Origin: Cellulomonas sp. Leaf334
Lineage (GTDB): Bacteria; Actinomycetota; Actinomycetes; Actinomycetales; Cellulomonadaceae
Direction: 5' to 3'
Length of the DNA stretch: 64,000 nucleotides
Assembly: GCF_001424195.1 (NCBI RefSeq)
Contig: NZ_LMOO01000001.1
Location: 1,842,812 to 1,906,811, forward strand
Under the pieces are notes generated by a model, which saw only the letters and a list, made by a program, of their open reading frames with translations, was not told the DNA's origin and ran no database searches. Shown here piece by piece: positions 1 to 64,000 of this stretch. Every line of letters begins with the position of its first letter. Position 1 is the stretch's first letter. The position numbers and the translations under genes were made by a program.

Positions 1-726
1 CCGTTGCTCATCGTCAACCTCGGGGCGCCGTTTCTCATCCGGGCAGGCACGGACCTCGAAGCCGTGGAACACGTCGACGGCTGCGTCGTCACCACTCCCA
101 CGCGCGCGTGGGAGTTCAGCTACCCGACTCCGACCCGGTCCGTCGGCGTCCACTTCAAGCCGTGGGGGCCAGCCCCGTTCCTGCCGATGCCCGCGGCCGA
201 GTTGTGCGACCGGCCGGCGACGGTCGCGCAGATGTGGGGCCAGGTGGCGACTGCTGAGCTGCGAGAGCGGCTGATCACGGCGGACGCACCGCACGAGATG
301 CTGACGTTGCTCGAGGACGAGCTGACGAGGCGGCTGCGCGCGATCGACGGCCTGGACCTCGTGCGCGACATGTGCAGCGTCATCGCGGCGACCGGCGGAG
401 CGGTGCCGATCAGCGACCTCGGGATCGCGAGCGGCGCCAGCAGCACCTATGTGGCGAGGCGGTTCAAGGCGATTGTCGGTGTCACGCCGAAGCGGCTGGC
501 TCGCAGCTACCGCTTCACCTTCACCGTGTTGGCGATCGACGTCGCTGCACCGATCGACTGGGCCGACGTTGCCGCCCGCGCGGGTTACTTCGACCAGGCG
601 CACTTCGTCCACGAGTTCCGGGAGTTCACCGGGCTCACACCGACCCGGTACGTCGAGGTCCGGCGGAGATTCCTGCGCGATCATCCGGGCCACGCGCTGG
701 AGGGCTGGCCACTGCCGGCCGAGTGA
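1..726 (+). CDS. AraC-family transcriptional regulator (5' end missing)
   Basis: The frame is open from the first base of the window, so the gene very probably begins upstream and the TTG at position 4 is not its real start. The C-terminal ~90 residues form an AraC-type double helix-turn-helix: a first helix region around SDLGIASGASSTYVARRFK and a second around WADVAARAGYFDQAHFVHEF, followed by the family's G-x-TP-x-RY ending. The N-terminal part (GAPFLIR..., VGVHFKPWG) resembles the DUF6597-type sensor domain of small-molecule-responding AraC proteins, which normally carries about 30-40 more residues upstream. It lies 62 nt before a reductase-like gene on the same strand and may control it; that link is inferred from position only. 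Confidence 0.85.
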   Translation, partial: PLLIVNLGAPFLIRAGTDLEAVEHVDGCVVTTPTRAWEFSYPTPTRSVGVHFKPWGPAPFLPMPAAELCDRPATVAQMWGQVATAELRERLITADAPHEMLTLLEDELTRRLRAIDGLDLVRDMCSVIAATGGAVPISDLGIASGASSTYVARRFKAIVGVTPKRLARSYRFTFTVLAIDVAAPIDWADVAARAGYFDQAHFVHEFREFTGLTPTRYVEVRRRFLRDHPGHALEGWPLPAE

Positions 727-788
727 ATTCTTACAAGAGCGACCACTCACGACACGCAAGACTTGGGACTCCACCAGAGGAGGAACCC

Positions 789-1370
789 ATGGGGAAAGTG
801 GTCATGAACGCGTCGGTCTCAGTGGATGGCTTCATCGCGGCTGAGAACGACGATCCCGGTCCGCTGTTCGAGTGGCTGGTCAGCGGTGACGTGCCGTTGG
901 ACGACGGCGGAGTCCTGAAGGTGTCGCAGGCGTCCTACGACCACATCCGGCCCTACTGGGACCAGGTCGGCGTGACGGTCGCCGGTCGCCACGTCTTCGA
1001 CATCACGGACGGCTGGGACGGGACGCCTCCGGGCGGGGTCGACCACGTCGTCATCGTGACGCACCGGCCGGCGCCCGAGGGCTGGGACCCTGAGGCGCCG
1101 TTCCACTTCGTCGACAGCATCGAAGCGGCTGTGACCAAGGCGCAGGAGCTCGCGGGCGACCGCATCGTCGAGTTCGCGGCCGGCGACGTCGGCGGCCAGG
1201 CGCTTGCCGCGGGCCTGGTCGACGAGGTGCGTACGGACGTCGCGCCCGTCGTGCTCGGGTCGGGCAAGCGCTACTTCGGGTCGGTCGACGCGCAGCACCT
1301 GCTGGAGGACCCCGACGTGGTTGTCCAGGGGAGCCGGGTGCTCCACCTGTGCTATCGGGTGCGCCGTTGA
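789..1370 (+). CDS. Dihydrofolate reductase family protein (RibD C-terminal-like)
   Basis: This 193-residue protein has the N-terminal signature of the RibD_C/DHFR-like family (VVMNASVSVDGFIA) and the later FAAGDVGGQALAAGLVDEV and PVVLGSGKRYFG elements, which correspond to the nucleotide-binding GG motif and the terminal strand region. Length is normal for stand-alone members. The start is fixed by a strong Shine-Dalgarno (AGAGGAGG, 776-783) five bases before ATG. Members of this family reduce diverse small molecules with NADPH; the substrate here cannot be told from sequence. It may be co-regulated with the AraC gene just upstream. Confidence 0.88.
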   Translation: MGKVVMNASVSVDGFIAAENDDPGPLFEWLVSGDVPLDDGGVLKVSQASYDHIRPYWDQVGVTVAGRHVFDITDGWDGTPPGGVDHVVIVTHRPAPEGWDPEAPFHFVDSIEAAVTKAQELAGDRIVEFAAGDVGGQALAAGLVDEVRTDVAPVVLGSGKRYFGSVDAQHLLEDPDVVVQGSRVLHLCYRVRR

Positions 1371-1565
1371 CCGGAGGTCCGACGACACGCGATGGTCCGG
1401 CGGGGTCGACTCCCTCAGTTCTTGGCGACGGCTCGTACGCTGCGCGGCGTGATGACCTATCTCGGCGGGGACCGGCGCGACGGCAGGGTGGCCGTGACAC
1501 CGTCGCTGAGCACGTCCAAGGTCTGTAGTCCGCGCACGCCCCCGGGTGCACGTACTCCCTGACAC

Positions 1566-1584
1566 GGGTCGCGCAGCGCGACCC
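1566..1584. promoter_or_regulatory. Perfect 9-bp inverted repeat in the 1371-1647 gap
   Basis: GGGTCGCGC-A-GCGCGACCC is a perfect palindrome with a one-base centre. No T-run follows, so an operator or a simple hairpin is more likely than a classical terminator. The rest of the 277-bp gap shows no gene that I can support. Confidence 0.35.
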
Positions 1585-1647
1585 GCGCGGGCGTCGTGTC
1601 GCTGATCCAACGCGCCGCTGCGGACTGCTGCCCCGGTTGCGTGACCG

Positions 1648-2157
1648 ATGCGGCCACGGTTGTCTCGACGCATGGCCCGACTCCTGCTCGACGACGGCAC
1701 GCCGGCCGCCGCGCACCTGTCTGAGCGGCTCACGACGGCGCCAGTGATCTGGCTGGCGACCGTCGACGGCCACGGTCGACCGCACGCGGTCCCCGTCTGG
1801 TTCGTCTGGGCCGACCCCCGCATCGCCATGTTCACGCCCGCAGGCACCGCCAAGGTGCGCCACGTCCGAGCCAACCCGGCAGTCGCTCTGCACCTTGACA
1901 CCCAGGACGACGGGGGGCGCGTGATCACCCTGTCAGGGGCGGCGACGCTCGACGTCCCGGACGAGGTCGACCAGGCCCGCTCCGCCTTCGCCGCGAAGTA
2001 CGAGCCGGCACTTGGCGGAGCACCGATCAGCGGGTGGTTCGCGACGTTCGACCAGCCGGTCACCGTCGAGGTCGAGCGGATCGTCTCCTGGACGTCGACG
2101 CCGACCGGCCCCGACGTCTACGTGGTTCCGACCCCTGCGAGCGGGACGGCCCGATAG
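1648..2157 (+). CDS. Pyridoxamine 5'-phosphate oxidase-fold protein (possibly F420/flavin dependent)
   Basis: The protein shows the split-barrel PNPOx pattern: WLATVDGHGRPHAVPVWFVW early, then AKVRHVRANPAVALHLD and an ITLSGAATLDV strand, as in the actinobacterial PNPOx/F420-binding families. It is 169 residues from this ATG, or 161 from the in-frame ATG at 1672 (MARLLLDD); neither start has a clear Shine-Dalgarno, so the start is uncertain. Members bind FMN or F420 and reduce small organic compounds. The substrate is unknown. Confidence 0.82.
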   Translation: MRPRLSRRMARLLLDDGTPAAAHLSERLTTAPVIWLATVDGHGRPHAVPVWFVWADPRIAMFTPAGTAKVRHVRANPAVALHLDTQDDGGRVITLSGAATLDVPDEVDQARSAFAAKYEPALGGAPISGWFATFDQPVTVEVERIVSWTSTPTGPDVYVVPTPASGTAR

Positions 2158-2202
2158 CCGTCGAGCTGTGGCCTACCGACCTGTGACACGGTGCCGGCCG
2201 CG

Positions 2203-3243
2203 TCAGCTCTCGTCGGGGAACTTCCCCCGGACGGTTCCGTCCATCGCGTCCGCGAGGGCATAGATCACGGGCCAGGCACCCTCGGAGCTGTTGCCGAGCA
2301 CGGTCACCGTGGTGCGGGTCTCCGGGATGTGCGTGGACCGGAACGACGCGCCGGCGTCGTAGCCCTCCAGGATGAGCGACGAGTTGCGTCGGCCGAGCCA
2401 GAAGCCCATCCCGTACCGCTTGTGCTCCGACGGCACGTCGAAACGCGGCCGGATCATCTCGGCGAGCGTGCCGGGCGACACGATCCGGTCGTCCAGCAAC
2501 GCGTTCCAGAACCGGTGCAGGTCGTCGGCGGTAAAGTACATCCCGCCGTCACCGTTCCCGCGGACCGGGAGGTGCAGCAGGTTGGTGCGGTTGCCGTCCT
2601 CGTCCAGGTACCCGAGCGCGACGTCCCCGGGGAGGTCGTCGGTGCGGAGGAAGGCCGACCCGACGAGCCCTGCCCGGTCGCAGACCTCGGTCTGGACCAG
2701 CTCGTGGTACCCGCGGCCGCTGACGCGCTCCGCGACGAGCGCGAGCACCATGTACCCGCCGTTGCAGTACGAGAAGCGCTCGCCGGGCGGGAACTTCTGC
2801 GGGAAGCCGTCGAGGGCGGGCAGGAACGCCTCGGTCTCGGCAAGCAGGTGCAGCGGCACGGAGAAGACGTGTTCGTCGATCTCCCCGTCGCCCTCCTCGT
2901 CGATGTAGTCGCCGATGCCGGAGGTGTGGGTGAGCAGGTGCTCGATCGTCACCGCGTCGTCGATGAGCGGAAGGTCGTCGCCGAGGATCGGACGCACCAG
3001 GTCACCGAGTCCGAGCGTCCCGGCCTCGACGAGCCGCAGGATCACGAGCGCGGTGAAGCTCTTGTTGCCGCTGGCGCACGAGATGCGGGTGCTCGGGGTG
3101 TGGGGGACGCCGAGGGCGCGGTTCGCGAACCCCTCGCAGCGCTCGAGCGTGCGCGTGTCCCCGACGTCGATGGTGATCACGCCGGTGAACGAGTCCGCTG
3201 CGACGGCGGCATCGAGCGCCTCGGGGGTGATGGGAACGGTCAT
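2203..3243 (-). CDS. Serine hydrolase, beta-lactamase / DD-peptidase fold
   Basis: The 346-residue product has the class C beta-lactamase-fold active-site series: SxxK (SGNK, Ser58-Lys61), a YxN motif (SYCNGGYM) and the preceding TIEHLLTHTSGIGDY loop that marks the Pfam beta-lactamase family. No signal peptide is visible after the ATG at 3243-3241, so it is probably cytoplasmic and more likely an esterase or peptidase-like hydrolase than a true beta-lactamase. The frame is open further upstream on this strand, but that stretch has no family similarity. It is convergent with the PNPOx gene and divergent from the HEAT/MerR operon. Confidence 0.88.
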   Translation of the reverse strand: MTVPITPEALDAAVAADSFTGVITIDVGDTRTLERCEGFANRALGVPHTPSTRISCASGNKSFTALVILRLVEAGTLGLGDLVRPILGDDLPLIDDAVTIEHLLTHTSGIGDYIDEEGDGEIDEHVFSVPLHLLAETEAFLPALDGFPQKFPPGERFSYCNGGYMVLALVAERVSGRGYHELVQTEVCDRAGLVGSAFLRTDDLPGDVALGYLDEDGNRTNLLHLPVRGNGDGGMYFTADDLHRFWNALLDDRIVSPGTLAEMIRPRFDVPSEHKRYGMGFWLGRRNSSLILEGYDAGASFRSTHIPETRTTVTVLGNSSEGAWPVIYALADAMDGTVRGKFPDES

Positions 3244-3347
3244 GGTGAGACTCCGTCGGGGGTGAGGCCGGGCACGGTGCCCATCCTTCCAGCGGCGCCG
3301 CTCCGCACGACAGGGCAATAGGTGGGGACGATCCTGATGCGCCTCCC

Positions 3348-3378
3348 TTGACCTTGACACCGTGTCAGGGTTTTCGAT
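3348..3378 (+). promoter_or_regulatory. MerR-type promoter with dyad operator
   Basis: A -35 TTGACC (3348-3353) and a weak -10 TTCGAT (3373-3378) are separated by 19 bp. This is the overlong spacer typical of MerR-controlled promoters. Within it lies the dyad CC(T)TGACAC-c-GTGTCAGGG (3352-3370, one mismatch). It precedes the HEAT-MerR gene pair, so autoregulation by the MerR protein encoded at 4065-5078 is the simple reading. Confidence 0.68.
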
Positions 3379-3398
3379 GAGGTCAGGAGGTGGTCCCG

Positions 3399-4061
3399 GT
3401 GACCCACGCACGGACGAGCTCGCGACTGCGGAGCGCCCTGTCGGCGCAGGCGCCGTCGACCCGGCTGCAGGCAGCGCTCGCCGCGGGGAGTGCCCCGGCG
3501 GTCGAGGACGTCGAGGTGCTGGTCGAGCGGTGCGCGATCGAGCCGGACTTCTACGTGCGCGACATGCTGACGTGGGCACTGGTCCGGAACGACACCGCGA
3601 CCGTGGTCGAGCGGCTCCTGCCCGAGCTCGGTTCCGACGTCGCGCAGGCGCGGGCACAGGCGCTGCACACCCTGTCCAAGATCGGGGACCCGGACACCTG
3701 GCCCGCGATCACCCCGGCGCTCCTGCTCGACGACGACGACGAGGTCGCCCGCACGGCGTGGCGGACCGCCGCGGGCCTGGTCCCGGTCGGTGCGGAGGCC
3801 GCACTGGCGGAGACGTTGTCGACGCAGCTCGACCGTGGCGGGCGCGAGGTGCAGCTGAGCCTCAGTCGCGCGCTCGTCGCGCTCGGTGAGGGGGCGGCGG
3901 CCGTCGTCGAGCGGGCCACGTCCGACCCCGACCCCGGCGTGAGCGCGCACGCGGTCGCGACCGTGCGGCTGATGGAGGACCCCGACGAGGGATTCGACGC
4001 GGCGATCTTCGAGGCACGCCGGGTCGTCGCGCTGCGCGCCGCACCTGACGTGACGGGCTGA
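3399..4061 (+). CDS. HEAT-repeat protein
   Basis: I start this 220-residue protein at GTG 3399 because AGGAGG (3385-3390) sits 8 nt upstream; an in-frame GTG at 3390 overlaps that site. The protein is made of about five helical pairs of HEAT/PBS-lyase type (for example AQARAQALHTLSKIGDPDTWPA and EVARTAWRTAAGLV), acidic and without a signal peptide. It ends 3 nt before a MerR gene whose effector domain is also built of HEAT repeats. The two proteins are probably partners in one sensory unit. No catalytic motif is visible. Confidence 0.8.
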   Translation: MTHARTSSRLRSALSAQAPSTRLQAALAAGSAPAVEDVEVLVERCAIEPDFYVRDMLTWALVRNDTATVVERLLPELGSDVAQARAQALHTLSKIGDPDTWPAITPALLLDDDDEVARTAWRTAAGLVPVGAEAALAETLSTQLDRGGREVQLSLSRALVALGEGAAAVVERATSDPDPGVSAHAVATVRLMEDPDEGFDAAIFEARRVVALRAAPDVTG

Positions 4062-4064
4062 GCG

Positions 4065-5078
4065 ATGCTGATCGGCGAGGTCTCCGAGCAGTCCGGGATC
4101 AGCGCCCGGATGCTGCGCCACTACGACAAGATCGGCCTCGTCTCGCCCACGGGCCGCACGCACGGCGGGTACCGGCAGTACTCGGCGGACGACGTCCGGC
4201 GGCTCTTCCACGTGGAGGGGCTCCGCTCGCTGGGCCTCAGCCTGCAGGAGATCGCCACGGTGCTCGGAGACCTCGCGTTCGACCCGGCGCCGATGGTGGA
4301 GGAGATCATCGACCGCACGCGCCAGCGGCTCGCCCAAGAGGAGGAGCTGCTGCGCAGGCTGACCCAGGTCCACACCAGCAACCCCGCCGCGTGGTCCGAC
4401 GTGCTGCACACCATCGGGCTGCTGCGCGGCCTCGAAGCCGGCGACCCGTCGTCGCGGCAGCGCCTCGTCCTGACGCTCACCGGCCGGGGCGGCGACGCCG
4501 TCCCCCTCACCGAGGCGGCGCTGAGCGAGTCCGAGCCCAACGTCTCGGGCGCGCTCTACTGGGCGCTCGCGCGCACCGGCGACGCCGCCGTCCCGGACCT
4601 CGCGGAGGCACTCGGCTCGTCGGACGCCGAGCGACGACGGCGGGCCGTGATGGCGCTCGAGAAGGTCGGCACCCCGGACGCCCTCAGGGTCCTTGCCGAC
4701 GCGTTCCAGCATCCCGACCCGTTCGTCGCTGGACGTGGCGCGCTCGCGCGCGGCGCTCGCGGTGACGCGGACGCCGTCCCCGCTCTGGTCGCCCTCGTGG
4801 TCGCCGGACGGGACGACATCCACGCAGCCGACACGCTCGGCGTGCTGGCGGAACGGCACGGCTGCGCGAGCGAGATCGTGCGCGTCCTCTCCGGGGAGCT
4901 GGCCGGCGCGTCCGCCGCCTCCCGCCGGCGACTGACCGCAGCACTCGCCGAGATCCCCGGGCCCGCGGCCGAGGCGACGCTCACCGCACTCGTCGACGAC
5001 CCCGACCGCGGCGTCGCCCTCACCGCGACGTCCGTCCTGCGCGCCCGCTCCACCGACGGTCGACGACGCGTGCCGTGA
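4065..5078 (+). CDS. MerR-family regulator with C-terminal HEAT repeats
   Basis: Residues 1-70 are a MerR winged helix-turn-helix (MLIGEVSEQSGISARMLRHY, then GYRQYSADDVRRLFHVEGLR). Residues ~75-115 form the dimerising helix (EEIIDRTRQRLAQEEELLRR). From ~125 to the end there are repeated HEAT-type helix pairs (TGDAAVPDLAEALGSSDAE, VGTPDALRVLADAFQHPDPF, GDADAVPALVALV). The 337-residue length is about 200 above a minimal MerR protein, all of it in the repeats. It is coupled to the HEAT gene upstream and likely controls both through the dyad at 3352-3370. The repeat domain presumably senses a protein or large ligand; that is inference. Confidence 0.9.
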   Translation: MLIGEVSEQSGISARMLRHYDKIGLVSPTGRTHGGYRQYSADDVRRLFHVEGLRSLGLSLQEIATVLGDLAFDPAPMVEEIIDRTRQRLAQEEELLRRLTQVHTSNPAAWSDVLHTIGLLRGLEAGDPSSRQRLVLTLTGRGGDAVPLTEAALSESEPNVSGALYWALARTGDAAVPDLAEALGSSDAERRRRAVMALEKVGTPDALRVLADAFQHPDPFVAGRGALARGARGDADAVPALVALVVAGRDDIHAADTLGVLAERHGCASEIVRVLSGELAGASAASRRRLTAALAEIPGPAAEATLTALVDDPDRGVALTATSVLRARSTDGRRRVP

Positions 5079-5108
5079 CTCGTCGACATCCCGTCGGGGC
5101 CCTGGTCG

Positions 5109-5657
5109 TCACCGACGTGGGACCTGCTCCGCCAACGAGGCACGCATCAGGATCCCGACCCCGCCGGAGAACTCGATGCCGGTCAGGCGCGACGAGCGCA
5201 TGACCTCCTCGAAGTACCACCGTCGGTGCAGCTCGATCGAGGCCAGGTTCCGTGGGTTCACGACGTAGAAGACCTCGTCTGCGCGGTCCGCGACCCACTG
5301 CACGCGCGCCGCGGTCAGAGCGAGCGCGACGCCCTGTCGCCGCCACGAGGGATCGACCGTGACCCCGCCGAGATAGTGACCCGTCGGGGCTGCGTCGACG
5401 ACCGCCGTGTGGTGGTAGGTCTGGGCCCAGCCGACGATGATCGGGTCACCTGCCTGCGACGGGCACTGCGCGACGAGGACGCAGCGGTCCGGGTTCTCCA
5501 CTGCGCGGCGGTACGCATCCGGATGAGCCGGCCTGCCTGCCCGTCGCTGGATCTCCTGCACGGCCTCGACATCCCCCGGTGCTGCCGGCCGCAGGGACAC
5601 CTGCGCTGGTCCGTGCCCCGCGCCGGGCTGGAAAGGGGCGAAGCCAGGCATGTGCAC
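5109..5657 (-). CDS. GNAT-family N-acetyltransferase
   Basis: The 182-residue protein carries the GNAT core: YLGGVTVDPSWRRQGVALAL, with the RxxGxA acetyl-CoA pyrophosphate-binding loop (RRQGVA), followed by VFYVVNPRNLASIELHRRWYF typical of the last helix-strand unit. It follows the MmcQ/YjbR gene by 4 nt in the same direction and is probably co-transcribed. The GTG at 5657 or ATG at 5651 could start translation. The acceptor substrate is unknown. Confidence 0.88.
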   Translation of the reverse strand: MHMPGFAPFQPGAGHGPAQVSLRPAAPGDVEAVQEIQRRAGRPAHPDAYRRAVENPDRCVLVAQCPSQAGDPIIVGWAQTYHHTAVVDAAPTGHYLGGVTVDPSWRRQGVALALTAARVQWVADRADEVFYVVNPRNLASIELHRRWYFEEVMRSSRLTGIEFSGGVGILMRASLAEQVPRR

Positions 5658-5661
5658 GACG

Positions 5662-6042
5662 TTATCGGGGTCGATCGGGGCCGCCGAAGGGCTCGGCAGG
5701 ATGGGCGAGGTCGTAGGTCCGGGCGATCTTCTGCGGGACGACCATGCGCCAGGCGTCGATGACGAGCTCGCGTGCCTCGGCCGGGTCGAGCGCCGCGAGC
5801 TCGGCTTCCACCCAGTTGAACCGCAGGTCGGACTCCCGCGGCAGGTGGAACGTGCGTGGGTCGCTCGCCACGAGCGCTGCCCGCTCCTCCCTGGGGAAGG
5901 CGAAGCCCATGACCCGCTCGTCGAGGGAGAACGCGACGTAGACGATCTGCTTGACGCGGAACTTCAGCCGGCCGCGCACGTAGACCGGGGTGGACCGCTC
6001 CAGCTCGGTGCCCAGCGATCGGACATCCTCGAGGACGGCCAT
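5662..6042 (-). CDS. MmcQ/YjbR family protein
   Basis: This 126-residue protein matches the small YjbR/MmcQ fold: VAFSLDERVMGFAFPREERAAL, then FNWVEAELAALDPAEARELVIDAWRMVVP, which ends in the conserved W-x-x-V-P-x-K helix (WRMVVPQKIA). Family members have a double-wing DNA-binding-like fold but no settled molecular function. It is the first gene of a two-gene unit with the acetyltransferase at 5109-5657. Confidence 0.85.
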   Translation of the reverse strand: MAVLEDVRSLGTELERSTPVYVRGRLKFRVKQIVYVAFSLDERVMGFAFPREERAALVASDPRTFHLPRESDLRFNWVEAELAALDPAEARELVIDAWRMVVPQKIARTYDLAHPAEPFGGPDRPR

Positions 6043-6117
6043 GCCTCATGGTCACACGAGGCCTCGGGAGCCGTGGCGAGAACCGGATCGGGCGTGACAC
6101 TCCCAGGCGTGCCGCGC

Positions 6118-6216
6118 TCAGGACCGGCCCACGCGGAAGGCGGCCAGGATGACGTGCTCGAGCTCGGGATCGTCCGGCTCCGGAGCGCCCCACCGTGCGA
6201 GCTCCTCAGCCTCTCC
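6118..6216 (-). other. Possible orphan coding tail downstream of the methyltransferase
   Basis: On the minus strand, a frame ending at 6118 (…PDDPELEHVILAAFRVGRS) keeps normal third-position GC usage for about 30 codons just after the methyltransferase stop. It has no ATG/GTG/TTG start of its own. It could be the relic of a lost gene, or chance. I do not assign a function. Confidence 0.25.
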
Positions 6217-6964
6217 GGCGGGCGACGAGCTGCCAGATCCTGGCTGTCCGGACGTAGGGCTCGCGGTCGCAGAGGGCGAGCTCGAGTGTCTCCAGCTGAG
6301 CGTAGAAGTCCGGCTCGTGCTTGCGGCCGTCGTCGGTGACGTAGTCGGTGACGCACCGGATGCCGTAGCGCGTGACCGTGGAGAAGCCGACGTCCGCCAG
6401 GGCGTCGATGGCCTCGTCGGCACCGACCCGGCGCACCTCCTGGCCGAACGTCTGCGTCCGGATGGTCGGCGCGTCGAGGAGGTCGGTGGCTTCGCCCAGG
6501 TCCGCGCGACGGATCGCCGCCGTCAGGAGCTCTGCCGGCGGGTTGGGAGCCATGAGCGAGATCGCGCCTCCGTCGGCGACCACGCCGGCGAGGACACGCA
6601 CGACCGAGGTCGTGTCGGGCCGGTACTGGATCACGTTGTGGCACAGCACGAGGTCGAACGACCCGAGCCCCAGGGTGGGGATGTCCTCCAGGCCCGAGCG
6701 GATCGTGCTCAGGTCGGCACGTGAACGTGCCTGTGCGAGCAGGGCCTCGGACTGGTCGAGGACGGTGACGTCGTGGCCCGCGTCAGCCAGCGGTGCCGCA
6801 TCGCTGCCGTCGCCGCCCCCGACGTCGAGCACCCGCAGGGGTCCCCCGCCGATCGTCGTGCACGTGCGGGTCAGCGTCTCCGCCGCGACGCGGTAGCGGA
6901 GGCGTCCCCACGGGGCTTCCTGCCAGGCCCGCCAGTCATCGAGGTGGTTGTCGACGTCGGTCAC
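6206..6964 (-). CDS. Class I SAM-dependent methyltransferase
   Basis: The 252-residue protein has motif I LRVLDVGGGDGSDAAPLADAG, motif II acidic end (VTVLDQSEALLAQA) and motif IV/V (FDLVLCHNVIQYRPD, GGAISLMAPN), giving a complete Rossmann-fold methyltransferase. The N-terminal WRAWQEAPWGRLRYRVAAETL and the C-terminal region resemble the SmtA/CmoM-like group, but the substrate cannot be assigned. It starts opposite an acetyltransferase gene with about 115 bp between them. Confidence 0.88.
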   Translation of the reverse strand: MTDVDNHLDDWRAWQEAPWGRLRYRVAAETLTRTCTTIGGGPLRVLDVGGGDGSDAAPLADAGHDVTVLDQSEALLAQARSRADLSTIRSGLEDIPTLGLGSFDLVLCHNVIQYRPDTTSVVRVLAGVVADGGAISLMAPNPPAELLTAAIRRADLGEATDLLDAPTIRTQTFGQEVRRVGADEAIDALADVGFSTVTRYGIRCVTDYVTDDGRKHEPDFYAQLETLELALCDREPYVRTARIWQLVARRRG

Positions 6965-7079
6965 ACCGCGACCCTACGGCCGCGGCCGGCGGGTCATTTT
7001 CGCTTCGGCTCCGCGCCACCCCGCCCTACGCTGCGAGGGCGCGCCCGGGCTGGGCGTGCCCCGCGAGCCGGAGGCGACG

Positions 7080-7583
7080 GTGCTGATCCGACCCGAACGC
7101 CCCGACGACGTCGACGCGATCGATCGGCTGACCGTCGCCGCCTTCGAGCCGCAGTGGTTCAGCGACGGTTCCGAGGCGCCGATCATCCGGGCGCTGCGGG
7201 CGTCGGGCGACCTGACGCTCTCGCTCGTGGCGGAGGACGACGGCGACGTCATCGGGCACGTCGCGTTCTCGCCCGTGACGATCGACGGGTCGCACGACGG
7301 CTGGTTCGGGCTCGGGCCGATCTCCGTCCGGCTCGACCGGCAGCGGCGGGGTGTCGGTCGGGCACTCGTGGCTGAGGGTCTGCGCCGGTTGCGGGAGAGC
7401 GAGGCGCGCGGCTGCGCGCTCATCGGTGATCCGACCATCTACCACCGACTGGGCTTCCGGGGCGACGGCACGCTGTCGCACCTCGGACTGGACCGGGCCT
7501 CCGTCCAGCACATCACCTTCTCGGGCCCGTCGCCGCGTGGCGAGCTGCGGTTCGCGCCTGCGTTCGACGCCGCGGGTCACTGA
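7080..7583 (+). CDS. GNAT-family N-acetyltransferase
   Basis: The 167-residue protein begins MLIRPERPDDVDAIDRLTVAAF, a standard GNAT opening, and has the acetyl-CoA loop LGPISVRLDRQRRGVGRALV (Q/RxxGxG/A) followed by the ALIGDPTIYHRLGFR strand-helix typical of the YhbS/COG3153 group. I chose GTG 7080 because GGAG lies 6 nt upstream; GTG 7056 is also in frame. Substrate unknown. Confidence 0.88.
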   Translation: MLIRPERPDDVDAIDRLTVAAFEPQWFSDGSEAPIIRALRASGDLTLSLVAEDDGDVIGHVAFSPVTIDGSHDGWFGLGPISVRLDRQRRGVGRALVAEGLRRLRESEARGCALIGDPTIYHRLGFRGDGTLSHLGLDRASVQHITFSGPSPRGELRFAPAFDAAGH

Positions 7584-7601
7584 GCGCACCCTCTCCACCG
7601 G

Positions 7602-8621
7602 TCAGCGGAGCAGCTGCCGGATCTCCCGGGTGTCCCCGTCGACGGTCACGGTCGCCAGCGCGCCGTTGACCAGCGGAAGGTGTGGCGGGACGTGCCCGAT
7701 CTCCACGTCGAAGACGATCGGGAGGTGAAGTCGCCCGAGAGCGTCGAGGACGGCTTCCCGCTGCGTGAGCCTGGGGTGGTCGGGTGCGTTCGTCCGGCCG
7801 ACGAGCACCGCGCGGGCGTGGTCGAACCACCCCGCGAGGCGCAGGCCGTGGAGGTTGCGACAGATCGTGGCGGCGTCGTCCCCGGCTGCCTCGACGTAGA
7901 TGACGAGCCCGTCCTGGGCGTGCTCGCGACCGAACGCAGCGACATCGCCGTAGGGCGTCCCGGCGAGGTTGCACAGGGTCTCGACGCACCCGCCGACGAG
8001 TCGTCCGGTCACGTGGAGGGACTCGGCGCCGTGCAGGGTCCAGCGCCCCTCACCGACCGACTTCCAGGTCGTGGCGCGTGCGTCGTCCTCGAACCGCCAC
8101 CAGTCGGCGATCAGACCCGAGTCTCGCTGCACGTGCGGGCCGGTCCCGGCGACGACCTCGAGCCAGCTCACCAGCCCCGGCGGCACCTCGTAGGGGGTGT
8201 CGGCGAGGTTGTCCCCGTGCACGGTGGCCCAGCCCAACCGGGTCGTGATCGGGACCAGGACGGTGGACAGGTCGGAGAAGCCCACGAGCCACGTCGGCTC
8301 CGCGGCGGCGAGAGCGTCCCAGTCCAGGAGGTCCACCAGGTCGATCGCGGTCTCGCCGCCCCATGGTGGGACGACGCACCGGATCGTGGGGTCGCACAGC
8401 ATCGCGGTGAGCTCGGCCGCACGGTCGGCTGCCGGCCCGGCGGTCATGCCCGTGCCGTCCATCAGGTCGCCGACGACGACGTCGAACCCGGCGTCGCGCA
8501 GCCAGTCGACGCAGAAGGCGATCCGGGCGGCCGCCTGCCCGCCGACCCCGGACGACGGAGACGTGACACCGATCCGGTCGCCGTGCGTGAGCGGTTGCGG
8601 GAACCTGAGCATGCGCGCCAT
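7602..8621 (-). CDS. S66-family peptidase (LD-carboxypeptidase / MccF-like)
   Basis: The 339-residue protein matches peptidase family S66: IGVTSPSSGVGG near the N terminus, the nucleophile elbow GFSDLS (Ser ~116), a later acidic residue in GLVIYVEAAGDD, and a His in IGHVPPHLPL, giving the Ser-Glu-His triad of this family. No signal peptide is present. S66 proteins split into muropeptide LD-carboxypeptidases and MccF-type enzymes that inactivate microcin C-like aminoacyl nucleotides. The WGGETAIDLVDLLDW stretch fits the MccF branch better, but this is not decisive. It is divergent from a second serine peptidase (S51). Confidence 0.88.
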   Translation of the reverse strand: MARMLRFPQPLTHGDRIGVTSPSSGVGGQAAARIAFCVDWLRDAGFDVVVGDLMDGTGMTAGPAADRAAELTAMLCDPTIRCVVPPWGGETAIDLVDLLDWDALAAAEPTWLVGFSDLSTVLVPITTRLGWATVHGDNLADTPYEVPPGLVSWLEVVAGTGPHVQRDSGLIADWWRFEDDARATTWKSVGEGRWTLHGAESLHVTGRLVGGCVETLCNLAGTPYGDVAAFGREHAQDGLVIYVEAAGDDAATICRNLHGLRLAGWFDHARAVLVGRTNAPDHPRLTQREAVLDALGRLHLPIVFDVEIGHVPPHLPLVNGALATVTVDGDTREIRQLLR

Positions 8622-8694
8622 CGTGCCAGTCGGTCATGCAGTTGGTTCCGGATCCCAGCGATCACCAGCGCGACGCAGGTCCGCGACACACCGC

Positions 8695-8711
8695 CTGCAG
8701 GGAAACTGCAG
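8695..8711. promoter_or_regulatory. Short hairpin in the 5' region of the S51 peptidase gene
   Basis: CTGCAG-ggaaa-CTGCAG forms a 6-bp stem with a 5-base loop, ending 24 nt before the GTG start at 8735. It lies in the divergent region between the S66 and S51 peptidase genes. It is short enough to be fortuitous. Confidence 0.25.
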
Positions 8712-8734
8712 ACGCACGCGACCTCGGAGGCACC

Positions 8735-9397
8735 GTGAAGCTCTTGCTGACGTCAGGAGGCGTCACGAACGCCAGCATCCACGCGGCGCTCGTGCAGCTC
8801 CTCGGGAAGCCGATCGCCGAGTGCGACGCGCTCGTCGTGCCGACCGCGCAGTGGGGCCATCCCCTGTGCGGACCGACGTCGGTGCGCGGCCTCGTCGCCG
8901 CGGAGCCGCGCTTCCGGCACTTCTCCGGCCTGGGCTGGGGGTCGCTCGGTGTCCTGGAGCTCACCGCCCTGCCCACCATCGGCGCGGAGCGGTGGGTGCC
9001 CTGGGTGCGGGACGCCGACGTGCTCCTGGTCGACGGTGGCGACGCGACGTACCTGTGTCACTGGATGCGGGAGTCCGGTCTGGCCGACCTGCTGCCGTCA
9101 CTGCCGGACACGGTCTGGGTCGGGGTGAGCGCCGGGAGCATGGTGATGACGCCGCGGATCGGTGCGTCCTTCGTCGAGTGGCCGTCCGCGCCGGACGACC
9201 GCGCCCTGGGCGTCGTCGACTTCTCGATCTTCCCGCACCTGGACGCCTTCCCGTCCAACACCCTGGCGCACGCGCGGCGGTGGGCCGCCGACATCGGCGG
9301 GCCGGCGTACGCCATCGACGAGCAGACGGCCGTCATGGTCGTCGACGGCACCGTCGAGGTGGTCTCCGAAGGGCAGTGGGCACGGTTCGAGGGGTAG
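8735..9397 (+). CDS. Peptidase S51 (peptidase E-like)
   Basis: The 220-residue protein has the S51 pattern: MKLLLTSGGVTNASI at the N terminus, LLVDGGDATYLCHWMRESG, the catalytic Ser in GVSAGSM (Ser132) and the His of FPHLD (~168). The start is GTG 8735 with GGAGG at 8726-8730. Family members cleave Asp-X dipeptides (PepE) or cyanophycin; the exact specificity here is not visible. It is divergent from the S66 gene 113 bp away. Confidence 0.88.
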   Translation: MKLLLTSGGVTNASIHAALVQLLGKPIAECDALVVPTAQWGHPLCGPTSVRGLVAAEPRFRHFSGLGWGSLGVLELTALPTIGAERWVPWVRDADVLLVDGGDATYLCHWMRESGLADLLPSLPDTVWVGVSAGSMVMTPRIGASFVEWPSAPDDRALGVVDFSIFPHLDAFPSNTLAHARRWAADIGGPAYAIDEQTAVMVVDGTVEVVSEGQWARFEG

Positions 9398-9425
9398 AGG
9401 CCCGGTCGCCGGTCGCGCCCCGGGG

Positions 9426-10016
9426 TCAGGAGACCGGGGTGCCGCTCGGGCCGATCGGGAGCGGCAGGCCGTCGCGGATCATCTGGCCGGCGGTGGCCTT
9501 GGCCTCGACGACGTCCACAGCCCAGAGCGCCGCGAGCGCGGTGCTGTCGTCCTTCGTGTAGCCCGCGTCCCAGAACGCCGCCAGCTGCAGCCTCGCGACG
9601 GTGTCGGGATCCGTCAGGTCGAGCGACGAGCCCGGCGCGATCGGCAGCTGCTGCCCGTCGAGCAGCAGCTGTCCCGCCCGCCCCTTCGCCTCGAGGAGCT
9701 CGACGTGCCACAGCTCGGAGAGCGCGTCCGCGTCCTCCATGGAGTAGCCCGCACCCCAGAACGCGTCGGACCTCTCCCGCGTGTACTCGTCCGCTCCGGT
9801 GAGGGCGTCCGCCGCCGTCGGTTCGTCCGACGCCGGGGTCGCGTCGACCGCGGGCGCCTGGGGTGCGGCGTCACCTGCGGTGACCTCGGTGGCCGGTCGG
9901 TCGACGGTCGCGAGCGCGTAGGCGGTCCCGACCGCACCGACGGTCAGGGCCACCGCGACGACGCCGACGGCAGCCGTGCGGCGGGGGGAGCCGGTGGTGC
10001 TCGTGTGCGGGTTCAT
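9426..10016 (-). CDS. Membrane-anchored or exported protein with two internal repeats
   Basis: I start at ATG 10016 (GGAGG 4 nt upstream), giving 196 residues. Residues ~14-36 are a hydrophobic anchor or signal segment (AAVGVVAVALTVGAVGTAYA). Residues ~90-140 and ~145-192 are two copies of the same unit: FWGAGYSMEDADALSELW…GQLLLDGQQLPI and FWDAGYTKDDSTALAALW…GQMIRDGLPLPI. The repeat looks like a small helical module facing the outside. I do not recognise a named family. It is convergent with the S51 peptidase gene. Confidence 0.72.
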   Translation of the reverse strand: MNPHTSTTGSPRRTAAVGVVAVALTVGAVGTAYALATVDRPATEVTAGDAAPQAPAVDATPASDEPTAADALTGADEYTRERSDAFWGAGYSMEDADALSELWHVELLEAKGRAGQLLLDGQQLPIAPGSSLDLTDPDTVARLQLAAFWDAGYTKDDSTALAALWAVDVVEAKATAGQMIRDGLPLPIGPSGTPVS

Positions 10017-10194
10017 CGGTCCTCCGGGGTGTCGAAGCGTCCCGCGCGTGTCCCGGAACCGGATGTGGAGGACCGCGTGACGGTCCGCCGACGTCAGGTA
10101 CGGCCGCCGAGCGCTCGCCACCCTAGACCGCGGAGGACCTCGACACGCGGGAAAGCGATCGGCGCGATCGGTGGGCTCCCGTGATCGGCATCAC

Positions 10195-10246
10195 TTTGAA
10201 CACGTTCAAAAAAAGGGCTAGCGTGACTGGTGTTGAACACGTTCAA
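10195..10246 (+). promoter_or_regulatory. Promoter with two identical TetR-type operators
   Basis: Two copies of the palindrome TTGAACACGTTCAA lie at 10196-10209 (extended by one base pair to 10195-10210) and 10233-10246, 37 bp apart. The first supplies a -35 TTGAAC (10196-10201). After 17 bp follows a -10 TAGCGT (10219-10224). The second operator then covers the expected start of transcription near 10231. The layout predicts tight repression of the gene at 10293. No TetR gene is adjacent. Confidence 0.75.
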
Positions 10247-10292
10247 CTGGCCGACGACCAGTCGGCTGACGTCCCCGCGCAGGAGCGATCCG

Positions 10293-10721
10293 ATGAACCC
10301 CACCGTCATCACCTACCTCGTCTACATCGCGGTCAGCGTCGCGCTGACGATCTGGGTCGCGAGGACCCTGGCGCGGAACGGGGAGGTCTTCCTGATCGAC
10401 GTCTTCCACGGCGAGCAGAAGGTCGCCGCGGCGACCAACCGGCTCCTGGTCGTCGGGTTCTACCTCGTGAACCTCGGGTTCGTGTCGCTCATGCTCCGGG
10501 TGAGCCAGCCGGTCACCTCGGCCCAGCAAGCCATCGAGGCCCTCGCCTCCAAGCTCGGGGCCGTGGCGCTCCTGCTCGGCGTGTTCCACCTCGGCAACGT
10601 CCTCGTCCTGAGCCGGGTCCGCCGACACCGCCACGTGCCCGCCGACCCGCAGACCGCCGGGCACGGCGACCGGCCGTCGGCGACCCCCGCCTACGGGAAC
10701 CCGTTCGTGCCGCGCGCCTGA
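10293..10721 (+). CDS. Small integral membrane protein under TetR-type control
   Basis: The start is ATG 10293 with AGGAG at 10281-10285. The 142-residue protein has three likely membrane helices (~5-25, ~48-68, ~87-105), a short polar loop with DVFHGEQKVAAATNR, and a Pro/His-rich cytoplasmic-looking tail. I recognise no catalytic motif and no named family. The double operator upstream suggests that it is induced by a ligand of a TetR-like repressor encoded elsewhere. Confidence 0.75.
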   Translation: MNPTVITYLVYIAVSVALTIWVARTLARNGEVFLIDVFHGEQKVAAATNRLLVVGFYLVNLGFVSLMLRVSQPVTSAQQAIEALASKLGAVALLLGVFHLGNVLVLSRVRRHRHVPADPQTAGHGDRPSATPAYGNPFVPRA

Positions 10722-10742
10722 GGTCGTGCACGTGGGCGGGCC

Positions 10743-11396
10743 TCACGTCGAGCCGAGGACGATCCCCTTCAGCTCCGCGAGCGACCGGATCCGGTGGGTC
10801 GCCTGCGAGAAGTCCTGGGACCTCGTGAACTCGTTCTCGACGACGGCGCAGTCGATGCCGGCCGCGACCGCGGAGCGCAGCCCTCTCGACGAGTCCTCGA
10901 CGACCAGCGCCTCGTCCTGGTCGGCCCCGAACCTCCGCAGGGCGGTGAGGTACGGGTCGGGGTCCGGCTTCGCCCGGGTGTAGTTGCCGCGGACGAGGAC
11001 GAAGTCCATGTGCTGCACGATGCGCCTGCCTCGATGGATCAGGTCGAAGTCCGCACGCTTGGACGTGGTCACGATCGCCATGCGCACGTACGGGGACAGG
11101 TCCGCGAGGGCCGCGACCACGCCGTCGATCTCGATCGGCCCGGTGCGCAGGTGCTCCTGGTAGTAGGCGTTCCGGATGACGCGCAGCCGGTCGATGGTGT
11201 CGTCGTCGATCCCCGCGGCTCTCGCCTGGGCCCACGCCCCGACGCCGTGAGCCATGTCCAGCAGGTACTGCTCCTTGTCCAGCGTCACGCCGACCTCGGC
11301 CAGCGCCCGTTCGCCGGCCGCGTAGTAGAGGGGCTCGGTGTCGACGAGGACGCCGTCGTTGTCGAACAGGATGAACTTCTTCACGTCGGCGATCAT
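10743..11396 (-). CDS. HAD-superfamily hydrolase (phosphatase/phosphomutase type)
   Basis: The 217-residue protein has HAD motif I FILFDNDGVLVDTEP (catalytic DxD), motif II in MAIVTTSKR, motif III Lys in RAKPDPDPYLTALRR and motif IV VVEDSSRGLRSAVAAGI. The helical cap follows motif I, as in the beta-phosphoglucomutase-like subgroup. The start ATG 11396 fits the motif I position; an in-frame GTG at 11420 is possible. The substrate is a small phosphate ester, not identifiable here. Confidence 0.9.
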   Translation of the reverse strand: MIADVKKFILFDNDGVLVDTEPLYYAAGERALAEVGVTLDKEQYLLDMAHGVGAWAQARAAGIDDDTIDRLRVIRNAYYQEHLRTGPIEIDGVVAALADLSPYVRMAIVTTSKRADFDLIHRGRRIVQHMDFVLVRGNYTRAKPDPDPYLTALRRFGADQDEALVVEDSSRGLRSAVAAGIDCAVVENEFTRSQDFSQATHRIRSLAELKGIVLGST

Positions 11397-11495
11397 CGCA
11401 AAGGTCGATCCCGACGCCACCGACTGTTGTCGCGCTCGGGTGGCGCGGACCGCCTAGCCTGCGGGGGACGGTCGCCCGACGGAGGGAGCTTGCAG

Positions 11496-12404
11496 GTGTC
11501 GGACAGCACGCTCCAGGCCCTGGGCGGTGGCGCCACGCCGCCCGCGCAGTTCGGCCACGACGCCCTCGTCGCCTGCGACAACCTGGTCCGCATCTTCCAG
11601 TCCGGCACCGTCGAGGTGCAGGCGCTCCAAGGTCTGGACCTGCTGGTCGACCAGGGCGAGATGGTCGCGGTCGTCGGAGCCAGCGGCTCGGGCAAGTCGA
11701 CGCTCCTCGCGGTGCTCTCCGGGATGGACGCCCCGACGGCCGGCCGGGTACGGGTCGGTCGCTGGGACCTCATGGCGATGCACGCGAAGGAGCGGGTCGC
11801 GTACCGCCGCCAGATGGTCGGGTTCGTGTGGCAGCAGACCTCACGCAACCTGCTGCCGTACCTGACGTCCCGGCAGAACGTCGCGCTGCCCATGACCGGG
11901 CCACGCCGGCTCCGGGCGGCGCGCGCGGGCGAGCTGCTGGACCTCGTGGGCGTCGGGCACGTCGCCGACCGGCAGCCGCAGGAGATGTCGGGCGGTGAGC
12001 AGCAGCGCGTCGCGATCGCCACCGCCCTGGCCAACGAGCCGCAGCTGCTGCTGGCTGACGAGCCGACGGGCGAGCTCGACACCGCCACGGCTCAGGAGGT
12101 GTTCGACGCGCTGCGCAGGGCGAACCGGGAGTCCGGCACCACCGTCGTCGTGGTCACGCACGACCCGGCTGTCAGCGGGCTGGTGGAGCGGACGGTCGCG
12201 ATCCGGGACGGGCGCACCAGCAGCGAGGTGCTGCGTCGGGACACCGGCGGTGACGTCACCCACGAGGAGTACGCGGTGATGGACCGGGCGGGGCGGCTGC
12301 AGGTGCCGCGGGAGTACCGCGAGGCGCTCGCGATGACCCGGCGCGTGCGCCTCGCGCTCGAGGCCGACCACCTGGGCGTCTGGCCCGACGGCAGCCCGCG
12401 GTGA
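11496..12404 (+). CDS. ABC transporter ATP-binding protein (first of two)
   Basis: The 302-residue protein has Walker A (GASGSGKST), Q-loop, signature MSGGEQQRVAIA, Walker B (LLLADEPTGELD) and the H-loop (VVTHD), in the MacB/LolD arrangement. About 35 residues precede the core domain, and ~60 residues follow it (VTHEEYAVMDRAGRLQVPREYREAL), which is longer than usual. GTG 11496 is preceded by GGAGGG (11481-11486). It overlaps the second ATPase gene by 4 bp and heads a four-gene operon. Confidence 0.9.
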   Translation: MSDSTLQALGGGATPPAQFGHDALVACDNLVRIFQSGTVEVQALQGLDLLVDQGEMVAVVGASGSGKSTLLAVLSGMDAPTAGRVRVGRWDLMAMHAKERVAYRRQMVGFVWQQTSRNLLPYLTSRQNVALPMTGPRRLRAARAGELLDLVGVGHVADRQPQEMSGGEQQRVAIATALANEPQLLLADEPTGELDTATAQEVFDALRRANRESGTTVVVVTHDPAVSGLVERTVAIRDGRTSSEVLRRDTGGDVTHEEYAVMDRAGRLQVPREYREALAMTRRVRLALEADHLGVWPDGSPR

Positions 12405-13102
12405 GCGCCGGCCCCGGCGCTGCGGTGCACGTCCGGGACGTGCACCGCACCTTCGGCAGCGGTCCGTCCGCGGTGCACGCCCTGCGCGGTGTCGACCTCG
12501 ACGTGGCACCGGGCGAGCTCGTGGCGCTCGTCGGGCGTTCCGGGTCGGGCAAGACGACGCTGCTCAACGTCGTCGGCGGGCTCGACCGGCCGGACGAGGG
12601 CAGCGTGCTGGTCGACGGCGTCGACGTGGCCGCGCTCAGCGACGACGAGCAGGCCCTCCTGCGCCGCGACAAGGTCGCGTTCGTGTTCCAGACGTTCGGT
12701 CTGATGCCCGTGCTGACGGCGGCGGAGAACATCGGTGTCCCGATGCGGCTGCGCGAGGCACCCGTGGCCGAGCGCGAGCACCGCGTCGAGATGCTCCTCG
12801 AGCTCGTCGGGCTGACCCCGCACGCGCTGCAACGGCCCGACGAGCTGTCCGGTGGCCAGCAGCAGCGGGTCGCGATCGCGCGGGCACTGGCCGGGTCCCC
12901 CCGGCTGCTGGTCGCCGACGAGCCCACCGGGCAGCTCGACAGCGAGACCGGGCTGGCCGTGATGGCGCTGATCCGTGGGGTCGTCGAGGCCGAGGGGATG
13001 ACGGCGCTGGTCGCGACGCACGACCCGGTGATGATCGCGCTCGCGGACCGCGCGGTGCGTGTGGTGGACGGTCGGCTGGTCGGGGCTGCCGAGCGTGGCT
13101 GA
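12401..13102 (+). CDS. ABC transporter ATP-binding protein (second)
   Basis: This 233-residue ATPase shows Walker A (GRSGSGKTT), FVFQTFGLMPVLTAAENI (Q-loop), ELSGGQQQRVAIARAL, Walker B (LLVADEPTGQLD) and H-loop ATHDPV. It is a standard MacB/FtsE-like partner of FtsX-type permeases. Start and stop overlap both neighbours, so translation is coupled. Having two distinct ATPases with two large permeases suggests a heterodimeric ATPase, or one ATPase per permease. Confidence 0.9.
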   Translation: MSAGPGAAVHVRDVHRTFGSGPSAVHALRGVDLDVAPGELVALVGRSGSGKTTLLNVVGGLDRPDEGSVLVDGVDVAALSDDEQALLRRDKVAFVFQTFGLMPVLTAAENIGVPMRLREAPVAEREHRVEMLLELVGLTPHALQRPDELSGGQQQRVAIARALAGSPRLLVADEPTGQLDSETGLAVMALIRGVVEAEGMTALVATHDPVMIALADRAVRVVDGRLVGAAERG

Positions 13103-16100
13103 GCTCGTGTGGCGACGGGCCCGCGCCCAGGTCGCCGTGCTGGTGGCGGTGCTGACGGTCATGGTCGCGGGCGCGTCGCTGGTCGGGACGTGCGTGCTGC
13201 TCCTGACGGCCTCCCCGCAGCGGGCGCTGCAGCTCGCGATGGTCCGCGCCCCGGTCGCCGACGTCGAGGTCGGTGTCGCCCTCGGCTTCCCGGAGGAACC
13301 TGACGACCCGGACGTGAGCGAGCGCGTCGCGACGACCGCGCGGGACGCGTCCGGAGCGGCCGCCGAGGCGGTGGCGATGCTCACCGACCCCTTCGGGGAC
13401 CTCCCGACGACCACGACCGCGTGGAGCTCGACCGTCATGCGGTACCTGCCGGCCGACGGACGCCCGCTGCGCCTGGCGTACCTCGCCGAGCCGGACGACC
13501 GGGACGCCCGCGGGACCCTCGTCGGGGGACGCTGGCCCGACGCGGCGGGCGAGGCCGCGCTGCCCACGTCGGCGGCGCGGGCGCTCGGTCTCGACGTCGG
13601 GAGCACGACCACCCTCGCCGACGGCCCGGGCGACGGCGGGACCGCCCTGACGGTCGTCGGGACGTTCGTGCCGCGACCCGGGGCGCCGTGGGACGAGGAC
13701 CCGCTGCAGGGGACCGGTGTGAGCCCGAACTACCGCGGGTACATCACCGCCTACGGGCCGTTCGTCGTCGCACCCGGCGAGGTCGCCGCCAGCGGCGTCC
13801 CGTTGCGCCGGGTCGCCCTGCGGGTGCAGCCCGACCTGACGCGTGCGACCGCCGCCGACCTGACCCGAGCCGGGGCGGGGGTCGACGCCCTGGGCACGGA
13901 GCTGGCCAGCGCACTCGGTGACCGGACCCAGAACCTCGTGGTGGACCTGCCGTACGCGCGCACGGTGCACGCCGCACAGGACCAGCGCGGGGTCACCGGC
14001 TCGGGTGTGCTCGCCGTGGCGCTGCTGGGCGGCGCGCTCGCGGCGACCACCGTGGTGCTGGCGGCCCGGCTCGTCGCCGGCCGACGAGCGGCCGAGGCGG
14101 CGCTGCTCAGCGCCCGCGGGACGAGCCGGGGACGTCTGGTCGGCCAGGCCGCCGTCGAGGCGGGCGCCCTCGCGGTCGTGGCGATCATCCCGGCGACGGC
14201 GCTGGCCCTCGCGCTGTACCGGGTGCTGGCGGGTGCCGTCGGTCTCGCTCCCGAGGGCGTCCCCGAGGGTGGGCTGCTCCCGCTCGTCGCGAGCGTCGCC
14301 GTCGTCACGGTCACGCTCGGCGGCCTTCTCGTGCTGCCGTGGCTGCGCACCGGGACGACTCGGGGCACCCGCGAGGACCGGGTCGGCGTGGTGGCCCGCT
14401 CCGGGGCGGACCTGCTGCTCGTCGCGCTGGCGGGGCTCGCCTACCTGCAGCTGCGCGCGCACCGCGTGGCGGGTGGCGCCACGGTGGACCCGGTGCTCGT
14501 CGTCGCCCCGGTCCTCTGCCTGGTGGCGGGCGCGGCGCTCGTCCTGCGCCCGCTCCCGCTGCTCGCCCGGGGCGCCGAGGCGCGCGCCGCGTCGGCCCGC
14601 TCGCTGACCCTGCCGCTCGCGGCCTGGGGGGTGGCGCGTCGACCGCACGGTGCCGCGGCGGCGTTCCTGGTGGTGCTGGCGACGGCGTGCGCGACGTTCG
14701 GCATCGGCTTCGCCGCGACCTGGGCGCAGTCCCAGCACGACCAGGCGGCCGCCGCGGTCGGCACCGACCTGTCGGCACCCGCGCAGCTCGACGCGCTCGG
14801 CGCGGGTGCCACGCTGCGGGCGGCCACGAACGGTCGGGTCAGCCCGGTCACGAGCCGGCCCGTCACGCTCGGCTCGCGAGCCCAGGGCGGCGACCAGGCC
14901 GTGCAGCTCGTCGCGGTCGACACGCGGGACGCCGACGGGCTGCTGCGCGGCCGGCTGCCGTCCGGTGGCTGGGCGGACGCCACGTCGGGCCTCGCACCGA
15001 CGGGCTCCATCGGAGGAGTCGAGCTGTCCGGCACGAGCGCCGCCGTGGTGGTGACAGGGCGGGTCGCGGACGACGTCCCGATGACCGCCACGCTCACCCT
15101 CGTCGTCCAGGACGGCGACGGTGCCCGCGCCGCGCTGCCCGCGGGAGCCGTACAGCTGGACGGCGTCCCGCACGACCTCACCGTGGCCGTGCCGCCCGAC
15201 GTCCGGGTGGTGGCTGTGGACACCCGGCTCGCGGCGGCGGGGGACGCCGACGACCCCGACCAGCAGGTCGAGGCCGCGTTCGACCTCGACCTGACGTTCC
15301 GGGGCGCGACCCTGTCGCCGGGTGGGGCGTGGTCACCGGCGCAGCCGCCGAGGAACGACTACGCCGTGGCCACGCTCGACCGCATCACGGCCGTGGACGC
15401 ACCCGAGGGCGTGCGGCTGACGATCGACGGCACCGCGTCCCTGCCGGGACTGTTCTGGTCCGAGGGCACCCTCACGGCGCTCGCGTTCGACCCCGTCGAC
15501 GACGTGCCCGTGGTGGTCTCGGCGCGCCTGGCGGACGAGCTCGGGCTCGCGGTCGGCGACGGCGTGGACCTCGCCCTCGGACCGACCCCGGTGAGCGCGA
15601 CGGTCGACGGCATCGTCGCCTACGTCCCCTCGCAGCCTCGGGCAGCGGCGCTGCTGGCCGACGTGGACACGCTGTCCCGTGCGGCGCTCAGCCGGGGGAA
15701 CGTCGACACCCTGACGGACGCGTGGTGGGTCGGCGGCACGGTGCCCGCCGGTGCGGCCGCGACGCTCGACGCCGAGGGGGTCGGTCCGGTGACCGACCGG
15801 ACGGCCGTGGCGCACGAGAGCGCGAACGGTCCCCTGCGTGCGGCGCAGCGGGCCGCGGCAGCCCTGCTGGTCGTCGCCGCCGTCGTGCTCACGCTGGTCG
15901 GGACCGCGCTGCACACCACGACCGCACTCGAGGCGCGCGAGGTCGACGTGGCCCGCCTGCGCGGCCTGGGTGCGTTGCGGCGCTCGGTGCTCAGGTCCGT
16001 GCTCGCCGAGCAGGCCGTGCTCATCGGGGTGCCGGTGCTCGCGGGTGGCCTGCTGGGCGCCCTCGCGTGCTGGACCGTCGCCCCTCTCCTGACGGTCTCC

Positions 16101-16271
16101 ACCGAGGGCCTGCGGCCCGTGCCGACCACGGTGGTGAGCTGGCCGTGGCAGGCACAGGTCGCGACGGTCCTCCTGCTGCTGCTCGGGTGCGCCGCGGTGG
16201 TCGTCCCCCTCGCCGCCCGCGCGGTGCGCCGCTCGACGATCGCCCGGCTGCGGATGGAGCCGGGCGCATGA
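13095..16271 (+). CDS. Large FtsX-type ABC permease (first)
   Basis: GTG 13095 (overlapping the preceding stop) gives 1058 residues. The layout is an N-terminal membrane helix (AQVAVLVAVLTVMVAGASLV), a long extracytoplasmic domain (~40-310), a block of helices (~315-480), a second large outer domain (~520-915) and a C-terminal helix set ending in RSTIARLRMEPGA. The VLAARLVAGRRAAEAALLSARG and LEAREVDVARLRGLGALRRSVL segments are FtsX-domain hallmarks. Such permeases move lipoproteins, lipids or drugs or transmit force to cell-wall hydrolases; the cargo is unknown. Confidence 0.87.
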   Translation: MAELVWRRARAQVAVLVAVLTVMVAGASLVGTCVLLLTASPQRALQLAMVRAPVADVEVGVALGFPEEPDDPDVSERVATTARDASGAAAEAVAMLTDPFGDLPTTTTAWSSTVMRYLPADGRPLRLAYLAEPDDRDARGTLVGGRWPDAAGEAALPTSAARALGLDVGSTTTLADGPGDGGTALTVVGTFVPRPGAPWDEDPLQGTGVSPNYRGYITAYGPFVVAPGEVAASGVPLRRVALRVQPDLTRATAADLTRAGAGVDALGTELASALGDRTQNLVVDLPYARTVHAAQDQRGVTGSGVLAVALLGGALAATTVVLAARLVAGRRAAEAALLSARGTSRGRLVGQAAVEAGALAVVAIIPATALALALYRVLAGAVGLAPEGVPEGGLLPLVASVAVVTVTLGGLLVLPWLRTGTTRGTREDRVGVVARSGADLLLVALAGLAYLQLRAHRVAGGATVDPVLVVAPVLCLVAGAALVLRPLPLLARGAEARAASARSLTLPLAAWGVARRPHGAAAAFLVVLATACATFGIGFAATWAQSQHDQAAAAVGTDLSAPAQLDALGAGATLRAATNGRVSPVTSRPVTLGSRAQGGDQAVQLVAVDTRDADGLLRGRLPSGGWADATSGLAPTGSIGGVELSGTSAAVVVTGRVADDVPMTATLTLVVQDGDGARAALPAGAVQLDGVPHDLTVAVPPDVRVVAVDTRLAAAGDADDPDQQVEAAFDLDLTFRGATLSPGGAWSPAQPPRNDYAVATLDRITAVDAPEGVRLTIDGTASLPGLFWSEGTLTALAFDPVDDVPVVVSARLADELGLAVGDGVDLALGPTPVSATVDGIVAYVPSQPRAAALLADVDTLSRAALSRGNVDTLTDAWWVGGTVPAGAAATLDAEGVGPVTDRTAVAHESANGPLRAAQRAAAALLVVAAVVLTLVGTALHTTTALEAREVDVARLRGLGALRRSVLRSVLAEQAVLIGVPVLAGGLLGALACWTVAPLLTVSTEGLRPVPTTVVSWPWQAQVATVLLLLLGCAAVVVPLAARAVRRSTIARLRMEPGA

Positions 16272-18979
16272 GAGCCGCGTGGCGACGGACGCGCGCCGAC
16301 CTGTGGCCCCTCGCCGTCACCGTGCTCGTCGTGGCGCTGACGGTCGGTGTCACCGACGCGGTGCCGCGGCTGCTGAGCGACGGTGCCGACGCCGCCGTCC
16401 GGGCCGCGGTCGGGGACGCCGACCCGGCCGTCGACGTCGTCGTCAGCAGCAGGTACGGACCCGGCGCGTCGGACCCGACGGTCGGTCCCGCGGACACCCG
16501 GATCGGCGTCGACGATGCGGCGCGCGGGATCGAGGACGCCCTGCCGGCCTCGCTGCAGCCCGTTCTCGGACCGCCCGTCGCCGACGCCACCAGCACCGAC
16601 CTGACGTTCAGCACGCCCGGCCTGCCGACCGGGGGTGTCCTGTGGATGAGCTACCTGTGGGCGGGGCAGGAGCCGGCCGTCCGTTGGCTCGCCGGGAGCG
16701 CACCCGGCCGGCCCGGACCGGACGGCGCCGTGCAGCTCGCCCTGTCCGACGAGGTCGCTCGTGTCCTCGACATGGGTCCCGGTGACACCGTCGAGGCGCT
16801 GACGGCCGACCGCACGATCGTCCCCGTGCTCGTCACCGGTGTGTTCGACGCGACGGACCCGGACGACCCCGTGTGGTCGGCGCGGCCGGAGATCCTGCGG
16901 CCACGGGTGGTGGGGCCGCGCAACGCGCCGACGACCGTCGTGGGTGGGCTGCTGTCCGCGGCGTCGCTCCCCGCGGCCCGCGCCGCGCTCGAGCCCGACG
17001 GGGTGACCCGCACGTTCCGCTTCCCGGTGGCACCGGAGGCGGTGGACTACACCGGATCCGGCGCCCTGGCCACGCAGGTCGCCGCGCTGGAGGCGTCACC
17101 GGAGCTGACGACGGTCCCCGGTCCCGGGGCGAGCGTCACGTCCCGGCTCGACCTCGTGCTCACGCAGGCGCGCGCCCGTGTCGCGGCGACGTGGTCGCAG
17201 GCCACGGTGGTGCTCGCCGGGCTGGCGTGGGGCACCGGCCTGGTGCTCCTGGTCGGGGCCGACCTCCTCGCGCGCCGCCGGTCCGCGGCACTGCGCACGG
17301 TGCGCGCCCGCGGGGCGTCCCTGCCCGGCATCGCCGCGGGAGCCGCCGCCGAGGCCGCGGTGGTCGTCGGCGTGGGGGCCGCTGTCGGTCTGGCGTTCGG
17401 TCAGGTCGTGGCGCCGGGCGCGGTGTCGTGGCCCTGGCTCGCCGTCGCGGTGGTGGGCGTCGTCGCGCCACCCGCGTTCGCCACGGTGACGGCCGCACGC
17501 ACGGACGCCCGCCGGGTCCCGACCGACCGGCACCACCGGCGCCTCGCGCAGCGCGTGCGCTCGGTGCGGCGGGTCTCGATCGAGGCCGCGCTGCTCGTGC
17601 TCGCGGCCGCTGCCCTGGTCGCGCTGCGTCGCCGCGGCGCCGTGTCGATCACCGGTCCCGCCGACCTGGCCCTCGCGGCCGCGCCCGTGCTCGTCGCGGC
17701 GGCGGGCGCGCTGCTGCTGTGGCGCGCGGTCCCCGTGCTGCTGGGCGGTGCGCTGCGGGTCGCCCGCAGGTCGCGCAAGGCGGGTCCGCTCCTCGCCGTC
17801 GCACGGGCCGGTGCCACGGGAGCCGTGCTGCCGTTCGTCGCTCTCGTCGTGGTCACGACGCTCGTCGCGCTCTGCGGAGCCCTCGCCGGCACCGCACGCG
17901 CCGGGCAGGCGGAGGGCGCGTGGGACACGGTGGGGGCCGACGTCGTGGTGCGCACGACGGTGCCGGACGCGGCGCTGCAGGACGTCGCGGACGAGCTGGC
18001 CTCAGCCGACGGCGTCGACGCCGTCGCCGTCGGGCGGGTGCAAGACCGCAGCGAGCTCTTCGACGTGCGGGGCGTCGATGCCGTGCGGGTGCTCGCGGTC
18101 GACCCGACGTCGTACGGGGAGCTGCTCGCCCGGACCCCGTTCGGGACCTCGCCCGCGTTCGCGGTGCTGAGCGCCGCCTCCGACACCGCGACCGGCCCCC
18201 TGCCCGCCCTGGTCCCCGAGCCTCTGCTCGGCACCCGACCGTCGCTGCGCTGGGGGAGCGTGACGATCGAGCTCGAGCCCGTCGGCCAGGTCCCCGCGCT
18301 CCCGGCACAGCAGCCCGCCGGTCCCACCGTGGTCGTGGACCGCGCGGCCCTGGCCGCCGCCGTCCAGGCCCTCGTCGCGGCGCGAGCCGAGCGGACGAGC
18401 TCCCAGCTGGTGGGCGCGGAGCAACCGGAGGTGGATCCGAACACGGTGTGGGCGGTCGGCCCGGAGGCTCCCGCGCGGGCTGCCGCGGCTGCAGGGGAGG
18501 TCCGGGGGCACGTGCTGGCCCGCGCCCAGTGGCTGACGGACCACCGGTCCGACCCGCTGGCCGGCGGGCTGCTGGCCCTTCTCGCCCTGGTCGCAGCGCT
18601 GTGCGCCGGCTACGCGACGATCATCGTGGTCCTGGCCGCCGCGGCCTCCGCCCCGGGGCGCGCCACGTCGCTCGCCACGGCGCGGGTGCTCGGGCTGCGC
18701 CACCGGGACACGACGCGAGTCGCGGCCGGTGAGCTGCTGCCGTCGATCCTGGTCGCCGCGGTGGGCGGCGTCCTGCTCGGCATGGTCCTGGTCGGCGCGC
18801 TCGTGGCGCCGCTCGCGCTGCGGCTCGTGACCGGGCAGTCGGCCGATCCCGGGGTGGTGCTGCCGTGGTGGGTGGTGCTGCCGGTCGGGCTCGTCGGCGC
18901 GGCCGTGCTGGTCGTCGTCACCGTCGAGTCCTCCGCCCGCCGACGCGAGCGGCTGGGCCAGGTGCTGCGGGTGCGGTAG
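16268..18979 (+). CDS. Large FtsX-type ABC permease (second)
   Basis: The ATG at 16268 overlaps the previous stop (ATGA), giving 903 residues. It begins with a membrane helix (LWPLAVTVLVVALTVGVTDAVP), has an outer domain (~40-305), an FtsX helix block (~310-510, with DLLARRRSAALRTVRARGASL), a second outer domain and a final FtsX block (SLATARVLGLRHRDTTRVAA). It is shorter than and clearly divergent from its neighbour, so the pair probably forms a heterodimeric channel. It ends the operon, 4 bp from a convergent gene. Confidence 0.87.
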   Translation: MRAAWRRTRADLWPLAVTVLVVALTVGVTDAVPRLLSDGADAAVRAAVGDADPAVDVVVSSRYGPGASDPTVGPADTRIGVDDAARGIEDALPASLQPVLGPPVADATSTDLTFSTPGLPTGGVLWMSYLWAGQEPAVRWLAGSAPGRPGPDGAVQLALSDEVARVLDMGPGDTVEALTADRTIVPVLVTGVFDATDPDDPVWSARPEILRPRVVGPRNAPTTVVGGLLSAASLPAARAALEPDGVTRTFRFPVAPEAVDYTGSGALATQVAALEASPELTTVPGPGASVTSRLDLVLTQARARVAATWSQATVVLAGLAWGTGLVLLVGADLLARRRSAALRTVRARGASLPGIAAGAAAEAAVVVGVGAAVGLAFGQVVAPGAVSWPWLAVAVVGVVAPPAFATVTAARTDARRVPTDRHHRRLAQRVRSVRRVSIEAALLVLAAAALVALRRRGAVSITGPADLALAAAPVLVAAAGALLLWRAVPVLLGGALRVARRSRKAGPLLAVARAGATGAVLPFVALVVVTTLVALCGALAGTARAGQAEGAWDTVGADVVVRTTVPDAALQDVADELASADGVDAVAVGRVQDRSELFDVRGVDAVRVLAVDPTSYGELLARTPFGTSPAFAVLSAASDTATGPLPALVPEPLLGTRPSLRWGSVTIELEPVGQVPALPAQQPAGPTVVVDRAALAAAVQALVAARAERTSSQLVGAEQPEVDPNTVWAVGPEAPARAAAAAGEVRGHVLARAQWLTDHRSDPLAGGLLALLALVAALCAGYATIIVVLAAAASAPGRATSLATARVLGLRHRDTTRVAAGELLPSILVAAVGGVLLGMVLVGALVAPLALRLVTGQSADPGVVLPWWVVLPVGLVGAAVLVVVTVESSARRRERLGQVLRVR

Positions 18980-18983
18980 CCCG

Positions 18984-19418
18984 CTAGCGCGTGAGGTCCT
19001 GGGCGAGCATCACGAGGATGCCGCTGGGGCCGCGGAGGTAGGTCAGCCGGTAGATGTCCTCGTACGTCGCGACGCCGCGGAGCGGGTGGTACCCGTGCCG
19101 CGCTGCGATCGCCAGGGACTCGTCGAGGTCGTCGACCGAGAAGGCGACGCGGTGCATGCCGATGTCGTTCGGACGGGTGGGCTCCGTCTCGATGGCGTCG
19201 GGGTGGAGGTACTCGAAGAGCTCGAGCCGACCGTGACCGTCGGGAGTCTGGAGCATCGCGATCTTGGCGTGGTTGCCGTCGAGGCCGACGGCGGTGTCGG
19301 CCCACTCGCCGCTCACCGTGTCACGGCCGAGGACCGTGAGGCCGAGGTCGGTGAAGAACGCGATCGTCGCCTCGAGGTCGCGGACGGCGATACCGACGTT
19401 CTCGAGCGTGATGGGCAT
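18984..19418 (-). CDS. VOC-family (glyoxalase/dioxygenase-fold) protein
   Basis: The 144-residue protein has two beta-alpha-beta-beta-beta units: MPITLENVGIAVRDLEATIAF with FFTDLGLTVLG, and IGMHRVAFSVDDLDESLAIA with PSGILVMLAQDL. Candidate metal ligands are a His in the second unit and Glu in RLELFEYL. I start at ATG 19418: a TAGCCT -10 hexamer (19426-19431, minus strand) ends just before it, so the mRNA is probably leaderless. An upstream in-frame start at 19436 is less likely. The substrate is unknown. Confidence 0.86.
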   Translation of the reverse strand: MPITLENVGIAVRDLEATIAFFTDLGLTVLGRDTVSGEWADTAVGLDGNHAKIAMLQTPDGHGRLELFEYLHPDAIETEPTRPNDIGMHRVAFSVDDLDESLAIAARHGYHPLRGVATYEDIYRLTYLRGPSGILVMLAQDLTR

Positions 19419-19442
19419 GCGGCTCAGGCTACCCACGCGACG

Positions 19443-20051
19443 CTAGGGGACGTCGACCGGCGCCTCACCCGGCACCCCGTCGCGCCGACGTCGTCGCCGG
19501 AAGCGGAGCCACACGACCACGAGCCCGACCAGCGCGACCAGGACGAGCAACGGCGCCAGGATCGCCGCGAACGACAGCCCGACGCTCGTCGCGTCCTCGA
19601 CCGTGCTTGCCACAGGTGCCCCGGCGCCGAGGGTCGCGACGTTGACGACGGGCCGCGCGGTGGCCTTCGCCCCGTGCACGACGAGGGCCAGGACGATCCC
19701 GACGACCACCGGGACCCACTGCCCGGACTGGACGAACGCCTCGGGGTCCGTGACGACGGCGGTCTGGGAGCTCGAGCCCGCACCGAACGCGATGCCACCC
19801 GCGACGGGACGCACGACCGTCTGCACGATGTCGTTGACGCTGTCGACGCCGGGGATCTTGTCGGCCACGACCTCGAGCGCGAGGAGCACGGCCAGCACGG
19901 CGAGGACCCACCCGTTCTCGAGGAAGTCCCAGCCGGCGGGCAGGGTCAGCAGGTCCGTCCACCGCGCGAGCACGCCCATGACGAGCAGCGGGATGTACGC
20001 GTTGAGACCGGCCGCGGTGGCCAGTCCGGTGCCGGTGAGCGCCTCGAGCAT
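19443..20051 (-). CDS. DUF4126 membrane protein
   Basis: The 202-residue protein matches DUF4126: TGTGLATAAGLNAYIPLLVMG at the N terminus, LALEVVADKIPGVDSVNDIVQTVVRPVAGG in the middle, and the GAKATARPVVNVATLG loop. Four to five membrane helices are visible, with an Arg-rich C-terminal tail (RFRRRRRRDG) that should face the cytoplasm. Function is unknown. It lies downstream of the ATP-grasp pair on the same strand with a 36-bp gap, so it could belong to that unit, but I see no evidence of coupling. Confidence 0.83.
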   Translation of the reverse strand: MLEALTGTGLATAAGLNAYIPLLVMGVLARWTDLLTLPAGWDFLENGWVLAVLAVLLALEVVADKIPGVDSVNDIVQTVVRPVAGGIAFGAGSSSQTAVVTDPEAFVQSGQWVPVVVGIVLALVVHGAKATARPVVNVATLGAGAPVASTVEDATSVGLSFAAILAPLLVLVALVGLVVVWLRFRRRRRRDGVPGEAPVDVP

Positions 20052-20087
20052 GCGGTCAGCATCCCACTGCAGGCCGCCCGCGACGGG

Positions 20088-21032
20088 CTACGCGGCCCGC
20101 AGCAGCCACCGGGCGAGCGCGTCGGAGATCGGCAGCCCCGCAGCGGTCTCGTACCAGGAGTAGCCCGGGGACGGGTTGACCTCGAAGCACACGATGCGCC
20201 CGTCGTCCGCGAGCAGCAGGTCGACGCCGGCGAACGGCAGGTCGAGGTCGCGGGCGAGCCGGACGCACCGCTCGGCGACGTCGTCGGGCAGCGCGTACGG
20301 CGCGAGCGTGGCGTCCTCGCCCACCTGGGCGCGGGCGTACCGGTAGTCGGTCGCGGACGAGTCGACGATCGCCGCGTACACCTCGTCGCCGACCACGTGG
20401 ACGCGCACGTCCCTCCCGCGGACGTGCTCCTGGAACTGCACCGGGCACCAGCGGATCAGCTCGAGCCGCTCGGCATCCCGGTCCAGGTCCACGACGCTGA
20501 CGATCGAGCGGACCCCGCTCACCGACTTGTAGATCGCTCCGCGGTGCGCGCGGACGAACGCCCGCGCCTCGTCCGGGTCGTCGGTGACGACCGTCTCGGG
20601 GGTGTCGAACCCGCCCTGCTGCACGAGCTGCGCCTGGTAGGGCTTGGACATGTTGGAGGCCATGGCGGACAGCCGGCTCGCGACCCTGCAGCCCAGCGCG
20701 TCGGGAGCGGCCTCGGTGAAGGCCATCAGGGCGTCGAACCCTGCGCGGGCGCGTCGCATCGCGGGATCGTCGGCGGCCGCACCCCGGAGCTCGGGCACGA
20801 GCTCCGGCTCGATCGGCCGCACGTAGACGCCGGCGACGTCGCGCACGTCGGTCGTCCGGTCCCCGACCCGGATCGACCCACGCAGCTCGCCGCCCGAGAC
20901 GCCGATGTCGACGTGCTGCTGCAGGAACTGACGGGGATGGACCACCACCGGGTCGGCGCCGCACCGCGCCAGGGCCCCCAGGAGCAGCTCGACCGGGCTC
21001 TCCGTCGGCACCCCCCACACCAGGACGCTCAC
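20088..21032 (-). CDS. ATP-grasp ligase (RimK / graspetide-maturase-like)
   Basis: The 314-residue protein has a pre-ATP-grasp domain (MSVLVWGVPTESPVELLL, VAGVYVRPIEPEL), a lid and ATP-binding region (GAIYKSVSGVRSIV, CPVQFQEHVRGRDVRVHVV) and the Mg-binding end with FAGVDLLLADDGRIVCFEVN plus NPSPGYSWYE (ExN motif). All core ATP-grasp residues look present. This class activates a carboxylate as acyl-phosphate and joins it to an amine or hydroxyl, as in RimK or the microviridin-type maturases. The GTG start at 21032 overlaps the degenerate ATP-grasp gene by 4 bp. The likely substrate is the neighbouring protease with its Lys/Asp/Glu repeat; that is inference. Confidence 0.85.
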   Translation of the reverse strand: MSVLVWGVPTESPVELLLGALARCGADPVVVHPRQFLQQHVDIGVSGGELRGSIRVGDRTTDVRDVAGVYVRPIEPELVPELRGAAADDPAMRRARAGFDALMAFTEAAPDALGCRVASRLSAMASNMSKPYQAQLVQQGGFDTPETVVTDDPDEARAFVRAHRGAIYKSVSGVRSIVSVVDLDRDAERLELIRWCPVQFQEHVRGRDVRVHVVGDEVYAAIVDSSATDYRYARAQVGEDATLAPYALPDDVAERCVRLARDLDLPFAGVDLLLADDGRIVCFEVNPSPGYSWYETAAGLPISDALARWLLRAA

Positions 21033-21802
21033 CGGGCCACCACCCTCGCGTCGAGACCGATCAGGTCCTGGACCAGGGCGTCGCCCGCGAGCATCAGGTC
21101 GGGCAGCGGCGTCATCCCCGCGAACCACCACCGGCCCTGGGCAACCACGACGTCGATGCCGATCAGTGCCTCGGCTGCACCCACGGCGGCTGCGAACCGT
21201 GCGACCGCCGACGGGAAGCCCTCCGGCAGCCGTGCGCCGACCCGACGCTCGACACCCTCGGCGTCCACGATCCGCCCGTCGAGGACGACGAGGTGCGCGA
21301 CACCCGCGGCCGGCGCGGCGCGTCGCACCGCTGCCTCGAGGAGCCAGAGCGTGGGCGAGCCCGCCCCGACGTCGGCGTCCGGCACGTCCAGCCCGGCCCG
21401 GTGGGCGACGACCGCGGCGCGCAGCGGGTGCGGCGACGGGCCGGCGAGGCAGGTGGGCGAGGGACGGTTGCGCACCACGCCCGGCACGGCTGCCAGCCAG
21501 CTCAGCGTGAACGCCGTCAGCTCCGCCCCGGCGTAGTCGCGCTCGCCCGGCTCCGCCCACTGCCAGGCGGCCGTGGGTGGCGACAGGAGCCTGTTGACGA
21601 CGAGGTCGGGCTGGTCGATCACTCCGCCCTCGCCGAGGTCGACGACGGCACGCGTGCCGTCGCGGCCGATCCACTGCGATCGTCGCCGAGCGAACGACAG
21701 CAGCCCGGAGGTGACGAGCACGGACTTCTGACCGAGCTCGCGGAACCGCGAGTCCAGCCACAGAGCCGCACTGTCGTCGAGGTCGCACAGGACGACGAAC
21801 AT
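21029..21802 (-). CDS. Degenerate ATP-grasp-like partner protein
   Basis: This 257-residue protein reads like a shortened ATP-grasp homologue. It has a pre-ATP-grasp region ending LVVNRLLSPP, a connecting stretch VVRNRPSPTCLAGPSPHPLRAA followed by VVAHRAGLDVPD (similar to the RimK helix before the ATP lid), then GIDVVVAQGRWWFAGMTPLPDLM at the position of the ATP-grasp metal-binding motif. The ExN residues are missing (GMTP instead) and most of the ATP-binding core is absent. It is coupled to the intact ATP-grasp gene by a GTGA overlap. A non-catalytic partner that recognises substrate is the best guess. Confidence 0.65.
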   Translation of the reverse strand: MFVVLCDLDDSAALWLDSRFRELGQKSVLVTSGLLSFARRRSQWIGRDGTRAVVDLGEGGVIDQPDLVVNRLLSPPTAAWQWAEPGERDYAGAELTAFTLSWLAAVPGVVRNRPSPTCLAGPSPHPLRAAVVAHRAGLDVPDADVGAGSPTLWLLEAAVRRAAPAAGVAHLVVLDGRIVDAEGVERRVGARLPEGFPSAVARFAAAVGAAEALIGIDVVVAQGRWWFAGMTPLPDLMLAGDALVQDLIGLDARVVAR

Positions 21803-21820
21803 GGGATTCCCCTCGGTGGG

Positions 21821-21853
21821 GACCCGGCCGGTGACGTCGCCACCGGCCGGGTC
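21821..21853 (-). terminator. Strong hairpin between the protease and the ATP-grasp pair
   Basis: GACCCGGCCGGTG (21821-21833), a 7-base loop, and CACCGGCCGGGTC (21841-21853) make a perfect 13-bp stem. It starts 9 nt after the protease stop and ends 18 nt before the next start. No T-run follows on the minus strand, so it may act as an mRNA-stabilising or partial terminator element that keeps the enzyme genes at lower expression than the protease gene. Confidence 0.65.
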
Positions 21854-21862
21854 GCCGTCTGC

Positions 21863-23263
21863 TCAGCCCAGAAGGTTGTCGAGGTCGGACTTCGCGGCCG
21901 CGGCGTCGGTGACCTGACGCTCGGCCTCGGCCCGCAGCGCCGCGATCTCGTCGGTCGAGAGCTCCTCCTCGGCGCTGAACGCGCTGGAGGTCAGGTCCGG
22001 GCGCAGCTCGGGCGAGATGAAGCTCTCGAGCGAGCCGAGCCTGCCCTCGAGCTCGGCCAGGCGGTCGGAGAACCCACCGCCGCCGAAGCCCGGACCGCCG
22101 CCGGGGTCGCGGGGGTCGAACGGGATGTCGGGACCCTTGAACACGTCCCTGATGTCCTTGAGCCGCTTCCCATCGATGATGAGCTCCTTCTTGAGCTCCT
22201 TGTCCTTGATGATCTCCTTCTTGAGCTCCTTGTCCTTGATGATGTCCTTGCGGAGCTCCTTGTCCTTGTCCTTGATGAAGTCCTTCCGACCGTCCTTGAT
22301 GTCCTTGATGATCGACTTCCCCAGGGGGATGGCGATGTCCAGCTCGGTCAGGACGCTCGCGATCGGGTTGCCGACGGTGCTCGTGCCGGCTCCCGCGAAC
22401 AGCAGGGCGACGACGGCACCGGTGGAGTCGACGATGACCGAACCGGAGTCGCCGCTCGCGGAGAACAGCGGGTTCTGCGCGGTGTCGGTGGCGATGCTCA
22501 CCTGGTCGGTGAGGGTGTGGACGCCCAGGCCGTCGCCGTAGTCGACGTTCACGGTGAGGGACAGCCCGTCGACGGAACCGTGCGTCAGACCGGTCGTGCG
22601 GCCACGCTTGCGGACCGTCATCCCGAGGGTCGCCGGCTTCGTGCCGTTGACCGTCCCGATGTCGACGACCGTTCCTGCCGTCGTCCGGCCGGCGTCGATC
22701 GAGAGGACCGCGCCGTCGATGTGCGACGACAGGACGGCGCGCAGGATCGCCCCGAACTCGTCGCCGGGCACCGTGCCCGTGTCGCCACGGCTGGGCTGCA
22801 CCTGGCGGTCGCCCACGCTCCACCCGTCGTCCACGCACGCCACGTGGAAGTTGGTCAGGGCCGCCTTCTGCCCGCTGACGTTGTCCGTGACGATCGCGCC
22901 CAGCGTGCCGGAGTAGACGAAGCCGCCGATGGCCCTGCTCGGGCCGATGCTGATGCCGCCCTGGAGGGTGGCGTAGTGCGTCGTGTCCGCCTGAGCGCTG
23001 ACGGTCAGCGGCGTGCGGACGACCTGCAGCTCGTAGGTGCGCTCCAGCACGTCCGTGGCGACGCCGTCGATCGACGCCGGAACCCTCTGCGCCTTCGGCA
23101 CGGTGGCCTTCTTCTTCTCGACGTGGACGCGGATCGCGACCTCGTCCGTCTGGACACCCCCCACGACCTTGTACCCGACATCGATACCGGTCACCCCGGG
23201 TCGTGCGAGGTACTCGTCCTCGACGCGCTCCTTGATGGCGACCAGCTCCGCAATGGAAGACAT
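21863..23263 (-). CDS. Trypsin-like serine protease with Lys/Asp/Glu-rich repeat tail
   Basis: The 466-residue protein starts at ATG 23263 (GAGGGGG upstream). Residues ~10-75 form an N-terminal domain (PGVTGIDVGYKVVGG, then VAIRVHVEKKK) seen in NAL1-like bacterial trypsin homologues. The protease core holds the triad: His140 (ALTNFHVA), Asp183 (HIDGAVLSID) and Ser273 (SGDSGSVIV). Residues ~317-377 are a highly charged helical repeat with three KDKEL(K/R)K(E/D)-type 10-residue units, then a Gly/Pro hinge (PGGGPGFGGGG) and a C-terminal coiled-coil-like segment. There is no signal peptide. The next genes encode an ATP-grasp pair that may modify the repeat (inference). Confidence 0.85.
   Translation of the reverse strand: MSSIAELVAIKERVEDEYLARPGVTGIDVGYKVVGGVQTDEVAIRVHVEKKKATVPKAQRVPASIDGVATDVLERTYELQVVRTPLTVSAQADTTHYATLQGGISIGPSRAIGGFVYSGTLGAIVTDNVSGQKAALTNFHVACVDDGWSVGDRQVQPSRGDTGTVPGDEFGAILRAVLSSHIDGAVLSIDAGRTTAGTVVDIGTVNGTKPATLGMTVRKRGRTTGLTHGSVDGLSLTVNVDYGDGLGVHTLTDQVSIATDTAQNPLFSASGDSGSVIVDSTGAVVALLFAGAGTSTVGNPIASVLTELDIAIPLGKSIIKDIKDGRKDFIKDKDKELRKDIIKDKELKKEIIKDKELKKELIIDGKRLKDIRDVFKGPDIPFDPRDPGGGPGFGGGGFSDRLAELEGRLGSLESFISPELRPDLTSSAFSAEEELSTDEIAALRAEAERQVTDAAAAKSDLDNLLG
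22178..22267. repeat. Three 30-bp tandem repeats inside the protease gene
   Basis: Units 22178-22207, 22208-22237 and 22238-22267 are near-identical 30-bp copies, each ending GAGCTCCTTGTCCTT on the plus strand. They encode the 10-residue Lys/Glu/Asp units of the protease tail. Flanking shorter Lys-Asp stretches look like diverged extra copies. Confidence 0.85.
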
Positions 23264-23390
23264 GGACCGACCCCCTCGTGTGCACCATCGTCGGATGAGC
23301 GGACGCCCACCCACGAGACAGGAGCGCGGCCGCGACAGAGGTGATACCCGACGACGGGCGCCCCCCCGGCGGGGGTGGGACGATGGCGTG

Positions 23391-23612
23391 ATGGCACTGA
23401 CGTACGACGAGGCGGTCGCCGTCCAGCGCGCGCACGAGCCGCGGCTCATCGAGCTCGACGGCGTCAACGCGGTCGGCGTGAAGCAGACCGACTCCGGCCT
23501 GGTGCTCGAGGTCACCGTCTCCCCGGACGCCGACCTTCCCGCCGAGCTGGACGCCGCCGAGCTGGACGGTCTGCCGCTCAAGGTCGTCCGCGGCGGGTAC
23601 ACGCTCCAGTGA
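23391..23612 (+). CDS. 73-residue protein resembling the protease N-terminal domain
   Basis: This small protein is divergent from the protease gene (127 bp apart). Its sequence (VQRAHEPRLIELDGVNAVGV, LVLEVTVSPDADLP, ELDGLPLKVVRGG) aligns by eye with protease residues ~10-73: PGVTGIDVGYKV, VAIRVHVEKKK, SIDGVATDVLERT. It therefore looks like a free-standing copy of the N-terminal domain. A free copy could act as an inhibitor, chaperone or targeting domain for the protease; this is inference. There is no signal peptide. The start is ATG 23391. Confidence 0.7.
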   Translation: MALTYDEAVAVQRAHEPRLIELDGVNAVGVKQTDSGLVLEVTVSPDADLPAELDAAELDGLPLKVVRGGYTLQ

Positions 23613-23645
23613 CGCCGGGCCGGCTGGGAGCAACCGGACGGGCAG

Positions 23646-24413
23646 CTACAGCCGGGTGATGGTCAGGACGTCGGCGACCAGGCGGGCCTCGCGGGAGTCC
23701 GGTGCGTCCCTCTGGAGCACGACCCACCAGGAGGCCAGAGCCGATTCGACCGGGTCGCCGCTCGCTGGGTCTGGGCGCCGCTGGTGGGTGTTCACGAACG
23801 CGACGTAGTCCTGGGCGTTCCGGGAGCGTTCCCGGGCGCGGGCGCGGTGGTCCCGGTATCGGACGGCCAGGTGCCCCGAGGCGGCTCGCTGGGTGGCGAA
23901 GAACGTCCAGGCGCCCACCAGCACGGCGGTGAGCAGCAGGATCATCGCGACCGGCAGGTAGGCGAGCCTGGTCCAGCCCTCCAGCCGGTCCGTGGCCATC
24001 GCCCGCTCCGGCTGGGACTCGTCGTACGTCACCGCGACGCGGTCGCCGACGGCACTGCACCGGCATCGCGAGGTGTCGGTCGTCGTGAGCCCGTCCAGGT
24101 AGGTGACCTCTCGGTGGTAGCGCACCCCGAACCTGCGATAGTGCCTCTCGGTGACGCCGGTGACGACGCCGGTGGTGCTGGCGGTCTCGTGCGCTCGCAG
24201 GTGCTGCACGAGCAGGTCGTCGTGGACGACGTCAGCTGTGACGACGACGAACAGTCCGACCAGGGATGCGGCGACGAGCAGCCTGAACGGGATCCTGAGG
24301 GCGTCCTTGACGGTCGCCCACCTCGACGACGGCAGGAACGTCACGACGTCCTCTGCGCGAGGCGCGTTCCAGGGCGTGCGGCCCGTCATGAGGGAGGGCC
24401 TCCTGGTCGACAT
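23646..24413 (-). CDS. DUF3592-like membrane protein
   Basis: The 255-residue protein has two membrane helices (~42-62, LLVAASLVGLFVVVTADVV; ~152-174, LAYLPVAMILLLTAVLVGAW) flanking an outer domain with a Cys pair (SRCRCSAVGDRVAVTYDES) like the DUF3592 pattern G-D-x-V-x-V-x-Y-D. A basic cytoplasmic tail of about 80 residues follows. Function is unknown. It is divergent from the WXG/calpain operon and shares an intergenic region with it. Confidence 0.72.
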   Translation of the reverse strand: MSTRRPSLMTGRTPWNAPRAEDVVTFLPSSRWATVKDALRIPFRLLVAASLVGLFVVVTADVVHDDLLVQHLRAHETASTTGVVTGVTERHYRRFGVRYHREVTYLDGLTTTDTSRCRCSAVGDRVAVTYDESQPERAMATDRLEGWTRLAYLPVAMILLLTAVLVGAWTFFATQRAASGHLAVRYRDHRARARERSRNAQDYVAFVNTHQRRPDPASGDPVESALASWWVVLQRDAPDSREARLVADVLTITRL

Positions 24414-24509
24414 GGGTCAGCTCGGCGGGCGCCTGCAGCGCAGGTCCGTCAGGGGTATCGGCGGAACCGAGCCTGGAGATGACCCACGCGGATGCGTCCG
24501 TCGCCCCGG

Positions 24510-24515
24510 TAGGGT
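24510..24515 (+). promoter_or_regulatory. Candidate -10 for the WXG-calpain operon
   Basis: TAGGGT at 24510-24515 lies about 36 nt before the ATG at 24552, with GAGGGAG as ribosome binding site between. No clear -35 is visible. Confidence 0.35.
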
Positions 24516-24551
24516 GACCGGCACCGCACAGCGCCGACGAGGGAGACAGCC

Positions 24552-24881
24552 ATGACACCCCTGGCGCACGGGGAGAGTGCGGCGTCGCTCCGTCGGCGGG
24601 CGTCGGCGCTGCGGGACGCGGCGGCCCGGGGTCAGCGCATCGCCGGCTCGCTGGGGACCTGCCTGGACGGGGACGTCGAGACCGCCCGGTCGGCCGGGCT
24701 CTGGTACGGGACCTACGCCCGGGACACCACAGCCGCTCTCGCGGAGCAGCGCGACACCGTGCGCGAGATGGCCGAGGACCTGCTCGCCGACGCCGGCTCC
24801 TGGCTCGGTGAGGCGCAGCGCCTGGAGGACCTCGCCGACGAGGTCCAGCGCGCGGCAACCGTGCCGGCGGGGGCGGGATGA
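24552..24881 (+). CDS. WXG100-like helical protein (type VII-associated)
   Basis: The 109-residue protein is almost wholly helical with a central turn containing a W-x-G element (SAGLWYGTYA, about residue 55). That is the layout of ESAT-6/WXG100 substrates, although it lacks the very short size of EsxA. A Gly/Ala tail (VPAGAG) ends it. Its stop overlaps the start of the calpain gene by 4 bp, so the two are made together. It is probably the secretion partner or chaperone of the protease. I see no ESX core genes (EccC, EccD, MycP) in the window. Confidence 0.68.
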   Translation: MTPLAHGESAASLRRRASALRDAAARGQRIAGSLGTCLDGDVETARSAGLWYGTYARDTTAALAEQRDTVREMAEDLLADAGSWLGEAQRLEDLADEVQRAATVPAGAG

Positions 24882-26347
24882 GCTACACGGGCTTCGACGT
24901 CGAGCGGCTGCGCGGGTTCGCCGCGGACCTGCGCCGCACCGGGGCGAGCGCCGGCGACCTGCGCCGCGACGTCGCGGCGGTGCTGGACGAGGCGGAGGAG
25001 GCGCTGCGCGGTCGGCCCGCCACGACCAGCCCGGCGCTGCGTCGGACCCAGGGCTTCCTCCCGCTGGGGCTGCCGTCGTCGCTGGCCTGGTCGCTGCCGG
25101 ACGTCGCCGGGAGCATCGAGCGCCGGTCCGACCACCTCGAGGCCTGCCGGGTCCTGTTCGAGGACGGCCACGTGGTGAGCCCCCAGCTCGTGTTCGAGGA
25201 CGCCGAGCCACCCGACGCGTCGAAGGTGCAGGACGCGGTCGACGCGCTCGCGGCGTTCCCCGACCTGGACACCGGCATCAACGGCAACCGGGACGACCTC
25301 AGGCGCATCGCCGACCTGCTGACCGACCTCACCGCGGCGGAGCTCGACCTCCTCCTGGACGAGGCGTCCGAGACCGACCTGCACGCGTTCGGCGAGGCCG
25401 TCGCGGACACCTCCGACTCCGGCTGGTCGCCGTTCGACAGCAACGGCCTGCCGGTGGGAGAACGCGTCGCGCTGGCCGGCGACCTGCTCGCCCTCGCGGG
25501 ATCGACCCACCTGGACGACCTGGCCGACGCCTTCCCGTGGATGACGCCCGGCTTCGACACCACCGACGTGTTCCTCGACGGCGCCAACCCGCAGACCGGT
25601 GAGGACGCGAGCGGCATCACCTACGGCATCCCCGAGGGTCCGCTGTTCGCCGACGGGGTCTCCAGCACCGACGTGTACCAAGGGCGCCTGGGCGACTGCT
25701 GGTTCATCGCCTCCCTGGCGGCGACGACCCAGATGGACCCGGACTTCGTCACCCGCAACATCCGCGAGAACGCCAACGGCACGATCTCGGTGCGGCTCTG
25801 GGACCACGACGGCACCGCACGGTGGGTGACGATGACGCGCGACCTCCCGCTGGCCGACGACGGCTCACCGCTCGGGGCGCACGGCGACGGCGAGCTGTGG
25901 CCCGCCTACTACGAGAAGGCGTTCGCGCTGCTCTACGAGGAGGACAAGGGAGGGGCCCCCGACGGGAAGGACGGCGACCCGCTGTACGACAGGTCCGAGC
26001 AGGGCACGTACGGCGCGCTCGAGTGGGACTGGACCGAGCAGGCGCCCCCGTACGTCTCCGGGAACGAGTCCCGCGGCCTCGACGTGGACTTCGAGGACGT
26101 GAAGGACGCGTTCGACTCCGGCTCCCCTGTCATCGTGGCGTCGTCGGACGACAAGGACGACGTGCCGGAGCACCTGCAGCCCGGCTACTTCGGGCGGCAC
26201 GTCTACTACGTCACCGAGATCACCGACGACCACGTGCTGCTCGCCAACCCCTGGGGTGCCGACTACGAACCGCTGCGGCTCACGCCTGCGGAGTTCGAGG
26301 CGCACTTCGACTCACCCCAGGCCATCGACCTGGGAGACACCCCATGA
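24878..26347 (+). CDS. Calpain-type (C2) cysteine protease with N-terminal helical domain
   Basis: The 489-residue protein has a helical N-terminal ~150 residues (FDVERLRGFAADLRRTGASA) that resembles type VII substrate leaders, then a calpain catalytic domain: Cys274 in YQGRLGDCWFIASLAA, His441 in GRHVYYVTEI, Asn457 in LLANPWG. All three catalytic residues are present. There is no Sec signal. The gene overlaps its neighbours on both sides by 4 bp. The most likely role is an exported or injected protease paired with the WXG-like protein upstream; a purely intracellular role is possible. Confidence 0.88.
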   Translation: MSYTGFDVERLRGFAADLRRTGASAGDLRRDVAAVLDEAEEALRGRPATTSPALRRTQGFLPLGLPSSLAWSLPDVAGSIERRSDHLEACRVLFEDGHVVSPQLVFEDAEPPDASKVQDAVDALAAFPDLDTGINGNRDDLRRIADLLTDLTAAELDLLLDEASETDLHAFGEAVADTSDSGWSPFDSNGLPVGERVALAGDLLALAGSTHLDDLADAFPWMTPGFDTTDVFLDGANPQTGEDASGITYGIPEGPLFADGVSSTDVYQGRLGDCWFIASLAATTQMDPDFVTRNIRENANGTISVRLWDHDGTARWVTMTRDLPLADDGSPLGAHGDGELWPAYYEKAFALLYEEDKGGAPDGKDGDPLYDRSEQGTYGALEWDWTEQAPPYVSGNESRGLDVDFEDVKDAFDSGSPVIVASSDDKDDVPEHLQPGYFGRHVYYVTEITDDHVLLANPWGADYEPLRLTPAEFEAHFDSPQAIDLGDTP

Positions 26348-26592
26348 CGCGCCTGACCGTCCGCCCCGGCATCCCGTACCGCCTCGGTGAGGGCGACCAG
26401 AAGGTGTCGCTCGCGCTGAAGGAGGTCCACGACGACCCTCCGTCCGCCACCCTCGGCGTCGTGCGGGACCGCCGTACGGTCGAGCGCGAGCTCCACGTCG
26501 GCGACGAGGTCGAGCTGGCCGGGTCCGCCTGGACGGTGGTGCGCATCGAGGCGACACCCCGCCCGCGCGTGGACCTCGAGGCGGCGTCGTGA
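26344..26592 (+). CDS. Small protein in the calpain operon (unknown, DUF6406-like)
   Basis: The 82-residue protein begins at an ATGA overlap with the calpain stop. It is predicted all-beta (TLGVVRDRRTVERELHVGDEVELA, then TVVRIEATPRPRVDLE) with no signal or membrane segment. It may match the small actinobacterial DUF6406 family, but I am not sure. Its position directly after a potentially harmful protease makes it a candidate inhibitor or immunity protein. Confidence 0.7.
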   Translation: MTRLTVRPGIPYRLGEGDQKVSLALKEVHDDPPSATLGVVRDRRTVERELHVGDEVELAGSAWTVVRIEATPRPRVDLEAAS

Positions 26593-26933
26593 GCGCGCGC
26601 CGGACGGTGCCGGTCCTGGCCGTCGCCGTGCTCGTCCTGGCGGGGTGCACCCAGCCCGCCGACCCCCCGGAGTGCGTGGGCGACGTCGTCGAGGGCGCCG
26701 AGCGTGTCGCGGTGATGGTCCCGACGCCGCTGTCGGGTGGCGGGCGGGCCGTCGTGGCGGAGGTCGACATGGCAGCCTCCCCGCCGACGGCCGACCTGAG
26801 CGTGACGGCGCCGTCGCGCGACGGGTTGCTGCGGGTGGACGCGTCGGTCGGGAGCGTGTTCGACGCCGAGGGTGTCGAGTACGAGGTGGTGCGGGTGTGC
26901 GAGAGCGGGCTCGACGTGGTGCCGCAGAGCTGA
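26589..26933 (+). CDS. Small lipoprotein in the calpain operon
   Basis: GTG 26589 overlaps the previous stop. The 114-residue protein has a lipoprotein signal with lipobox VLAGC (Cys ~21), then a compact beta-rich domain holding two further Cys (ECVGDVVEG and VRVCESG) that could form a disulphide. It would sit on the outer face of the membrane. It closes the four-gene coupled operon and, like the small gene before it, is a candidate protector against the calpain-type protease. The family is unknown. Confidence 0.78.
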   Translation: MSARRTVPVLAVAVLVLAGCTQPADPPECVGDVVEGAERVAVMVPTPLSGGGRAVVAEVDMAASPPTADLSVTAPSRDGLLRVDASVGSVFDAEGVEYEVVRVCESGLDVVPQS

Positions 26934-26946
26934 GGACCGGCGGGCC

Positions 26947-27864
26947 CTACGCCCCTGCCCGGGTGACGATGGCCTGCACCTCGCCGACCCGCACCGGTGC
27001 CGAGCGCGTGAACTCCAGCGGGATGTCGCCGGACTGTCCGCCGCCGGTCCAGTGCACGACCCACCGCGACGTCGCCGTCACGGTGTAGGCCAGGTCGGGC
27101 TCTCTCGCCGAGGACCGACCGTACGTGTACCCGCACGTCGGCGACTCGTCCCCGAGCGTGGCGTCGTACGGGGTGCCCGGTCCGTCGCACACCACCGGGC
27201 TGCCGCCGTCGCCCATGTCCCACACGACGGACTCCAGGGTGGCCGTGGCCGTGACGGTCACCGCGCCGGCCGACGCGCTCCGCGTCATCGGCCCGACCGT
27301 GTGCTCGTCGGGGTCCGCGATCCACAACCAGGTCTGCAGACCCACGACCGACAGCGCATCCTGGGCGGGGCTCATGCCGAGCTGGCCGGCCCGGAACTCC
27401 ATCTGCGCGATCGCCATCTGCGCCAGCTCCCGCGGCGCAGGGCCGGGCTGTGCGGTGGCGAACCAGACGTACGTCGTCCACATCGCGCTGGAGTACGGCT
27501 GCGGGATCATGCACCGGTAGATCACCCCGTCGGTGCGCCCTTCCCACGCGGGGTCGTCGGCCGGAGGCTGCGGCTCCGCCAGCTGCAGGTAGCACGAGCG
27601 GGAGTCCGACCAGGTGCCCAACGAGCTGACGCAGTCGATCACGTCGTCGGACAGGTCCCTGCACACCCGGGGAGCAGTCGAGCCGCTGCCGCCGCCGGGC
27701 GGGGGCGGGGGCAGCTCGCTCGGGGGTGCACCGGGCGCCTCGGCCGAGACGTCGCACCGCCCGTTCAGGTCGGTCACCTCGCACTCGGGGTCAGCCGCGG
27801 CCGGGAGCGCACCGAGGAGCAGGACGACGGCCGTCAGCAGGGCGGCCGCGACCCGCGTCAGCAC
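26947..27864 (-). CDS. Secreted protein with PKD-like region
   Basis: I start at GTG 27864 because a clean signal peptide follows (LTRVAAALLTAVVLLLGALP-AAADPE), giving 305 residues. A Pro/Gly-rich linker (PPPPPGGGSGS) precedes a Cys-containing domain (CRDLSDDVIDCVSSLG, CYLQLAEPQ, YRCMIPQPYS), and the C-terminal half has a PKD-like beta-sandwich (ESVVWDMGDGGSPVVCDGPG, then CGYTYGRSS). Its start overlaps the upstream lipoprotein gene by 7 bp, so both are made as a unit. Function is unknown, probably cell-surface. Confidence 0.75.
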   Translation of the reverse strand: MLTRVAAALLTAVVLLLGALPAAADPECEVTDLNGRCDVSAEAPGAPPSELPPPPPGGGSGSTAPRVCRDLSDDVIDCVSSLGTWSDSRSCYLQLAEPQPPADDPAWEGRTDGVIYRCMIPQPYSSAMWTTYVWFATAQPGPAPRELAQMAIAQMEFRAGQLGMSPAQDALSVVGLQTWLWIADPDEHTVGPMTRSASAGAVTVTATATLESVVWDMGDGGSPVVCDGPGTPYDATLGDESPTCGYTYGRSSAREPDLAYTVTATSRWVVHWTGGGQSGDIPLEFTRSAPVRVGEVQAIVTRAGA

Positions 27865-28439
27865 GTCCGCGCAGGGTCGGACGCGACGTCGTCGACCGTC
27901 CAGAGCCCGTCGGTGTTCTGGACGGTGTACCGGACGACGAGACGCGTCGGCTCGTCGGGGTCGAGGCGCGACGACCCGTCCGCGAGGAGGATGTCCACGT
28001 CGGTCGTGTCGACGCACGCGTCCAGGACGACGCGCTCACGTCCGCCGCCGTCCGGACCGGCGTCGTACTCGGCCACGGTGACGTCGTCGATCGTCGTGGA
28101 ACCGGTCTGGCGGCTCCCGCTCGCAGCCCGCTGCTCGTGCAGGTCCTGCGCGCGGACGCGCAGCTCACCGCCCACGAGGCCCGCCATCGGTGCCCAGTCC
28201 GCGTAACCCGCCTGACCGACCGCGTCGGAGGTGGCGATCAACGCGGTGAGTGCGGCGGTGGCCGCGTCGACGGCGGCCTGCTCCTGGGCGGCAGCCGGGT
28301 CCGTCGTCGGGGTGCCGGTCGGGGTGGCCGAGGTCGTCGTGGTGCTCGTGCTCGTCTCGCCCGGCGAGCCAGGGCTGCACCCCACCGCCACACCGGCCAC
28401 GGCGATCACGACGACGGCGATCCATGCTCGGCGTGCCAC
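27858..28439 (-). CDS. Lipoprotein with Thr-rich linker
   Basis: The 193-residue product has a lipoprotein signal (AWIAVVVIAVAGVAVGC, Cys ~21), a Thr/Ser/Pro-rich spacer, and an alpha+beta domain with the pattern of NTF2/DUF6318-like actinobacterial lipoproteins (AALTALIATSDAVGQAGYAD, VVRYTVQNTDGLWTVDDV). It is coupled with the PKD-like secreted protein gene downstream. Substrate binding or envelope assembly is possible; nothing in the sequence decides. Confidence 0.75.
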   Translation of the reverse strand: MARRAWIAVVVIAVAGVAVGCSPGSPGETSTSTTTTSATPTGTPTTDPAAAQEQAAVDAATAALTALIATSDAVGQAGYADWAPMAGLVGGELRVRAQDLHEQRAASGSRQTGSTTIDDVTVAEYDAGPDGGGRERVVLDACVDTTDVDILLADGSSRLDPDEPTRLVVRYTVQNTDGLWTVDDVASDPARTC

Positions 28440-28505
28440 CCGCGATCCCCCGTCGTCGATGTCCGTCCCGGCGCCGGTGCGCCGCGAGGAACTTACCGCA
28501 CCCCC

Positions 28506-29288
28506 TCAGTAGGAGAGGTGGAGGGTGGTGGTGGTCCCGTCCGTGAAGATCGCCTCGACATCGACGCCGTCGATGTGCGCCTCGCCGAGCTCGTCGCCGG
28601 GGAACCAGAGCGCGAAGTGCCCCTTGTTCACGGTGGCGACGACGTCCCCGTGCGACCGGCTGCGGTAGACGACGCCCACGACGTCGGTACCAGAGGTGCC
28701 GTCGATCATGGAGATGTCCCCGGCGCCCGTCGTGCCCGTGCTGAGGGTGAAGGCGTACAGCTCACGGGGTCCGGGTGCGACGTAGCCGGACGGCGTCCCC
28801 CAGGAACCGATCATCCCTGTGCCGGTGTCGTCGGTGATGCACACCGCCGAGAACCCACCGGCGCCGGCGAGCACGACCGTCGTCCAGGCGCCACGGCGTT
28901 CCGCGATGACCGGCTCGGTCCCGGAGAGGTCGGGCTTGACCTGGCTCGGCCCCTCCTCGTACTGCTTGCGGCAGCGCTCGGCCGCCTCGGGCGTCTGCTC
29001 GGGGGACACGTCCGTCGGCGCTGCCGTCCAGGTCGCGATGGCCTGGTCGTCGCCGGAGAGAGACGGCAGGACGACCAGGGCGACGGTCGCCGCGACCGCG
29101 ACGCCGGCGACCAGGACGACCTGACGGGCGGTCCGTCGGGGCCGGGGCGCCGGTGCGGCCGGCGGCACCGGGTCGGTGGTCAGGATGGTGCGCAGGTCGG
29201 CGCGGGCACGAGCGGAGCCGGGATCGACGTGACGCTCGGCGGGGTCCAGCATGCGCAGGGTGGCGGCGATGTCGTCGTGGCGGTTCAT
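28506..29288 (-). CDS. Membrane protein paired with ECF sigma factor (anti-sigma-like)
   Basis: The 260-residue protein has a ~50-residue cytoplasmic N terminus (MNRHDDIAATLRMLDPAERH), one membrane helix (~55-77, QVVLVAGVAVAATVALVVLP) and a large outer beta domain. Start and stop with the ECF sigma gene overlap by 4 bp. This arrangement is that of an anti-sigma factor or a surface protein controlled by it, but the zinc-binding HxxxCxxC motif of ZAS anti-sigma factors is absent. It resembles the CU044_5270-type partners of SigE-like sigma factors. Confidence 0.72.
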   Translation of the reverse strand: MNRHDDIAATLRMLDPAERHVDPGSARARADLRTILTTDPVPPAAPAPRPRRTARQVVLVAGVAVAATVALVVLPSLSGDDQAIATWTAAPTDVSPEQTPEAAERCRKQYEEGPSQVKPDLSGTEPVIAERRGAWTTVVLAGAGGFSAVCITDDTGTGMIGSWGTPSGYVAPGPRELYAFTLSTGTTGAGDISMIDGTSGTDVVGVVYRSRSHGDVVATVNKGHFALWFPGDELGEAHIDGVDVEAIFTDGTTTTLHLSY

Positions 29289-29854
29289 GGTGCGGTGAGC
29301 CCTTCAGCGATGCGGGCCGGCACCGCGGTCTGCTGTGGCAGGTGGTCGAGGTGGAGTCGCAGCGCTCGGCGGGCGCGGCTGAGACGCAGCCGGAACGCGA
29401 CCGGCGAGATGCCCAGGACGGCGGCGGCCTGCGGTGCGCTGAGCTCGTCGAACGCGGCGATGGCGAGGGCCTCCTGGTGCGTCTCGGAGAGGTGCCTCCA
29501 GGCGCGACCGACGTCGACCGCGCTGACCACACCGTCGGTCTCCGCCGTGGTGGCGGCGACGACGACCGGCTCGTCGGCGAGGCGCACCCCCAGCGCGCGG
29601 CGGCGGTGCTCGCCCCGCTGGGTGTTGAGCAGGAGGTTCCGGGTGATGCCGAAGGTCCACGCCCGGGCGTCACCCGGGTCGCGCGGCAGCTCGTCGAGGC
29701 GACGCCAGACGACCAGGAACGCGTCGGCGACGACGTCGTCGGCAAGGTCGGGATGTGTCCGTCGCTGGACGAAGCGCAGGAGGTCCGGGTAGACCGCGTC
29801 GTACAGCGCGGTGAAGGTGCGCTCCCTCGCGGGGGCACGACGTGCGTCGCTCAT
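29285..29854 (-). CDS. ECF-type RNA polymerase sigma factor
   Basis: The 189-residue protein has region 2 (FTALYDAVYPDLLRFVQRRT, DDVVADAFLVVWRRLDELP, then ARAWTFGITRNLLLN) and region 4 (HQEALAIAAFDELSAPQAAA, VLGISPVAFRLRLSRARRAL), all standard for the SigE/sigma-70 ECF family. The gene is the first of a coupled pair with the anti-sigma-like membrane protein. Its own promoter is not clear. Confidence 0.93.
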   Translation of the reverse strand: MSDARRAPARERTFTALYDAVYPDLLRFVQRRTHPDLADDVVADAFLVVWRRLDELPRDPGDARAWTFGITRNLLLNTQRGEHRRRALGVRLADEPVVVAATTAETDGVVSAVDVGRAWRHLSETHQEALAIAAFDELSAPQAAAVLGISPVAFRLRLSRARRALRLHLDHLPQQTAVPARIAEGLTAP

Positions 29855-29976
29855 ACCCGGTACCTGTCCACCACCCGAGCATGTGTGTCACGCGTCGATC
29901 GGTCTGCTGTGCCACGCCGGAAGGGCCACGGGCGTCGTCACTCGGGCGGCGGGCAGACGCCGGCGGAGCCGGTCGG

Positions 29977-29982
29977 TAAGGT
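29977..29982 (+). promoter_or_regulatory. -10 element of a probably leaderless gene
   Basis: TAAGGT ends 6 nt before the ATG at 29989, leaving no room for a ribosome binding site. Transcription probably starts at or next to the start codon. Confidence 0.45.
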
Positions 29983-29988
29983 CCGCGC

Positions 29989-31473
29989 ATGGCGCGACGG
30001 GGCGAGCTGCAGGAGGTCCTGCTCGACGACGACGCTGCCGCGCAGGACGCCGACCCGGTCGCCGCGACCGGACGTCGCCGTGTTCCCGTGACGTGGCTCG
30101 TCGGCGGGGTGCTGGTCCTCGGTGCCGGGCTGGGCGCCACGCAGTGGGTCGTGACGGAGCGGGAGCGCGCCGCGGACGCCGCGCTCGCCCGGGTGCCCGG
30201 GGTGATCTCCCCGGTGGACGAGGTGCTCGTCGCCGGGCGTCGGGTTCCCGCCCGGGAGGCCGGCGCGCTGTTCGGCTATGCGGGGGGCATGGTCGATCGC
30301 GCAGCCGACGGCTCCCAGACGTACACGCGGTTCGGGGGGGCCTGGTCGACCCTGCTCCTGGGTCCGGTCGCGGTGCTCGCCGAGCAGGAGCCCTCGACGA
30401 TCGTCGGTGGGAGCTGGTGCGTGGACGACGTCGTCCCCGGCGGCGACATCGGCTCGGCTGCGAGGGTCGTCTGCCTGATCTCCGACGGTGCGGTCGTCGT
30501 CGAGCCCAGTGGGAGCCTCGAGCGCGTGCCGGCTAGCGCGCACGAGGTCGTCGTGCTGTCCACCGCCGCCGGCCGGGTGCTGGCGCGGTGGCCGGTGGAC
30601 GCGGGCGACACCCTTGCGGTGCTGCCCGACGACACGGTCGCGATCGCGTACTCCTCCCCGGCCGGCACCACCGTGGCCGGCTTCGACACCCTCTCGGGAG
30701 AGCAGCGGTGGTCGAGGACGGACCCGTTCGTCGACGGTGTCACCTACTCCGAGAACGACCTGTCGGCGTCGGTGTACCGCGCGGGCGACCTGCTCGCGTA
30801 CTCCCCGACGGGTGGGCCCCTGCGGTTGCTGTCGGCGGAGGGGGACGTCGTGCGGGACCTGACCGAGGAGGTCGGCACCGGCGCCCACGGCATGGGGTGG
30901 GCGACCGACGTGGACGGCACGATCTCCTGGCAGGTCACCACGACGGACGGGGTCCGCACCACGTTCCTGTCGCCCGACGGCGACCCGGCGGCGGACGTCA
31001 CGATCGGGGGGAGCCGCTTCGACACCGCACTGGACGACGGCAGCGTCCCCGGGCTGGTCCTGACCCGGGACGACATGCTCCGCGGGTGGGACGCGGACAC
31101 AGGGTCTCGGCGGTGGTCGAACGACACGGTGATCGACGCCTCGCACGCGCTGATCATGCGGGGCAAGGTGTTCGTCGGGAGCACGAGCGGTCTGCGCGCG
31201 CTGGACGGAGCGACGGGCCAGGTCCTGTGGAGCACCAAGCCGGGACGCGGGTGGACCCTCGGATCGACGATGTTCACCGACGGGCGGCACCTCCTCGTCC
31301 CGGTCACCGCCGTCACCGCAGGTGACCGGAGCCAGCTGGTCGCGTACGACCCCGCGACCGGGCAGGAGGTCTTCCGCGCCGACTTCCCGGCCGGCGTGAG
31401 CCAGGTCGTGCCGGCGGGCCGCAGCCTGGTCGGGCTCGACATCGCCGCGAACGAGTACGTCGTGCTGGGCTGA
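29989..31473 (+). CDS. Membrane-anchored PQQ-like beta-propeller protein
   Basis: The 494-residue protein has a short cytoplasmic N terminus, one membrane helix (~34-52, WLVGGVLVLGAGLGATQW) and an outer region of repeated propeller blades with the A-x-D/G-x-x-T-G-x-x-x-W pattern (FDTLSGEQRWSRTD, WDADTGSRRWSNDT, LDGATGQVLWSTKPG, YDPATGQEVFRAD). No PQQ ligand set is evident, so a binding or scaffold role is more likely than dehydrogenase activity. It is divergent from the sigma factor gene and may belong to its regulon. Confidence 0.83.
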   Translation: MARRGELQEVLLDDDAAAQDADPVAATGRRRVPVTWLVGGVLVLGAGLGATQWVVTERERAADAALARVPGVISPVDEVLVAGRRVPAREAGALFGYAGGMVDRAADGSQTYTRFGGAWSTLLLGPVAVLAEQEPSTIVGGSWCVDDVVPGGDIGSAARVVCLISDGAVVVEPSGSLERVPASAHEVVVLSTAAGRVLARWPVDAGDTLAVLPDDTVAIAYSSPAGTTVAGFDTLSGEQRWSRTDPFVDGVTYSENDLSASVYRAGDLLAYSPTGGPLRLLSAEGDVVRDLTEEVGTGAHGMGWATDVDGTISWQVTTTDGVRTTFLSPDGDPAADVTIGGSRFDTALDDGSVPGLVLTRDDMLRGWDADTGSRRWSNDTVIDASHALIMRGKVFVGSTSGLRALDGATGQVLWSTKPGRGWTLGSTMFTDGRHLLVPVTAVTAGDRSQLVAYDPATGQEVFRADFPAGVSQVVPAGRSLVGLDIAANEYVVLG

Positions 31474-31508
31474 GCCGGCGGATGCTGTCGGCGACGGCAC
31501 CCGCCGGC
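31474..31508. terminator. Bidirectional terminator-like hairpin
   Basis: GCCGGCGGATGC (from 31474) pairs with GCACCCGCCGGC (to 31508) with one mismatch, an 11-base loop, directly after the beta-propeller stop and before the convergent stop at 31515. No U-tract is present, as often in high-GC actinobacteria. Confidence 0.6.
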
Positions 31509-31514
31509 CGCTGA

Positions 31515-31829
31515 TCAGTCCTCGGTGACCTCGGGAGCCGCGACGGCGTTCTTGCGGGACCGCTGGACGAGGACGCCGACCAGGATCACGAGGCCGAGCC
31601 CGGCGAAGGCGAGGGCGACCGGCAGGGGGCCGACGGAGTCGAGGAACCGGGAGATCCCCCCGTACCTGCGGCGGGTGCTGTCCGGCTGCGCGATCTCGTC
31701 CCAGAGGGGCGTGAACGGGACCACCGCGATGGCGAACAGCACGGCGGGGAGGAAGAAGTCGGTCCAGGACGACTCGTCCTCGTCGGTGTCGATGTCCAGG
31801 TCGGGCGTGGTGCTGGGCGCAGAGTTCAT
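31515..31829 (-). CDS. Small two-helix membrane protein
   Basis: The 104-residue protein starts with an acidic N terminus (DLDIDTDEDESSWTDFF), has two membrane helices (FFLPAVLFAIAVVPFTPLW and LPVALAFAGLGLVILVGVLV) and a basic C-terminal end. I recognise no family. It stands alone between the propeller gene and the TetR gene. Confidence 0.65.
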   Translation of the reverse strand: MNSAPSTTPDLDIDTDEDESSWTDFFLPAVLFAIAVVPFTPLWDEIAQPDSTRRRYGGISRFLDSVGPLPVALAFAGLGLVILVGVLVQRSRKNAVAAPEVTED

Positions 31830-31880
31830 GAGTCCGGTTTCTCGGGGAGGGAGGGCGCCTGCTGTCGGCGCGGGGGAAGG

Positions 31881-32582
31881 CTAACCGGACCCGTGGGGGG
31901 TTGAGTGCCGGAAATTTCCGGCATGTGACGGGAGGAGACCACGCAGCACGCCACGGATGACGTCGGGGAACACGTCGTCGGGTTGCCGTGTGCTGCCCGG
32001 GTCGAGCCTCGCGAGGTGGGGGTGGTCGCCCCGGGGGATGACCTCGGCGAGGTAGGCGGCCTGAGCCTGGGCACGCTCGGGGTCGGGAGCGCTGTCCATG
32101 GCGCGGGCGAAGGAGCTGATCAGCGAGTTCAGGACGGCGTACGCGACGAGCTTCTGGCCGTCGTGGGCGGGGTGCTCGGCCAGGACGGCCATGACGTGCT
32201 CGCTCACCCGGAGACCGTGGGGTCCGACGACGGGCGCGGTGACGACCTCGGTGAGCCACAGGTGTCGACGGTGGATCTCCAGGCCTTGCACCGCGAGGGC
32301 GACGAGGTCGTCGAGCCAGTGGCCCGTAGGTTCGTGCAGCACGTACTCGCCGGCGGCGTGATCGACCATGAGGTCGATGAGCTCCTCGCGGCTGGTCACG
32401 TGGCGGTAGAGCGATCCGCCGCCGGTACCGAGCTCCGCCGCGACGCTGCGCATGGTGAGGGCGGCAAGACCGTCCCGGTCGGCAGCGTGGACCGCGGCGA
32501 GGGTGACGGTCTCGCGGGTGTGCCGTGGGGGGCGGCCGACGCCGGAGCTCGTCGCACGGAGCCAGACCACCTCGGGTGACAT
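31881..32582 (-). CDS. TetR-family transcriptional regulator
   Basis: The 233-residue protein has the TetR helix-turn-helix at residues ~20-65 (VTLAAVHAADRDGLAALTMR, SVAAELGTGGGSLYRHVTSR) and a TetR_C-like ligand-binding domain. The gene follows the glycosyltransferase gene by 12 bp in the same direction, so the two form one operon. It probably represses that operon through the palindrome at 33822-33842. Confidence 0.9.
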   Translation of the reverse strand: MSPEVVWLRATSSGVGRPPRHTRETVTLAAVHAADRDGLAALTMRSVAAELGTGGGSLYRHVTSREELIDLMVDHAAGEYVLHEPTGHWLDDLVALAVQGLEIHRRHLWLTEVVTAPVVGPHGLRVSEHVMAVLAEHPAHDGQKLVAYAVLNSLISSFARAMDSAPDPERAQAQAAYLAEVIPRGDHPHLARLDPGSTRQPDDVFPDVIRGVLRGLLPSHAGNFRHSTPHGSG

Positions 32583-32594
32583 GGTCCGCGCCCC

Positions 32595-33812
32595 TCAGGC
32601 GATCCGCTCGAGCCAGGCCCGCAGCGGTCGGGTCCCGTCGTCGCCGGCCATCGCGGCACGGACCGCCTGGGCACCCTGCCGCAGGGTTGTCGACGAGGCG
32701 GCGTCCTCGATCCGCGCGGCGAGCTTCGCGGCGGTGACCTGCTTGACGGGCAGCGGGCTGCTGGCCGCTTGAAGCGCGGTGAGGCGTCGCGCCCAGAAGG
32801 GCTGGTCGGTGTGGATCGGTAGGGGGACCGACGGCACCCCGGCGCGGAGTGCCGCGGCGCTGATGCCCGCACCGGCCTGATGGACCACGGCCGCGGCGCA
32901 GGGCAGGAGCCACTCGTGCGGTACGTCGCCCACGTGGAGCGCCCGGTCGGTGCCGAGGCGCTCGGCGACCTCCCGGAGCTGGTCGCCCTGGAGCACGACC
33001 CGGTGGGTCCCGCTGGTGAGCGCGTCATGGACCGCGTCGGCGACCGCGGCGCCGGGCGGGAGGCTGCCCAGCGAGACGACGACGGGGGCCGGGCCGGCGG
33101 ACAGGAAGTCCTCGAGCTGCGCGTCGGGGCTCCAGAGCGGTGCCGTCGGCGGCCACCAGAACCCGTCCAGGGTGAGGGACGACGGCCAGTCGCCGGGGCG
33201 AGGGAGGACGGCCGGGCTGATCCCGTGGTGCACCGGCAGCCCTTGCTCACGACGTCGGCGCTGCGCGGTACGGCGGGCCTCGGGAGGCAGGCCCAGCTCA
33301 GACCGGATCCGGGCGCACGCCGGGTCGTAGGGGGTGCGCACGAGCTGCGAGAGGCGACCGGCGAGCCGGTTGCCGATCGCGCCCAGGTCGTGCGCGCTCG
33401 CGATCATCGGGGGGTAGTCGCGGCTCGGCTGCGCGGGTTGCAGGAGCGCCTCGGCCGACGGGACGCCCAGGTGCTCGGCGAGGTCGTGACCGTACGGCGA
33501 GATGGCGTTGGTGAGGACCGCATCAGCCCCGGGTGCTGCCGCGAGCGCCGCTGACGCCGCAGCCTCCATGTAGGTGCGGAGCGACTCCAGGTAGGCCCGC
33601 ACCCCCGGCTTGGACGCGGGATCCGTACCTGGAGCCGGGGTGAGCGTCGCGGTGACGGGGACGTGCGTCGCGCCGGCGTCGCGCACGAGGGTCCCGTACT
33701 CGGTGTTCGCGACGATCGTGACGTCGTGCCCGTCCGCGACGAAGGACGCGGCGAGCCCGGCTGCGGGCGCGACGTCGCCGCGGGTACCGGGGGCGAGGAC
33801 GAGGACGCGCAT
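32595..33812 (-). CDS. UGT/MGT-type glycosyltransferase (GT1 family)
   Basis: I start at ATG 33812, with AAGGAGA five nt upstream, giving 405 residues; the frame stays open further upstream without family similarity. The N-terminal Rossmann half begins MRVLVLAPGTRGDVAPAAGL. The C-terminal donor-binding half has VHQAGAGISAAALRAGVPSV and PLPIHTDQPFWARRL, the macrolide/UGT-type signature. Such enzymes glycosylate small lipophilic compounds, often inactivating antibiotics. The co-transcribed TetR regulator supports a ligand-inducible detoxification role. Confidence 0.88.
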   Translation of the reverse strand: MRVLVLAPGTRGDVAPAAGLAASFVADGHDVTIVANTEYGTLVRDAGATHVPVTATLTPAPGTDPASKPGVRAYLESLRTYMEAAASAALAAAPGADAVLTNAISPYGHDLAEHLGVPSAEALLQPAQPSRDYPPMIASAHDLGAIGNRLAGRLSQLVRTPYDPACARIRSELGLPPEARRTAQRRRREQGLPVHHGISPAVLPRPGDWPSSLTLDGFWWPPTAPLWSPDAQLEDFLSAGPAPVVVSLGSLPPGAAVADAVHDALTSGTHRVVLQGDQLREVAERLGTDRALHVGDVPHEWLLPCAAAVVHQAGAGISAAALRAGVPSVPLPIHTDQPFWARRLTALQAASSPLPVKQVTAAKLAARIEDAASSTTLRQGAQAVRAAMAGDDGTRPLRAWLERIA

Positions 33813-33821
33813 CAGATCTCC

Positions 33822-33847
33822 TTTGCGAACAGTGTTAGCAAAGGCTA
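33822..33847 (-). promoter_or_regulatory. TetR-type operator and promoter of the glycosyltransferase-TetR operon
   Basis: TTTGCGAACA-g-TGTTAGCAAA (33822-33842) is a 21-bp palindrome with one mismatch per arm. Directly upstream on the minus strand is a -10 TAGCCT (33842-33847), so the operator covers the transcription start. The operator ends next to the Shine-Dalgarno of the glycosyltransferase. Confidence 0.72.
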
Positions 33848-34019
33848 CCAGGGTGACGCGTGGAGTCGTCGCGCCACGCGACGCGTCCCTCAGGACCCTG
33901 AACCGTTCGTCTGGTCGTCCTTGTCGGTCTCGCGGGGTGGCACCACTGTCTGCCGCGCGATCCGGTGCGGGTACGGTCGTGCCCGCTGACCCGGGAGCTC
34001 CGGGCGACGGGAGGGACAC

Positions 34020-34568
34020 ATGCGTTCGTCGGTCGTGGTGACGATGGTGGTCGCCGGTGTCCTCGGGCTCGCCGGGTGCACGGGTGGCGACGACCCGGAG
34101 CCGTCCGGGACGGGCTCGGCGGCGGCGGACGCGCCGGGCGGGACGGTGCAGCAGGCCGGCACGGTCTTCGACGCCACGTTCCCGGTGCCGGGCGACCCCG
34201 ACGCCGCGGTGCGCGTCGAGGTGGAGCCGCTGGTCGTGCAGGGCAAGACCATGGAGCTGCGCGTCTGGTTCACGCCCGACGACGACTCCCTCGCCGACGG
34301 TGAGACCGTCAACATCTACGGGATGACGGGCGACGGTGATCTGCGCCCCGCGCTGAACGACCTGGAGCACCTGACGCAGTACTTCGTCCTGAGCGAGACC
34401 GGGCAGTACTGGGAGACGGACAACGTGTCCGCGAAGGCCGCCGACGGCGAGCGGGTGCTCTACCAGGCGTGGTTCGCGGCACCGACCGAGCAGGTCGAGG
34501 CGCTCGACCTGTCGCTGGTCGCGTCGTGGGCACCGTTCGAGAACGTCCCCGTGACGTACGAGGACTGA
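34020..34568 (+). CDS. Lipoprotein sharing a domain with the following OmpA protein
   Basis: The 182-residue product has a lipoprotein signal (VVAGVLGLAGC, Cys ~20). Its C-terminal domain (LRPALNDLEHLTQYFVLSET, GQYWETDN, LSLVASWAPFENVPVTYED) is clearly homologous to the C-terminal domain of the next protein. GAGGGAC precedes ATG 34020. The stop is 3 nt before the OmpA gene, so the pair is co-expressed. The two shared domains may interact or bind the same ligand on the cell surface. Confidence 0.82.
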   Translation: MRSSVVVTMVVAGVLGLAGCTGGDDPEPSGTGSAAADAPGGTVQQAGTVFDATFPVPGDPDAAVRVEVEPLVVQGKTMELRVWFTPDDDSLADGETVNIYGMTGDGDLRPALNDLEHLTQYFVLSETGQYWETDNVSAKAADGERVLYQAWFAAPTEQVEALDLSLVASWAPFENVPVTYED

Positions 34569-34571
34569 GCC

Positions 34572-35675
34572 GTGCGACCGATCGCCCGTCGACTGCCGGC
34601 TGCGGCCGCGCTCACGCTCGTCGTCGCCGTGCTCGTCTCCGGAGCCTCCCCGGCGACGGACGACGCGACGCCCCTGACGCTGGACGACTTCCCTGCCCTC
34701 ACCGAGGGCGTCCTGACCAACCGGCTGTTCGCCGTGCGGGACTACAGCGGGTCACCGGCGTTCTTCACCGTGCGGCCCTACGAGGCGGACCCGGCGATCC
34801 GGCAGGTGGAGCAGGTCGAGCAGGAGCAGGACCAGACGTCGGTCACGCTCGCGTCGGACATCCTCTTCACCGTCGACGGCAGCGACCTGTCCGAGCCGGC
34901 GCGCGCGGCGGTCGGAGGGCTCGTCGCCCAGGTCCCCGCGGGGGCCACAGTCACGGTCGACGGGCACACCGACTCCGTCCTCGACGACGCCTACAACCAG
35001 GCGCTGTCGGAGCGCCGCGCTCAGTCGGTGGCCGCCGCGGTCGCTGCGGCCCGTCCGGACGTCGTGCTCGACGTGCACGGGTACGGCGAGTCGCGCCTGC
35101 TGGTCCCCGAGGAGGGCGAGGACGTCGCCGACGACCGCGCCCAGAACCGTCGCGTCGAGCTCCGGTACTCGGGCGCGCCCCCCACGCCGACGGCGTCCGC
35201 GGCACCGTCGGGCACCCTCGGCAGCGCGGCCGCGGGGCCCTACGGAGACGCCGGCCTCGTCGTGCCCGTACCGGAGTCGCTCGAGATCGAGCAGACCGTC
35301 GACGCCCCTGGGCGGCCGGGCGAGAAGCTGCGCGTCGGGGTGGAGAGCCTCGAGGTGCGCGGGGCGTCGATGCGGCTGCGGATCGTCGTCGAGCGGCTGG
35401 GCGGTTCCAGCGAGCCGGCGACGCTCTACGAGCTGATGGACCGCAGCCCGCTGCGCCCGACCGTCGCGGACCGCACCCGCCTGGTCGAGTACCGCACGCT
35501 GTCGAACACGGGCCAGCGCTGGTCGACCGACGAGCTGGCCCTCGACCTCCTCCCCGGCGTGCCCGTGCGGTTCGAGGCGACGCTCCCGGCACCGCTCTAC
35601 CCGACCGAGGCGCTCGCGGTCAGCGTCGACTCCCGCTGGTCGACGTTCGAGGACGTGCCCGTCGCCTTCCCCTGA
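34572..35675 (+). CDS. Exported OmpA-domain protein with extra C-terminal domain
   Basis: The 367-residue protein (GTG start) has a signal peptide (~1-26), an OmpA/MotB peptidoglycan-binding domain at ~95-199 (VTVDGHTDSV, N-x-x-LSERRAQSVAAAV, VHGYGESRLLVP, A-QNRRVELRYS), and a C-terminal domain (~225-367) homologous to that of the upstream lipoprotein (LVEYRTLSNTGQRWSTDELA, DSRWSTFEDVPVAFP). It should be anchored non-covalently to the cell wall. The pairing with a membrane-anchored relative suggests a bridge between membrane and wall. Confidence 0.87.
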   Translation: MRPIARRLPAAAALTLVVAVLVSGASPATDDATPLTLDDFPALTEGVLTNRLFAVRDYSGSPAFFTVRPYEADPAIRQVEQVEQEQDQTSVTLASDILFTVDGSDLSEPARAAVGGLVAQVPAGATVTVDGHTDSVLDDAYNQALSERRAQSVAAAVAAARPDVVLDVHGYGESRLLVPEEGEDVADDRAQNRRVELRYSGAPPTPTASAAPSGTLGSAAAGPYGDAGLVVPVPESLEIEQTVDAPGRPGEKLRVGVESLEVRGASMRLRIVVERLGGSSEPATLYELMDRSPLRPTVADRTRLVEYRTLSNTGQRWSTDELALDLLPGVPVRFEATLPAPLYPTEALAVSVDSRWSTFEDVPVAFP

Positions 35676-35760
35676 CGGCTCACCGGGCGTCGGAGTGGTG
35701 GGGTAGATGTCGGGCCGGCGCCGAGGCGTACGCCGTGACGGCGACGGTCGCCTGGGCCGC

Positions 35761-36396
35761 TCAGGCGTTCGAGCTCCGGTCGATCCCCAGGGTGGCGACG
35801 AGGTCCTCGTGGAGCTCGAACCAGACGCGGTGGCAGGAGTCGACGTCGGTGCGGTCGACCCAGCCGGTGTCTCCGGCGTGGGCTCGGCGTCGCGCCGCGG
35901 CGAACCGGGTGTCGTAGCCCTCGAACCGGGCCAGGAGCCGCCCGAGCCGGTCGACGAGCGGCGTGAGGCCCTGCTCGATCGCGGCGAGCTCGTCCAGGAC
36001 GCGGGTGTCCCACGCGGTGTCGGCGTGGTCGTTGGTGGCGAGCCGGTCGTCGGGGGTGGGGCGCAGCTGCCAGGCCGTGCAGGCGCGCTGGAGCCGTGCG
36101 TTCAGCGGCAGGAAGTCGCCGTGGACCTCGCGGACGTCGTCCTCGCCGTCGCAGGAGGAGAGCTCGGCGGCGAGCAGGCGCTCGTCCTGGGCCCGCCCGC
36201 GGTCGGTCAGGGACCAGCCGCCGAGGTCGGCGAACGCGGCGTGTTCCACCCAGCCGTAGGCCTCCGCGTCGCGCAGCAGCTCCTCGGTCTCGGCCGGGTC
36301 GAGGTCGAACCGACGGGCGACCGTCGCGGTGTCGGCGAACCCGACGATGCGCACGGCGTGCAGCGTCAGCAGGTCGGGGGCTGACTCCCGCGTCAC
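35761..36396 (-). CDS. Winged-helix transcriptional regulator-like protein
   Basis: The start is GTG 36396, overlapping the upstream gene's stop by 4 bp, giving 211 residues. The N-terminal ~75 residues look like a winged helix (LLTLHAVRIVGFADTATVAR, RFDLDPAETEELLRDAEAYG, WVEHAAFADLGGWSLTDRGR). The rest is helical with a LERLLARFEGYDTRFAAARR-like segment. It forms a coupled pair with the HTH gene at 36393-36785, and both are divergent from the PEP-synthase-like gene, which they may regulate. Confidence 0.7.
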   Translation of the reverse strand: MTRESAPDLLTLHAVRIVGFADTATVARRFDLDPAETEELLRDAEAYGWVEHAAFADLGGWSLTDRGRAQDERLLAAELSSCDGEDDVREVHGDFLPLNARLQRACTAWQLRPTPDDRLATNDHADTAWDTRVLDELAAIEQGLTPLVDRLGRLLARFEGYDTRFAAARRRAHAGDTGWVDRTDVDSCHRVWFELHEDLVATLGIDRSSNA

Positions 36397-36785
36397 GACG
36401 CCGTCTCCCGTCGGGCGGTGAGCCTGGCGTAGTGCTGCTGGCACGCCTGCCGCGACCTGAACCCCATGGCCTCGGCGATCTGGGCCCAGGTCAAGCCTGC
36501 GCTGCGGGCGACGAACAGCAGGCCGTCCTCGAGCCCGTCCACCTCGGCGCGCGCCGCGGGCATCAGGGTGAGGGCACGCAGGAGGTCGTCGGAGGTCAGG
36601 TCGCCCGAGCGCCACAGGGCGAACTGCACGAGGTCCACCGCGGACGGAGGGACCGGTGCGGGACGCCACGGGCGGTCGTCGAGCCGGTCGGCACCCCGGT
36701 GGAGGAGCTGCTCACGTGCGTCGTGCTCGCGCCGGGCCTGCGCCTGGTCGGCGGCGGCCGCGTCCTTGCTCTGCATGCGCGCCAT
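36393..36785 (-). CDS. Helix-turn-helix DNA-binding protein
   Basis: The 130-residue protein ends with a clear helix-turn-helix (GLTWAQIAEAMGFRSRQACQ, then QHYARLTARR). The first ~50 residues are a charged Arg/Asp/Glu-rich segment. Its start codon is only ~17 bp from the start of the divergent PEP-synthase-like gene, so both mRNAs are probably leaderless or nearly so. It likely binds this shared region. Confidence 0.78.
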   Translation of the reverse strand: MARMQSKDAAAADQAQARREHDAREQLLHRGADRLDDRPWRPAPVPPSAVDLVQFALWRSGDLTSDDLLRALTLMPAARAEVDGLEDGLLFVARSAGLTWAQIAEAMGFRSRQACQQHYARLTARRETAS

Positions 36786-36789
36786 CGTG

Positions 36790-36808
36790 CATAGTCAACA
36801 GAATGTTG
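36790..36808. promoter_or_regulatory. Overlapping divergent promoters with CAACA-gaa-TGTTG dyad
   Basis: On the plus strand CATAGT (36790-36795) ends 7 nt before ATG 36803. On the minus strand GACTAT (36791-36796) ends 5 nt before ATG 36785. The dyad CAACA-gaa-TGTTG (36796-36808) and the repeated GTCAAC give a plausible operator that covers both starts. Confidence 0.5.
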
Positions 36809-37936
36809 TCAACGACCCTCGTCCCGCTGCACGACGCCGTGCCTCGGACGTGCGGGGGAAAGGCGGGCGCGCTCGGCGCACTGCTGCGCGCGGGGCTGCC
36901 GGTCCCGGACGGGTTCGTCCTCCCGATCGCCTACCGCCCGGTGGACGGTGCGCTCCCCGACGACCTGCGCGCCGCCCTCGGGAGCGCACCGGTCGCGGTG
37001 CGGTCCTCGGCGGACGACGAGGACACCGGCCTCGCGTCCGCGGCGGGCCAGTACGAGAGCGCGCTCGGGGTGCAGGGCGTCGACGCGGTGGTCGACGCGG
37101 TCCGCGCGTGCTGGGCGTCGTTGCACTCGGCCCGGGCGGTCGCCTACCGGGGCGCGTCGGCCACGAGCCCGAGGATGGCGGTCCTCGTGCAGCGCCACCT
37201 GGACGCCGAGGTCTCCGGGGTGATGTTCACGCCCGGGGGTCCGGGCGGGCCGACGCAGATCGAGGCGTCCTGGGGGCTCGGCCCGAGCGTCGTCGGCGGC
37301 ACGGTCACGCCGGACGCCTACCGCGTGGACGCGGACGGGACGGTCACGCGCACGGTCGCGGACAAGCGGACCCGCCTGGACCGGCGCGGCACGCAGGTCG
37401 TGACGAGCGACGTCCCCGAACCCGACCGCCGTCGACCGACCCTCGACGACGCCACCGCCGCCGGGCTCGCGGGCCTCGGCCGGAGCATCGCCGCGGTGCT
37501 CGGCGGACCGCAGGACGTCGAGTGGGCGCTCGTCGGCGGTGACCTCTGGGTCCTGCAGGCCCGGCCCACCACCGCCGACCTGCCCGAACGGCCGTCGCGC
37601 CCGGTCCGCTCGCCCGCGACGCTCGTCGGGACACCGGGCAGCAGCGGCACCGCGACCGGTACCGCGCGCGTCGTCCGCGGTCCGGGTGACTTCGCCGGTG
37701 TGCGCCCGGGCGACATCCTCGTGTGCCCCTGGACGGACCCGAGCTGGACACCGCTGCTGCGCCTCGCCGCCGGGGTCGTCACCGAGACCGGCGGGGTGCT
37801 GTCGCACGCCGCGATCGTCGCGCGCGAACGTCGGATCCCCGCCGTCCTCGGCATCACCGGCGCGACGACCACGCTGCACGACGCCACGACCCTCACCGTC
37901 GACGGCACCGCCGGCACGGTCACGAGGCACCGATGA
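36803..37936 (+). CDS. PEP-synthase-like protein (ATP-binding plus mobile His domain)
   Basis: The 377-residue protein joins a PPDK_N ATP-grasp domain (~1-255; KAGALGALLRAGLPVPDGFV, AVRSSADDEDTGLASAAGQY, WALVGGDLWVLQARPT) to a PEP-utiliser swivelling domain (~270-377) with the phospho-carrying His335 in TETGGVLSHAAIVARE. The PEP/pyruvate TIM barrel and the antibiotic-binding middle domain of rifampin phosphotransferase are both absent. It therefore resembles compact Rph-like or PEP-synthase-related phosphotransferases with unknown acceptor. It overlaps a phosphatase gene by 4 bp. Confidence 0.83.
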   Translation: MLSTTLVPLHDAVPRTCGGKAGALGALLRAGLPVPDGFVLPIAYRPVDGALPDDLRAALGSAPVAVRSSADDEDTGLASAAGQYESALGVQGVDAVVDAVRACWASLHSARAVAYRGASATSPRMAVLVQRHLDAEVSGVMFTPGGPGGPTQIEASWGLGPSVVGGTVTPDAYRVDADGTVTRTVADKRTRLDRRGTQVVTSDVPEPDRRRPTLDDATAAGLAGLGRSIAAVLGGPQDVEWALVGGDLWVLQARPTTADLPERPSRPVRSPATLVGTPGSSGTATGTARVVRGPGDFAGVRPGDILVCPWTDPSWTPLLRLAAGVVTETGGVLSHAAIVARERRIPAVLGITGATTTLHDATTLTVDGTAGTVTRHR

Positions 37937-38553
37937 GGACGGCCAGGGGCACGCGTCACCTCTACCTCGCCCGCCACGGCGAGGCCGACGCGTTCGGCGA
38001 GCTCACCGACACGGGCCGACGGCAGTCCGAGCTGCTCGGTGAGCGTCTCGCGCGCGTCCCCGTCGACGCCGTGTGGCACTCACCCCTGCCGCGCGCCGTC
38101 GCCAGCGCGCACGAGGTCGCCCGGCACCTCCCCGGCGTCCCCGTCGCCGCGGCCCCCGAGCTGGTCGACCACGTACCGCACGTCCCGCCCCCGAGCGAGA
38201 TCCCGACGCCGTGGCTCGGCTTCTTCGACGGCTACGACGCTGCCGAGGCGGCGTCGGGGCGTGCGACCGCGGACGCCCTGGTCGCCCGGTTCGCGTCGGA
38301 GGTGGACCCCGTCACCGAGAGCGGCGACACGCACCTGGTCCTCGTCACGCACGCGTTCCAGATCGCCTGGCTCGTGCGGGACGCGCTCGGTGCACCCCCG
38401 TCGCGCTGGCTCGGGCTGAACAGCGGGAACGCCGCACTGACGGTCATCGAGTACCGGATCGGCCTGCCGCCCGCGCTCGTGGTCTTCAACGACATGAGCC
38501 ACCTGCCGGCCGCACTGCGCTGGACAGGTTTCGCCGACGTCGTCAGGCCGTAG
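37933..38553 (+). CDS. Histidine phosphatase family protein
   Basis: The 206-residue protein has the catalytic RHG motif (HLYLARHGEAD), the second His in LVTHAFQIAWLV, and acidic DAVWHSPLPRAVASAHEVA typical of phosphoglycerate mutase-fold phosphatases. It is translationally coupled (ATGA) to the PEP-synthase-like protein. The pair could make and remove a phosphate on the same substrate; that is inference. Confidence 0.9.
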   Translation: MRTARGTRHLYLARHGEADAFGELTDTGRRQSELLGERLARVPVDAVWHSPLPRAVASAHEVARHLPGVPVAAAPELVDHVPHVPPPSEIPTPWLGFFDGYDAAEAASGRATADALVARFASEVDPVTESGDTHLVLVTHAFQIAWLVRDALGAPPSRWLGLNSGNAALTVIEYRIGLPPALVVFNDMSHLPAALRWTGFADVVRP

Positions 38554-38556
38554 CGC

Positions 38557-39351
38557 TCAGGGCTGAGGCGGCCCGTCCACGCCGTGCACGGGGTCCGTGC
38601 CCGCGCGGGGCGGGAAGGGTTCCCAGGTGCCGGGGTTCAGCCGCAGGGTGCAGCCCTGCGCCACGGCGCGGTCGGTCAGGTCCTGGGCGGGGTAGCCGTC
38701 GGCGACCATCGCGTCCTCGACGGCGCGGGCGATGCGCTCGGGGTGCCGGCTGCCGAGGTACCACCACACGAACGGGGTGCGGCGGGCCCGGGAGCCCGGC
38801 CGGACCGCGTCGGTGACCTCGACCACGCCGGGGAGGTGCCGCCACCCGCCGAGGGCGGAGTCCAGGCCGTTGAGGGCCAGGGCGGTGCCGCTGGCGGCGC
38901 CGTGCCGGAAGTGCGGCGACGACGACGTCCGCCCCGGCAGCCGACCCAGCAGGTTGGAGCGCCGCACCACGCGGACGCGGCCGGGGTCGATCGTGGACCA
39001 CGGGATCACGAAGGGTGACTTCGTGCGCATCCCGACGACCAGGCCGTGCTCGCAGACCCGGTGCCGCTCCGCGACGCCGACCCCGACCAGCAGCGCGACG
39101 AAGAGCAGGAACGTGCAGCCGACGGCCGCCGCGACGATCCGGCCCTGCGCCTCGGGCAGGGCGACGGCCAGCGCGCCCCAGGGGAGCACGACGACGGCAG
39201 CGAGGATCCAGAAGACCGTGCCCGGCCAGGAGCGGAACGTCGCCCGGACGGCACCCATGTCCTGCCGGCCCTGGTCGGCCACGGCCAGCAGGCGGTCCAG
39301 GGACGCGTCGTCGGGGCCGCCCAGCTCGAGGAACTCCCGCTCACCGCTCAC
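38557..39351 (-). CDS. Two-helix membrane protein, last gene of a coupled trio
   Basis: The 264-residue protein has two membrane helices (~44-62, FWILAAVVVLPWGALAVAL; ~72-92, IVAAAVGCTFLLFVALLVGV) and a long cytoplasmic C-terminal region (~95-264) with a PH-like start (EHGLVVGMRTKSPFVIPWST) and conserved-looking RTPFVWWYLGSRHPERIARA. It overlaps the upstream small gene by 4 bp. I recognise no named family. Confidence 0.72.
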   Translation of the reverse strand: MSGEREFLELGGPDDASLDRLLAVADQGRQDMGAVRATFRSWPGTVFWILAAVVVLPWGALAVALPEAQGRIVAAAVGCTFLLFVALLVGVGVAERHRVCEHGLVVGMRTKSPFVIPWSTIDPGRVRVVRRSNLLGRLPGRTSSSPHFRHGAASGTALALNGLDSALGGWRHLPGVVEVTDAVRPGSRARRTPFVWWYLGSRHPERIARAVEDAMVADGYPAQDLTDRAVAQGCTLRLNPGTWEPFPPRAGTDPVHGVDGPPQP

Positions 39352-39515
39352 GGTGCGGCCAGGACGTCGTGCCAGTACGTCAGCACGGACTCACGGTCGG
39401 CGCCCCGGTAGCCGACGTCGTCGCCGACGGCCGTCGAGACGTAGGAGCCGTGCGGCCCGGTGAAGACGCCGCTCCAGGTCTCGCCCACCGTGTCACCGAA
39501 GTCCAGGCGGGTCAC
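39348..39515 (-). CDS. 55-residue protein in a coupled trio
   Basis: GTG 39515 overlaps the stop of the preceding 49-residue gene, and its own stop overlaps the start of the membrane protein gene, both by 4 bp. The protein (LDFGDTVGETWSGVFTGPHG…YWHDVLAAP) has no signal or membrane segment. Coupling at both ends and normal codon usage support it as real; function is unknown. Confidence 0.62.
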   Translation of the reverse strand: MTRLDFGDTVGETWSGVFTGPHGSYVSTAVGDDVGYRGADRESVLTYWHDVLAAP

Positions 39516-39661
39516 CGTGAGCGCAGCAGCTGCTCGCGGGCGGTCGTCGAACCGTCGGCGAGGCCCTGGACGATCGCTGCCGTGGCCACCACGACGCCGC
39601 CGATCGCGGCGAGCGCTGACTCGGCGGCGGCAGCCACCTGGCCGTCCCCGGCGAAGACCAT
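39512..39661 (-). CDS. 49-residue helical protein, first gene of a coupled trio
   Basis: ATG 39661, with a GGGGGTGGG ribosome-site-like run upstream, opens a 49-residue protein (VAAAAESALAAIGGVVVATA) with one hydrophobic helix. Its stop overlaps the next gene's GTG by 4 bp. It may be a tiny membrane or WXG-like helical protein. I cannot assign it. Confidence 0.55.
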   Translation of the reverse strand: MVFAGDGQVAAAAESALAAIGGVVVATAAIVQGLADGSTTAREQLLRSR

Positions 39662-39789
39662 GCCCACCCCCTGCTGGATCGTGCGGCGCTCGCCCGGCCG
39701 CGACCGCACACGTTACCGACCTGCGCCCGTCCATCGGTCCGGTACGGGGGGATCTGTCACCCGGACGGCACGCGCGGATCCGTCCAGCA

Positions 39790-39805
39790 CTGTGATCGTG
39801 CACAG
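39790..39805. promoter_or_regulatory. Palindromic site 1 upstream of the galactanase gene
   Basis: CTGTG-atcgtg-CACAG, 16 bp, with perfect 5-bp arms. It resembles CRP/GlxR-type sites. Its centre lies exactly 80 bp before that of site 2. The surrounding 39662-39944 gap has no gene. Confidence 0.5.
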
Positions 39806-39869
39806 CGACCCTGGGTCCCGAACAGAACGAAAGGGTTAGGCGACGGCGCACGCCATGGGAGGCTCGCTA

Positions 39870-39885
39870 CTGTGAGCGATCACAG
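39870..39885. promoter_or_regulatory. Palindromic site 2 upstream of the galactanase gene
   Basis: CTGTGA-gcga-TCACAG, 16 bp, with perfect 6-bp arms, 59 nt before the GTG start at 39945. The TGTGAGCG half resembles LacI-type operators and the whole resembles CRP/GlxR sites. It is a good candidate for sugar-responsive control of the galactanase. Confidence 0.6.
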
Positions 39886-39944
39886 GGTGGAGCACGCCTC
39901 ACGGTGGGCGTTGCACACCGCACGACAATCACTGGAGATTGCGC

Positions 39945-41057
39945 GTGAACACTCGGAAGCGTCTCACCGCGATGGGGATCGCAGCCCTGCTGACGGCGAC
40001 GGCCGCAGCCGTCGCCGTCCCGTCGCCCGTCCAGGCCGCGAACAGCCTGTCGATGCTCGGCGGTGACGTGTCGAGCCTGCAACGCAGCCTCGACCTCGGC
40101 GTGAAGTACTACGACGCGAACGGGAGCCAGAAGCACCCGCTCGACATCCTCAAGGGCGCCGGCATGAACTACGCGCGGCTGCGCGTGTTCAACAACCCGG
40201 CGTCCGGGTACAACAACCCGAGCAAGGTCCTTGCCTACGCCAAGGAGGTCAAGTCGCGCGGCCTGAAGCTCATGGTCGACCTGCACTACTCCGACACGTG
40301 GGCGGACCCGGGCAACCAGTGGAAGCCGTCGGCGTGGGCGAACCACGGCATCGCGCAGCTGCAGAAGGACGTCTACGACTACACGTACTGGCTCTGCACG
40401 AGCCTGAAGGCGCAGGGCACGACGCCGGACAGCATCCAGATCGGCAACGAGATCAACGTCGGCATGCTCTGGAACGAGGGCAAGGTCTCCAACAGCAACT
40501 TCACCAACCTGAGCCTGCTGCTGAAGTCCGGCTACAACGCGGTCAAGGCGTGCAGCTCCTCCACCCAGGTCATCATCCACACCGCCAACTCCGACAGCGT
40601 CGAGCACCTGACGTGGTTCTACGACGGGATCAAGAACCAGGGCGTGAAGTGGGACCTCACGGGCCTGTCGTACTACTGCTTCTGGCACGGCGGGCTGGAC
40701 GCCCTGTACTCGGCGGTGTCGACGGCCCGCACCCGGTACGGCAAGCCGGTCGTCCTCGTCGAGACGTCCTACCCGTTCACGACGGCGAACGCGGACTCGC
40801 AGGCGAACAGCGCCAACGGCACCTGCGCGGGCTTCGACGCCAGCTGGGCAAGCCAGGCGACGATGTTCCAGTACGTCCAGAACACGGTCCGGAACGCCGG
40901 TGGGATCGGCGTCTTCTACTGGGAGCCCACCTGGACCGCCGTGCAGGGCAACGGCTGGGACCCGTACAACATGAACGGCACCGGGAACGGGTGGGACAAC
41001 CAGGCGATCTTCAGCTGGAGCGGCCGGGTCAACCCCGGCTTCCGCTGGACCCCCTGA
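39945..41057 (+). CDS. Secreted GH53 arabinogalactan endo-beta-1,4-galactanase
   Basis: GTG 39945 is preceded by GGAG (39934-39937, 7 nt). The 370-residue protein has a signal peptide with a likely cut after VQAA (~32). The catalytic (beta/alpha)8 domain carries the GH53 pair: acid/base Glu169 (IQIGNEINVGML) and nucleophile Glu273 (VVLVETSYPF), plus GDVSSLQRSLDLGVKYYDAN and MVDLHYSDTWADPG. No carbohydrate-binding module follows. The enzyme cuts beta-1,4-galactan side chains of pectin outside the cell. The two palindromes upstream suggest sugar-dependent control. Confidence 0.93.
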   Translation: MNTRKRLTAMGIAALLTATAAAVAVPSPVQAANSLSMLGGDVSSLQRSLDLGVKYYDANGSQKHPLDILKGAGMNYARLRVFNNPASGYNNPSKVLAYAKEVKSRGLKLMVDLHYSDTWADPGNQWKPSAWANHGIAQLQKDVYDYTYWLCTSLKAQGTTPDSIQIGNEINVGMLWNEGKVSNSNFTNLSLLLKSGYNAVKACSSSTQVIIHTANSDSVEHLTWFYDGIKNQGVKWDLTGLSYYCFWHGGLDALYSAVSTARTRYGKPVVLVETSYPFTTANADSQANSANGTCAGFDASWASQATMFQYVQNTVRNAGGIGVFYWEPTWTAVQGNGWDPYNMNGTGNGWDNQAIFSWSGRVNPGFRWTP

Positions 41058-41084
41058 CGGCCTCAGGCGGTACGTTTCTCCACC

Positions 41085-41522
41085 ATGAGCGGCCCCCACG
41101 TCCTCCTCACCATCGCGGTCGCGCTCCTCGTCCTGGGCGTCGTGGCCCTGCCGGTCGGCATCGGACTGCTCTCTCGGGCCCGCAGCGTCCGTCGGATCCA
41201 GCTCCCCGCCCGCGTGGTCAGCAAGGTCGGCATCGTGGCCGGCGACGTCATGACCGTCGAGTACCCCGGTCCCGACGGCGCACCCTTGCGCGCCGAGGTC
41301 TTCGCCGCGTTCCGGCAGGGCCTCGGCGCGACGCCGATGTTCCACGGGTACGTGTACGTCAACCCGGACGACCCCACCGACGTGAAGACCCGCCCTCAGG
41401 GGAAGGTCGGTCCCGGGTGGACCGTCACGATCATCGGCATCGTCCTGCTGACGGCAGGGCTCGTCGTGCTGCTGGTCGCGCTCGCCGGCCTGTGGATCCA
41501 GAGCATCCCGGTGGTCGGCTAG
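41085..41522 (+). CDS. DUF3592 membrane protein
   Basis: The 145-residue protein has an N-terminal (VLLTIAVALLVLGVVALPVG) and a C-terminal membrane helix (VTIIGIVLLTAGLVVLLVAL) around an outer domain with MTVEYPGPDGAPLRAEVFAA and GYVYVNPDDPTDV, the DUF3592 pattern. Function is unknown. It is 27 bp after the galactanase gene and 2 bp before the next gene. Confidence 0.8.
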   Translation: MSGPHVLLTIAVALLVLGVVALPVGIGLLSRARSVRRIQLPARVVSKVGIVAGDVMTVEYPGPDGAPLRAEVFAAFRQGLGATPMFHGYVYVNPDDPTDVKTRPQGKVGPGWTVTIIGIVLLTAGLVVLLVALAGLWIQSIPVVG

Positions 41523-41524
41523 CG

Positions 41525-41944
41525 GTGCTGCTCGACAGGTTCGCCGGGGGCTGGTCGGTGGACCGCGCCGTCGTCGACACCCGTGCCGGGGCGGACGGCC
41601 ACCTGAGCGGCACGGCGCGGTTCGAGCCCACCGGCGACGGGTCCCTGGCCTACGTCGAGTCGGGGGTGCTGACGTTCGGCGGGCACGTGAGCCCAGCGGG
41701 TCGACGGCTGCTGCTGCGGGGTGCGGGCGGCCGGTCGGTCGACGTGCTGTTCGGCGACGGCCGCTTCTTCTACCGGTTCGACCTCGTCGACGACCGCTGG
41801 ACCGGCGAGCACCCGTGCGCCGAGGACATCTACACCATGACCGGACGGTTCCTCGACGCCGACAGGTTCGAGGAGATCTGGCACGCCCTCGGCCCGTCGA
41901 AGGACTACCGCCTCACGACGACGTACCGACGGTCCGCGTCCTAG
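41525..41944 (+). CDS. DUF6314 family protein
   Basis: The 139-residue cytoplasmic protein is a lipocalin-like barrel (FAGGWSVDRAVVDTRAGADG, HLSGTARFEPTG, GRFFYRFDLVDDRWTGEHPC, CAEDIYTMTGRFLDADRFEE) that matches DUF6314. I use GTG 41525 (MLLDRFAGGW). Function is unknown, possibly small-ligand binding. Its stop abuts the convergent arr stop with no gap. Confidence 0.82.
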   Translation: MLLDRFAGGWSVDRAVVDTRAGADGHLSGTARFEPTGDGSLAYVESGVLTFGGHVSPAGRRLLLRGAGGRSVDVLFGDGRFFYRFDLVDDRWTGEHPCAEDIYTMTGRFLDADRFEEIWHALGPSKDYRLTTTYRRSAS

Positions 41945-42373
41945 TCAGTCGTCGATCTCCGCGGTGCCCGACCGCTCGAGCTCGTCCAGGTGGTCGAGCA
42001 TCGCCCGGACCTGCTCGGGCGGGTGCCCGACCCAGTCCTCGACCTCCCCGACGACCCGGACCGGCTCGCGGGTGCGGTAGGACCGCGTCGGGTTCCCGGG
42101 GAACCGCTTGTCGGTGACGTTCGGGTCGTCCTCCAGGGCGCCCGTGGGCTCCACGACGTAGATGCGACCACGCCCGGGACCGTGGGCCAGCTCCGCACCC
42201 CACGTCGCCGCGTCGAGCGTCGCGGTCACGTAGACGTGGCCGGCCGTCCTGCCGCCGCCGAAGTTCGAGCGCCGGCCCGGCTCGAGGACGTCGCCGACCC
42301 GGAGGTCTGCCTTGGTGCCGTGGAACAGCGCCCCCGACTCGTGGACCTCGAAGGGTGTCGGACCGGTGGTCAT
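41945..42373 (-). CDS. arr: NAD+-rifamycin ADP-ribosyltransferase (Arr)
   Basis: The 142-residue protein carries the Arr signature throughout: ALFHGTKADLRVGDVLEPG, RSNFGGGRTAGHVYVTATLD, GRGRIYVVEPTGALEDDPNV, DKRFPGNPTRSYRTREPVRV. These cover the NAD-binding His/Tyr/Asp residues of the family, and the length is typical (about 140). It transfers ADP-ribose to the C23 hydroxyl of rifamycins and inactivates them. GGAGG lies upstream of ATG 42373. The paired AGCCGGCT sites (42389-42415) lie in its promoter. Confidence 0.93.
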   Translation of the reverse strand: MTTGPTPFEVHESGALFHGTKADLRVGDVLEPGRRSNFGGGRTAGHVYVTATLDAATWGAELAHGPGRGRIYVVEPTGALEDDPNVTDKRFPGNPTRSYRTREPVRVVGEVEDWVGHPPEQVRAMLDHLDELERSGTAEIDD

Positions 42374-42388
42374 GTGCGTCCTCCTGTC

Positions 42389-42415
42389 AGCCGGCTAGGT
42401 GCGCCACAGCCGGCT
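42389..42415. promoter_or_regulatory. Two AGCCGGCT palindromes upstream of arr
   Basis: Self-complementary AGCCGGCT occurs at 42389-42396 and 42408-42415, 19 bp apart (nearly two helical turns), between the arr start and its likely promoter. They could bind a regulator; no known element matches. Confidence 0.4.
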
Positions 42416-42474
42416 CGATCACCACGGACACCCTAGGTCTCCCACCCGGGGCTCGTCCGTGCCGCACCGTTGTG

Positions 42475-42496
42475 AGTACAGCATTCCGTGTACTGT
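42475..42496 (+). promoter_or_regulatory. ArsR-type operator and -10 of the metal-sensor operon
   Basis: AGTACA-n8-TGTACT (42475-42494) is a perfect dyad. TACTGT (42491-42496) ends 7 nt before ATG 42504, so the mRNA is likely leaderless. TTGTGA (42470-42475) could be a -35 with a short spacer. The placement fits repression by the ArsR protein encoded next. Confidence 0.65.
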
Positions 42497-42503
42497 CACC
42501 TGC

Positions 42504-42833
42504 ATGGCGACCGCGACGCTCACGCACACCTCCGCGCTCGCCCGGCTGGGGTACGCCCTGTCGGACGAGACGCGCACGAAGATCCTCCTGGCGCTGCGCG
42601 AGGCACCGGCCTACCCGTCGGACCTGGCCGACGCGCTGGAGGTGTCCCGGCAGGTGATGTCGAACCAGCTCGCGTGCCTGCGCGGGTGCGGGCTCGTCGA
42701 GTCCGTCCCGGACGGCCGCCGCACCTGGTACCGGCTGGCCGACCCGCAGCTGTCGTCGGCGCTCGCGGACCTGCTGCAGCTGGTGCTCGTGGTGGACCCG
42801 ACGTGCTGCGGTCCGGACTGCGCCTGCGCATGA
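42504..42833 (+). CDS. CmtR-like ArsR/SmtB metal sensor
   Basis: The 109-residue protein is an ArsR winged helix (LSDETRTKILLALREAPAYP, DLADALEVSRQVMSNQLACL). Metal ligands like those of the Cd/Pb sensor CmtR are visible: Cys58 and Cys62 in the recognition-helix region (ACLRGCGLV) and a Cys-rich tail (CCGPDCACA; Cys101, 102, 106, 108), CmtR using Cys57, Cys61 and Cys102. It is coupled (ATGA) to a cation transporter. Metal binding should release it from the dyad at 42475-42494. Confidence 0.92.
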   Translation: MATATLTHTSALARLGYALSDETRTKILLALREAPAYPSDLADALEVSRQVMSNQLACLRGCGLVESVPDGRRTWYRLADPQLSSALADLLQLVLVVDPTCCGPDCACA

Positions 42834-43492
42834 CCAGCCTCGCGACCGGCCGTCGCGCCCTGCTCGAACGGCGCATCCGGTGGATCGTCGCGGCGACCAT
42901 CGCCTACAACGTCGTCGAGGCCGGCGTGGCGCTGGCCGCCGGGCGGATCGCGTCGTCGTCGGCCCTGGTCGGGTTCGGGCTCGACTCGGTCGTCGAGGTG
43001 CTGTCCGCCGCCGCGGTCGCCTGGCAGTTCTCCGCCCCGGACCCGCACACCCGGGAGCGCGCCGCGATACGGACCATCGCGCTGTCGTTCTTCGGCCTGG
43101 CCGCGTTCGTCACCGTCGACGCCGTGCGGACCGTGGTGGCCGCGGCCGAGCCCGAGCACTCGACGGTGGGCATCGTCCTGGCCGTGGTCAGCCTGGCGGT
43201 CATGCCGATCCTGTCCTGGGTCGAGCGACGCACCGGCCGCGAGCTCGGGTCGGCCTCCGCGGTCGCCGACTCCCGGCAGACCCTGATCTGCACCTACCTG
43301 TCGGCCGTGCTGCTCGTGGGCCTCGTGCTGAACAGCGCGCTCGGGTGGTGGTGGGCCGACCCGGTCGCCGCCGTGGTGATCGCCGGGTTCGCCGTCCGGG
43401 AGGGCATCGAGGCGTGGAAGGGCGAGGCGTGCTGCACGCCCGTCTCCCGGCTGGTCGGCGACGAGCCGCACTGCACGGACGGCTGCTGCTGA
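42830..43492 (+). CDS. Cation-efflux (CDF-like) transporter
   Basis: The 220-residue protein has about six membrane helices, including IAYNVVEAGVALAAGRIASS and SSALVGFGLDSVVEVLSAAA (the N-x-x-E...D-S-x-x-E metal site of CDF proteins) and a second site near AVADSRQTLICTYLSA. The C-terminal tail is Cys-rich (GEACCTPVSRLVGDEPHCTD, GCC) instead of the usual cytoplasmic domain. With the CmtR-like sensor it probably exports Cd, Pb or Zn. Confidence 0.85.
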   Translation: MTSLATGRRALLERRIRWIVAATIAYNVVEAGVALAAGRIASSSALVGFGLDSVVEVLSAAAVAWQFSAPDPHTRERAAIRTIALSFFGLAAFVTVDAVRTVVAAAEPEHSTVGIVLAVVSLAVMPILSWVERRTGRELGSASAVADSRQTLICTYLSAVLLVGLVLNSALGWWWADPVAAVVIAGFAVREGIEAWKGEACCTPVSRLVGDEPHCTDGCC

Positions 43493-43499
43493 CGCGCAG

Positions 43500-44024
43500 T
43501 CATTGCGCCGGCACGCACCCGCCGTCGGCGATCATCCCGTCGGTCTCCACCTCGGCGTGCTCCGGGTCCAGCGTCCCGACGAGGCACAGCCCGCCGACGG
43601 AGATGATCACGCCGATCGACGACGGCGCCGCGGGGTCACCGGCCGCCTCCACCCAGGGCACGTCGGGGTCGAACCCGGCGGCCTCGAGGGCGTCCTGCAC
43701 GGCGTCGACGGACAGCGGGCCGCCGACCAGGGAGGCCAGGGCGTCCTGCGCGGCCACGCGCTGCGGCTCGACCTCGGCCCGGCTGTCGTCGTCCGGCTCG
43801 AACCGCTGCCGGTACGCGTCGTTCTGCGCCATCGCCGCCTCGCCGTCGTACGGCACGCAGTCGGCCGGCATCTCCTGGCCCTCGACGATCGGGCACGCCG
43901 CGGTCGGCGTCACGGACGCCGACGGGTCCTCGGCAGCTGTGCCACCGGAGCGCCCGGCACAGCCCGAGGCGAGGAGGACGACGGCGACGATCGTGACCAG
44001 CGCGGAGCGCGTGCGGATGAGCAT
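43500..44024 (-). CDS. Lipoprotein of unknown function
   Basis: I start at ATG 44024, giving 174 residues with a lipoprotein signal (LVTIVAVVLLASGC, Cys ~20). An earlier in-frame start at 44114 would place 30 non-signal residues in front. The outer domain has two Cys pairs (ACPIVEGQEMPADC, and GGLCLVGTLD with DGGCVPAQ). Its DUF is not recognised. Convergent with the CDF gene, 7 bp away. Confidence 0.75.
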   Translation of the reverse strand: MLIRTRSALVTIVAVVLLASGCAGRSGGTAAEDPSASVTPTAACPIVEGQEMPADCVPYDGEAAMAQNDAYRQRFEPDDDSRAEVEPQRVAAQDALASLVGGPLSVDAVQDALEAAGFDPDVPWVEAAGDPAAPSSIGVIISVGGLCLVGTLDPEHAEVETDGMIADGGCVPAQ

Positions 44025-44166
44025 GCCCGCCAGGCTCGCACCGGCCCACGCCGACTGTCGTGCGGTCGGCTCGATCGTCACCGGACCGAGACCGGCCCGT
44101 TTCCCGACGGTCACCTGGGCGGGGCGCTCACCGGCACGGGCACACCCCCGAATCTCGTCGCGACGG

Positions 44167-45228
44167 TCAGGGCCGGTGCAGCGTGAAGACCTCGTACTCG
44201 TCGCGGACGGGGCGGCTCGCGACGAGCTGGTGCCCGCCGCCGTGGTACGCCGACACGTAGTGCCCGTTGAAGGCCCGCAGGGCGATCCGGTCGGTCATGA
44301 CCTCCTCGACGCGGAAGACCTCCCACTCGCCGATCTGCGCGCGCCCGGCGAAGATCTCGCGCCCGCCGCCGGCCTCCGCGGAGAGGAAGTCGCCGTTCGG
44401 CGCGAGCAGCGCGACGCGGTCGCCGCCGAGCCGGACCAGCCCGAACGTCTCCCAGTCGCTCGGGCTCGGACGGTTCGCGACGAGCATCTGCCTGCCGCCG
44501 CCCTCGGCGACCACGAACTCGCCGTAGTGCACCTGGAGGTTCAGCACGTCGTCGACCGCGGGGAGCCGACGGGCACGCCACTGCAGGGTCAGGCGGTACG
44601 CGCGACCACCCAGACCTGCCACCACGACCTCGTGACCGGCGACGTGGGAGCTGGGCGAGCCCGGGACCAGGAACGACGTCTGGACGGGGGCGAAGTCCTC
44701 GTTCGGGATGCCCCGCACGGTGTCGTCGACGCCGGGGACGCTCCAGCCGAACATCCCGCCGTCCTGGTCCTCCTTGGCCCTCTGACCGACGACCGCGCCC
44801 ATCGCGTCGGCAAGCGTCGGGGCGAGCGCCTTGATGACGTCCTGCGCGGCGGCGTCCCGGGTGGTCCCCGACCAGTCCTCCGCGGCGAGCAGGAGCGTCG
44901 CGTGCGCCGCCGACGGTCCCGCGGTGCCGTCCGGGACGAAGAACCGGTGCAGCTCGCGGTCGAGCAGCGCGGGGTGCCGGTCGACCGCGCTCGTGCCCAG
45001 GTTCTGCGGCACGAGCGTGCGGACCTCCGCGGCACCGTCCGCGCCGACCTGCGTGGTCAGGGCTCCCGTCAGGCGCAGCGAGTCGTGCCCGAGGCCGTCC
45101 GGGGCGAACGGCCAGGCGCCGCGGAACGCCGTCGGGTCCTCGCACAGCACGCCCGTGACGTGCAGCGACACCACGGTGCCGCCGGCGTAGTCGACGATCG
45201 GCTGGCGGCAGATGGGCATGACGGTCAT
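44167..45228 (-). CDS. Fascin-repeat (beta-trefoil) protein at the edge of the biosynthetic cluster
   Basis: The 353-residue protein has an N-terminal domain (~1-225) of unknown type, with HATLLLAAEDWSGTTRDAAA and DVIKALAPTLADAMGAVVGQ. The C-terminal part has three fascin-like repeats (~231-262, 263-305, 306-353): GEFVVAEGGGRQMLVANRPS, GDFLSAEAGGGREIFAGRAQ, GHYVSAYHGGGHQLVASRPV. Such trefoils bind sugars or act as scaffolds. There is no signal peptide. It is coupled (ATGA) to the quinone oxidoreductase gene. Confidence 0.75.
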   Translation of the reverse strand: MTVMPICRQPIVDYAGGTVVSLHVTGVLCEDPTAFRGAWPFAPDGLGHDSLRLTGALTTQVGADGAAEVRTLVPQNLGTSAVDRHPALLDRELHRFFVPDGTAGPSAAHATLLLAAEDWSGTTRDAAAQDVIKALAPTLADAMGAVVGQRAKEDQDGGMFGWSVPGVDDTVRGIPNEDFAPVQTSFLVPGSPSSHVAGHEVVVAGLGGRAYRLTLQWRARRLPAVDDVLNLQVHYGEFVVAEGGGRQMLVANRPSPSDWETFGLVRLGGDRVALLAPNGDFLSAEAGGGREIFAGRAQIGEWEVFRVEEVMTDRIALRAFNGHYVSAYHGGGHQLVASRPVRDEYEVFTLHRP

Positions 45229-46223
45229 GGGGTTCCCTTTCCTCGAGGAGACGTGCTCGGAGCGGTCAGCGCGACGACGACCTTGCCGCGGACCTCGCCC
45301 GCTTCGAGCCGGCGGTGCGCGTCGGCGACGCCGTCGAGCGGCACGACCGTGACGCGTCGCGGACGCAGCCCGGTGCGCGCCACGGCGTCGGCGACGTGCC
45401 GCGCCGCGACGGCGAGCTCCTCGGCCGACGCGCGGGAGATCGTGAAGCCGGTGACGGTCGCACCGGACAGGTAGAGGCGGCCGACGGGCAGGCGGGCGCT
45501 CGCGGCCATGCCGGCGAGCAGGACGACGCGGCCGTCGGGACGCAGGACGTCGAGGTACGACTCGAGGTCGTTGTGGCCCGCGGCGTCGACGACGAGGTCG
45601 ACCGGACCGCCGAGCACGGCGACGTCAAGGGGGGAGCCGGTCGCGAGCGGCGTGGCCCCGGCGGCACGCAGGTCGTCGTGGTCCTGCGGTCGGGCCGTCG
45701 TCAGCACGGTCGCGCCAGCGGCGCCGGCGAGGTGCACCGCCGACCACCCGACGTTCCCGCCGCCGCCGACGACGAGCACGCGCTGCCCCGCGCGCAGGTG
45801 CCCGCGGTCGGCCAGGGCGAGCCAGGCGGTGACGGCCGGATGGGCCAGCGCGGCCAGGTCGCACGGCTCGACGCCGACCGGCACCGCGTACAGCCGGGCG
45901 CGGGGGACGCAGACGTACTCCGCGAGCGCTCCGTCGCGACCGTCATGGCCGAGGCTGTTGGTCCACACCTCGTCCCCGTCGGCGAACGCGTCCCGTGCGG
46001 CGGCACCCGCCCCGACGACCGTCCCGACGGCGTCGCGGCCGACGACGAACGGGAACGCGAGCGGGGTCGACCAGGAGCCGCTGCGGACGAACGTGTCGAC
46101 GTGGTTGACGGACCCGTAGCGGACCCGGACGAGGACGTCGTCGGGGCCGGGCACGGGCACGGGGACGTCGAGCACCCGGATGCTCTCCGGGGGCCCGGGT
46201 CGGTCGATGGTTGCGGCTCTCAC
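45225..46223 (-). CDS. Zinc-independent quinone oxidoreductase (MDR family)
   Basis: The 332-residue protein starts at GTG 46223. It has the GroES-like N-terminal domain (DDVLVRVRYGSVNHVDTFVR, VGRDAVGTVVGAG) and the Rossmann domain with VLVVGGGGNVGWSAVHLAGA. The Cys/His ligands of zinc alcohol dehydrogenases are absent, which fits the QOR subgroup that reduces quinones or enones with NADPH. It is divergent from the SRPBCC gene and shares the TGTCAGGTC region with it. Confidence 0.87.
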   Translation of the reverse strand: MRAATIDRPGPPESIRVLDVPVPVPGPDDVLVRVRYGSVNHVDTFVRSGSWSTPLAFPFVVGRDAVGTVVGAGAAARDAFADGDEVWTNSLGHDGRDGALAEYVCVPRARLYAVPVGVEPCDLAALAHPAVTAWLALADRGHLRAGQRVLVVGGGGNVGWSAVHLAGAAGATVLTTARPQDHDDLRAAGATPLATGSPLDVAVLGGPVDLVVDAAGHNDLESYLDVLRPDGRVVLLAGMAASARLPVGRLYLSGATVTGFTISRASAEELAVAARHVADAVARTGLRPRRVTVVPLDGVADAHRRLEAGEVRGKVVVALTAPSTSPRGKGTP

Positions 46224-46298
46224 CGGCGGGAGCCTGCCAACCGGGCACGCCGGTCCGGCTCCGACCGGTCCGCGGGTGTCACGTCGCACCGGTCGACG

Positions 46299-46343
46299 TG
46301 TCAGGTCGGGACGCGAACCTGTCAGGTCGGGGTGGACCTGACA
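46299..46343. promoter_or_regulatory. Triple TGTCAGGTC operator between divergent cluster genes
   Basis: TGTCAGGTC occurs at 46299-46307 and 46320-46328 (21 bp apart, same orientation), and its inverse GACCTGACA at 46335-46343. The second copy sits in the palindrome ACCTG-t-CAGGT (46317-46327). The set lies between the oxidoreductase start (46223) and the SRPBCC start (46398), so one regulator could govern both directions. The 46224-46397 gap holds no gene. Confidence 0.65.
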
Positions 46344-46397
46344 CGCGGGGCGGCTCGACCTTGTCCCACGTGCCCGTTCTGCCCACGATCGTCCGCC

Positions 46398-46967
46398 ATG
46401 ACCATCATCGACAGCAGCCCCCTGTTCGCCGTCTCGGAATCGATCGAGGTCGACGCGTCGCCCGCGGAGGTGTTCGCGACCGTCTCCGACCTCGGCCGCA
46501 GCGGCGACTGGAGCCCCGAGTGCCGCGGCGGCACCTGGACGGGCGAGCCCGGCGCGGTCGGCTCCGTCTTCCGCGGCGAGAACTACCGCGCCGAGGACGT
46601 CGTCGGCTGGGCGCCGCTCGTGCGGGGGACGTGGTTCACCGAGGCGGAGGTCGTCGAGGCCGACGCCCCGGCGACGTTCCGCTGGGCCATGCGCACGCAC
46701 ACCGGTGCGACGCAGAGCAGCGTGTGGGGCTTCGTCGTCGAGGAGACCGTCGACGGCTGCCGGCTGACGCACGACTTCGTGATGCGCGAGGCGACCGAGG
46801 GGATCCACAAGATCGTCGCCGGGCTCGACGAGGCGGACCGCGAGCGCTTCGTCGAGGAGTGGGGTGCGAAGCTCGTCGACGACGTGCGCCGGACGCTGGC
46901 CCGGATCAAGGACGTCGTCGAGGCCGGCGTCGTCCGCGTCGACGTGGTCGCCGGGGCGGCGTCGTGA
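46398..46967 (+). CDS. SRPBCC-fold protein (polyketide cyclase/START-like)
   Basis: The 189-residue protein has the SRPBCC opening (SESIEVDASPAEVFATVSDL), a hydrophobic cavity strand set (WTGEPGAVGSVFRGENYRAE, TFRWAMRTHTGATQSSVWGF) and the long C-terminal helix (VEEWGAKLVDDVRRTLARIK). Family members bind aromatic or lipid ligands and some cyclise or dehydrate polyketide-type products. Here it is the first gene of the biosynthetic operon and overlaps the adenylate-forming enzyme gene by 4 bp. Confidence 0.85.
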   Translation: MTIIDSSPLFAVSESIEVDASPAEVFATVSDLGRSGDWSPECRGGTWTGEPGAVGSVFRGENYRAEDVVGWAPLVRGTWFTEAEVVEADAPATFRWAMRTHTGATQSSVWGFVVEETVDGCRLTHDFVMREATEGIHKIVAGLDEADRERFVEEWGAKLVDDVRRTLARIKDVVEAGVVRVDVVAGAAS

Positions 46968-48505
46968 TCTACCAGCGTGTCGGCAACCGCGGGATCCGGC
47001 TCGGGTCGCTGTTCGCCCGGGCGCACCGGCGCAACCCGCGTGCCCGGCTCACCCTCGATCACGACCTCGACCTGGTGCCGGGCCGCCGCGAGTTCGCCAT
47101 GGGCGACCTCCAGGAGCTGGTGGACGACTTCTCCGCGCGGCTGTGGTCGGCCGGCCTGCGCACGGGGGACCTGCTCGTCCTCTACAAGAGCGACTGCTTC
47201 GACCTGACCCTGCTGGCGTGCGCGTGTGCGCGGATCGGCGTCGTGCCCGTCCTGCTGTCGGCCAAGCTGGACCCGGCGACGGCTGCCGCCCTCGTTCGCA
47301 AGCTCCCTCGCCCGGCTCTGCTGACGGACCCGAGCAAGCTCGCGACGCCCGGCCTCGCCGAGATCGGCGAGCATTGCGCGACCGTGCTGACGGTCGGCCC
47401 GTGGACCGAGGGCACGGACCTCCGGGCGCTCACGGGGCAGCCCGCGGTGCCCGCGGTCGACGTCCCCGCCGACAGCCCGCTGTTCGTCACGCACACGTCG
47501 GGCACCACGGGTCTGCCGAAGCTCGCCGTGCACACCAGCCGCACGATGCAGGCGCGGTACCGCCCGCAGTCGCTGCTGGCGCGGCTCATCTCCCACCGCG
47601 AGACCGTCGCCATCCACGTCTCGTTCGTGCACTCCCGCCTGTTCACCGCCCTGCCCATCGCGATCCTGCACGGGCACAGCGTCGTCCTGCTCCGCGACGA
47701 CGAACCGGCCGCGGTCGCGGACCTGCTCGCCCGGACCCGGCCCGGCCTCATCGAGGCGCACCCCAACACGTTCAAGTCCTGGGAGGCGCTCGCCCACGAC
47801 CCCCTGCGGCCGCTGGCGGGGACGCGCGTGTTCAGCAGCACGTTCGACGCGGTGCACCCGAGGACCGTCGAGGCCATGCTCGCGGCGTCGTCCCGGCGGG
47901 CGGCCGTGTACGTGCAGATGTACGGGCAGAGCGAGGTCGGCCCCATCGCGTGCCAGCTCTACACCCGCCGGCGCGGCATGCCCGAGGGGCGCAACGTCGG
48001 GCGCGGGTTCCCGCTGTCGACCGCGATCCGGGTCAGCCCCCGGGGCGGGCGGACGCCGAGCCGGGAGCACCCCGGGTACATCGAGGTGAAGAGCGACGGC
48101 CGCATCGTCACGTACCTCGGCGAGCACGAGCGCTGGGAGGCGCAGGTGCACGACGGCTGGTGGCGGATGGGAGACGTCGGCTTCAAGGACCCCCGCGGGC
48201 GCCTGCGTCTGCAGGACCGCGAGATCGACCTCATCGACGGTGTGCCCAGCACCCTCGAGCTCGAGGACGAGCTGCTGCGCCGCCTGCCGGACATCGCCGA
48301 GATCGTCGTCGTCGAGCTAGACGACGGCCCGGCGGCGGTGCTGTGCACGCAGACCGGCGAACCTCTCGACGACGCGCGCTGGGCCGCCGCGGTCCGGGAC
48401 CTGCCGGTCGCCCGCCGCGTCGAGCTCGCCCAGGCCGACATGCCGACGACGTCCACGACGAAGGTCCGCCGGCGCGAGCTCGTCGCGCTGCTGGAGCGCC
48501 GATGA
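46964..48505 (+). CDS. Adenylate-forming acid ligase (AMP-binding family)
   Basis: The 513-residue protein has the AMP-binding P-loop (THTSGTTGLPKLA, ~residue 177), YVQMYGQSEVG (A5), MGDVGFKDPRGRLRLQDREI with DLIDGV (A7-A8), and the terminal catalytic Lys in TTSTTKVRRRELVALL (A10). It should activate a carboxylic acid, most plausibly the 3-hydroxyanthranilate made by the next genes. No carrier-protein or condensation domain occurs in the cluster, so the product may be a CoA thioester, amide or ester formed directly. Confidence 0.87.
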   Translation: MIYQRVGNRGIRLGSLFARAHRRNPRARLTLDHDLDLVPGRREFAMGDLQELVDDFSARLWSAGLRTGDLLVLYKSDCFDLTLLACACARIGVVPVLLSAKLDPATAAALVRKLPRPALLTDPSKLATPGLAEIGEHCATVLTVGPWTEGTDLRALTGQPAVPAVDVPADSPLFVTHTSGTTGLPKLAVHTSRTMQARYRPQSLLARLISHRETVAIHVSFVHSRLFTALPIAILHGHSVVLLRDDEPAAVADLLARTRPGLIEAHPNTFKSWEALAHDPLRPLAGTRVFSSTFDAVHPRTVEAMLAASSRRAAVYVQMYGQSEVGPIACQLYTRRRGMPEGRNVGRGFPLSTAIRVSPRGGRTPSREHPGYIEVKSDGRIVTYLGEHERWEAQVHDGWWRMGDVGFKDPRGRLRLQDREIDLIDGVPSTLELEDELLRRLPDIAEIVVVELDDGPAAVLCTQTGEPLDDARWAAAVRDLPVARRVELAQADMPTTSTTKVRRRELVALLERR

Positions 48506-49257
48506 CGCCGGTCGCCCTGGTGACCGGTGCCGCCGGCGGCATCGGCCGGGCGGTCGTCCTGCACCTGGCACGGCTCGGCGGTCACGTGGTGGCCGTCGAC
48601 CGGGACGCCCACGGTCTCGCCGCGCTGGAGGAGGCGCCCGGGACCGTGACGACGCGCGTGGTCGACGTGACCGACGAGGGCGCCGTCGAGGCTCTCGTCG
48701 CCGACGTCGAGGCGACGCTCGGTCCCGTGACCCGGCTCGTCAGCGCCGCGGGCGTGCTGCGCCCGGCGCCGGTGCTCGACGTCTCCCGGGCCGACGTGGT
48801 CGAGACGTTCGCGGTCAACGTCGTCGGCACGGTGCTGGTGTGCCGGGCCGTCGCCACGCGGATGGTCGCCCGTGGCGGAGGGTCGATCGTCACCGTGGCG
48901 TCGAACGCCGCACGGGTGCCCCGCACCGGGATGTCCGTGTACGCGGCGAGCAAGGCGGCCGCGGAGATGTTCACGCGGTGCCTCGCGCTCGAGACGGCGG
49001 CGCACGGCGTGCGGTGCAACGTCGTTGCGCCCGGCTCGACCGACACCCCCATGCTGCGCGCCCTGTGGGAGCAGGGCGGCAGCGAGTCCGCGACCGTCGA
49101 CGGCGACCTGGCGACGTACCGCAATGGCATCCCGCTCGGCCGGGTCGCGAGCCCCCAGGACGTCGCCCAGGTCGTCGCGTTCCTGCTGTCCGACGACGCC
49201 CGCCACATGACCATGCAGTCCCTCACGGTCGACGGCGGCGCCGCGCTCGGAGCCTGA
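48502..49257 (+). CDS. SDR dehydrogenase, EntA-like (dihydro-3-hydroxyanthranilate dehydrogenase candidate)
   Basis: The 251-residue protein has the SDR cofactor motif (VTGAAGGIGRAV), NAG-equivalent (SAAGVL), Ser-Tyr-Lys (SNAARVP…YAASK) and MTMQSLTVDGGAALGA ending. It looks like EntA/DhbA, which oxidise 2,3-dihydro-2,3-dihydroxybenzoate. Next to PhzD- and PhzE-type genes, the expected substrate is instead trans-2,3-dihydro-3-hydroxyanthranilate, giving 3-hydroxyanthranilate. ATG overlaps the ligase stop by 4 bp. Confidence 0.88.
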   Translation: MTPVALVTGAAGGIGRAVVLHLARLGGHVVAVDRDAHGLAALEEAPGTVTTRVVDVTDEGAVEALVADVEATLGPVTRLVSAAGVLRPAPVLDVSRADVVETFAVNVVGTVLVCRAVATRMVARGGGSIVTVASNAARVPRTGMSVYAASKAAAEMFTRCLALETAAHGVRCNVVAPGSTDTPMLRALWEQGGSESATVDGDLATYRNGIPLGRVASPQDVAQVVAFLLSDDARHMTMQSLTVDGGAALGA

Positions 49258-49295
49258 ACCACCCGCCTTCCCGAACCCCCTACCGAGGAGGAGCC

Positions 49296-49919
49296 ATGCC
49301 CGGACTACCCACCGTGCAGCCCTACGTCCTGCCCGGCCGCGATGCCATCCCGGCCGCTCGGGTGCCCTGGACCGTCGACCCCGCCCGCGCGGTCCTGCTC
49401 GTGCACGACATGCAGCAGTACTTCGTCCGCGGCCTGCCCGACGTGGTCCGCGACGACCTGGTGCGCCGGGTCCGGCTCCTGCGGGCCCGGGCCGACGTGC
49501 TGGACGTCCCGGTCGCGTACACGGCGCAGCCCGGCGGCATGACGCCCCTCGACCGGGGGCTGCTGGCGGACGTCTGGGGGCCGGGCATGAGCGCCACCGC
49601 GGAGGACCGGGACGTCGTGGCTGGCCTGACGCCGAAGCCGGGCGACTGGCGGCTGACCAAGTGGCGGTACAGCGCGTTCGTCCGCTCGACGCTGCTCCAG
49701 CAGATGCGCGACGCGGGGCGCGACCAGCTCGTCATCTGCGGGGTCTACGCGCACGTCGGGGTGCTCATGACCGCGGCGGACGCGTTCCAGCACGACATCC
49801 AGCCGTTCGTCGTCGCGGACGCGGTCGCGGACTTCTCGCTCGAGTTCCACCGACTCGCGCTCGACTGGGCGGCGGACCGGTGCGCGGCTGTCGTCGTCAC
49901 CGACGAGGTCTTCGCGTGA
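49296..49919 (+). CDS. phzD-like: PhzD-like isochorismatase
   Basis: The 207-residue protein has the isochorismatase opening (RAVLLVHDMQQYFVRGL, catalytic Asp) and LTKWRYSAFVRSTL (Lys) plus ICGVYAHVGVLMTAADAFQHD, a close match to PhzD/EntB. The cysteine nucleophile of nicotinamidases is absent, as in PhzD. It should hydrolyse 2-amino-2-deoxyisochorismate to dihydro-3-hydroxyanthranilate and pyruvate. GAGGAGG precedes ATG 49296, and GTGA couples it to the PhzE-like gene. Confidence 0.9.
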   Translation: MPGLPTVQPYVLPGRDAIPAARVPWTVDPARAVLLVHDMQQYFVRGLPDVVRDDLVRRVRLLRARADVLDVPVAYTAQPGGMTPLDRGLLADVWGPGMSATAEDRDVVAGLTPKPGDWRLTKWRYSAFVRSTLLQQMRDAGRDQLVICGVYAHVGVLMTAADAFQHDIQPFVVADAVADFSLEFHRLALDWAADRCAAVVVTDEVFA

Positions 49920-51916
49920 CGGTCCCCGGCCGGCCCGACGACGCGCTCGCGCGGGTGCTGGGCCGGGAGCCGGGTGCGTTCGCGCTGCTGCACCGTCCCG
50001 CCGCCGGGGGTGCGGGGACCGTCGAGGTGATCGCCGGGCCGGTCCGGTCCGCGTCGCTGCTGCGGGACCTGCCGCTGGCCGGCCCGACGGGACCACCGTC
50101 GGGACCGGACGGCACGCCGGGTGACCCCGAGGTCCTCGTCCTCGTCCCGTACCGCCAGGTCACCGAGCGCGGGTTCGCCGCCGTCGACGACCGCGAGCCG
50201 CTCCTGTGCCTGACGGTCGAGTCGTACGACCGCCTGCCCGTCGCCGACGTCGCCGCGCGCCTGCCCACCGCGACGGCTCCGCTCGTCGGCGGCTTCGACG
50301 TGTCCGACGACGAGTACGCGGACCTGGTGCGGACCGTCGTCCGGGACGAGATCGCCGCGGGTGCGGGCGCCAACTTCGTCGTCCACCGGTCCTGGGAGGG
50401 CCGGCTCGGCGGACCGGCGCTGACGTCGGCGCTGGCCGCGTTCCGTCGGCTGCTCCTCCAGGAGGTCGGCGCGTACTGGACGTTCCTCGTGCACACGGGC
50501 GACCGCACGTTCGTCGGCGCCAGTCCGGAGCGCCACGTCACGCTCGAGGGCGGCACGGCCACGATGAACCCGATCAGCGGGACGTACCGGTACCCGCCGA
50601 CGGGCTCGACGCTCGACGGCGTCCTCGACTTCCTCTCCGACGGCAAGGAGACGGACGAGCTCAACATGGTGCTCGACGAGGAGATCAAGATGATGTCCCG
50701 GCTGTGCCGTGACGTGCGGGTGCGCGGCCCGTACCTGCGCGAGATGGCGCGGCTGGCCCACACCGAGTACCTGGTCGAGGGACGCTGCACGGCCGACGTG
50801 GCGACGCTCCTGCGCGACACAATGCTGGCGCCCACGGTCACGGGCAGCCCGATCGAGAACGCGTGTCGCGTCATCGCGACGCACGAGCCGCGTGGCCGTG
50901 GCTTCTACAGCGGCTTCGTCGCCCTGGTGGGTCACGATGCCGCGGCGGCGCCGTGGGTCGACTCGGCGATCCTCATCCGCACGGCGGACGTGCGCGCCGA
51001 CGGCCGGCTGCGGGTGGGCGTCGGCGCGACGCTCGTTCGGCACTCGGACCCCGACGCGGAGGTCGCGGAGACGACCACGAAGGCTGCGGGCATCCTCGCG
51101 GCCTTCGAGCCGGAGCAGGTGTCCCGGTTCGGCCAGGAGGACGCCGTCACTCAGGCCCTGGCCCGGCGGGGGGCACGGATCTCCGGGTTCTGGCGGGGAC
51201 CGACGGGTCAGGCGACCGCGGCAGGTGGTGGACGCCGCGCAGTGGTCGTGGACGCGGAGGACGCGTTCACGCACATGATCGCGCGGCAGCTCTCGTCGGT
51301 CGGGTGGAGCACGCGCGTCGTGCCCTGGCAGGAGGCGACGGTCGACGACGTGCTGGGGGGCGACGTCGCCGTGCTCGGACCCGGACCGGGCGACCCGACG
51401 TCGCACGACCTCCCCCGGGTGAGCAGGGTGCGCGCGCTGGCGGGTGCCCTGCTGGAGGAGCGGGCGCCGTTCGTCGCGGTCTGCCTCGGCCACCAGGTCG
51501 TCGCGCAGCTCCTCGGCCTGCGCGTCCTGACGCACCCGACCCCGCAGCAGGGCCTGCAGCGCGAGATCGACCTGTTCGGGGTCCGTGAGGTGGTCGGGTT
51601 CTACAACAGCTACGTGGCGCTGTCGGGTGCGGACGGCCTCGACGTACCGGGGATAGGCAGCATCACCGTCGCGCGCGACCAGGCGTCCGGGCAGGTGCAC
51701 GCGGTGCGCGGCCCGTTCTTCTCGACCGCCCAGTACCACCCCGAGTCGGTCCTCACCCTGGGCGGTGAGCGCCTCCTGCGGGACGCGGTCGAGCGGGCCG
51801 TGCGCGGCGAGGGGCGTCCTCACGCGGCGAGCAGGCCCTCCAGCCGGTCGGCGGCGAGGGTGGCCCCGTCGGTGGCACGCAACGGCACGGCGACCACCTC
51901 GGCCGCGTCACGGTAG
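49916..51916 (+). CDS. phzE-like: PhzE-like ADIC synthase (chorismate-binding plus glutamine amidotransferase)
   Basis: The 666-residue protein fuses a chorismate-binding domain (~1-430; TFVGASPERHVTLEGGTATM, NPISGTYRYPP, DEIKMMSRLCRDVRVRG) to a class I glutamine amidotransferase (~440-635) with Cys523 (FVAVCLGHQVVAQLLG), His608 and Glu610 (AQYHPES). That order is PhzE, which makes 2-amino-2-deoxyisochorismate from chorismate and glutamine. PhzE proteins are ~630 residues; the last ~30 residues here (GRPHAASRPSSRSAARVAPS) are read opposite the convergent glycosyltransferase gene and look like run-on beyond a lost stop. Confidence 0.92.
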   Translation: MTVPGRPDDALARVLGREPGAFALLHRPAAGGAGTVEVIAGPVRSASLLRDLPLAGPTGPPSGPDGTPGDPEVLVLVPYRQVTERGFAAVDDREPLLCLTVESYDRLPVADVAARLPTATAPLVGGFDVSDDEYADLVRTVVRDEIAAGAGANFVVHRSWEGRLGGPALTSALAAFRRLLLQEVGAYWTFLVHTGDRTFVGASPERHVTLEGGTATMNPISGTYRYPPTGSTLDGVLDFLSDGKETDELNMVLDEEIKMMSRLCRDVRVRGPYLREMARLAHTEYLVEGRCTADVATLLRDTMLAPTVTGSPIENACRVIATHEPRGRGFYSGFVALVGHDAAAAPWVDSAILIRTADVRADGRLRVGVGATLVRHSDPDAEVAETTTKAAGILAAFEPEQVSRFGQEDAVTQALARRGARISGFWRGPTGQATAAGGGRRAVVVDAEDAFTHMIARQLSSVGWSTRVVPWQEATVDDVLGGDVAVLGPGPGDPTSHDLPRVSRVRALAGALLEERAPFVAVCLGHQVVAQLLGLRVLTHPTPQQGLQREIDLFGVREVVGFYNSYVALSGADGLDVPGIGSITVARDQASGQVHAVRGPFFSTAQYHPESVLTLGGERLLRDAVERAVRGEGRPHAASRPSSRSAARVAPSVARNGTATTSAASR

Positions 51917-52965
51917 GCGCGGTCGGCCAGGACACGGCGGATCGCGTCGCGGACCTGGCCGACCGGTGCGTCGGCGGGCAGCGAGAGGCCGGCCCCCCGC
52001 TCCTCGACGAACGCCGCGACCCGCGGCTGGTCGAGCGCGGCGACGCCCTCCTGGTCCGCGGCGCGGCCGGTCAGGCAGACGAGCGGGACGCCGTGGGAGA
52101 GCGCGCGCATGGCCGTGCCGTGCCCGCCGTGCGTCACGACGAGGTCCGCGTCGCGCAGCAGCTCGCCGTGGTCCGCGAACGGGACGGCGAGGACCGACGC
52201 GGGCACCCGGAGCCGGTCCGGGTCGACGGCGCCGATGGTCGCGACGCCCCGCACGGGCAGGTCTGCGAGGGCGTCGAGCGTGCTCTGGAGCTTGCCGACC
52301 GACGACTGGGCGACCGCCGTGCTGAAGCTCACGAGGACGAGCGGCCGGTCGTCGCGACGGTCGGTGCGCACGACGCGCGCGCGGGCGTCCGGTTCGAGCA
52401 CGGGCGCGCCGTGCCCCGCGGTGGGCCACGGGCTGCTGGGGGCGCTGTCGAGCTCCGCGAGGCTGTTGACGTGCAGGACGTCGGGACGTCCCCACAGTGT
52501 GCGCAGGTCGGGCATCGTGCCGAGGCCGGAGCGCTCACGGGCCTCGGCCTGGCCGCCCATGAGCACCTCCCAGCCGTCCACGGTGCGGTGCAGGAAGGTG
52601 TGCAGCATGACGGCCGTCGGGACGTCGCTGTCCGGGGTGACGTCGAGCGCGGCGCCGAACATCGCGTCGACGACGAGCACGTCGGCGCGCAGGTCCCGTC
52701 GCAGGTCGAGCACGTCCTGCCCGACGGCGGGAGACGTGAGGTAGCTGAAGAGGCGCCCGCGGGGGTGCCAGCCGAACTGGTCGGCGTGCCGGTAGGACGA
52801 CGGCAGCACGTGCGCCCGCATCCCGGCCGACTGCACGCGGGGGGCCATCTCAGGCCTCCCCGCGAAGCGCACGTCGTGCCCGCGGCGGACGAGCTCACGA
52901 CCGATGCCGATGCTGGGCGGGACGTTGCCGCCGCCGTCGAAGCAGGCCCACACGAACGTCGCCAC
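51820..52965 (-). CDS. UGT-type glycosyltransferase of the cluster
   Basis: I start at GTG 52965 (GAGGAG upstream), giving 381 residues beginning MATFVWACFDGGGNVPPSIG. The C-terminal half has the donor-binding signature VVTHGGHGTAMRALSHGVPL. Members transfer activated sugars to small acceptors, here presumably the aromatic acid product. It is convergent with the PhzE-like gene, with 97 bp of coding overlap, and divergent from the LacI gene. Confidence 0.87.
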   Translation of the reverse strand: MATFVWACFDGGGNVPPSIGIGRELVRRGHDVRFAGRPEMAPRVQSAGMRAHVLPSSYRHADQFGWHPRGRLFSYLTSPAVGQDVLDLRRDLRADVLVVDAMFGAALDVTPDSDVPTAVMLHTFLHRTVDGWEVLMGGQAEARERSGLGTMPDLRTLWGRPDVLHVNSLAELDSAPSSPWPTAGHGAPVLEPDARARVVRTDRRDDRPLVLVSFSTAVAQSSVGKLQSTLDALADLPVRGVATIGAVDPDRLRVPASVLAVPFADHGELLRDADLVVTHGGHGTAMRALSHGVPLVCLTGRAADQEGVAALDQPRVAAFVEERGAGLSLPADAPVGQVRDAIRRVLADRAYRDAAEVVAVPLRATDGATLAADRLEGLLAA

Positions 52966-53069
52966 GGCTGGTCTCCTCGGGTCGCGCGAATCCGGTCGCC
53001 CACCGTACGGGCGGGTCCGGCGCGGCGGGGCCGGGCGCCCGCGTTCTGTCACGTTGACCTGGTCAGGGT

Positions 53070-53115
53070 CTTCTGGAACGATCTAGTAGTTCGTTCTAGT
53101 AGATCGATCCAGAAG
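53070..53115. promoter_or_regulatory. Long inverted repeat upstream of the LacI gene
   Basis: Left arm CTTCTGGAACGATCTA (53070-53085) and right arm TAGATCGATCCAGAAG (53100-53115) match at 15 of 16 positions across a 14-bp spacer. Nested within are GAACGA/TCGTTC arms and a repeated TCTAGTAG. The right arm overlaps the Shine-Dalgarno AAGGAGG of the LacI gene, so bound repressor would block both transcription and ribosome access. Confidence 0.75.
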
Positions 53116-53123
53116 GAGGCCCG

Positions 53124-54167
53124 GTGAGCGACCGTCCGAACCTGAAGACGCTCGCGGCCGCCGCGGGTGTCTCGCCGTCGACGATCTCGAACGCCTACAA
53201 CCGTCCCGAGCAGCTCTCCGTCGCGCTGCGCGAGCGGATCCTCGACCTCGCCGCCGAGATCGGGTACCCGGGGCCGAACCCCGTGGCCAGCTCGCTGCGC
53301 AGCCGCCGGACCGGCTCCATCGGGGTGCTGTTCGCGCAGGACCTCACGTACGCCTTCTCCGACCCGTACTGCACCGAGCTGCTCACGGGCGTCGCCGAGG
53401 TCGCGACGAGCTCGTCCACCAACGTCCTGCTCATGCCGGTCGGGCCGCACAGCATCTCGAAGGTCTACTCGCGCGACGAGGAGCTGCGCCTCGTGCAGGG
53501 CGTGCGCCAGGCGGTGCTCGACGGCGCCATCGCCGACGGCGTCGACGGGTCCCACCCGGTCCTGCGGGTGCTGGCGGAGCGCGGCATCCCCGTCGTCAGC
53601 ACCGTCGACTCGACCGGTCCGTGCGTCCTGGTCGACGACCGCGAGGCGGCCGCGGAGCTCGGCCGGTACCTGCGCGGCCTGGGCCACCGCCGGTGCGTCG
53701 TCCTCGCCGACAGCATGGACGACGGCGACCCGGTGCTGGGCGGCAGCGACGACCGCGTCTTCCCGTACGCACGGCTGCGGGCCCTCGGCGTCCGCGACGG
53801 GCTCGGCGACGAGGCCGACGTCGTCACGGTCAGCGCGGGCCAGAACACGGTCGCGTCCGGCCGTGCCGCCGCCGCCGCTGCCCTCGCGTGCGCCGTGCGC
53901 CCGACGGTGCTGGTCGCGGTGACCGACGTGCTGGCCCTCGGCGCGCTGGAGCTGCTCCACGAGCGGGGGATCACGGACGTGTCCGTGACGGGCTTCGACG
54001 ACGTGCCCCGAGCGCGGGAGGCCGGCCTCACGACCGTCCGCCAGCCCGTCCGGGAGAAGGGCCGGGTCATGGCCCGGATGCTCACCGACCCGACCACCAC
54101 GCAGACCCGCGTGACGCTGCCGACCGAGCTCGTCGTCCGCGCGAGCGCCCGACCCGCCCCGGCCTGA
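53124..54167 (+). CDS. LacI-family transcriptional regulator of the cluster
   Basis: The 347-residue protein has the LacI helix-turn-helix (LKTLAAAAGVSPSTISNAYN, RPEQLSVALRERIL) and a periplasmic-binding-type effector domain (IGVLFAQDLTYAFSDPYCTE, VTGFDDVPRAREAGLTTVRQ). GTG 53124 follows AAGGAGG. It likely binds the inverted repeat at 53070-53115 and controls both the divergent glycosyltransferase and the downstream reductase-MFS-GT2 genes. A sugar or glycoside effector would be usual. Confidence 0.92.
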   Translation: MSDRPNLKTLAAAAGVSPSTISNAYNRPEQLSVALRERILDLAAEIGYPGPNPVASSLRSRRTGSIGVLFAQDLTYAFSDPYCTELLTGVAEVATSSSTNVLLMPVGPHSISKVYSRDEELRLVQGVRQAVLDGAIADGVDGSHPVLRVLAERGIPVVSTVDSTGPCVLVDDREAAAELGRYLRGLGHRRCVVLADSMDDGDPVLGGSDDRVFPYARLRALGVRDGLGDEADVVTVSAGQNTVASGRAAAAAALACAVRPTVLVAVTDVLALGALELLHERGITDVSVTGFDDVPRAREAGLTTVRQPVREKGRVMARMLTDPTTTQTRVTLPTELVVRASARPAPA

Positions 54168-54195
54168 CGCCGGCGCACCACCGCAGGGGGACACC

Positions 54196-54756
54196 ATGCA
54201 CACCGACCTGACTCTCGCCCTCATCATCGGCAGCGTCCGCGCCGAGCGGTTCGCACCCGTCGTCGCCGGGTGGGCACGTGAGCGCATCGAGGCGCACGGC
54301 GGCTTCGACCTCGACGTGATCGACCTCGCGGACCTGTCGATCCCGGCGTCGCTGGACGGATCGGGCGACACGGAGCTGCTGCGCCGCCGCGTCGGTGCGG
54401 CGGACGCGTTCGTCGTCGTGACGCCCGAGTACAACCACGGCTACCCGGGGTACCTGAAGACCGCCATCGACTCGGTGCTCGCGGAGTGGGAGGCCAAGCC
54501 GGTCGGCTTCGTCTCGTACGGGGGGCTCGCGGGTGGCTGCCGGTCCGTGCAGCAGCTGCGGACCGTCTTCGCCGAGCTGCAGGTCGTCACCCTCCGGGAG
54601 CAGATCGTGTTCGCGGGCGTATGGGACAGGTTCGACGAGGACGGCCGGCTCGTCGACCCGGAGCGCCACGAGGGTGCCGCCAAGTCGATGCTCGACCAGC
54701 TCGTGTGGTGGGGTCGCGCGCTGCGCACCGCCCGGCAGGAGAAGCCCGCCGCCTGA
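54196..54756 (+). CDS. NADPH-dependent FMN reductase
   Basis: The 186-residue flavodoxin-like protein has LALIIGSVRAERFAPVVAGW (FMN-phosphate loop) and VVVTPEYNHGYPGYLKTAID (the PEYN motif), standard for the SsuE/ArsH-like NAD(P)H:FMN or quinone reductases. In this cluster it could supply reduced flavin or keep quinoid products reduced. It follows the LacI gene by 28 nt. Confidence 0.9.
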   Translation: MHTDLTLALIIGSVRAERFAPVVAGWARERIEAHGGFDLDVIDLADLSIPASLDGSGDTELLRRRVGAADAFVVVTPEYNHGYPGYLKTAIDSVLAEWEAKPVGFVSYGGLAGGCRSVQQLRTVFAELQVVTLREQIVFAGVWDRFDEDGRLVDPERHEGAAKSMLDQLVWWGRALRTARQEKPAA

Positions 54757-54817
54757 CCGGCACCCTGACCCGTTCAAGCCGGACGCCTGCGTCCCGCACC
54801 CTGCCAGGAGGCCACCC

Positions 54818-56044
54818 ATGTCCCGGACCGAGACGACCACCGTCGCCGGACCACCCGTCGTGTCGCCGCGCCGTGCCGCGCTCGCGCTCGCCGTCCTCGC
54901 CGGGGGCGCGTTCTGCTTCGTGACCACCGAGACGCTGCCGAGCGGCATGCTCACCATGATCTCCGAGGGTCTCGGCGAGCCCGTGTCGCGCACCGGCCAG
55001 ATCGTCACGGCCTACGCGATCGTCGTCGTGGTGTTCTCGCTGCCGCTCACGCGGATCACGGCCAGGGTGCCGCGCCGCGGGCTGCTGACGCTGACGCTCG
55101 CCGTGTTCAGCGCTGCGACGTTCCTCGCCGCCTGGGCGCCGACGTATGAGGTACTCGTCGGCGCGCGCGTCCTCAGCGGACTCAGCCACGCGCTGTTTTG
55201 GTCCGTCGCCGCCGCAGCCGCGACGGGTCTGTTCCCGCCCGAGGTCCGCGGGCGGATGGTCGCGCGGCTCTCGATCGGCAGTGCGCTCGGACCGGTGCTC
55301 GGGGTGCCGCTGGGGACGTTCCTGGCCCAGCAGACCGACTGGCGCGTGCCGTTCGCCGTCCTCGGCTGCGTGAGCGTCGGTCTCGCCCTGTGCGTCTTCG
55401 CCCTGCTCCCGACGTACTCGCCCGAGCAGGGCGGCGCCGCCGCGGGGACGAGCCCGAGCCGGCCGCGGTTCGCCCTGCTGCTCGTCGTGACCTGCCTGGC
55501 CGTCGCCGGGGGCATGAGCGTGCTGACCTACATCGCGCCCTACGTGCTGGACCACGCCGGGTTCGCGGAGAACTCGCTGAGCCTGCTGCTCGGAGTGTCC
55601 GGTGCCGCGGGTGTCGTCGGGACGACCGTCGTCGGACGGTTCCTGGACCGGCGGCCCTGGGAGTGCCTCGTCGTGGTCCTCGCCGGGCTCGCCGTCGCGC
55701 ACGCAGGGCTGTGGGCGCTCGGCTCCACACCCGCGCTGGTCGTCGCGTGCGTCGCCCTGACCGGCGGCTGCTTCGGCGCGATGGCGGCGACGCTCATGCA
55801 CCGCGGGCTGCAGCTCGCGCCCGGGAACACCGACATCGCGATGGCGTCCGTGAGCACCGCGTTCAACATCGGCATCGCCGCAGGTGCCTTCTTCGGTGGT
55901 CAGGTGCTCGCGACGTGGAGCGTGCAGGGGGTGCCGCTCATGGGCAGCCTGCTGAGCGTCACCGCACTGATGCTCGTCCTCGTCGTCGAGCCCCGGCTGC
56001 CGGCCGCCCGACCCCTCGTCCGCCCGACAGAGAGCGCCTCATGA
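54818..56044 (+). CDS. MFS exporter (DHA1-like)
   Basis: The 408-residue protein has 12 predicted membrane helices and MFS signature elements (GLGEPVSRTGQIVTAYAIVV, RVPRRGLLTLTLAVF; GARVLSGLSHALFWSVAAAA; GTTVVGRFLDRRPWE). It resembles drug/arabinose efflux proteins of the AraJ group. As the only transporter in the cluster, it is the obvious exporter of its product. AGGAG precedes ATG 54818. Confidence 0.9.
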   Translation: MSRTETTTVAGPPVVSPRRAALALAVLAGGAFCFVTTETLPSGMLTMISEGLGEPVSRTGQIVTAYAIVVVVFSLPLTRITARVPRRGLLTLTLAVFSAATFLAAWAPTYEVLVGARVLSGLSHALFWSVAAAAATGLFPPEVRGRMVARLSIGSALGPVLGVPLGTFLAQQTDWRVPFAVLGCVSVGLALCVFALLPTYSPEQGGAAAGTSPSRPRFALLLVVTCLAVAGGMSVLTYIAPYVLDHAGFAENSLSLLLGVSGAAGVVGTTVVGRFLDRRPWECLVVVLAGLAVAHAGLWALGSTPALVVACVALTGGCFGAMAATLMHRGLQLAPGNTDIAMASVSTAFNIGIAAGAFFGGQVLATWSVQGVPLMGSLLSVTALMLVLVVEPRLPAARPLVRPTESAS

Positions 56045-56931
56045 CCTCCGAGCTGACCGCCACGGTCATCGTCCCCACCTACAACCGCGCCGACCTGCTC
56101 GCCCGGACGCTCGAGTCGGTCGAGCGCCAGGACGTCGCCCGGCACCGCCTGGAGGTCGTCGTCGTCGACGACGGCTCCACCGACGGCACCCGCGAGGTCG
56201 TCGAGCGCTTCAGCCCGTCGCTCGGGGCCCGGTACCTGTTCCAGCCCGACGAGGGCTACCGCGTCGCCGCCGCCCGCAACCTCGGCATCCGGGCCGCGAC
56301 GGGCGACGTCTGCGTGTTCGTCGACTCGGGCGTCGCGCTCGGGCGGTCCTGCGTCGCTGCCCATCTACGCGCGCACGAGAGCACGCCTGAGCCCGTCGCG
56401 GTCGTCGGCTACGTGTACGGGTTCGAGCAGGACGACGTCGAGGCCGCGCAGATCCGGGCGGACATCGACCTCACCGACCTCGACGGCACGATGGACCGCT
56501 TCGCCCGCACCGGTCTGTGGCCCGACATGCGGGAGCGCTCCTACGCCCGCTACGACGACGACATCGCCGGGCTGCCCGCGCCGTGGCTCCTCTATTGGAC
56601 GTGCAACACCTCCGCCTCCACCGCACAGCTGCGCGAGGTCGGGATGTTCGACGAGGCGTTCACCTCCTGGGGGGCCGAGGACGTCGACGTCGCGCTCCGG
56701 TTGCACCGCGCGGGCGCCCGGTTCGTCGTCGACCGCGATGCGCGAGCCGTCCACCTGCCGCACCCGAAGCGCTACGCCGACCGGGAGGACGACGTCGTCT
56801 CCAACTACCGCTACATGGCGGACAAGTACCGGGACCCGGTGGTCGACCTGCTCGCCGAGGTCCCGACGATCGACCTGCGTGACCTCAACGAGGTCATCCG
56901 CGCACGGGGTCTGGTCGTGCCGACCGCCTGA
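56041..56931 (+). CDS. GT2/GT27-like glycosyltransferase
   Basis: The 296-residue protein has a GT-A fold: TVIVPTYNRADLLARTLESV, VVVVDDGSTDGTREVV, a second acidic site VCVFVDSGVALG (the usual DxD position carries DSG), and TSWGAEDVDVALRLHRAGAR (GWGxED motif of GT27-type). It overlaps the MFS gene by 4 bp. It is soluble, with no membrane helix. Together with the UGT gene it suggests a doubly glycosylated product or a sugar-building step. Confidence 0.88.
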   Translation: MTSELTATVIVPTYNRADLLARTLESVERQDVARHRLEVVVVDDGSTDGTREVVERFSPSLGARYLFQPDEGYRVAAARNLGIRAATGDVCVFVDSGVALGRSCVAAHLRAHESTPEPVAVVGYVYGFEQDDVEAAQIRADIDLTDLDGTMDRFARTGLWPDMRERSYARYDDDIAGLPAPWLLYWTCNTSASTAQLREVGMFDEAFTSWGAEDVDVALRLHRAGARFVVDRDARAVHLPHPKRYADREDDVVSNYRYMADKYRDPVVDLLAEVPTIDLRDLNEVIRARGLVVPTA

Positions 56932-56956
56932 CGTGCGCCACGCCACCGTCTGAGCC

Positions 56957-56976
56957 GTCCCGACCAGGGTCGGGAC
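56957..56976. terminator. Hairpin between the GT2 gene and the IS701-like gene
   Basis: GTCCCGACC-ag-GGTCGGGAC is a perfect 9-bp inverted repeat 25 nt after the GT2 stop and 22 nt before the next start. Without a T-run it could be an end-of-operon hairpin or an operator for the next gene. Confidence 0.45.
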
Positions 56977-56998
56977 ACACTGCAGGGGGACTGCATCG

Positions 56999-58222
56999 AT
57001 GCCACGCCCGTCGTCCACGCCGCTGGTCACCGCCGATCTCATCGGCCGACCGGAGTTCGAACGGTTCTGCGAGCAGGTCTTCGCACCGCTGCCGCGCCGC
57101 GACCAGAAGCACAAGGCGAGCGCCTACGTCGCCGGGCTGCTGCGCGCCGGCGGGCGCAAGTCCCTGCGGAACATCGCGTCGGCGGCCGGGTCGGACGTGA
57201 ACGAGCAGAGCCTGCACCACTTCGTCAGCGAGTCCACCTGGCCGTGGCGGTCGGTCCGCAAGGCCCTCGCGCGGCACCTGTCGGTCGACCGGACCGCGCA
57301 CGCGCTCGTCGTGCAGCCCTGGGAGACGCCCGCGGCGGGGCGCCCAGACGTCGAGCCGGTGGGGGGCCGCCCGCAGGCGTTCGGCCTCTGGGCCGCCACC
57401 GACCGGGCCGTCCTGCCGCTGTCGTGGTGGCGCAGCCCCGACGCCGCGCGCGTCGTCGGCGCCGACTTCCGGGTCGCCCGGCGTCGTGAGGTCGCCCTGG
57501 TCGAGGCCTACCTCGACGCCGCACCCGCGTCCGGTACCCCGGTCCCGCTCGTCGTCGACGCGCGCGGGCTCTCCGTCGGGGCCGTGCTGCGCAGGCTCGG
57601 GCCGCAGGTTCCGACGGCGCTGCGGATCGCGGCCGACCAGGAGCTCGTCGTGACCGAGCCCGCGTGGGCCGACGGTCGTGAGTCGTCCGTGCAGGCGCAG
57701 CAGGTCGCCTGGCGCAGCCGCAACCTGCGCCGCCCGACCGCGGTGTCCGACGACGCCGGGGGTGAGACGGTCACGCTCGTCCTGTCGAGCCTGCGCGTGC
57801 AGGTGCCCGAGGCGCGCTCGGCGGGGTCGCCCCTGGCGGCGGACCTCGTGTGCATCGGCGAGCCGCGTCGCCCGTGGCCGCAGCAGCTCTGGCTCATGGC
57901 CGGGCCGCAGCCCGACGTGGAGCTGCTGCTGTACCTCGCGTCGCTGCTCGACCACGCGCGGACCGCGCCAGACCTGACGAGCCTCGCGCTCGGCCTGCAC
58001 GACTACCGCGGGCGTTCCGACGACGGGTTCCACCGCCACGCGACGCTCGTCGGGGTCGCGCAGGCGTACCTCGCGGTGCACGGCCGGGCGGGGCAGGTGT
58101 CGCTGCAGTCCGTGGTGCGCGAGCCGAACGTGGAGGTGCCCGTCGTGGCGACCGACCCGCCGCGTCCCCGACGCGACCTGTGCCAGTCGACGGTCCGTCG
58201 GACGGCGCGCCGCTCGGGGTGA
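56999..58222 (+). CDS. IS701-transposase-like protein, apparently domesticated
   Basis: The 407-residue protein matches IS701-family transposases at both ends: FERFCEQVFAPLPRRDQKHK, VAGLLRAGGRKSLRNIASAA and FVSESTWPWRSVRKALARHL at the N terminus; DGFHRHATLVGVAQAYLAVH at the C terminus. The first catalytic Asp expected in the VVDDTG motif is replaced (VVQPWET, ~105-110), while the later Asp (VVDARG, 187) remains. I see no terminal inverted repeats or target duplication. It is therefore more likely a retained DNA-binding protein, as found near other actinobacterial biosynthetic clusters, than an active element. Confidence 0.75.
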   Translation: MPRPSSTPLVTADLIGRPEFERFCEQVFAPLPRRDQKHKASAYVAGLLRAGGRKSLRNIASAAGSDVNEQSLHHFVSESTWPWRSVRKALARHLSVDRTAHALVVQPWETPAAGRPDVEPVGGRPQAFGLWAATDRAVLPLSWWRSPDAARVVGADFRVARRREVALVEAYLDAAPASGTPVPLVVDARGLSVGAVLRRLGPQVPTALRIAADQELVVTEPAWADGRESSVQAQQVAWRSRNLRRPTAVSDDAGGETVTLVLSSLRVQVPEARSAGSPLAADLVCIGEPRRPWPQQLWLMAGPQPDVELLLYLASLLDHARTAPDLTSLALGLHDYRGRSDDGFHRHATLVGVAQAYLAVHGRAGQVSLQSVVREPNVEVPVVATDPPRPRRDLCQSTVRRTARRSG

Positions 58223-58272
58223 ACCCGGCCCGTCAGCCTGTCGGAGCAGGGTCGCGCTGACAGACTCGCGTC

Positions 58273-58698
58273 GTGACCACCTCCGCACAGCCGTCGACCG
58301 TCCACGTCGTCGGCGGGCTGCTGGTCGAGCAGGGTCGCGTGCTGCTGGGGCATCGCAGCCCGGGTCGGCGGTGGTTCCCGGACGTGTGGGACATCCCTGG
58401 AGGACACGTCGAGCCCGGTGAGTCGAGCCGGGCGGCGCTCGAGCGGGAGGTCCTCGAGGAGCTCGGCGTGACCGTGCGGTCGGCGCGGGAGCACGACCAG
58501 GTGCGGGTGTCCGGTGATCCCGCCGTCGTGATCGACCTGTGGCTGGTCACGGAGTGGGTCGGGACGCCGGTGAACCTGTCGCCCGAGGAGCACGACGCGC
58601 TCGCGTGGTTCGGGGTCGACGACCTGCCGACGGGGGAGCTCGCGCACCCGGCCCTGGACCGGCTCCTGCGCACGGTGCTGGAGCGGGCAGCGCCGTAG
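58273..58698 (+). CDS. Nudix hydrolase
   Basis: The 141-residue protein has the full Nudix box, beginning GGHVEPGESSRAALE and continuing REVLEELGV (GX5EX7REXXEEXG). The N-terminal VHVVGGLLVEQGRVLLGHRS is MutT-like. It probably hydrolyses a nucleoside diphosphate derivative; substrate unknown. It is separated by 50 bp from the IS701-like gene and is probably outside the biosynthetic cluster. Confidence 0.92.
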   Translation: MTTSAQPSTVHVVGGLLVEQGRVLLGHRSPGRRWFPDVWDIPGGHVEPGESSRAALEREVLEELGVTVRSAREHDQVRVSGDPAVVIDLWLVTEWVGTPVNLSPEEHDALAWFGVDDLPTGELAHPALDRLLRTVLERAAP

Positions 58699-58773
58699 CG
58701 GACGGCCTGGTCCTGCTGCTCGCACCCGCCGGGCGTAGCGTGGAGCGGTCGCACCGGGACGAGGGGGCTCACC

Positions 58774-59697
58774 GTGAGGCGTTCGTGGTTGACCGGGCTC
58801 GTGACCGTGCTGCTCGTGCTCGCGGGGTCGTCGGCGATGGCGACACCGCCGGGAGGGCAGCCGCACCGCGGCCATCCGGTGCACGTCGTCATCGGCGACT
58901 CCCTGCCGGCGGGTCAGCAGTCGGTGCCGCCCGCGGTGGACTTCCCGACCACGGCCGCGCGCTGGAAGGCCAGCGGCTTCGTCGCGCAGTACCACCGGGT
59001 GCTCCGCCACGAGCTCGACTGCTCGCCGGGACGCCCGCACCACCACCGTGGCCCGGGGAGGAGCTGTCACGCCCTGGAGCTGGTGAACCTGTCGCGGACC
59101 GGCATCCCGGGAGTCGCGGCGGGGGTCACGACGGCCACGGTCCTGCAGCCCGGGGACCAGCTCGACCAGGCGGTGGCGCTGATCGAGGCGCGCAACGGCA
59201 ACCGGTCGCCCCGCGACGACGTGGAGGTCGTCACGGTCTCGGTCGGGGGGAACGACCTGTACGGGCCGGCCGTGGCGGCGTGCGTGCCGCCGACCGGCTC
59301 CTGCGTGCCCGCGCTCGACGCGACGTTCACCGCGTTCGAGGACCGGTACGACCAGATCCTCGCGAGACTGCGGGAGTCGGCCGGCCCGGGCACCGTGATC
59401 CTCGCGATGACGTACTACAACCCGTTGCCGTTCTGCGACCTCGGTGCGGGGAACCCGGACACCGCCCGGGTGCTCGGCGACTTCATCCTGGAGGGCGGCG
59501 ACATCGGCCTCGGTGCGATGCCGCTCGGCTTCAACGACCGGCTGCGCCAGGTCGCGGACCGGTACGGCGCGGTCGTGGTGGACACCTTCGGGACGCTCGG
59601 CGCCGGGGACTTCGTCGGCGGTGCGGACTGCGTGCACCCGGACGGCGACGGCCACCGGGCGCTCGCGGGTGTGTTCGCGAGGACGTTCCCGCGCTGA
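58774..59697 (+). CDS. Secreted SGNH/GDSL hydrolase
   Basis: The 307-residue protein (GTG start) has a signal peptide ending near SSAMA-TPPGG and the SGNH blocks: GDS in VHVVIGDSLPAGQ, Gly in NLSRTGIPG, N in VSVGGNDLYGP, and the Asp-x-x-His block in GADCVHPDGDGHRAL. It should be an extracellular esterase or lipase-type hydrolase. Six or more Cys suggest disulphides. Substrate unknown. Confidence 0.9.
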   Translation: MRRSWLTGLVTVLLVLAGSSAMATPPGGQPHRGHPVHVVIGDSLPAGQQSVPPAVDFPTTAARWKASGFVAQYHRVLRHELDCSPGRPHHHRGPGRSCHALELVNLSRTGIPGVAAGVTTATVLQPGDQLDQAVALIEARNGNRSPRDDVEVVTVSVGGNDLYGPAVAACVPPTGSCVPALDATFTAFEDRYDQILARLRESAGPGTVILAMTYYNPLPFCDLGAGNPDTARVLGDFILEGGDIGLGAMPLGFNDRLRQVADRYGAVVVDTFGTLGAGDFVGGADCVHPDGDGHRALAGVFARTFPR

Positions 59698-59718
59698 CGC
59701 GCGGAGCGGAGCCTCCCT

Positions 59719-59724
59719 TAGCCT
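59719..59724 (+). promoter_or_regulatory. -10 element of a probably leaderless gene
   Basis: TAGCCT ends 7 nt before the ATG at 59732 and no ribosome binding site is present between them. Confidence 0.45.
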
Positions 59725-59731
59725 CGGGGCC

Positions 59732-60250
59732 ATGATCGTCTGGCTCAACGGCACGCACGGCGCAGGCAAGACGACCGTGAGCGCCCTCGTGCAGCCCCTG
59801 CTCCCGGACGCACGGATCCTCGACGCCGAGAAGGTCGGCGAGACGCTCATGGACATCACGCCCGGGCTGCCGGACACCGACAACTTCCAGCACTGGCCGC
59901 CATGGCGACCGCTCGTCGTCGAGACCGCCCGCCGGGTCCTCGACTACACGGGTGGAACCCTCGTGATGCCGATGACGGTCCTGGTCGAGCAGTACTGGCG
60001 GGAGATCAGCGCCGGCCTCGCCGCGCACGGCATCCCGGTGCGGCACTTCGTCCTGCATGCGGACCAGCACACCCTGCGCGCGCGGATCGACGGCGACGCG
60101 GTCATGGGTCCGTCCACGTTCCGGCACCAGTACCTCGAGCCCTACGCCGAGGCGGCCCGGACGTGGCTGCACGCCGACGCGGAGGTCGTCGACACGACGC
60201 ACCTGACGCCCGACCAGGTCGCCCGGGAGGTCGCCGTCGCCTGCACGTGA
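59732..60250 (+). CDS. P-loop kinase-like ATPase
   Basis: The 172-residue protein has Walker A (LNGTHGAGKTTVSALV) and a following RILDAEKVGETLMD, with PMTVLVEQYWREI, the pattern of small AAA/kinase-like proteins related to tunicamycin-resistance (TmrB) and chloramphenicol phosphotransferase types. The substrate is unknown. It could be a resistance kinase; that is only suggested by the family. It ends 12 bp from the convergent map stop. Confidence 0.82.
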   Translation: MIVWLNGTHGAGKTTVSALVQPLLPDARILDAEKVGETLMDITPGLPDTDNFQHWPPWRPLVVETARRVLDYTGGTLVMPMTVLVEQYWREISAGLAAHGIPVRHFVLHADQHTLRARIDGDAVMGPSTFRHQYLEPYAEAARTWLHADAEVVDTTHLTPDQVAREVAVACT

Positions 60251-60262
60251 GCGCTCGATCGG

Positions 60263-61081
60263 TCACGTGAGCGACATACCGGTCACGTCGTCTGGTCGTT
60301 GGGCCGACTCACTCCGCAGGGTGAGGATCTCGGCGCCGTCGTCGGTGATCGCGATGGTGTGCTCGCTGTGCGCGGTGCGGCAGCCGGTCGCGCTGCGCAG
60401 CGTCCACCCGTCGTCGGGGTCGGTGACCAGCTCGGCGGTGTCGGCCATGACCCACGGCTCGAGCGCGAGCAGCAGTCCGGGGCGCAGCGTGTACCCGCGG
60501 CCGGGCCGACCGGTGTTGGCGACGTGCGGGTCCTGGTGCATCGTCGAACCGATGCCGTGGCCGCCGAACTGGGTGTTGACCGGGTACCCCGCCTCGCTGA
60601 GCACGGAGCCGATGGTGTGGGAGAGGTCGCCGATGCGGGCGCCGGGCCGGGCGACGGCGATCGCGGCTGCGAGGGCGCGCTCGGTGGCGTCGATCATCGC
60701 GACGCTCTCCGACGGTCGTGACTGGCCGACCAGGACGCTGACGGCGGAGTCGGCGGCGATCCCGCCCGTGGAGACGGCGAGGTCGAGGGTCAGGAGGTCG
60801 CCGTCGGCGAGGGTCTGGTCGCGGGGCCGGCCGTGGAGCACGGCGTCGTTGACCGAGGTGCAGATGTAGTGGCCGAACGGGCCGCGCCCGAACGTCGGCG
60901 CGTAGTCGACGTAGCAGGACACCGCCCCGGCCTCGACGATCATCGTCCGGGCCCACCGGTCGAGGTCGAGGAGGTTCGTGCCGACCGTCACGCGTTCCGT
61001 CAGCGTCCGGAGGATGTGCGCGACCAGGGCGCCGGACTCCCGTGCGCGGGCCAGCTCGGCGGGGCTGAGGATCTCGATCAT
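60263..61081 (-). CDS. map: Type I methionine aminopeptidase
   Basis: The 272-residue protein has all five metal ligands of the family: Asp100 (LTLDLAVST), Asp111 (IAADSAVSV), His175 (FGGHGIG), Glu208 (LALEPWV) and Glu240 (SEHTIAI), with the substrate-binding His83 in VLHGRP. It is cytoplasmic, removing initiator Met from nascent proteins. The length fits a type I enzyme with a short C-terminal extension. It is divergent from an XRE regulator, and both share the direct-repeat region at 61111-61132. The chromosome probably holds another map gene in the ribosomal region, so this may be the regulated second copy. Confidence 0.9.
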   Translation of the reverse strand: MIEILSPAELARARESGALVAHILRTLTERVTVGTNLLDLDRWARTMIVEAGAVSCYVDYAPTFGRGPFGHYICTSVNDAVLHGRPRDQTLADGDLLTLDLAVSTGGIAADSAVSVLVGQSRPSESVAMIDATERALAAAIAVARPGARIGDLSHTIGSVLSEAGYPVNTQFGGHGIGSTMHQDPHVANTGRPGRGYTLRPGLLLALEPWVMADTAELVTDPDDGWTLRSATGCRTAHSEHTIAITDDGAEILTLRSESAQRPDDVTGMSLT

Positions 61082-61110
61082 GTTGCGTCCTTCACGGGGG
61101 TACCAATAAC

Positions 61111-61139
61111 TATCCCGGCCATATTATCCCGGCTACGAT
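61111..61139 (+). promoter_or_regulatory. TATCCCGG direct repeats and -10 of the XRE gene
   Basis: TATCCCGG occurs at 61111-61118 and 61125-61132 (14 bp apart) between the divergent map and XRE genes. TACGAT (61134-61139) ends 7 nt before the ATG at 61147, so the XRE mRNA is probably leaderless. The repeats are well placed for the XRE protein to control both promoters. Confidence 0.6.
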
Positions 61140-61146
61140 CGTGCCC

Positions 61147-61416
61147 ATGGTCAGGCTGCCGCTCACCCCCGAGGAGCTCGAGCGCGGACGCCGTCTCGGT
61201 GCCCTGTTGCGTCGCGCCCGCGGAGATCGCTCGATGCTCGACGTCGCACTCGATGCCGGCGTCTCGCCCGAGACCCTCCGCAAGATCGAGACCGGCCGCG
61301 TCGCGACGCCCGCCTTCCCGACGATCGCGGCGATCGCCGCCGTCCTCGGACTCTCCCTGGACGCGGTCTGGGCGGAGATCAGCGAGGCCCGAGCACCGGA
61401 GCAGCTGGCGTCCTAG
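61147..61416 (+). CDS. XRE-family helix-turn-helix regulator
   Basis: The 89-residue protein is little more than an HTH_3/Cro domain: RRLGALLRRARGDRSMLDVA, LDAGVSPETLRKIETGRVAT, FPTIAAIAAVLGLSLDAVW. A GTG at 61141 would add two residues. It is divergent from map, which it probably represses. Such pairs recur in actinobacteria. Confidence 0.9.
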   Translation: MVRLPLTPEELERGRRLGALLRRARGDRSMLDVALDAGVSPETLRKIETGRVATPAFPTIAAIAAVLGLSLDAVWAEISEARAPEQLAS

Positions 61417-61740
61417 CGAGGTGCGGCCGGCACGAGGTCCAGCAGACGCCGGTGCGTGCGCTCGTCCGCCGCCGCGACGATGCCCGACCCGCCGCACGTG
61501 CTGTCAACATCCATCTGACTGTGACTCGACGTGCCTGCACCGACACCTCCCGCTGACCGGCTCGTGCAACCCGGCGATCTCTCCACCTGCGGCGACGCGG
61601 CGACACGACATCGCTGAGGCGGTCGCCGCATGCCTGAGATGACCCCTTTGTCTGTCACAGCCCATTGACGGGTGACGCCCGTGTCCGACATCTTGTGACC
61701 GCGACGGCCAGAGGGTGTCGACGCGTGAGGCAGGGGGCGC
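61417..61740 (+). other. 324-bp gene-free region before the last gene
   Basis: No gene is supported here. It holds a possible -35 TTGACG (61665-61670) and a small palindrome ACGGG-tgacg-CCCGT (61668-61682), with no convincing -10. I looked for a c-di-AMP riboswitch, which often precedes cell-wall hydrolase genes in actinobacteria, and did not find its conserved blocks. Confidence 0.4.
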
Positions 61741-64000
61741 ATGCACACCAACCGTCTAGCTCGGACGCTGGCCGCCGTGGTCGTCGTCGGTGCACTGTCC
61801 ATGACCGGTGCCCAGGCGGCACCGCCAGCTGCACCGACACCAGCCCCGTCGAACGCCCAGCCACCGGGAGGGCCGTCGTCGCTCCCCCCGACCGCCGACG
61901 AGCCGGTCGAGGTCCCCGAGGTCGGTGAGCTCGTGACCGAGATCCCGTCCGAGGAGCGCGACGCCACCCTCGGCGAGGGGTGGGAGACGTCGTCCGACCA
62001 GGCGTGGACGCTGTCGGGCGACCCGTCCGGCCTGCACGTGCTCGTCGCGGACGCCGCGGACGGGTACGCCTGGCGCACCGTCGCGACGCTGACCCGACCG
62101 GGGGTCGAGACGGACCGGTGGATCGGCAACGCATGCCTGACGTCCTCCGGTGACCGCCTCGTCGTGGCGTACGCGCCGCGGTCGTTCACCAACGAGCCGG
62201 AGCTGTTCCTCCAGGGCGCGTGGACCGCGACCGTCGACCTGGCCTCCGGGGCGGTGACCGACCTGCCCGTGCGTGGGAGCCTCGAGTACTTCACACCGTC
62301 GTGCGGCTTCGAGGAGCAGGCCGTGCTGACGGTCTCCGGGGGCGAGGAGATCAACGCCACCCGCCTGGTCAGCGTCGACGCAGGGAGCGGTCAGGTGGCC
62401 GCGCCCGTCGAGGTCGGTGGTCAGGTCACCTCCGCGATCCCCACCAGGTCGGGCCTCGTGGCCGCCATCGGCGCGCAGGTCGCACGCGTCGAGCCGTCCG
62501 GGCACATCACCCCGTTGGCCCGTGCGAAGTCCGTCCCCTACGAGCTCGCGACCGACGCCGACGGTGGCGTGGTCTTCCTCGACCACGACGGCACCACCGC
62601 GACCGTCCACCGCCTCGACGCCGCACGGCTCGCCACGCCGAAGCCCAGGCTCGAGGCACCGGTTCTCGCGAGGGGCCCGCTCACCGAGGTCGGCGTGACC
62701 AGGACCGCGCACGGCCAGGTCCTGCTGACGGGCAAGGCGAAGCCGACCCGCACGCTGCCCTCGTCCGTGCGGGTCGCCGCCGTCGGGACGGAGGCCGAGG
62801 TCAGTGCGGACGGGTCGGTCGTGGTCGACGTGACCAGCGACCGCGGCCCCGTCGCGACGCCCGACGGTTCCGTCGACCCGACCGCCACCCTCGAGACGCT
62901 GGAGACCCGCGTGACGAGTCTCGAGACCGGCCGCGCGGCGACCGTCGACGTGATCGTCGAGAGCACACCGGTCGCCTCCGAGCCTCCGGCCGCGGACGGC
63001 CCGGCTGCGCCGCCGGTCGACCGGGAGACCCCCGGGACCTCGCGGAGCCTGGAGCGCACGGCCACGACCACGACGGGGGCAGCGACGACGCTCGCGGCGT
63101 CCGGGGACCCGACGGGTGTGCACGACCCGGTCGACGTCGGCCGGGGCTGCTCGGTGCCGCGCAACTCCGTCCTCAACCAGGCTGTGCAGCCCAAGCCGCG
63201 GCAGGTCGAGTGGGCGGTCAACCAGGCCGTGAAGGGCGTGCTCAACGTCCAGCGGCCGAACAACTGGAAGAACCTCGCCATGCCGGCCTACAAGCCGCAG
63301 ACGATGTTCCCGTCGATCCCGCTCAGCGGCGGCGGCGAGGTGCCCTCGCAGATCATGCTCGGGATCCTCGCGCAGGAGTCGAACCTCTGGCAGGCCAACG
63401 GCTACGTCGTTCCCGGCGTGACGGGCAGCCCGCTGATCGGGAACTACTACGGCATCGACTACACGCCCGCGAACCCCGCCGACCTGTGGAACCCGGACTT
63501 CGCGTCGGCCGACTGCGGGTACGGCGTCTCCCAGGTCACGGACGGGATGCGGCTGTCCGACACGGGTATGCCCGGCGGTCGGTCGTGGAACCAGCAGCGG
63601 GCCATCGCGCTCGACTTCGCCGCCAACGTCGCGGCCGGACTGCAGATCCTGCAGGAGAAGTGGAACCAGACCCGCAACGCCGGCATGACGATCAACGACG
63701 GCAACCCGGCCAAGATCGAGAACTGGTTCTACGCGATCTGGGCGTACAACTCGGGGTTCTACCCCGAGGCCGACAAGGACACGCTGGAGCGCAACGGTGC
63801 GTGGGGCGTCGGCTGGAACAACAACCCCGTGAACCCGAGCTACTCGCCCAGCCGCGGCTTCTTCCACAAGAAGCCGTCCGACGCGACGCATCCGCAGGAC
63901 TGGCCCTACCCCGAGAAGGTCATCGGCTTCGCGGCCTTCCCGCCGTCGCTCATGGAGTCGCCGGGGACGTTCGTCGGTGCGTACCGCGCGGCGTGGTGGA
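61741..64000 (+). CDS. Large exported protein with lysozyme-like domain (3' end missing)
   Basis: The frame stays open from ATG 61741 to the window end (753 codons, no stop). It has a signal peptide (TLAAVVVVGALSMTGAQAAP, cut near residue 27-28) and a Pro/Ala-rich linker, then a ~300-residue beta region that looks like propeller blades, a coiled-coil-like stretch (TATLETLETRVTSLETGRAA), and from ~residue 535 a transglycosylase-like domain with the catalytic-type Glu in IMLGILAQESNLWQANGY, followed by CGYGVSQVTDGM and FYAIWAYNSGFY. It should act on peptidoglycan outside the cell. What follows downstream is not visible. Confidence 0.82.
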   Translation, partial: MHTNRLARTLAAVVVVGALSMTGAQAAPPAAPTPAPSNAQPPGGPSSLPPTADEPVEVPEVGELVTEIPSEERDATLGEGWETSSDQAWTLSGDPSGLHVLVADAADGYAWRTVATLTRPGVETDRWIGNACLTSSGDRLVVAYAPRSFTNEPELFLQGAWTATVDLASGAVTDLPVRGSLEYFTPSCGFEEQAVLTVSGGEEINATRLVSVDAGSGQVAAPVEVGGQVTSAIPTRSGLVAAIGAQVARVEPSGHITPLARAKSVPYELATDADGGVVFLDHDGTTATVHRLDAARLATPKPRLEAPVLARGPLTEVGVTRTAHGQVLLTGKAKPTRTLPSSVRVAAVGTEAEVSADGSVVVDVTSDRGPVATPDGSVDPTATLETLETRVTSLETGRAATVDVIVESTPVASEPPAADGPAAPPVDRETPGTSRSLERTATTTTGAATTLAASGDPTGVHDPVDVGRGCSVPRNSVLNQAVQPKPRQVEWAVNQAVKGVLNVQRPNNWKNLAMPAYKPQTMFPSIPLSGGGEVPSQIMLGILAQESNLWQANGYVVPGVTGSPLIGNYYGIDYTPANPADLWNPDFASADCGYGVSQVTDGMRLSDTGMPGGRSWNQQRAIALDFAANVAAGLQILQEKWNQTRNAGMTINDGNPAKIENWFYAIWAYNSGFYPEADKDTLERNGAWGVGWNNNPVNPSYSPSRGFFHKKPSDATHPQDWPYPEKVIGFAAFPPSLMESPGTFVGAYRAAWW

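What the first reader, a model, noticed from the sequence alone, without database searches (positions are those of the whole stretch)
20088..23612. Protease, ATP-grasp pair and mini-protein: a possible undescribed protein-modification system
Four genes sit together: a trypsin-like protease with an intact triad and a Lys/Asp/Glu repeat tail, a degenerate ATP-grasp-like protein, an intact RimK/graspetide-type ATP-grasp ligase, and a divergent 73-residue copy of the protease's N-terminal domain. ATP-grasp enzymes join carboxylates to amines or hydroxyls. The repeat tail is full of exactly those groups, in a regular 10-residue register. I infer that the ligase cross-links or tags the tail, and that the protease may be both carrier of the substrate and its own processing enzyme. 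I know of no described system with this combination, but I could not search.
Basis: partly seen in the sequence, partly recalled or inferred. Interest (0 to 1): 0.88.

Follow-up and report, generated by a model that had tools for sequence, protein, structure and literature searches.

The report
Proteases with enzyme-stapled repeat tails
Bacteria appear to attach to several unrelated proteases a repetitive tail that a neighbouring ligase probably cross-links, which would explain a family of peptide-tailoring enzymes whose targets could not be found.

Summary
The four genes are real and form a unit: an S1 protease of the NAL1 type with a Lys/Asp/Glu 10-residue repeat tail, a degenerate ATP-grasp (partner), an intact graspetide-type ATP-grasp and a divergent 73-aa protein. 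The unit recurs in 5 other genomes. Relatives of the ATP-grasp sit beside proteases of other families (M6, astacin, M43, V8-like S1, subtilase) that end in a repeat tail of nucleophile/acid pairs and a short shared motif. Tail and ligase come and go together: 2 close M6 and 3 astacin homologues without the tail have no ATP-grasp next door. A published survey described such ATP-grasp/peptidase loci (branches 7 and 8) and found no precursors (PMC8939145). Best reading: the protease tail is that precursor, recognised through a C-terminal leader-like motif and cross-linked by the ATP-grasp. In a 5-locus test written down beforehand, 3 carried protease, tail and core motif (2 by the exact frozen pattern), 1 was unreadable (run of N), 1 failed. 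Not shown: the bonds, the partner's role, what the stapled tail does.

The parts
20088..21032 (-). graspetide-type ATP-grasp ligase, 314 aa, GTG start; keeps D-Y-R and E-V-N motifs
21029..21802 (-). partner: degenerate (pseudo) ATP-grasp, 257 aa, overlaps ligase start by 4 bases
21863..23263 (-). NAL1-type S1 protease with repeat tail, 466 aa
23012..23263 (-). N-terminal NAL1_N-like domain of the protease (residues 1-84)
   Evidence: (below Pfam cut-off)
22136..22318 (-). Lys/Asp/Glu repeat tail of the protease, residues 316-376, proposed cross-linking substrate
21986..22021 (-). C-terminal motif FISPELRPDLTS (residues 415-426), proposed recognition (leader-like) motif
23391..23612 (+). 73-aa divergent relative of the protease N-terminal domain; proposed protease-specific inhibitor or chaperone

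Best explanation
The protease carries its own graspetide-like precursor as a C-terminal tail. In the cytoplasm the ATP-grasp, helped by the pseudo-ATP-grasp partner, docks on the C-terminal FIx4RPDL motif and joins Lys side chains to Asp/Glu side chains within the repeats (isopeptide bonds, -18 Da each); in related loci with Thr/Asp tails it would make esters. The tail becomes a covalently stapled, protease-resistant module on a finished enzyme. My choice for its role is a generic stalk, anchor or holding domain rather than an active-site inhibitor, because serine and metallo-proteases share the same tail type. The 73-aa protein probably restrains or chaperones this protease. SHOWN (sequence): gene unit, tail, motif, coupling of tail and ligase, swapping of catalytic domains, residue spacing, lysine preference. 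INFERRED: catalysis on the tail, bond type, docking site, partner role, function of the stapled tail, role of the small protein.
For: (1) Cassette: all four genes together in the window and 5 other genomes (L043, L044, L045, L078, L096). (2) Six peptidase families (NAL1-type S1, V8-like S1, M6, M12A, M43, S8), one Spherulin4-like protein (below cut-off) and two stand-alone repeat proteins next to such ATP-grasps carry repeat tails. (3) Coupling: close M6 homologues with the ligase pair have tail and motif in 6 of 6 (L030, L031, L032, L158, L193, L195; L195 with a variant last position), those without in 0 of 2 (L159, L160, which keep the same small neighbour gene); astacins: tail in 10 of 10 intact genes with ATP-grasp (an 11th, L161, is frameshifted in the tail), 0 of 3 without; NAL1-type 6 of 6 with, 0 of 12 relatives read without (L080 cut by its contig end); V8-like 13 of 13 readable loci have both. 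(4) Motif [FY]I-x4-R-x-[DET][LV]-x-[GS]: 13 of 15 partner-type tail or precursor proteins, 0 of 999 other called genes; N-terminal in the two stand-alone precursors, C-terminal in the fused ones (the pattern was made on these sequences). (5) Spacing: an acid at +5 from the nucleophile is enriched in T>D of 7 V8-like tails (z 21.5) and L116 (5.3), and in K>D/E of 6 astacin (12.6), 3 M6 (7.1) and 2 NAL1-type tails (5.9); K>D at +4 in astacins z 10.7. KxxxD is the isopeptide motif proved in corallotide (PMC13097080, section 10 read). (6) Lys rather than Arg: tail K/(K+R) 0.65-0.76 in the four Lys-type groups, against 0.10 (18 of 176) in 27 equally charged stretches of other genes. (7) All 34 ATP-grasps of the two clades keep D-[FYM]-R and E-x-N. 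(8) Written-down test. (9) An engineered C-terminal leader works for graspetide synthetase ThfB (PMC13003496, abstract and passages).
Against: No mass spectrum or structure. The leave-one-family-out profile test of the C-terminal region was mixed: M43 recovered clearly (E 8e-7 and 1.4e-5), astacins partly (best 4e-5, worst 56), V8-like not; NAL1-type from M6 weak (0.013-0.11) except L096 (9e-6), M6 from NAL1-type 0.01-0.16; best controls 0.1 to 1.8. In M6 and NAL1-type tails the strongest spacing is +1 (z 12.2 and 8.9), not +5; the NAL1-type set has no +4 signal (K>D z 1.3); L099 peaks at T>D +6. The rest of the NAL1-type and M6 proteins is also rich in Lys for these genomes (K/(K+R) 0.41 and 0.38). 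Of 21 partner-type loci 3 have no tail protein (L097, L105, L197), 1 has short Ser/Glu-rich proteins instead (L034), 1 is unreadable (L194); further ATP-grasps outside the two clades (L037, L102, L115, L098, L100, L101, L103) have none. Shuffle z-scores are inflated by repetition, and homologues are not independent. Export is unexplained: a crude hydropathy scan shows no signal peptide in 35 of 35 tail proteases.
Confidence: 0.72

Rival explanations
1. The ATP-grasp acts like RimK: it adds free amino acids (such as glutamate) to tail carboxylates or lysines, tagging rather than cross-linking.
For: RimK-like Pfam domain; RimK structures are among the PDB matches (best E 3.5e-15); the tail is rich in acids and amines.
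Against: RimK family model far below cut-off (72.3 against 143.4 bits) and the best graspetide ligase match is stronger (7drm, E 2.7e-24); Thr/Asp tails and regular nucleophile-to-acid spacing fit intramolecular bonds better; D-[FYM]-R kept in 34 of 34.
Confidence: 0.12
2. The published view: the protease releases peptides from other cellular proteins and the ATP-grasp modifies those; the tail is only a charged spacer helix.
For: Suggested for branches 7 and 8 (PMC8939145, passages read). Charged repeats can form single helices (recalled).
Against: Tail and ATP-grasp are present or absent together while the catalytic domain stays; stand-alone repeat proteins occur beside partner-position and ATP-grasp genes without a recognised protease; lysine is used where equally charged stretches of these genomes use arginine; Thr/Asp tails are hardly charged helices.
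Confidence: 0.1
3. A reading about function, compatible with the cross-linking above: the tail is cargo. The protease cuts itself (or is cut) to release a free polycyclic peptide, so the catalytic domain is a built-in maturation peptidase.
For: A 2022 paper says that all graspetides characterised so far were protease inhibitors (PMC8939145, passage); any peptidase class would do for self-release; two loci have the repeat without enzyme.
Against: One tail sits on a Spherulin4-like, apparently not peptidase, domain; corallotide showed no activity in a disc assay (PMC13097080); no conserved cleavage site was looked for.
Confidence: 0.35
4. Another reading about function: the stapled tail is a tethered inhibitor that keeps the producer's own protease off until released.
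For: Graspetides known to inhibit proteases; no apparent signal peptide, so the enzyme would sit in the producer's cytoplasm.
Against: M6 metallo- and S1/S8 serine proteases share one tail type and motif, which does not suit a class-specific active-site inhibitor.
Confidence: 0.2

Closest known systems
ATP-grasp branches 7 and 8 of Makarova et al. 2022 (PMC8939145)
   Same: ATP-grasp with peptidases of several unrelated families; branch 8 with an inactive truncated ATP-grasp, branch 7 with a YscW-like protein
   Different: They found no precursors and proposed peptides from elsewhere; here the peptidase's own tail with a C-terminal motif is proposed as precursor. That my loci are their branches is inferred from the description; their supplementary lists were not readable here.
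Corallotide, graspetide group 15 (PMC13097080)
   Same: Long repeated precursor with several KxxxD isopeptide bonds; extra proteins beside the ligase
   Different: Precursor described as a peptide of about 22 kDa, no enzyme domain mentioned; carries a 2OG oxygenase and a beta-lactamase
Rosaritide MirB/MirC (PMC13097080)
   Same: Graspetide synthetase that needs a partner protein
   Different: MirC is described as SurA-like with an RRE-like part, not as a pseudo-ATP-grasp
Microviridin and plesiocin synthetases (MdnB/MdnC, PsnB; PDB 5ig8, 5ig9, 7drm)
   Same: Fold of ligase and of partner; nucleophile/acid side-chain bonds; PF-type motif in microviridin leaders (passage)
   Different: Short free peptides with N-terminal leaders (recalled, and passages); no fused protease
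NARROW LEAF 1 (PDB 7y77) and bacterial NAL1-like S1 proteases
   Same: Nal1_C match over the catalytic part and a weaker NAL1_N match
   Different: The 12 bacterial relatives read have no Lys/acid tail and no ATP-grasp neighbour; six of them, between ribosomal genes, carry PFTE or PFTQ repeats instead

Membership tests
Graspetide biosynthesis | ligase of the graspetide ATP-grasp clade | tested here: met
   Best PDB match is PsnB; D-Y-R and E-V-N kept. TIGR04187 is the best NCBIfam match but below cut-off, 147.1 against 350 bits.
Graspetide biosynthesis | adjacent precursor with repeated nucleophile/acid core | tested here: met
   Repeat tail with enriched spacings, but as part of a full enzyme, not a short peptide.
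Graspetide biosynthesis | N-terminal leader with a conserved motif | tested here: not met
   The conserved motif is C-terminal to the repeats in the fused proteins; N-terminal only in the stand-alone L104 and L040.
Graspetide biosynthesis | side-chain ester or amide cross-links | not testable with these tools
   Needs mass spectrometry or NMR.
Makarova branch 8 | inactive ATP-grasp beside the active one | tested here: met
Makarova branch 8 | peptidases of unrelated families next door | tested here: met
   S1, M6, S8 in partner-type loci.
Makarova branch 8 | placement in their tree | not testable with these tools
RimK glutamate ligase | family model above cut-off | tested here: not met
   TIGR00768 72.3 against 143.4 bits.
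NAL1-like S1 protease | Nal1_C domain | tested here: met
   PF25819 29.5 bits against 26.1.
NAL1-like S1 protease | NAL1_N domain | tested here: inconclusive
   PF25608 18.3 bits against 27.

The most novel reading that the evidence does not exclude
A widespread protein-level modification: full-size enzymes of at least six peptidase families (and one non-peptidase) bear a natural, ligase-stapled C-terminal tail recognised through a C-terminal leader, a portable module that has been swapped between unrelated catalytic domains in Actinomycetota and a Burkholderia. It would be the missing substrate class of two graspetide-ligase branches and a native example of leader-at-the-C-terminus design.
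Probability: 0.65. Interest if true: 0.85.

Novelty: new variant of a known kind. Interest (0 to 1): 0.77.

Why it matters
It turns an explicit puzzle (graspetide-type ligases with peptidase neighbours and no precursors) into a direct test with three genes in E. coli. If right, RiPP-type stapling is not confined to small peptides but decorates whole enzymes, leaders can be C-terminal in nature, and precursor-finding tools that look for short ORFs would miss this class. It would also offer a natural tag-and-ligase pair for putting covalent staples on proteins.

Tried and rejected
Searches used protease coordinates one base off. Searches stopped on errors (stop codons in the 73-aa reference). 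Protease results (protein 1; protein 1; protein 1) and 13 are void. One search spent the only genome-contig scan in that wrong frame; it still found 3 true orthologue loci because their DNA is close. A proper whole-collection protease search was therefore not made.

Structure prediction of the protease failed (mean pLDDT 34.9), so nothing is said about its tail fold. ATP-grasp relatives: none in plasmids at E 1e-25 or phages at E 1e-10 with the window's ligase; one in plasmids with the L109 ligase. PADLOC gave no match for partner, ligase or small protein. The 236-aa neighbour of L040 has no Pfam or PDB match; that it is a 2OG oxygenase is only a guess by eye. The leave-one-family-out test gave mixed support and is told in the Against line. 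The first count of charged windows (K fraction 0.61) was contaminated by the stand-alone tail proteins; one search removed them. In one search, 20 of 972 background genes passed the tail thresholds; by comparing loci and lengths, 19 of them are cut copies or stand-alone tail proteins of the same ATP-grasp loci and 1 (L103:10938) is unrelated; only 24 of 34 foreground proteins pass. L038 (one ORF: protease, tail, ligase) may be an assembly deletion. The gene caller is my own crude one and missed genes in L086, L097, L102, L116 and L197; there I read plain ORFs. An earlier count said 21 of 23 for the PF motif; recounted it is 23 of 25.
Full report
1. What is there. On the minus strand of a genome close to Cellulomonas lie protease, partner and ATP-grasp, in that order of transcription, with 60 bases between protease and partner and a 4-base overlap between partner and ATP-grasp; the 73-aa gene is divergent on the plus strand. 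The genome gave one match for this ATP-grasp at E <= 1. The same four genes stand together in L043 (Cellulomonas sp. Leaf395), L044 (C. humilata), L045 (C. terrae), L078 (unnamed, same genus) and L096 (unnamed, another family of the phylum, 60% identity in the ATP-grasp). The neighbours differ from the window's in L043 and L078; L044 shares DUF4126 next door and two genes further on, and L045 shares the FtsX-type genes on one side and several others, so there the region is partly the same; flanks of L096 were not compared. In L043 and L078, then, the cassette stands in a different place, as a unit would.

3. The wider pattern. I searched 150 family genomes with the window ATP-grasp (26 with a match at E <= 1e-10), 396 phylum and 347 order genomes with an alignment (9 and 8 with a match at E <= 1e-40, the window's own included; only the 5 or 6 best candidates per genome were scored), and later 3 and 75 genomes of two further families (1 and 7 with a match at E <= 1e-50), then read neighbourhoods. 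The G066 match was not read. A tree of 38 ATP-grasps gives two well supported clades of 15 and 19, with four ligases from large genomes of another family (my label 'strep' is a guess) nearer the second (root at midpoint, for drawing only). Clade of 15 (partner-type): NAL1-type S1 (6), M6 (4), stand-alone repeat proteins (L104, L040), short Ser/Glu-rich proteins (L034), no tail protein found (L105 on a 3.8-kb contig; L097). A partner is recognised by sequence beside the NAL1-type proteases and the four M6 (L032 by a short match, L158 through the M6-type partner), and only by position and size in L034, L040, L104 and L105; L097 has at most a remnant, judged by eye. L033, a split ATP-grasp left out of the tree, has a partner and a Spherulin4-like protein (Pfam E 0.0034, below cut-off) with a Lys/Glu tail. 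With L033 and the five loci of section 7 this makes 21 partner-type loci: 13 with a tailed protease, 3 with another repeat protein, 1 with short Ser/Glu-rich proteins, 3 with none, 1 unreadable. Clade of 19 (partnerless): astacin (11), V8-like S1 (6; 13 with those found through the protease), M43 (2, one from Burkholderia stagnalis). Pfam gives M6, Astacin, M43, Trypsin_2 and Peptidase_S8 above cut-off in the members scanned; the L116 protease was not scanned and is called M43 by its likeness to L099. All 35 tail proteases keep a short active-site signature of their family. 'V8-like' is my label for the Trypsin_2 group; that the zinc families belong to one clan and S1 and S8 to two others is recalled.

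4. Tail and ligase go together. Protease searches in 200 family genomes found M6 in 33, astacin in 11, V8-like in 14 and NAL1-type in 140. M6: 6 are close homologues; 4 (L030, L031, L032, L158) have the ligase pair and a tail, and 2 (L159, L160; 74% and 70% identical to the L031 protein) have neither, yet keep the small gene found beside L030, L031 and L158; L193 and L195 add two with both. Of 27 genomes with distant M6 I read 4: no ATP-grasp, no tail. For G020 (L160) the whole genome gave no ATP-grasp match; for G166 (L159) only the neighbourhood was read. Astacins: of the 11, 8 have ATP-grasp and tail (in L161 the tail is frameshifted) and 3 have neither (L163, L164, L166); three more with both come. 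NAL1-type: 6 with both; of the many other relatives I read 12, none with ATP-grasp next door or such a tail (L080 is cut by its contig end); six of those have PFTE or PFTQ repeats instead. V8-like: 13 of 14 loci are readable and all 13 have both; L184 is cut. Fisher tests on these counts (before L193 and L195) gave p 0.067 (M6), 0.0035 (astacin), 5e-5 (NAL1-type); homologues are not independent, so these are descriptive.

5. The motif. In partner-type loci a 12-residue pattern [FY]I-x4-R-x-[DET][LV]-x-[GS] is found in 13 of 15 tail or precursor proteins and in 0 of 999 other genes (276,151 residues). It lies 39-52 residues from the C-terminus in fused proteins and at residue 5 in both stand-alone precursors. 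In the partnerless clade PF[VA][LQI] lies 49-87 residues from the end in 23 of 25 (L106 has PFLL; in the fused ORF L182 the same motif is internal), against 1 of 21 controls, where it falls inside PFTQ-type repeats. Published leaders carry PFFARFL or Phhx(1,2)h motifs (passages of PMC8939145). The M43-type proteases of L099 and L116 share APFVL[AS]TPHHSMAW but have Lys/Asp-rich and Thr/Asp-rich repeats respectively: constant recognition end, variable core. Profiles trained on other families recovered M43, some astacins and L096, but not V8-like.

6. Chemistry. Thr is followed by Asp at +5 83 times in 7 V8-like tails (z 21.5) and 7 times in L116 (z 5.3); Lys by Asp/Glu at +5 in astacin, M6 and NAL1-type tails (z 12.6, 7.1, 5.9), though in the last two +1 is stronger; Lys by Asp at +4 in astacins (z 10.7); L099 peaks at T>D +6 and K>D +3. 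KxxxD is the proved isopeptide motif in corallotide (section 10 of PMC13097080); L162 repeats K-x3-D many times. Lys-type tails use Lys where other equally charged stretches use Arg (0.65-0.76 against 0.10), which a mere charged helix would not need; the rest of the NAL1-type and M6 proteins is intermediate (0.41, 0.38).

7. A test written down first. Before reading five new loci I noted the prediction of a partner-like ORF and a repeat protein with the frozen motif. L193 (M6) and L196 (S8 subtilase) fit exactly; L195 has partner, M6, tail and FIDASLRPDLAA, missing the last motif position; L194 has a run of N there; L197 has at most a shortened partner (by eye) and no tail protein: 2 of 5 strictly, 3 of 5 by the core motif.

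8. What was known. PMC8939145 (abstract and passages) reports branches 7 and 8 with peptidases of unrelated families and no precursors. PMC13097080 (abstract, passages, sections 7, 9, 10) notes group 32 with diverse neighbouring proteases and suggests maturation or resistance. PMC13003496 (abstract and passages) shows that an engineered C-terminal leader works. PMC12291112 (passages) says that whole proteins were cyclised when inserted into a graspetide precursor loop. My searches for the fused-precursor idea listed no title or abstract start that states it; I did not open the other papers, and the library lacks most subscription journals, including, as far as I recall, the 2009 amidoligase survey by Iyer and colleagues.

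9. Verdict. The ligase very probably modifies the tail; cross-linking is the likeliest chemistry; partner help, function and fate of the tail remain open. Small proteins beside the protease follow the protease type even where ligase and tail are gone (M6 in L159 and L160; astacin in L163 and L166, E-values from very small databases), so I read the window's 73-aa protein as serving the protease, not the ligase.

Noticed in passing
What the Thr repeats are for is unknown.
   Followed up: partly
window 24552-26347: EspC-like small protein (weak Pfam match, E 0.0016, below cut-off) followed by a protein with a calpain C2 protease domain: may be a type VII secretion substrate with a protease domain.
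   Followed up: no
L038 5824-7857: One open frame holds V8-like protease, Thr/Asp tail, RPFVQAG motif and ATP-grasp: a natural fusion or an assembly deletion (genome 80% complete).
   Followed up: partly
L161 4614-5900: Astacin gene with a frameshift inside its repeat tail next to an intact ATP-grasp: decay or sequencing error.
   Followed up: partly
L104 4502-5209, L040 4722-5291: Stand-alone Lys/Glu/Asp repeat proteins with an N-terminal form of the motif, next to a partner-sized gene, ATP-grasp and a 214-236-aa protein without Pfam match.
   Followed up: partly
L034 7554-8375: Two short Ser/Glu-rich proteins (SSESSETSETSE) beside a partner-sized gene and ATP-grasp: perhaps another precursor type.
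   Followed up: no
L086 5853-7601 (own genome, contig 7): Second NAL1-type protease of the window's genome, with what looks like an insertion in the catalytic domain; my gene caller, trained on window codons, did not call it, so it is perhaps recently acquired.
   Followed up: no
L109, L112, L113, L114, L165, L163, L166: A small YscW-like protein (Pfam E 0.0041 for L112, below cut-off; the others by likeness to it) stands beside astacins with and without ATP-grasp.
   Followed up: partly
window 50231-50282 and 51996-52052: Short tandem repeats of 27 and 24 bases reported by the repeat finder.
   Followed up: no
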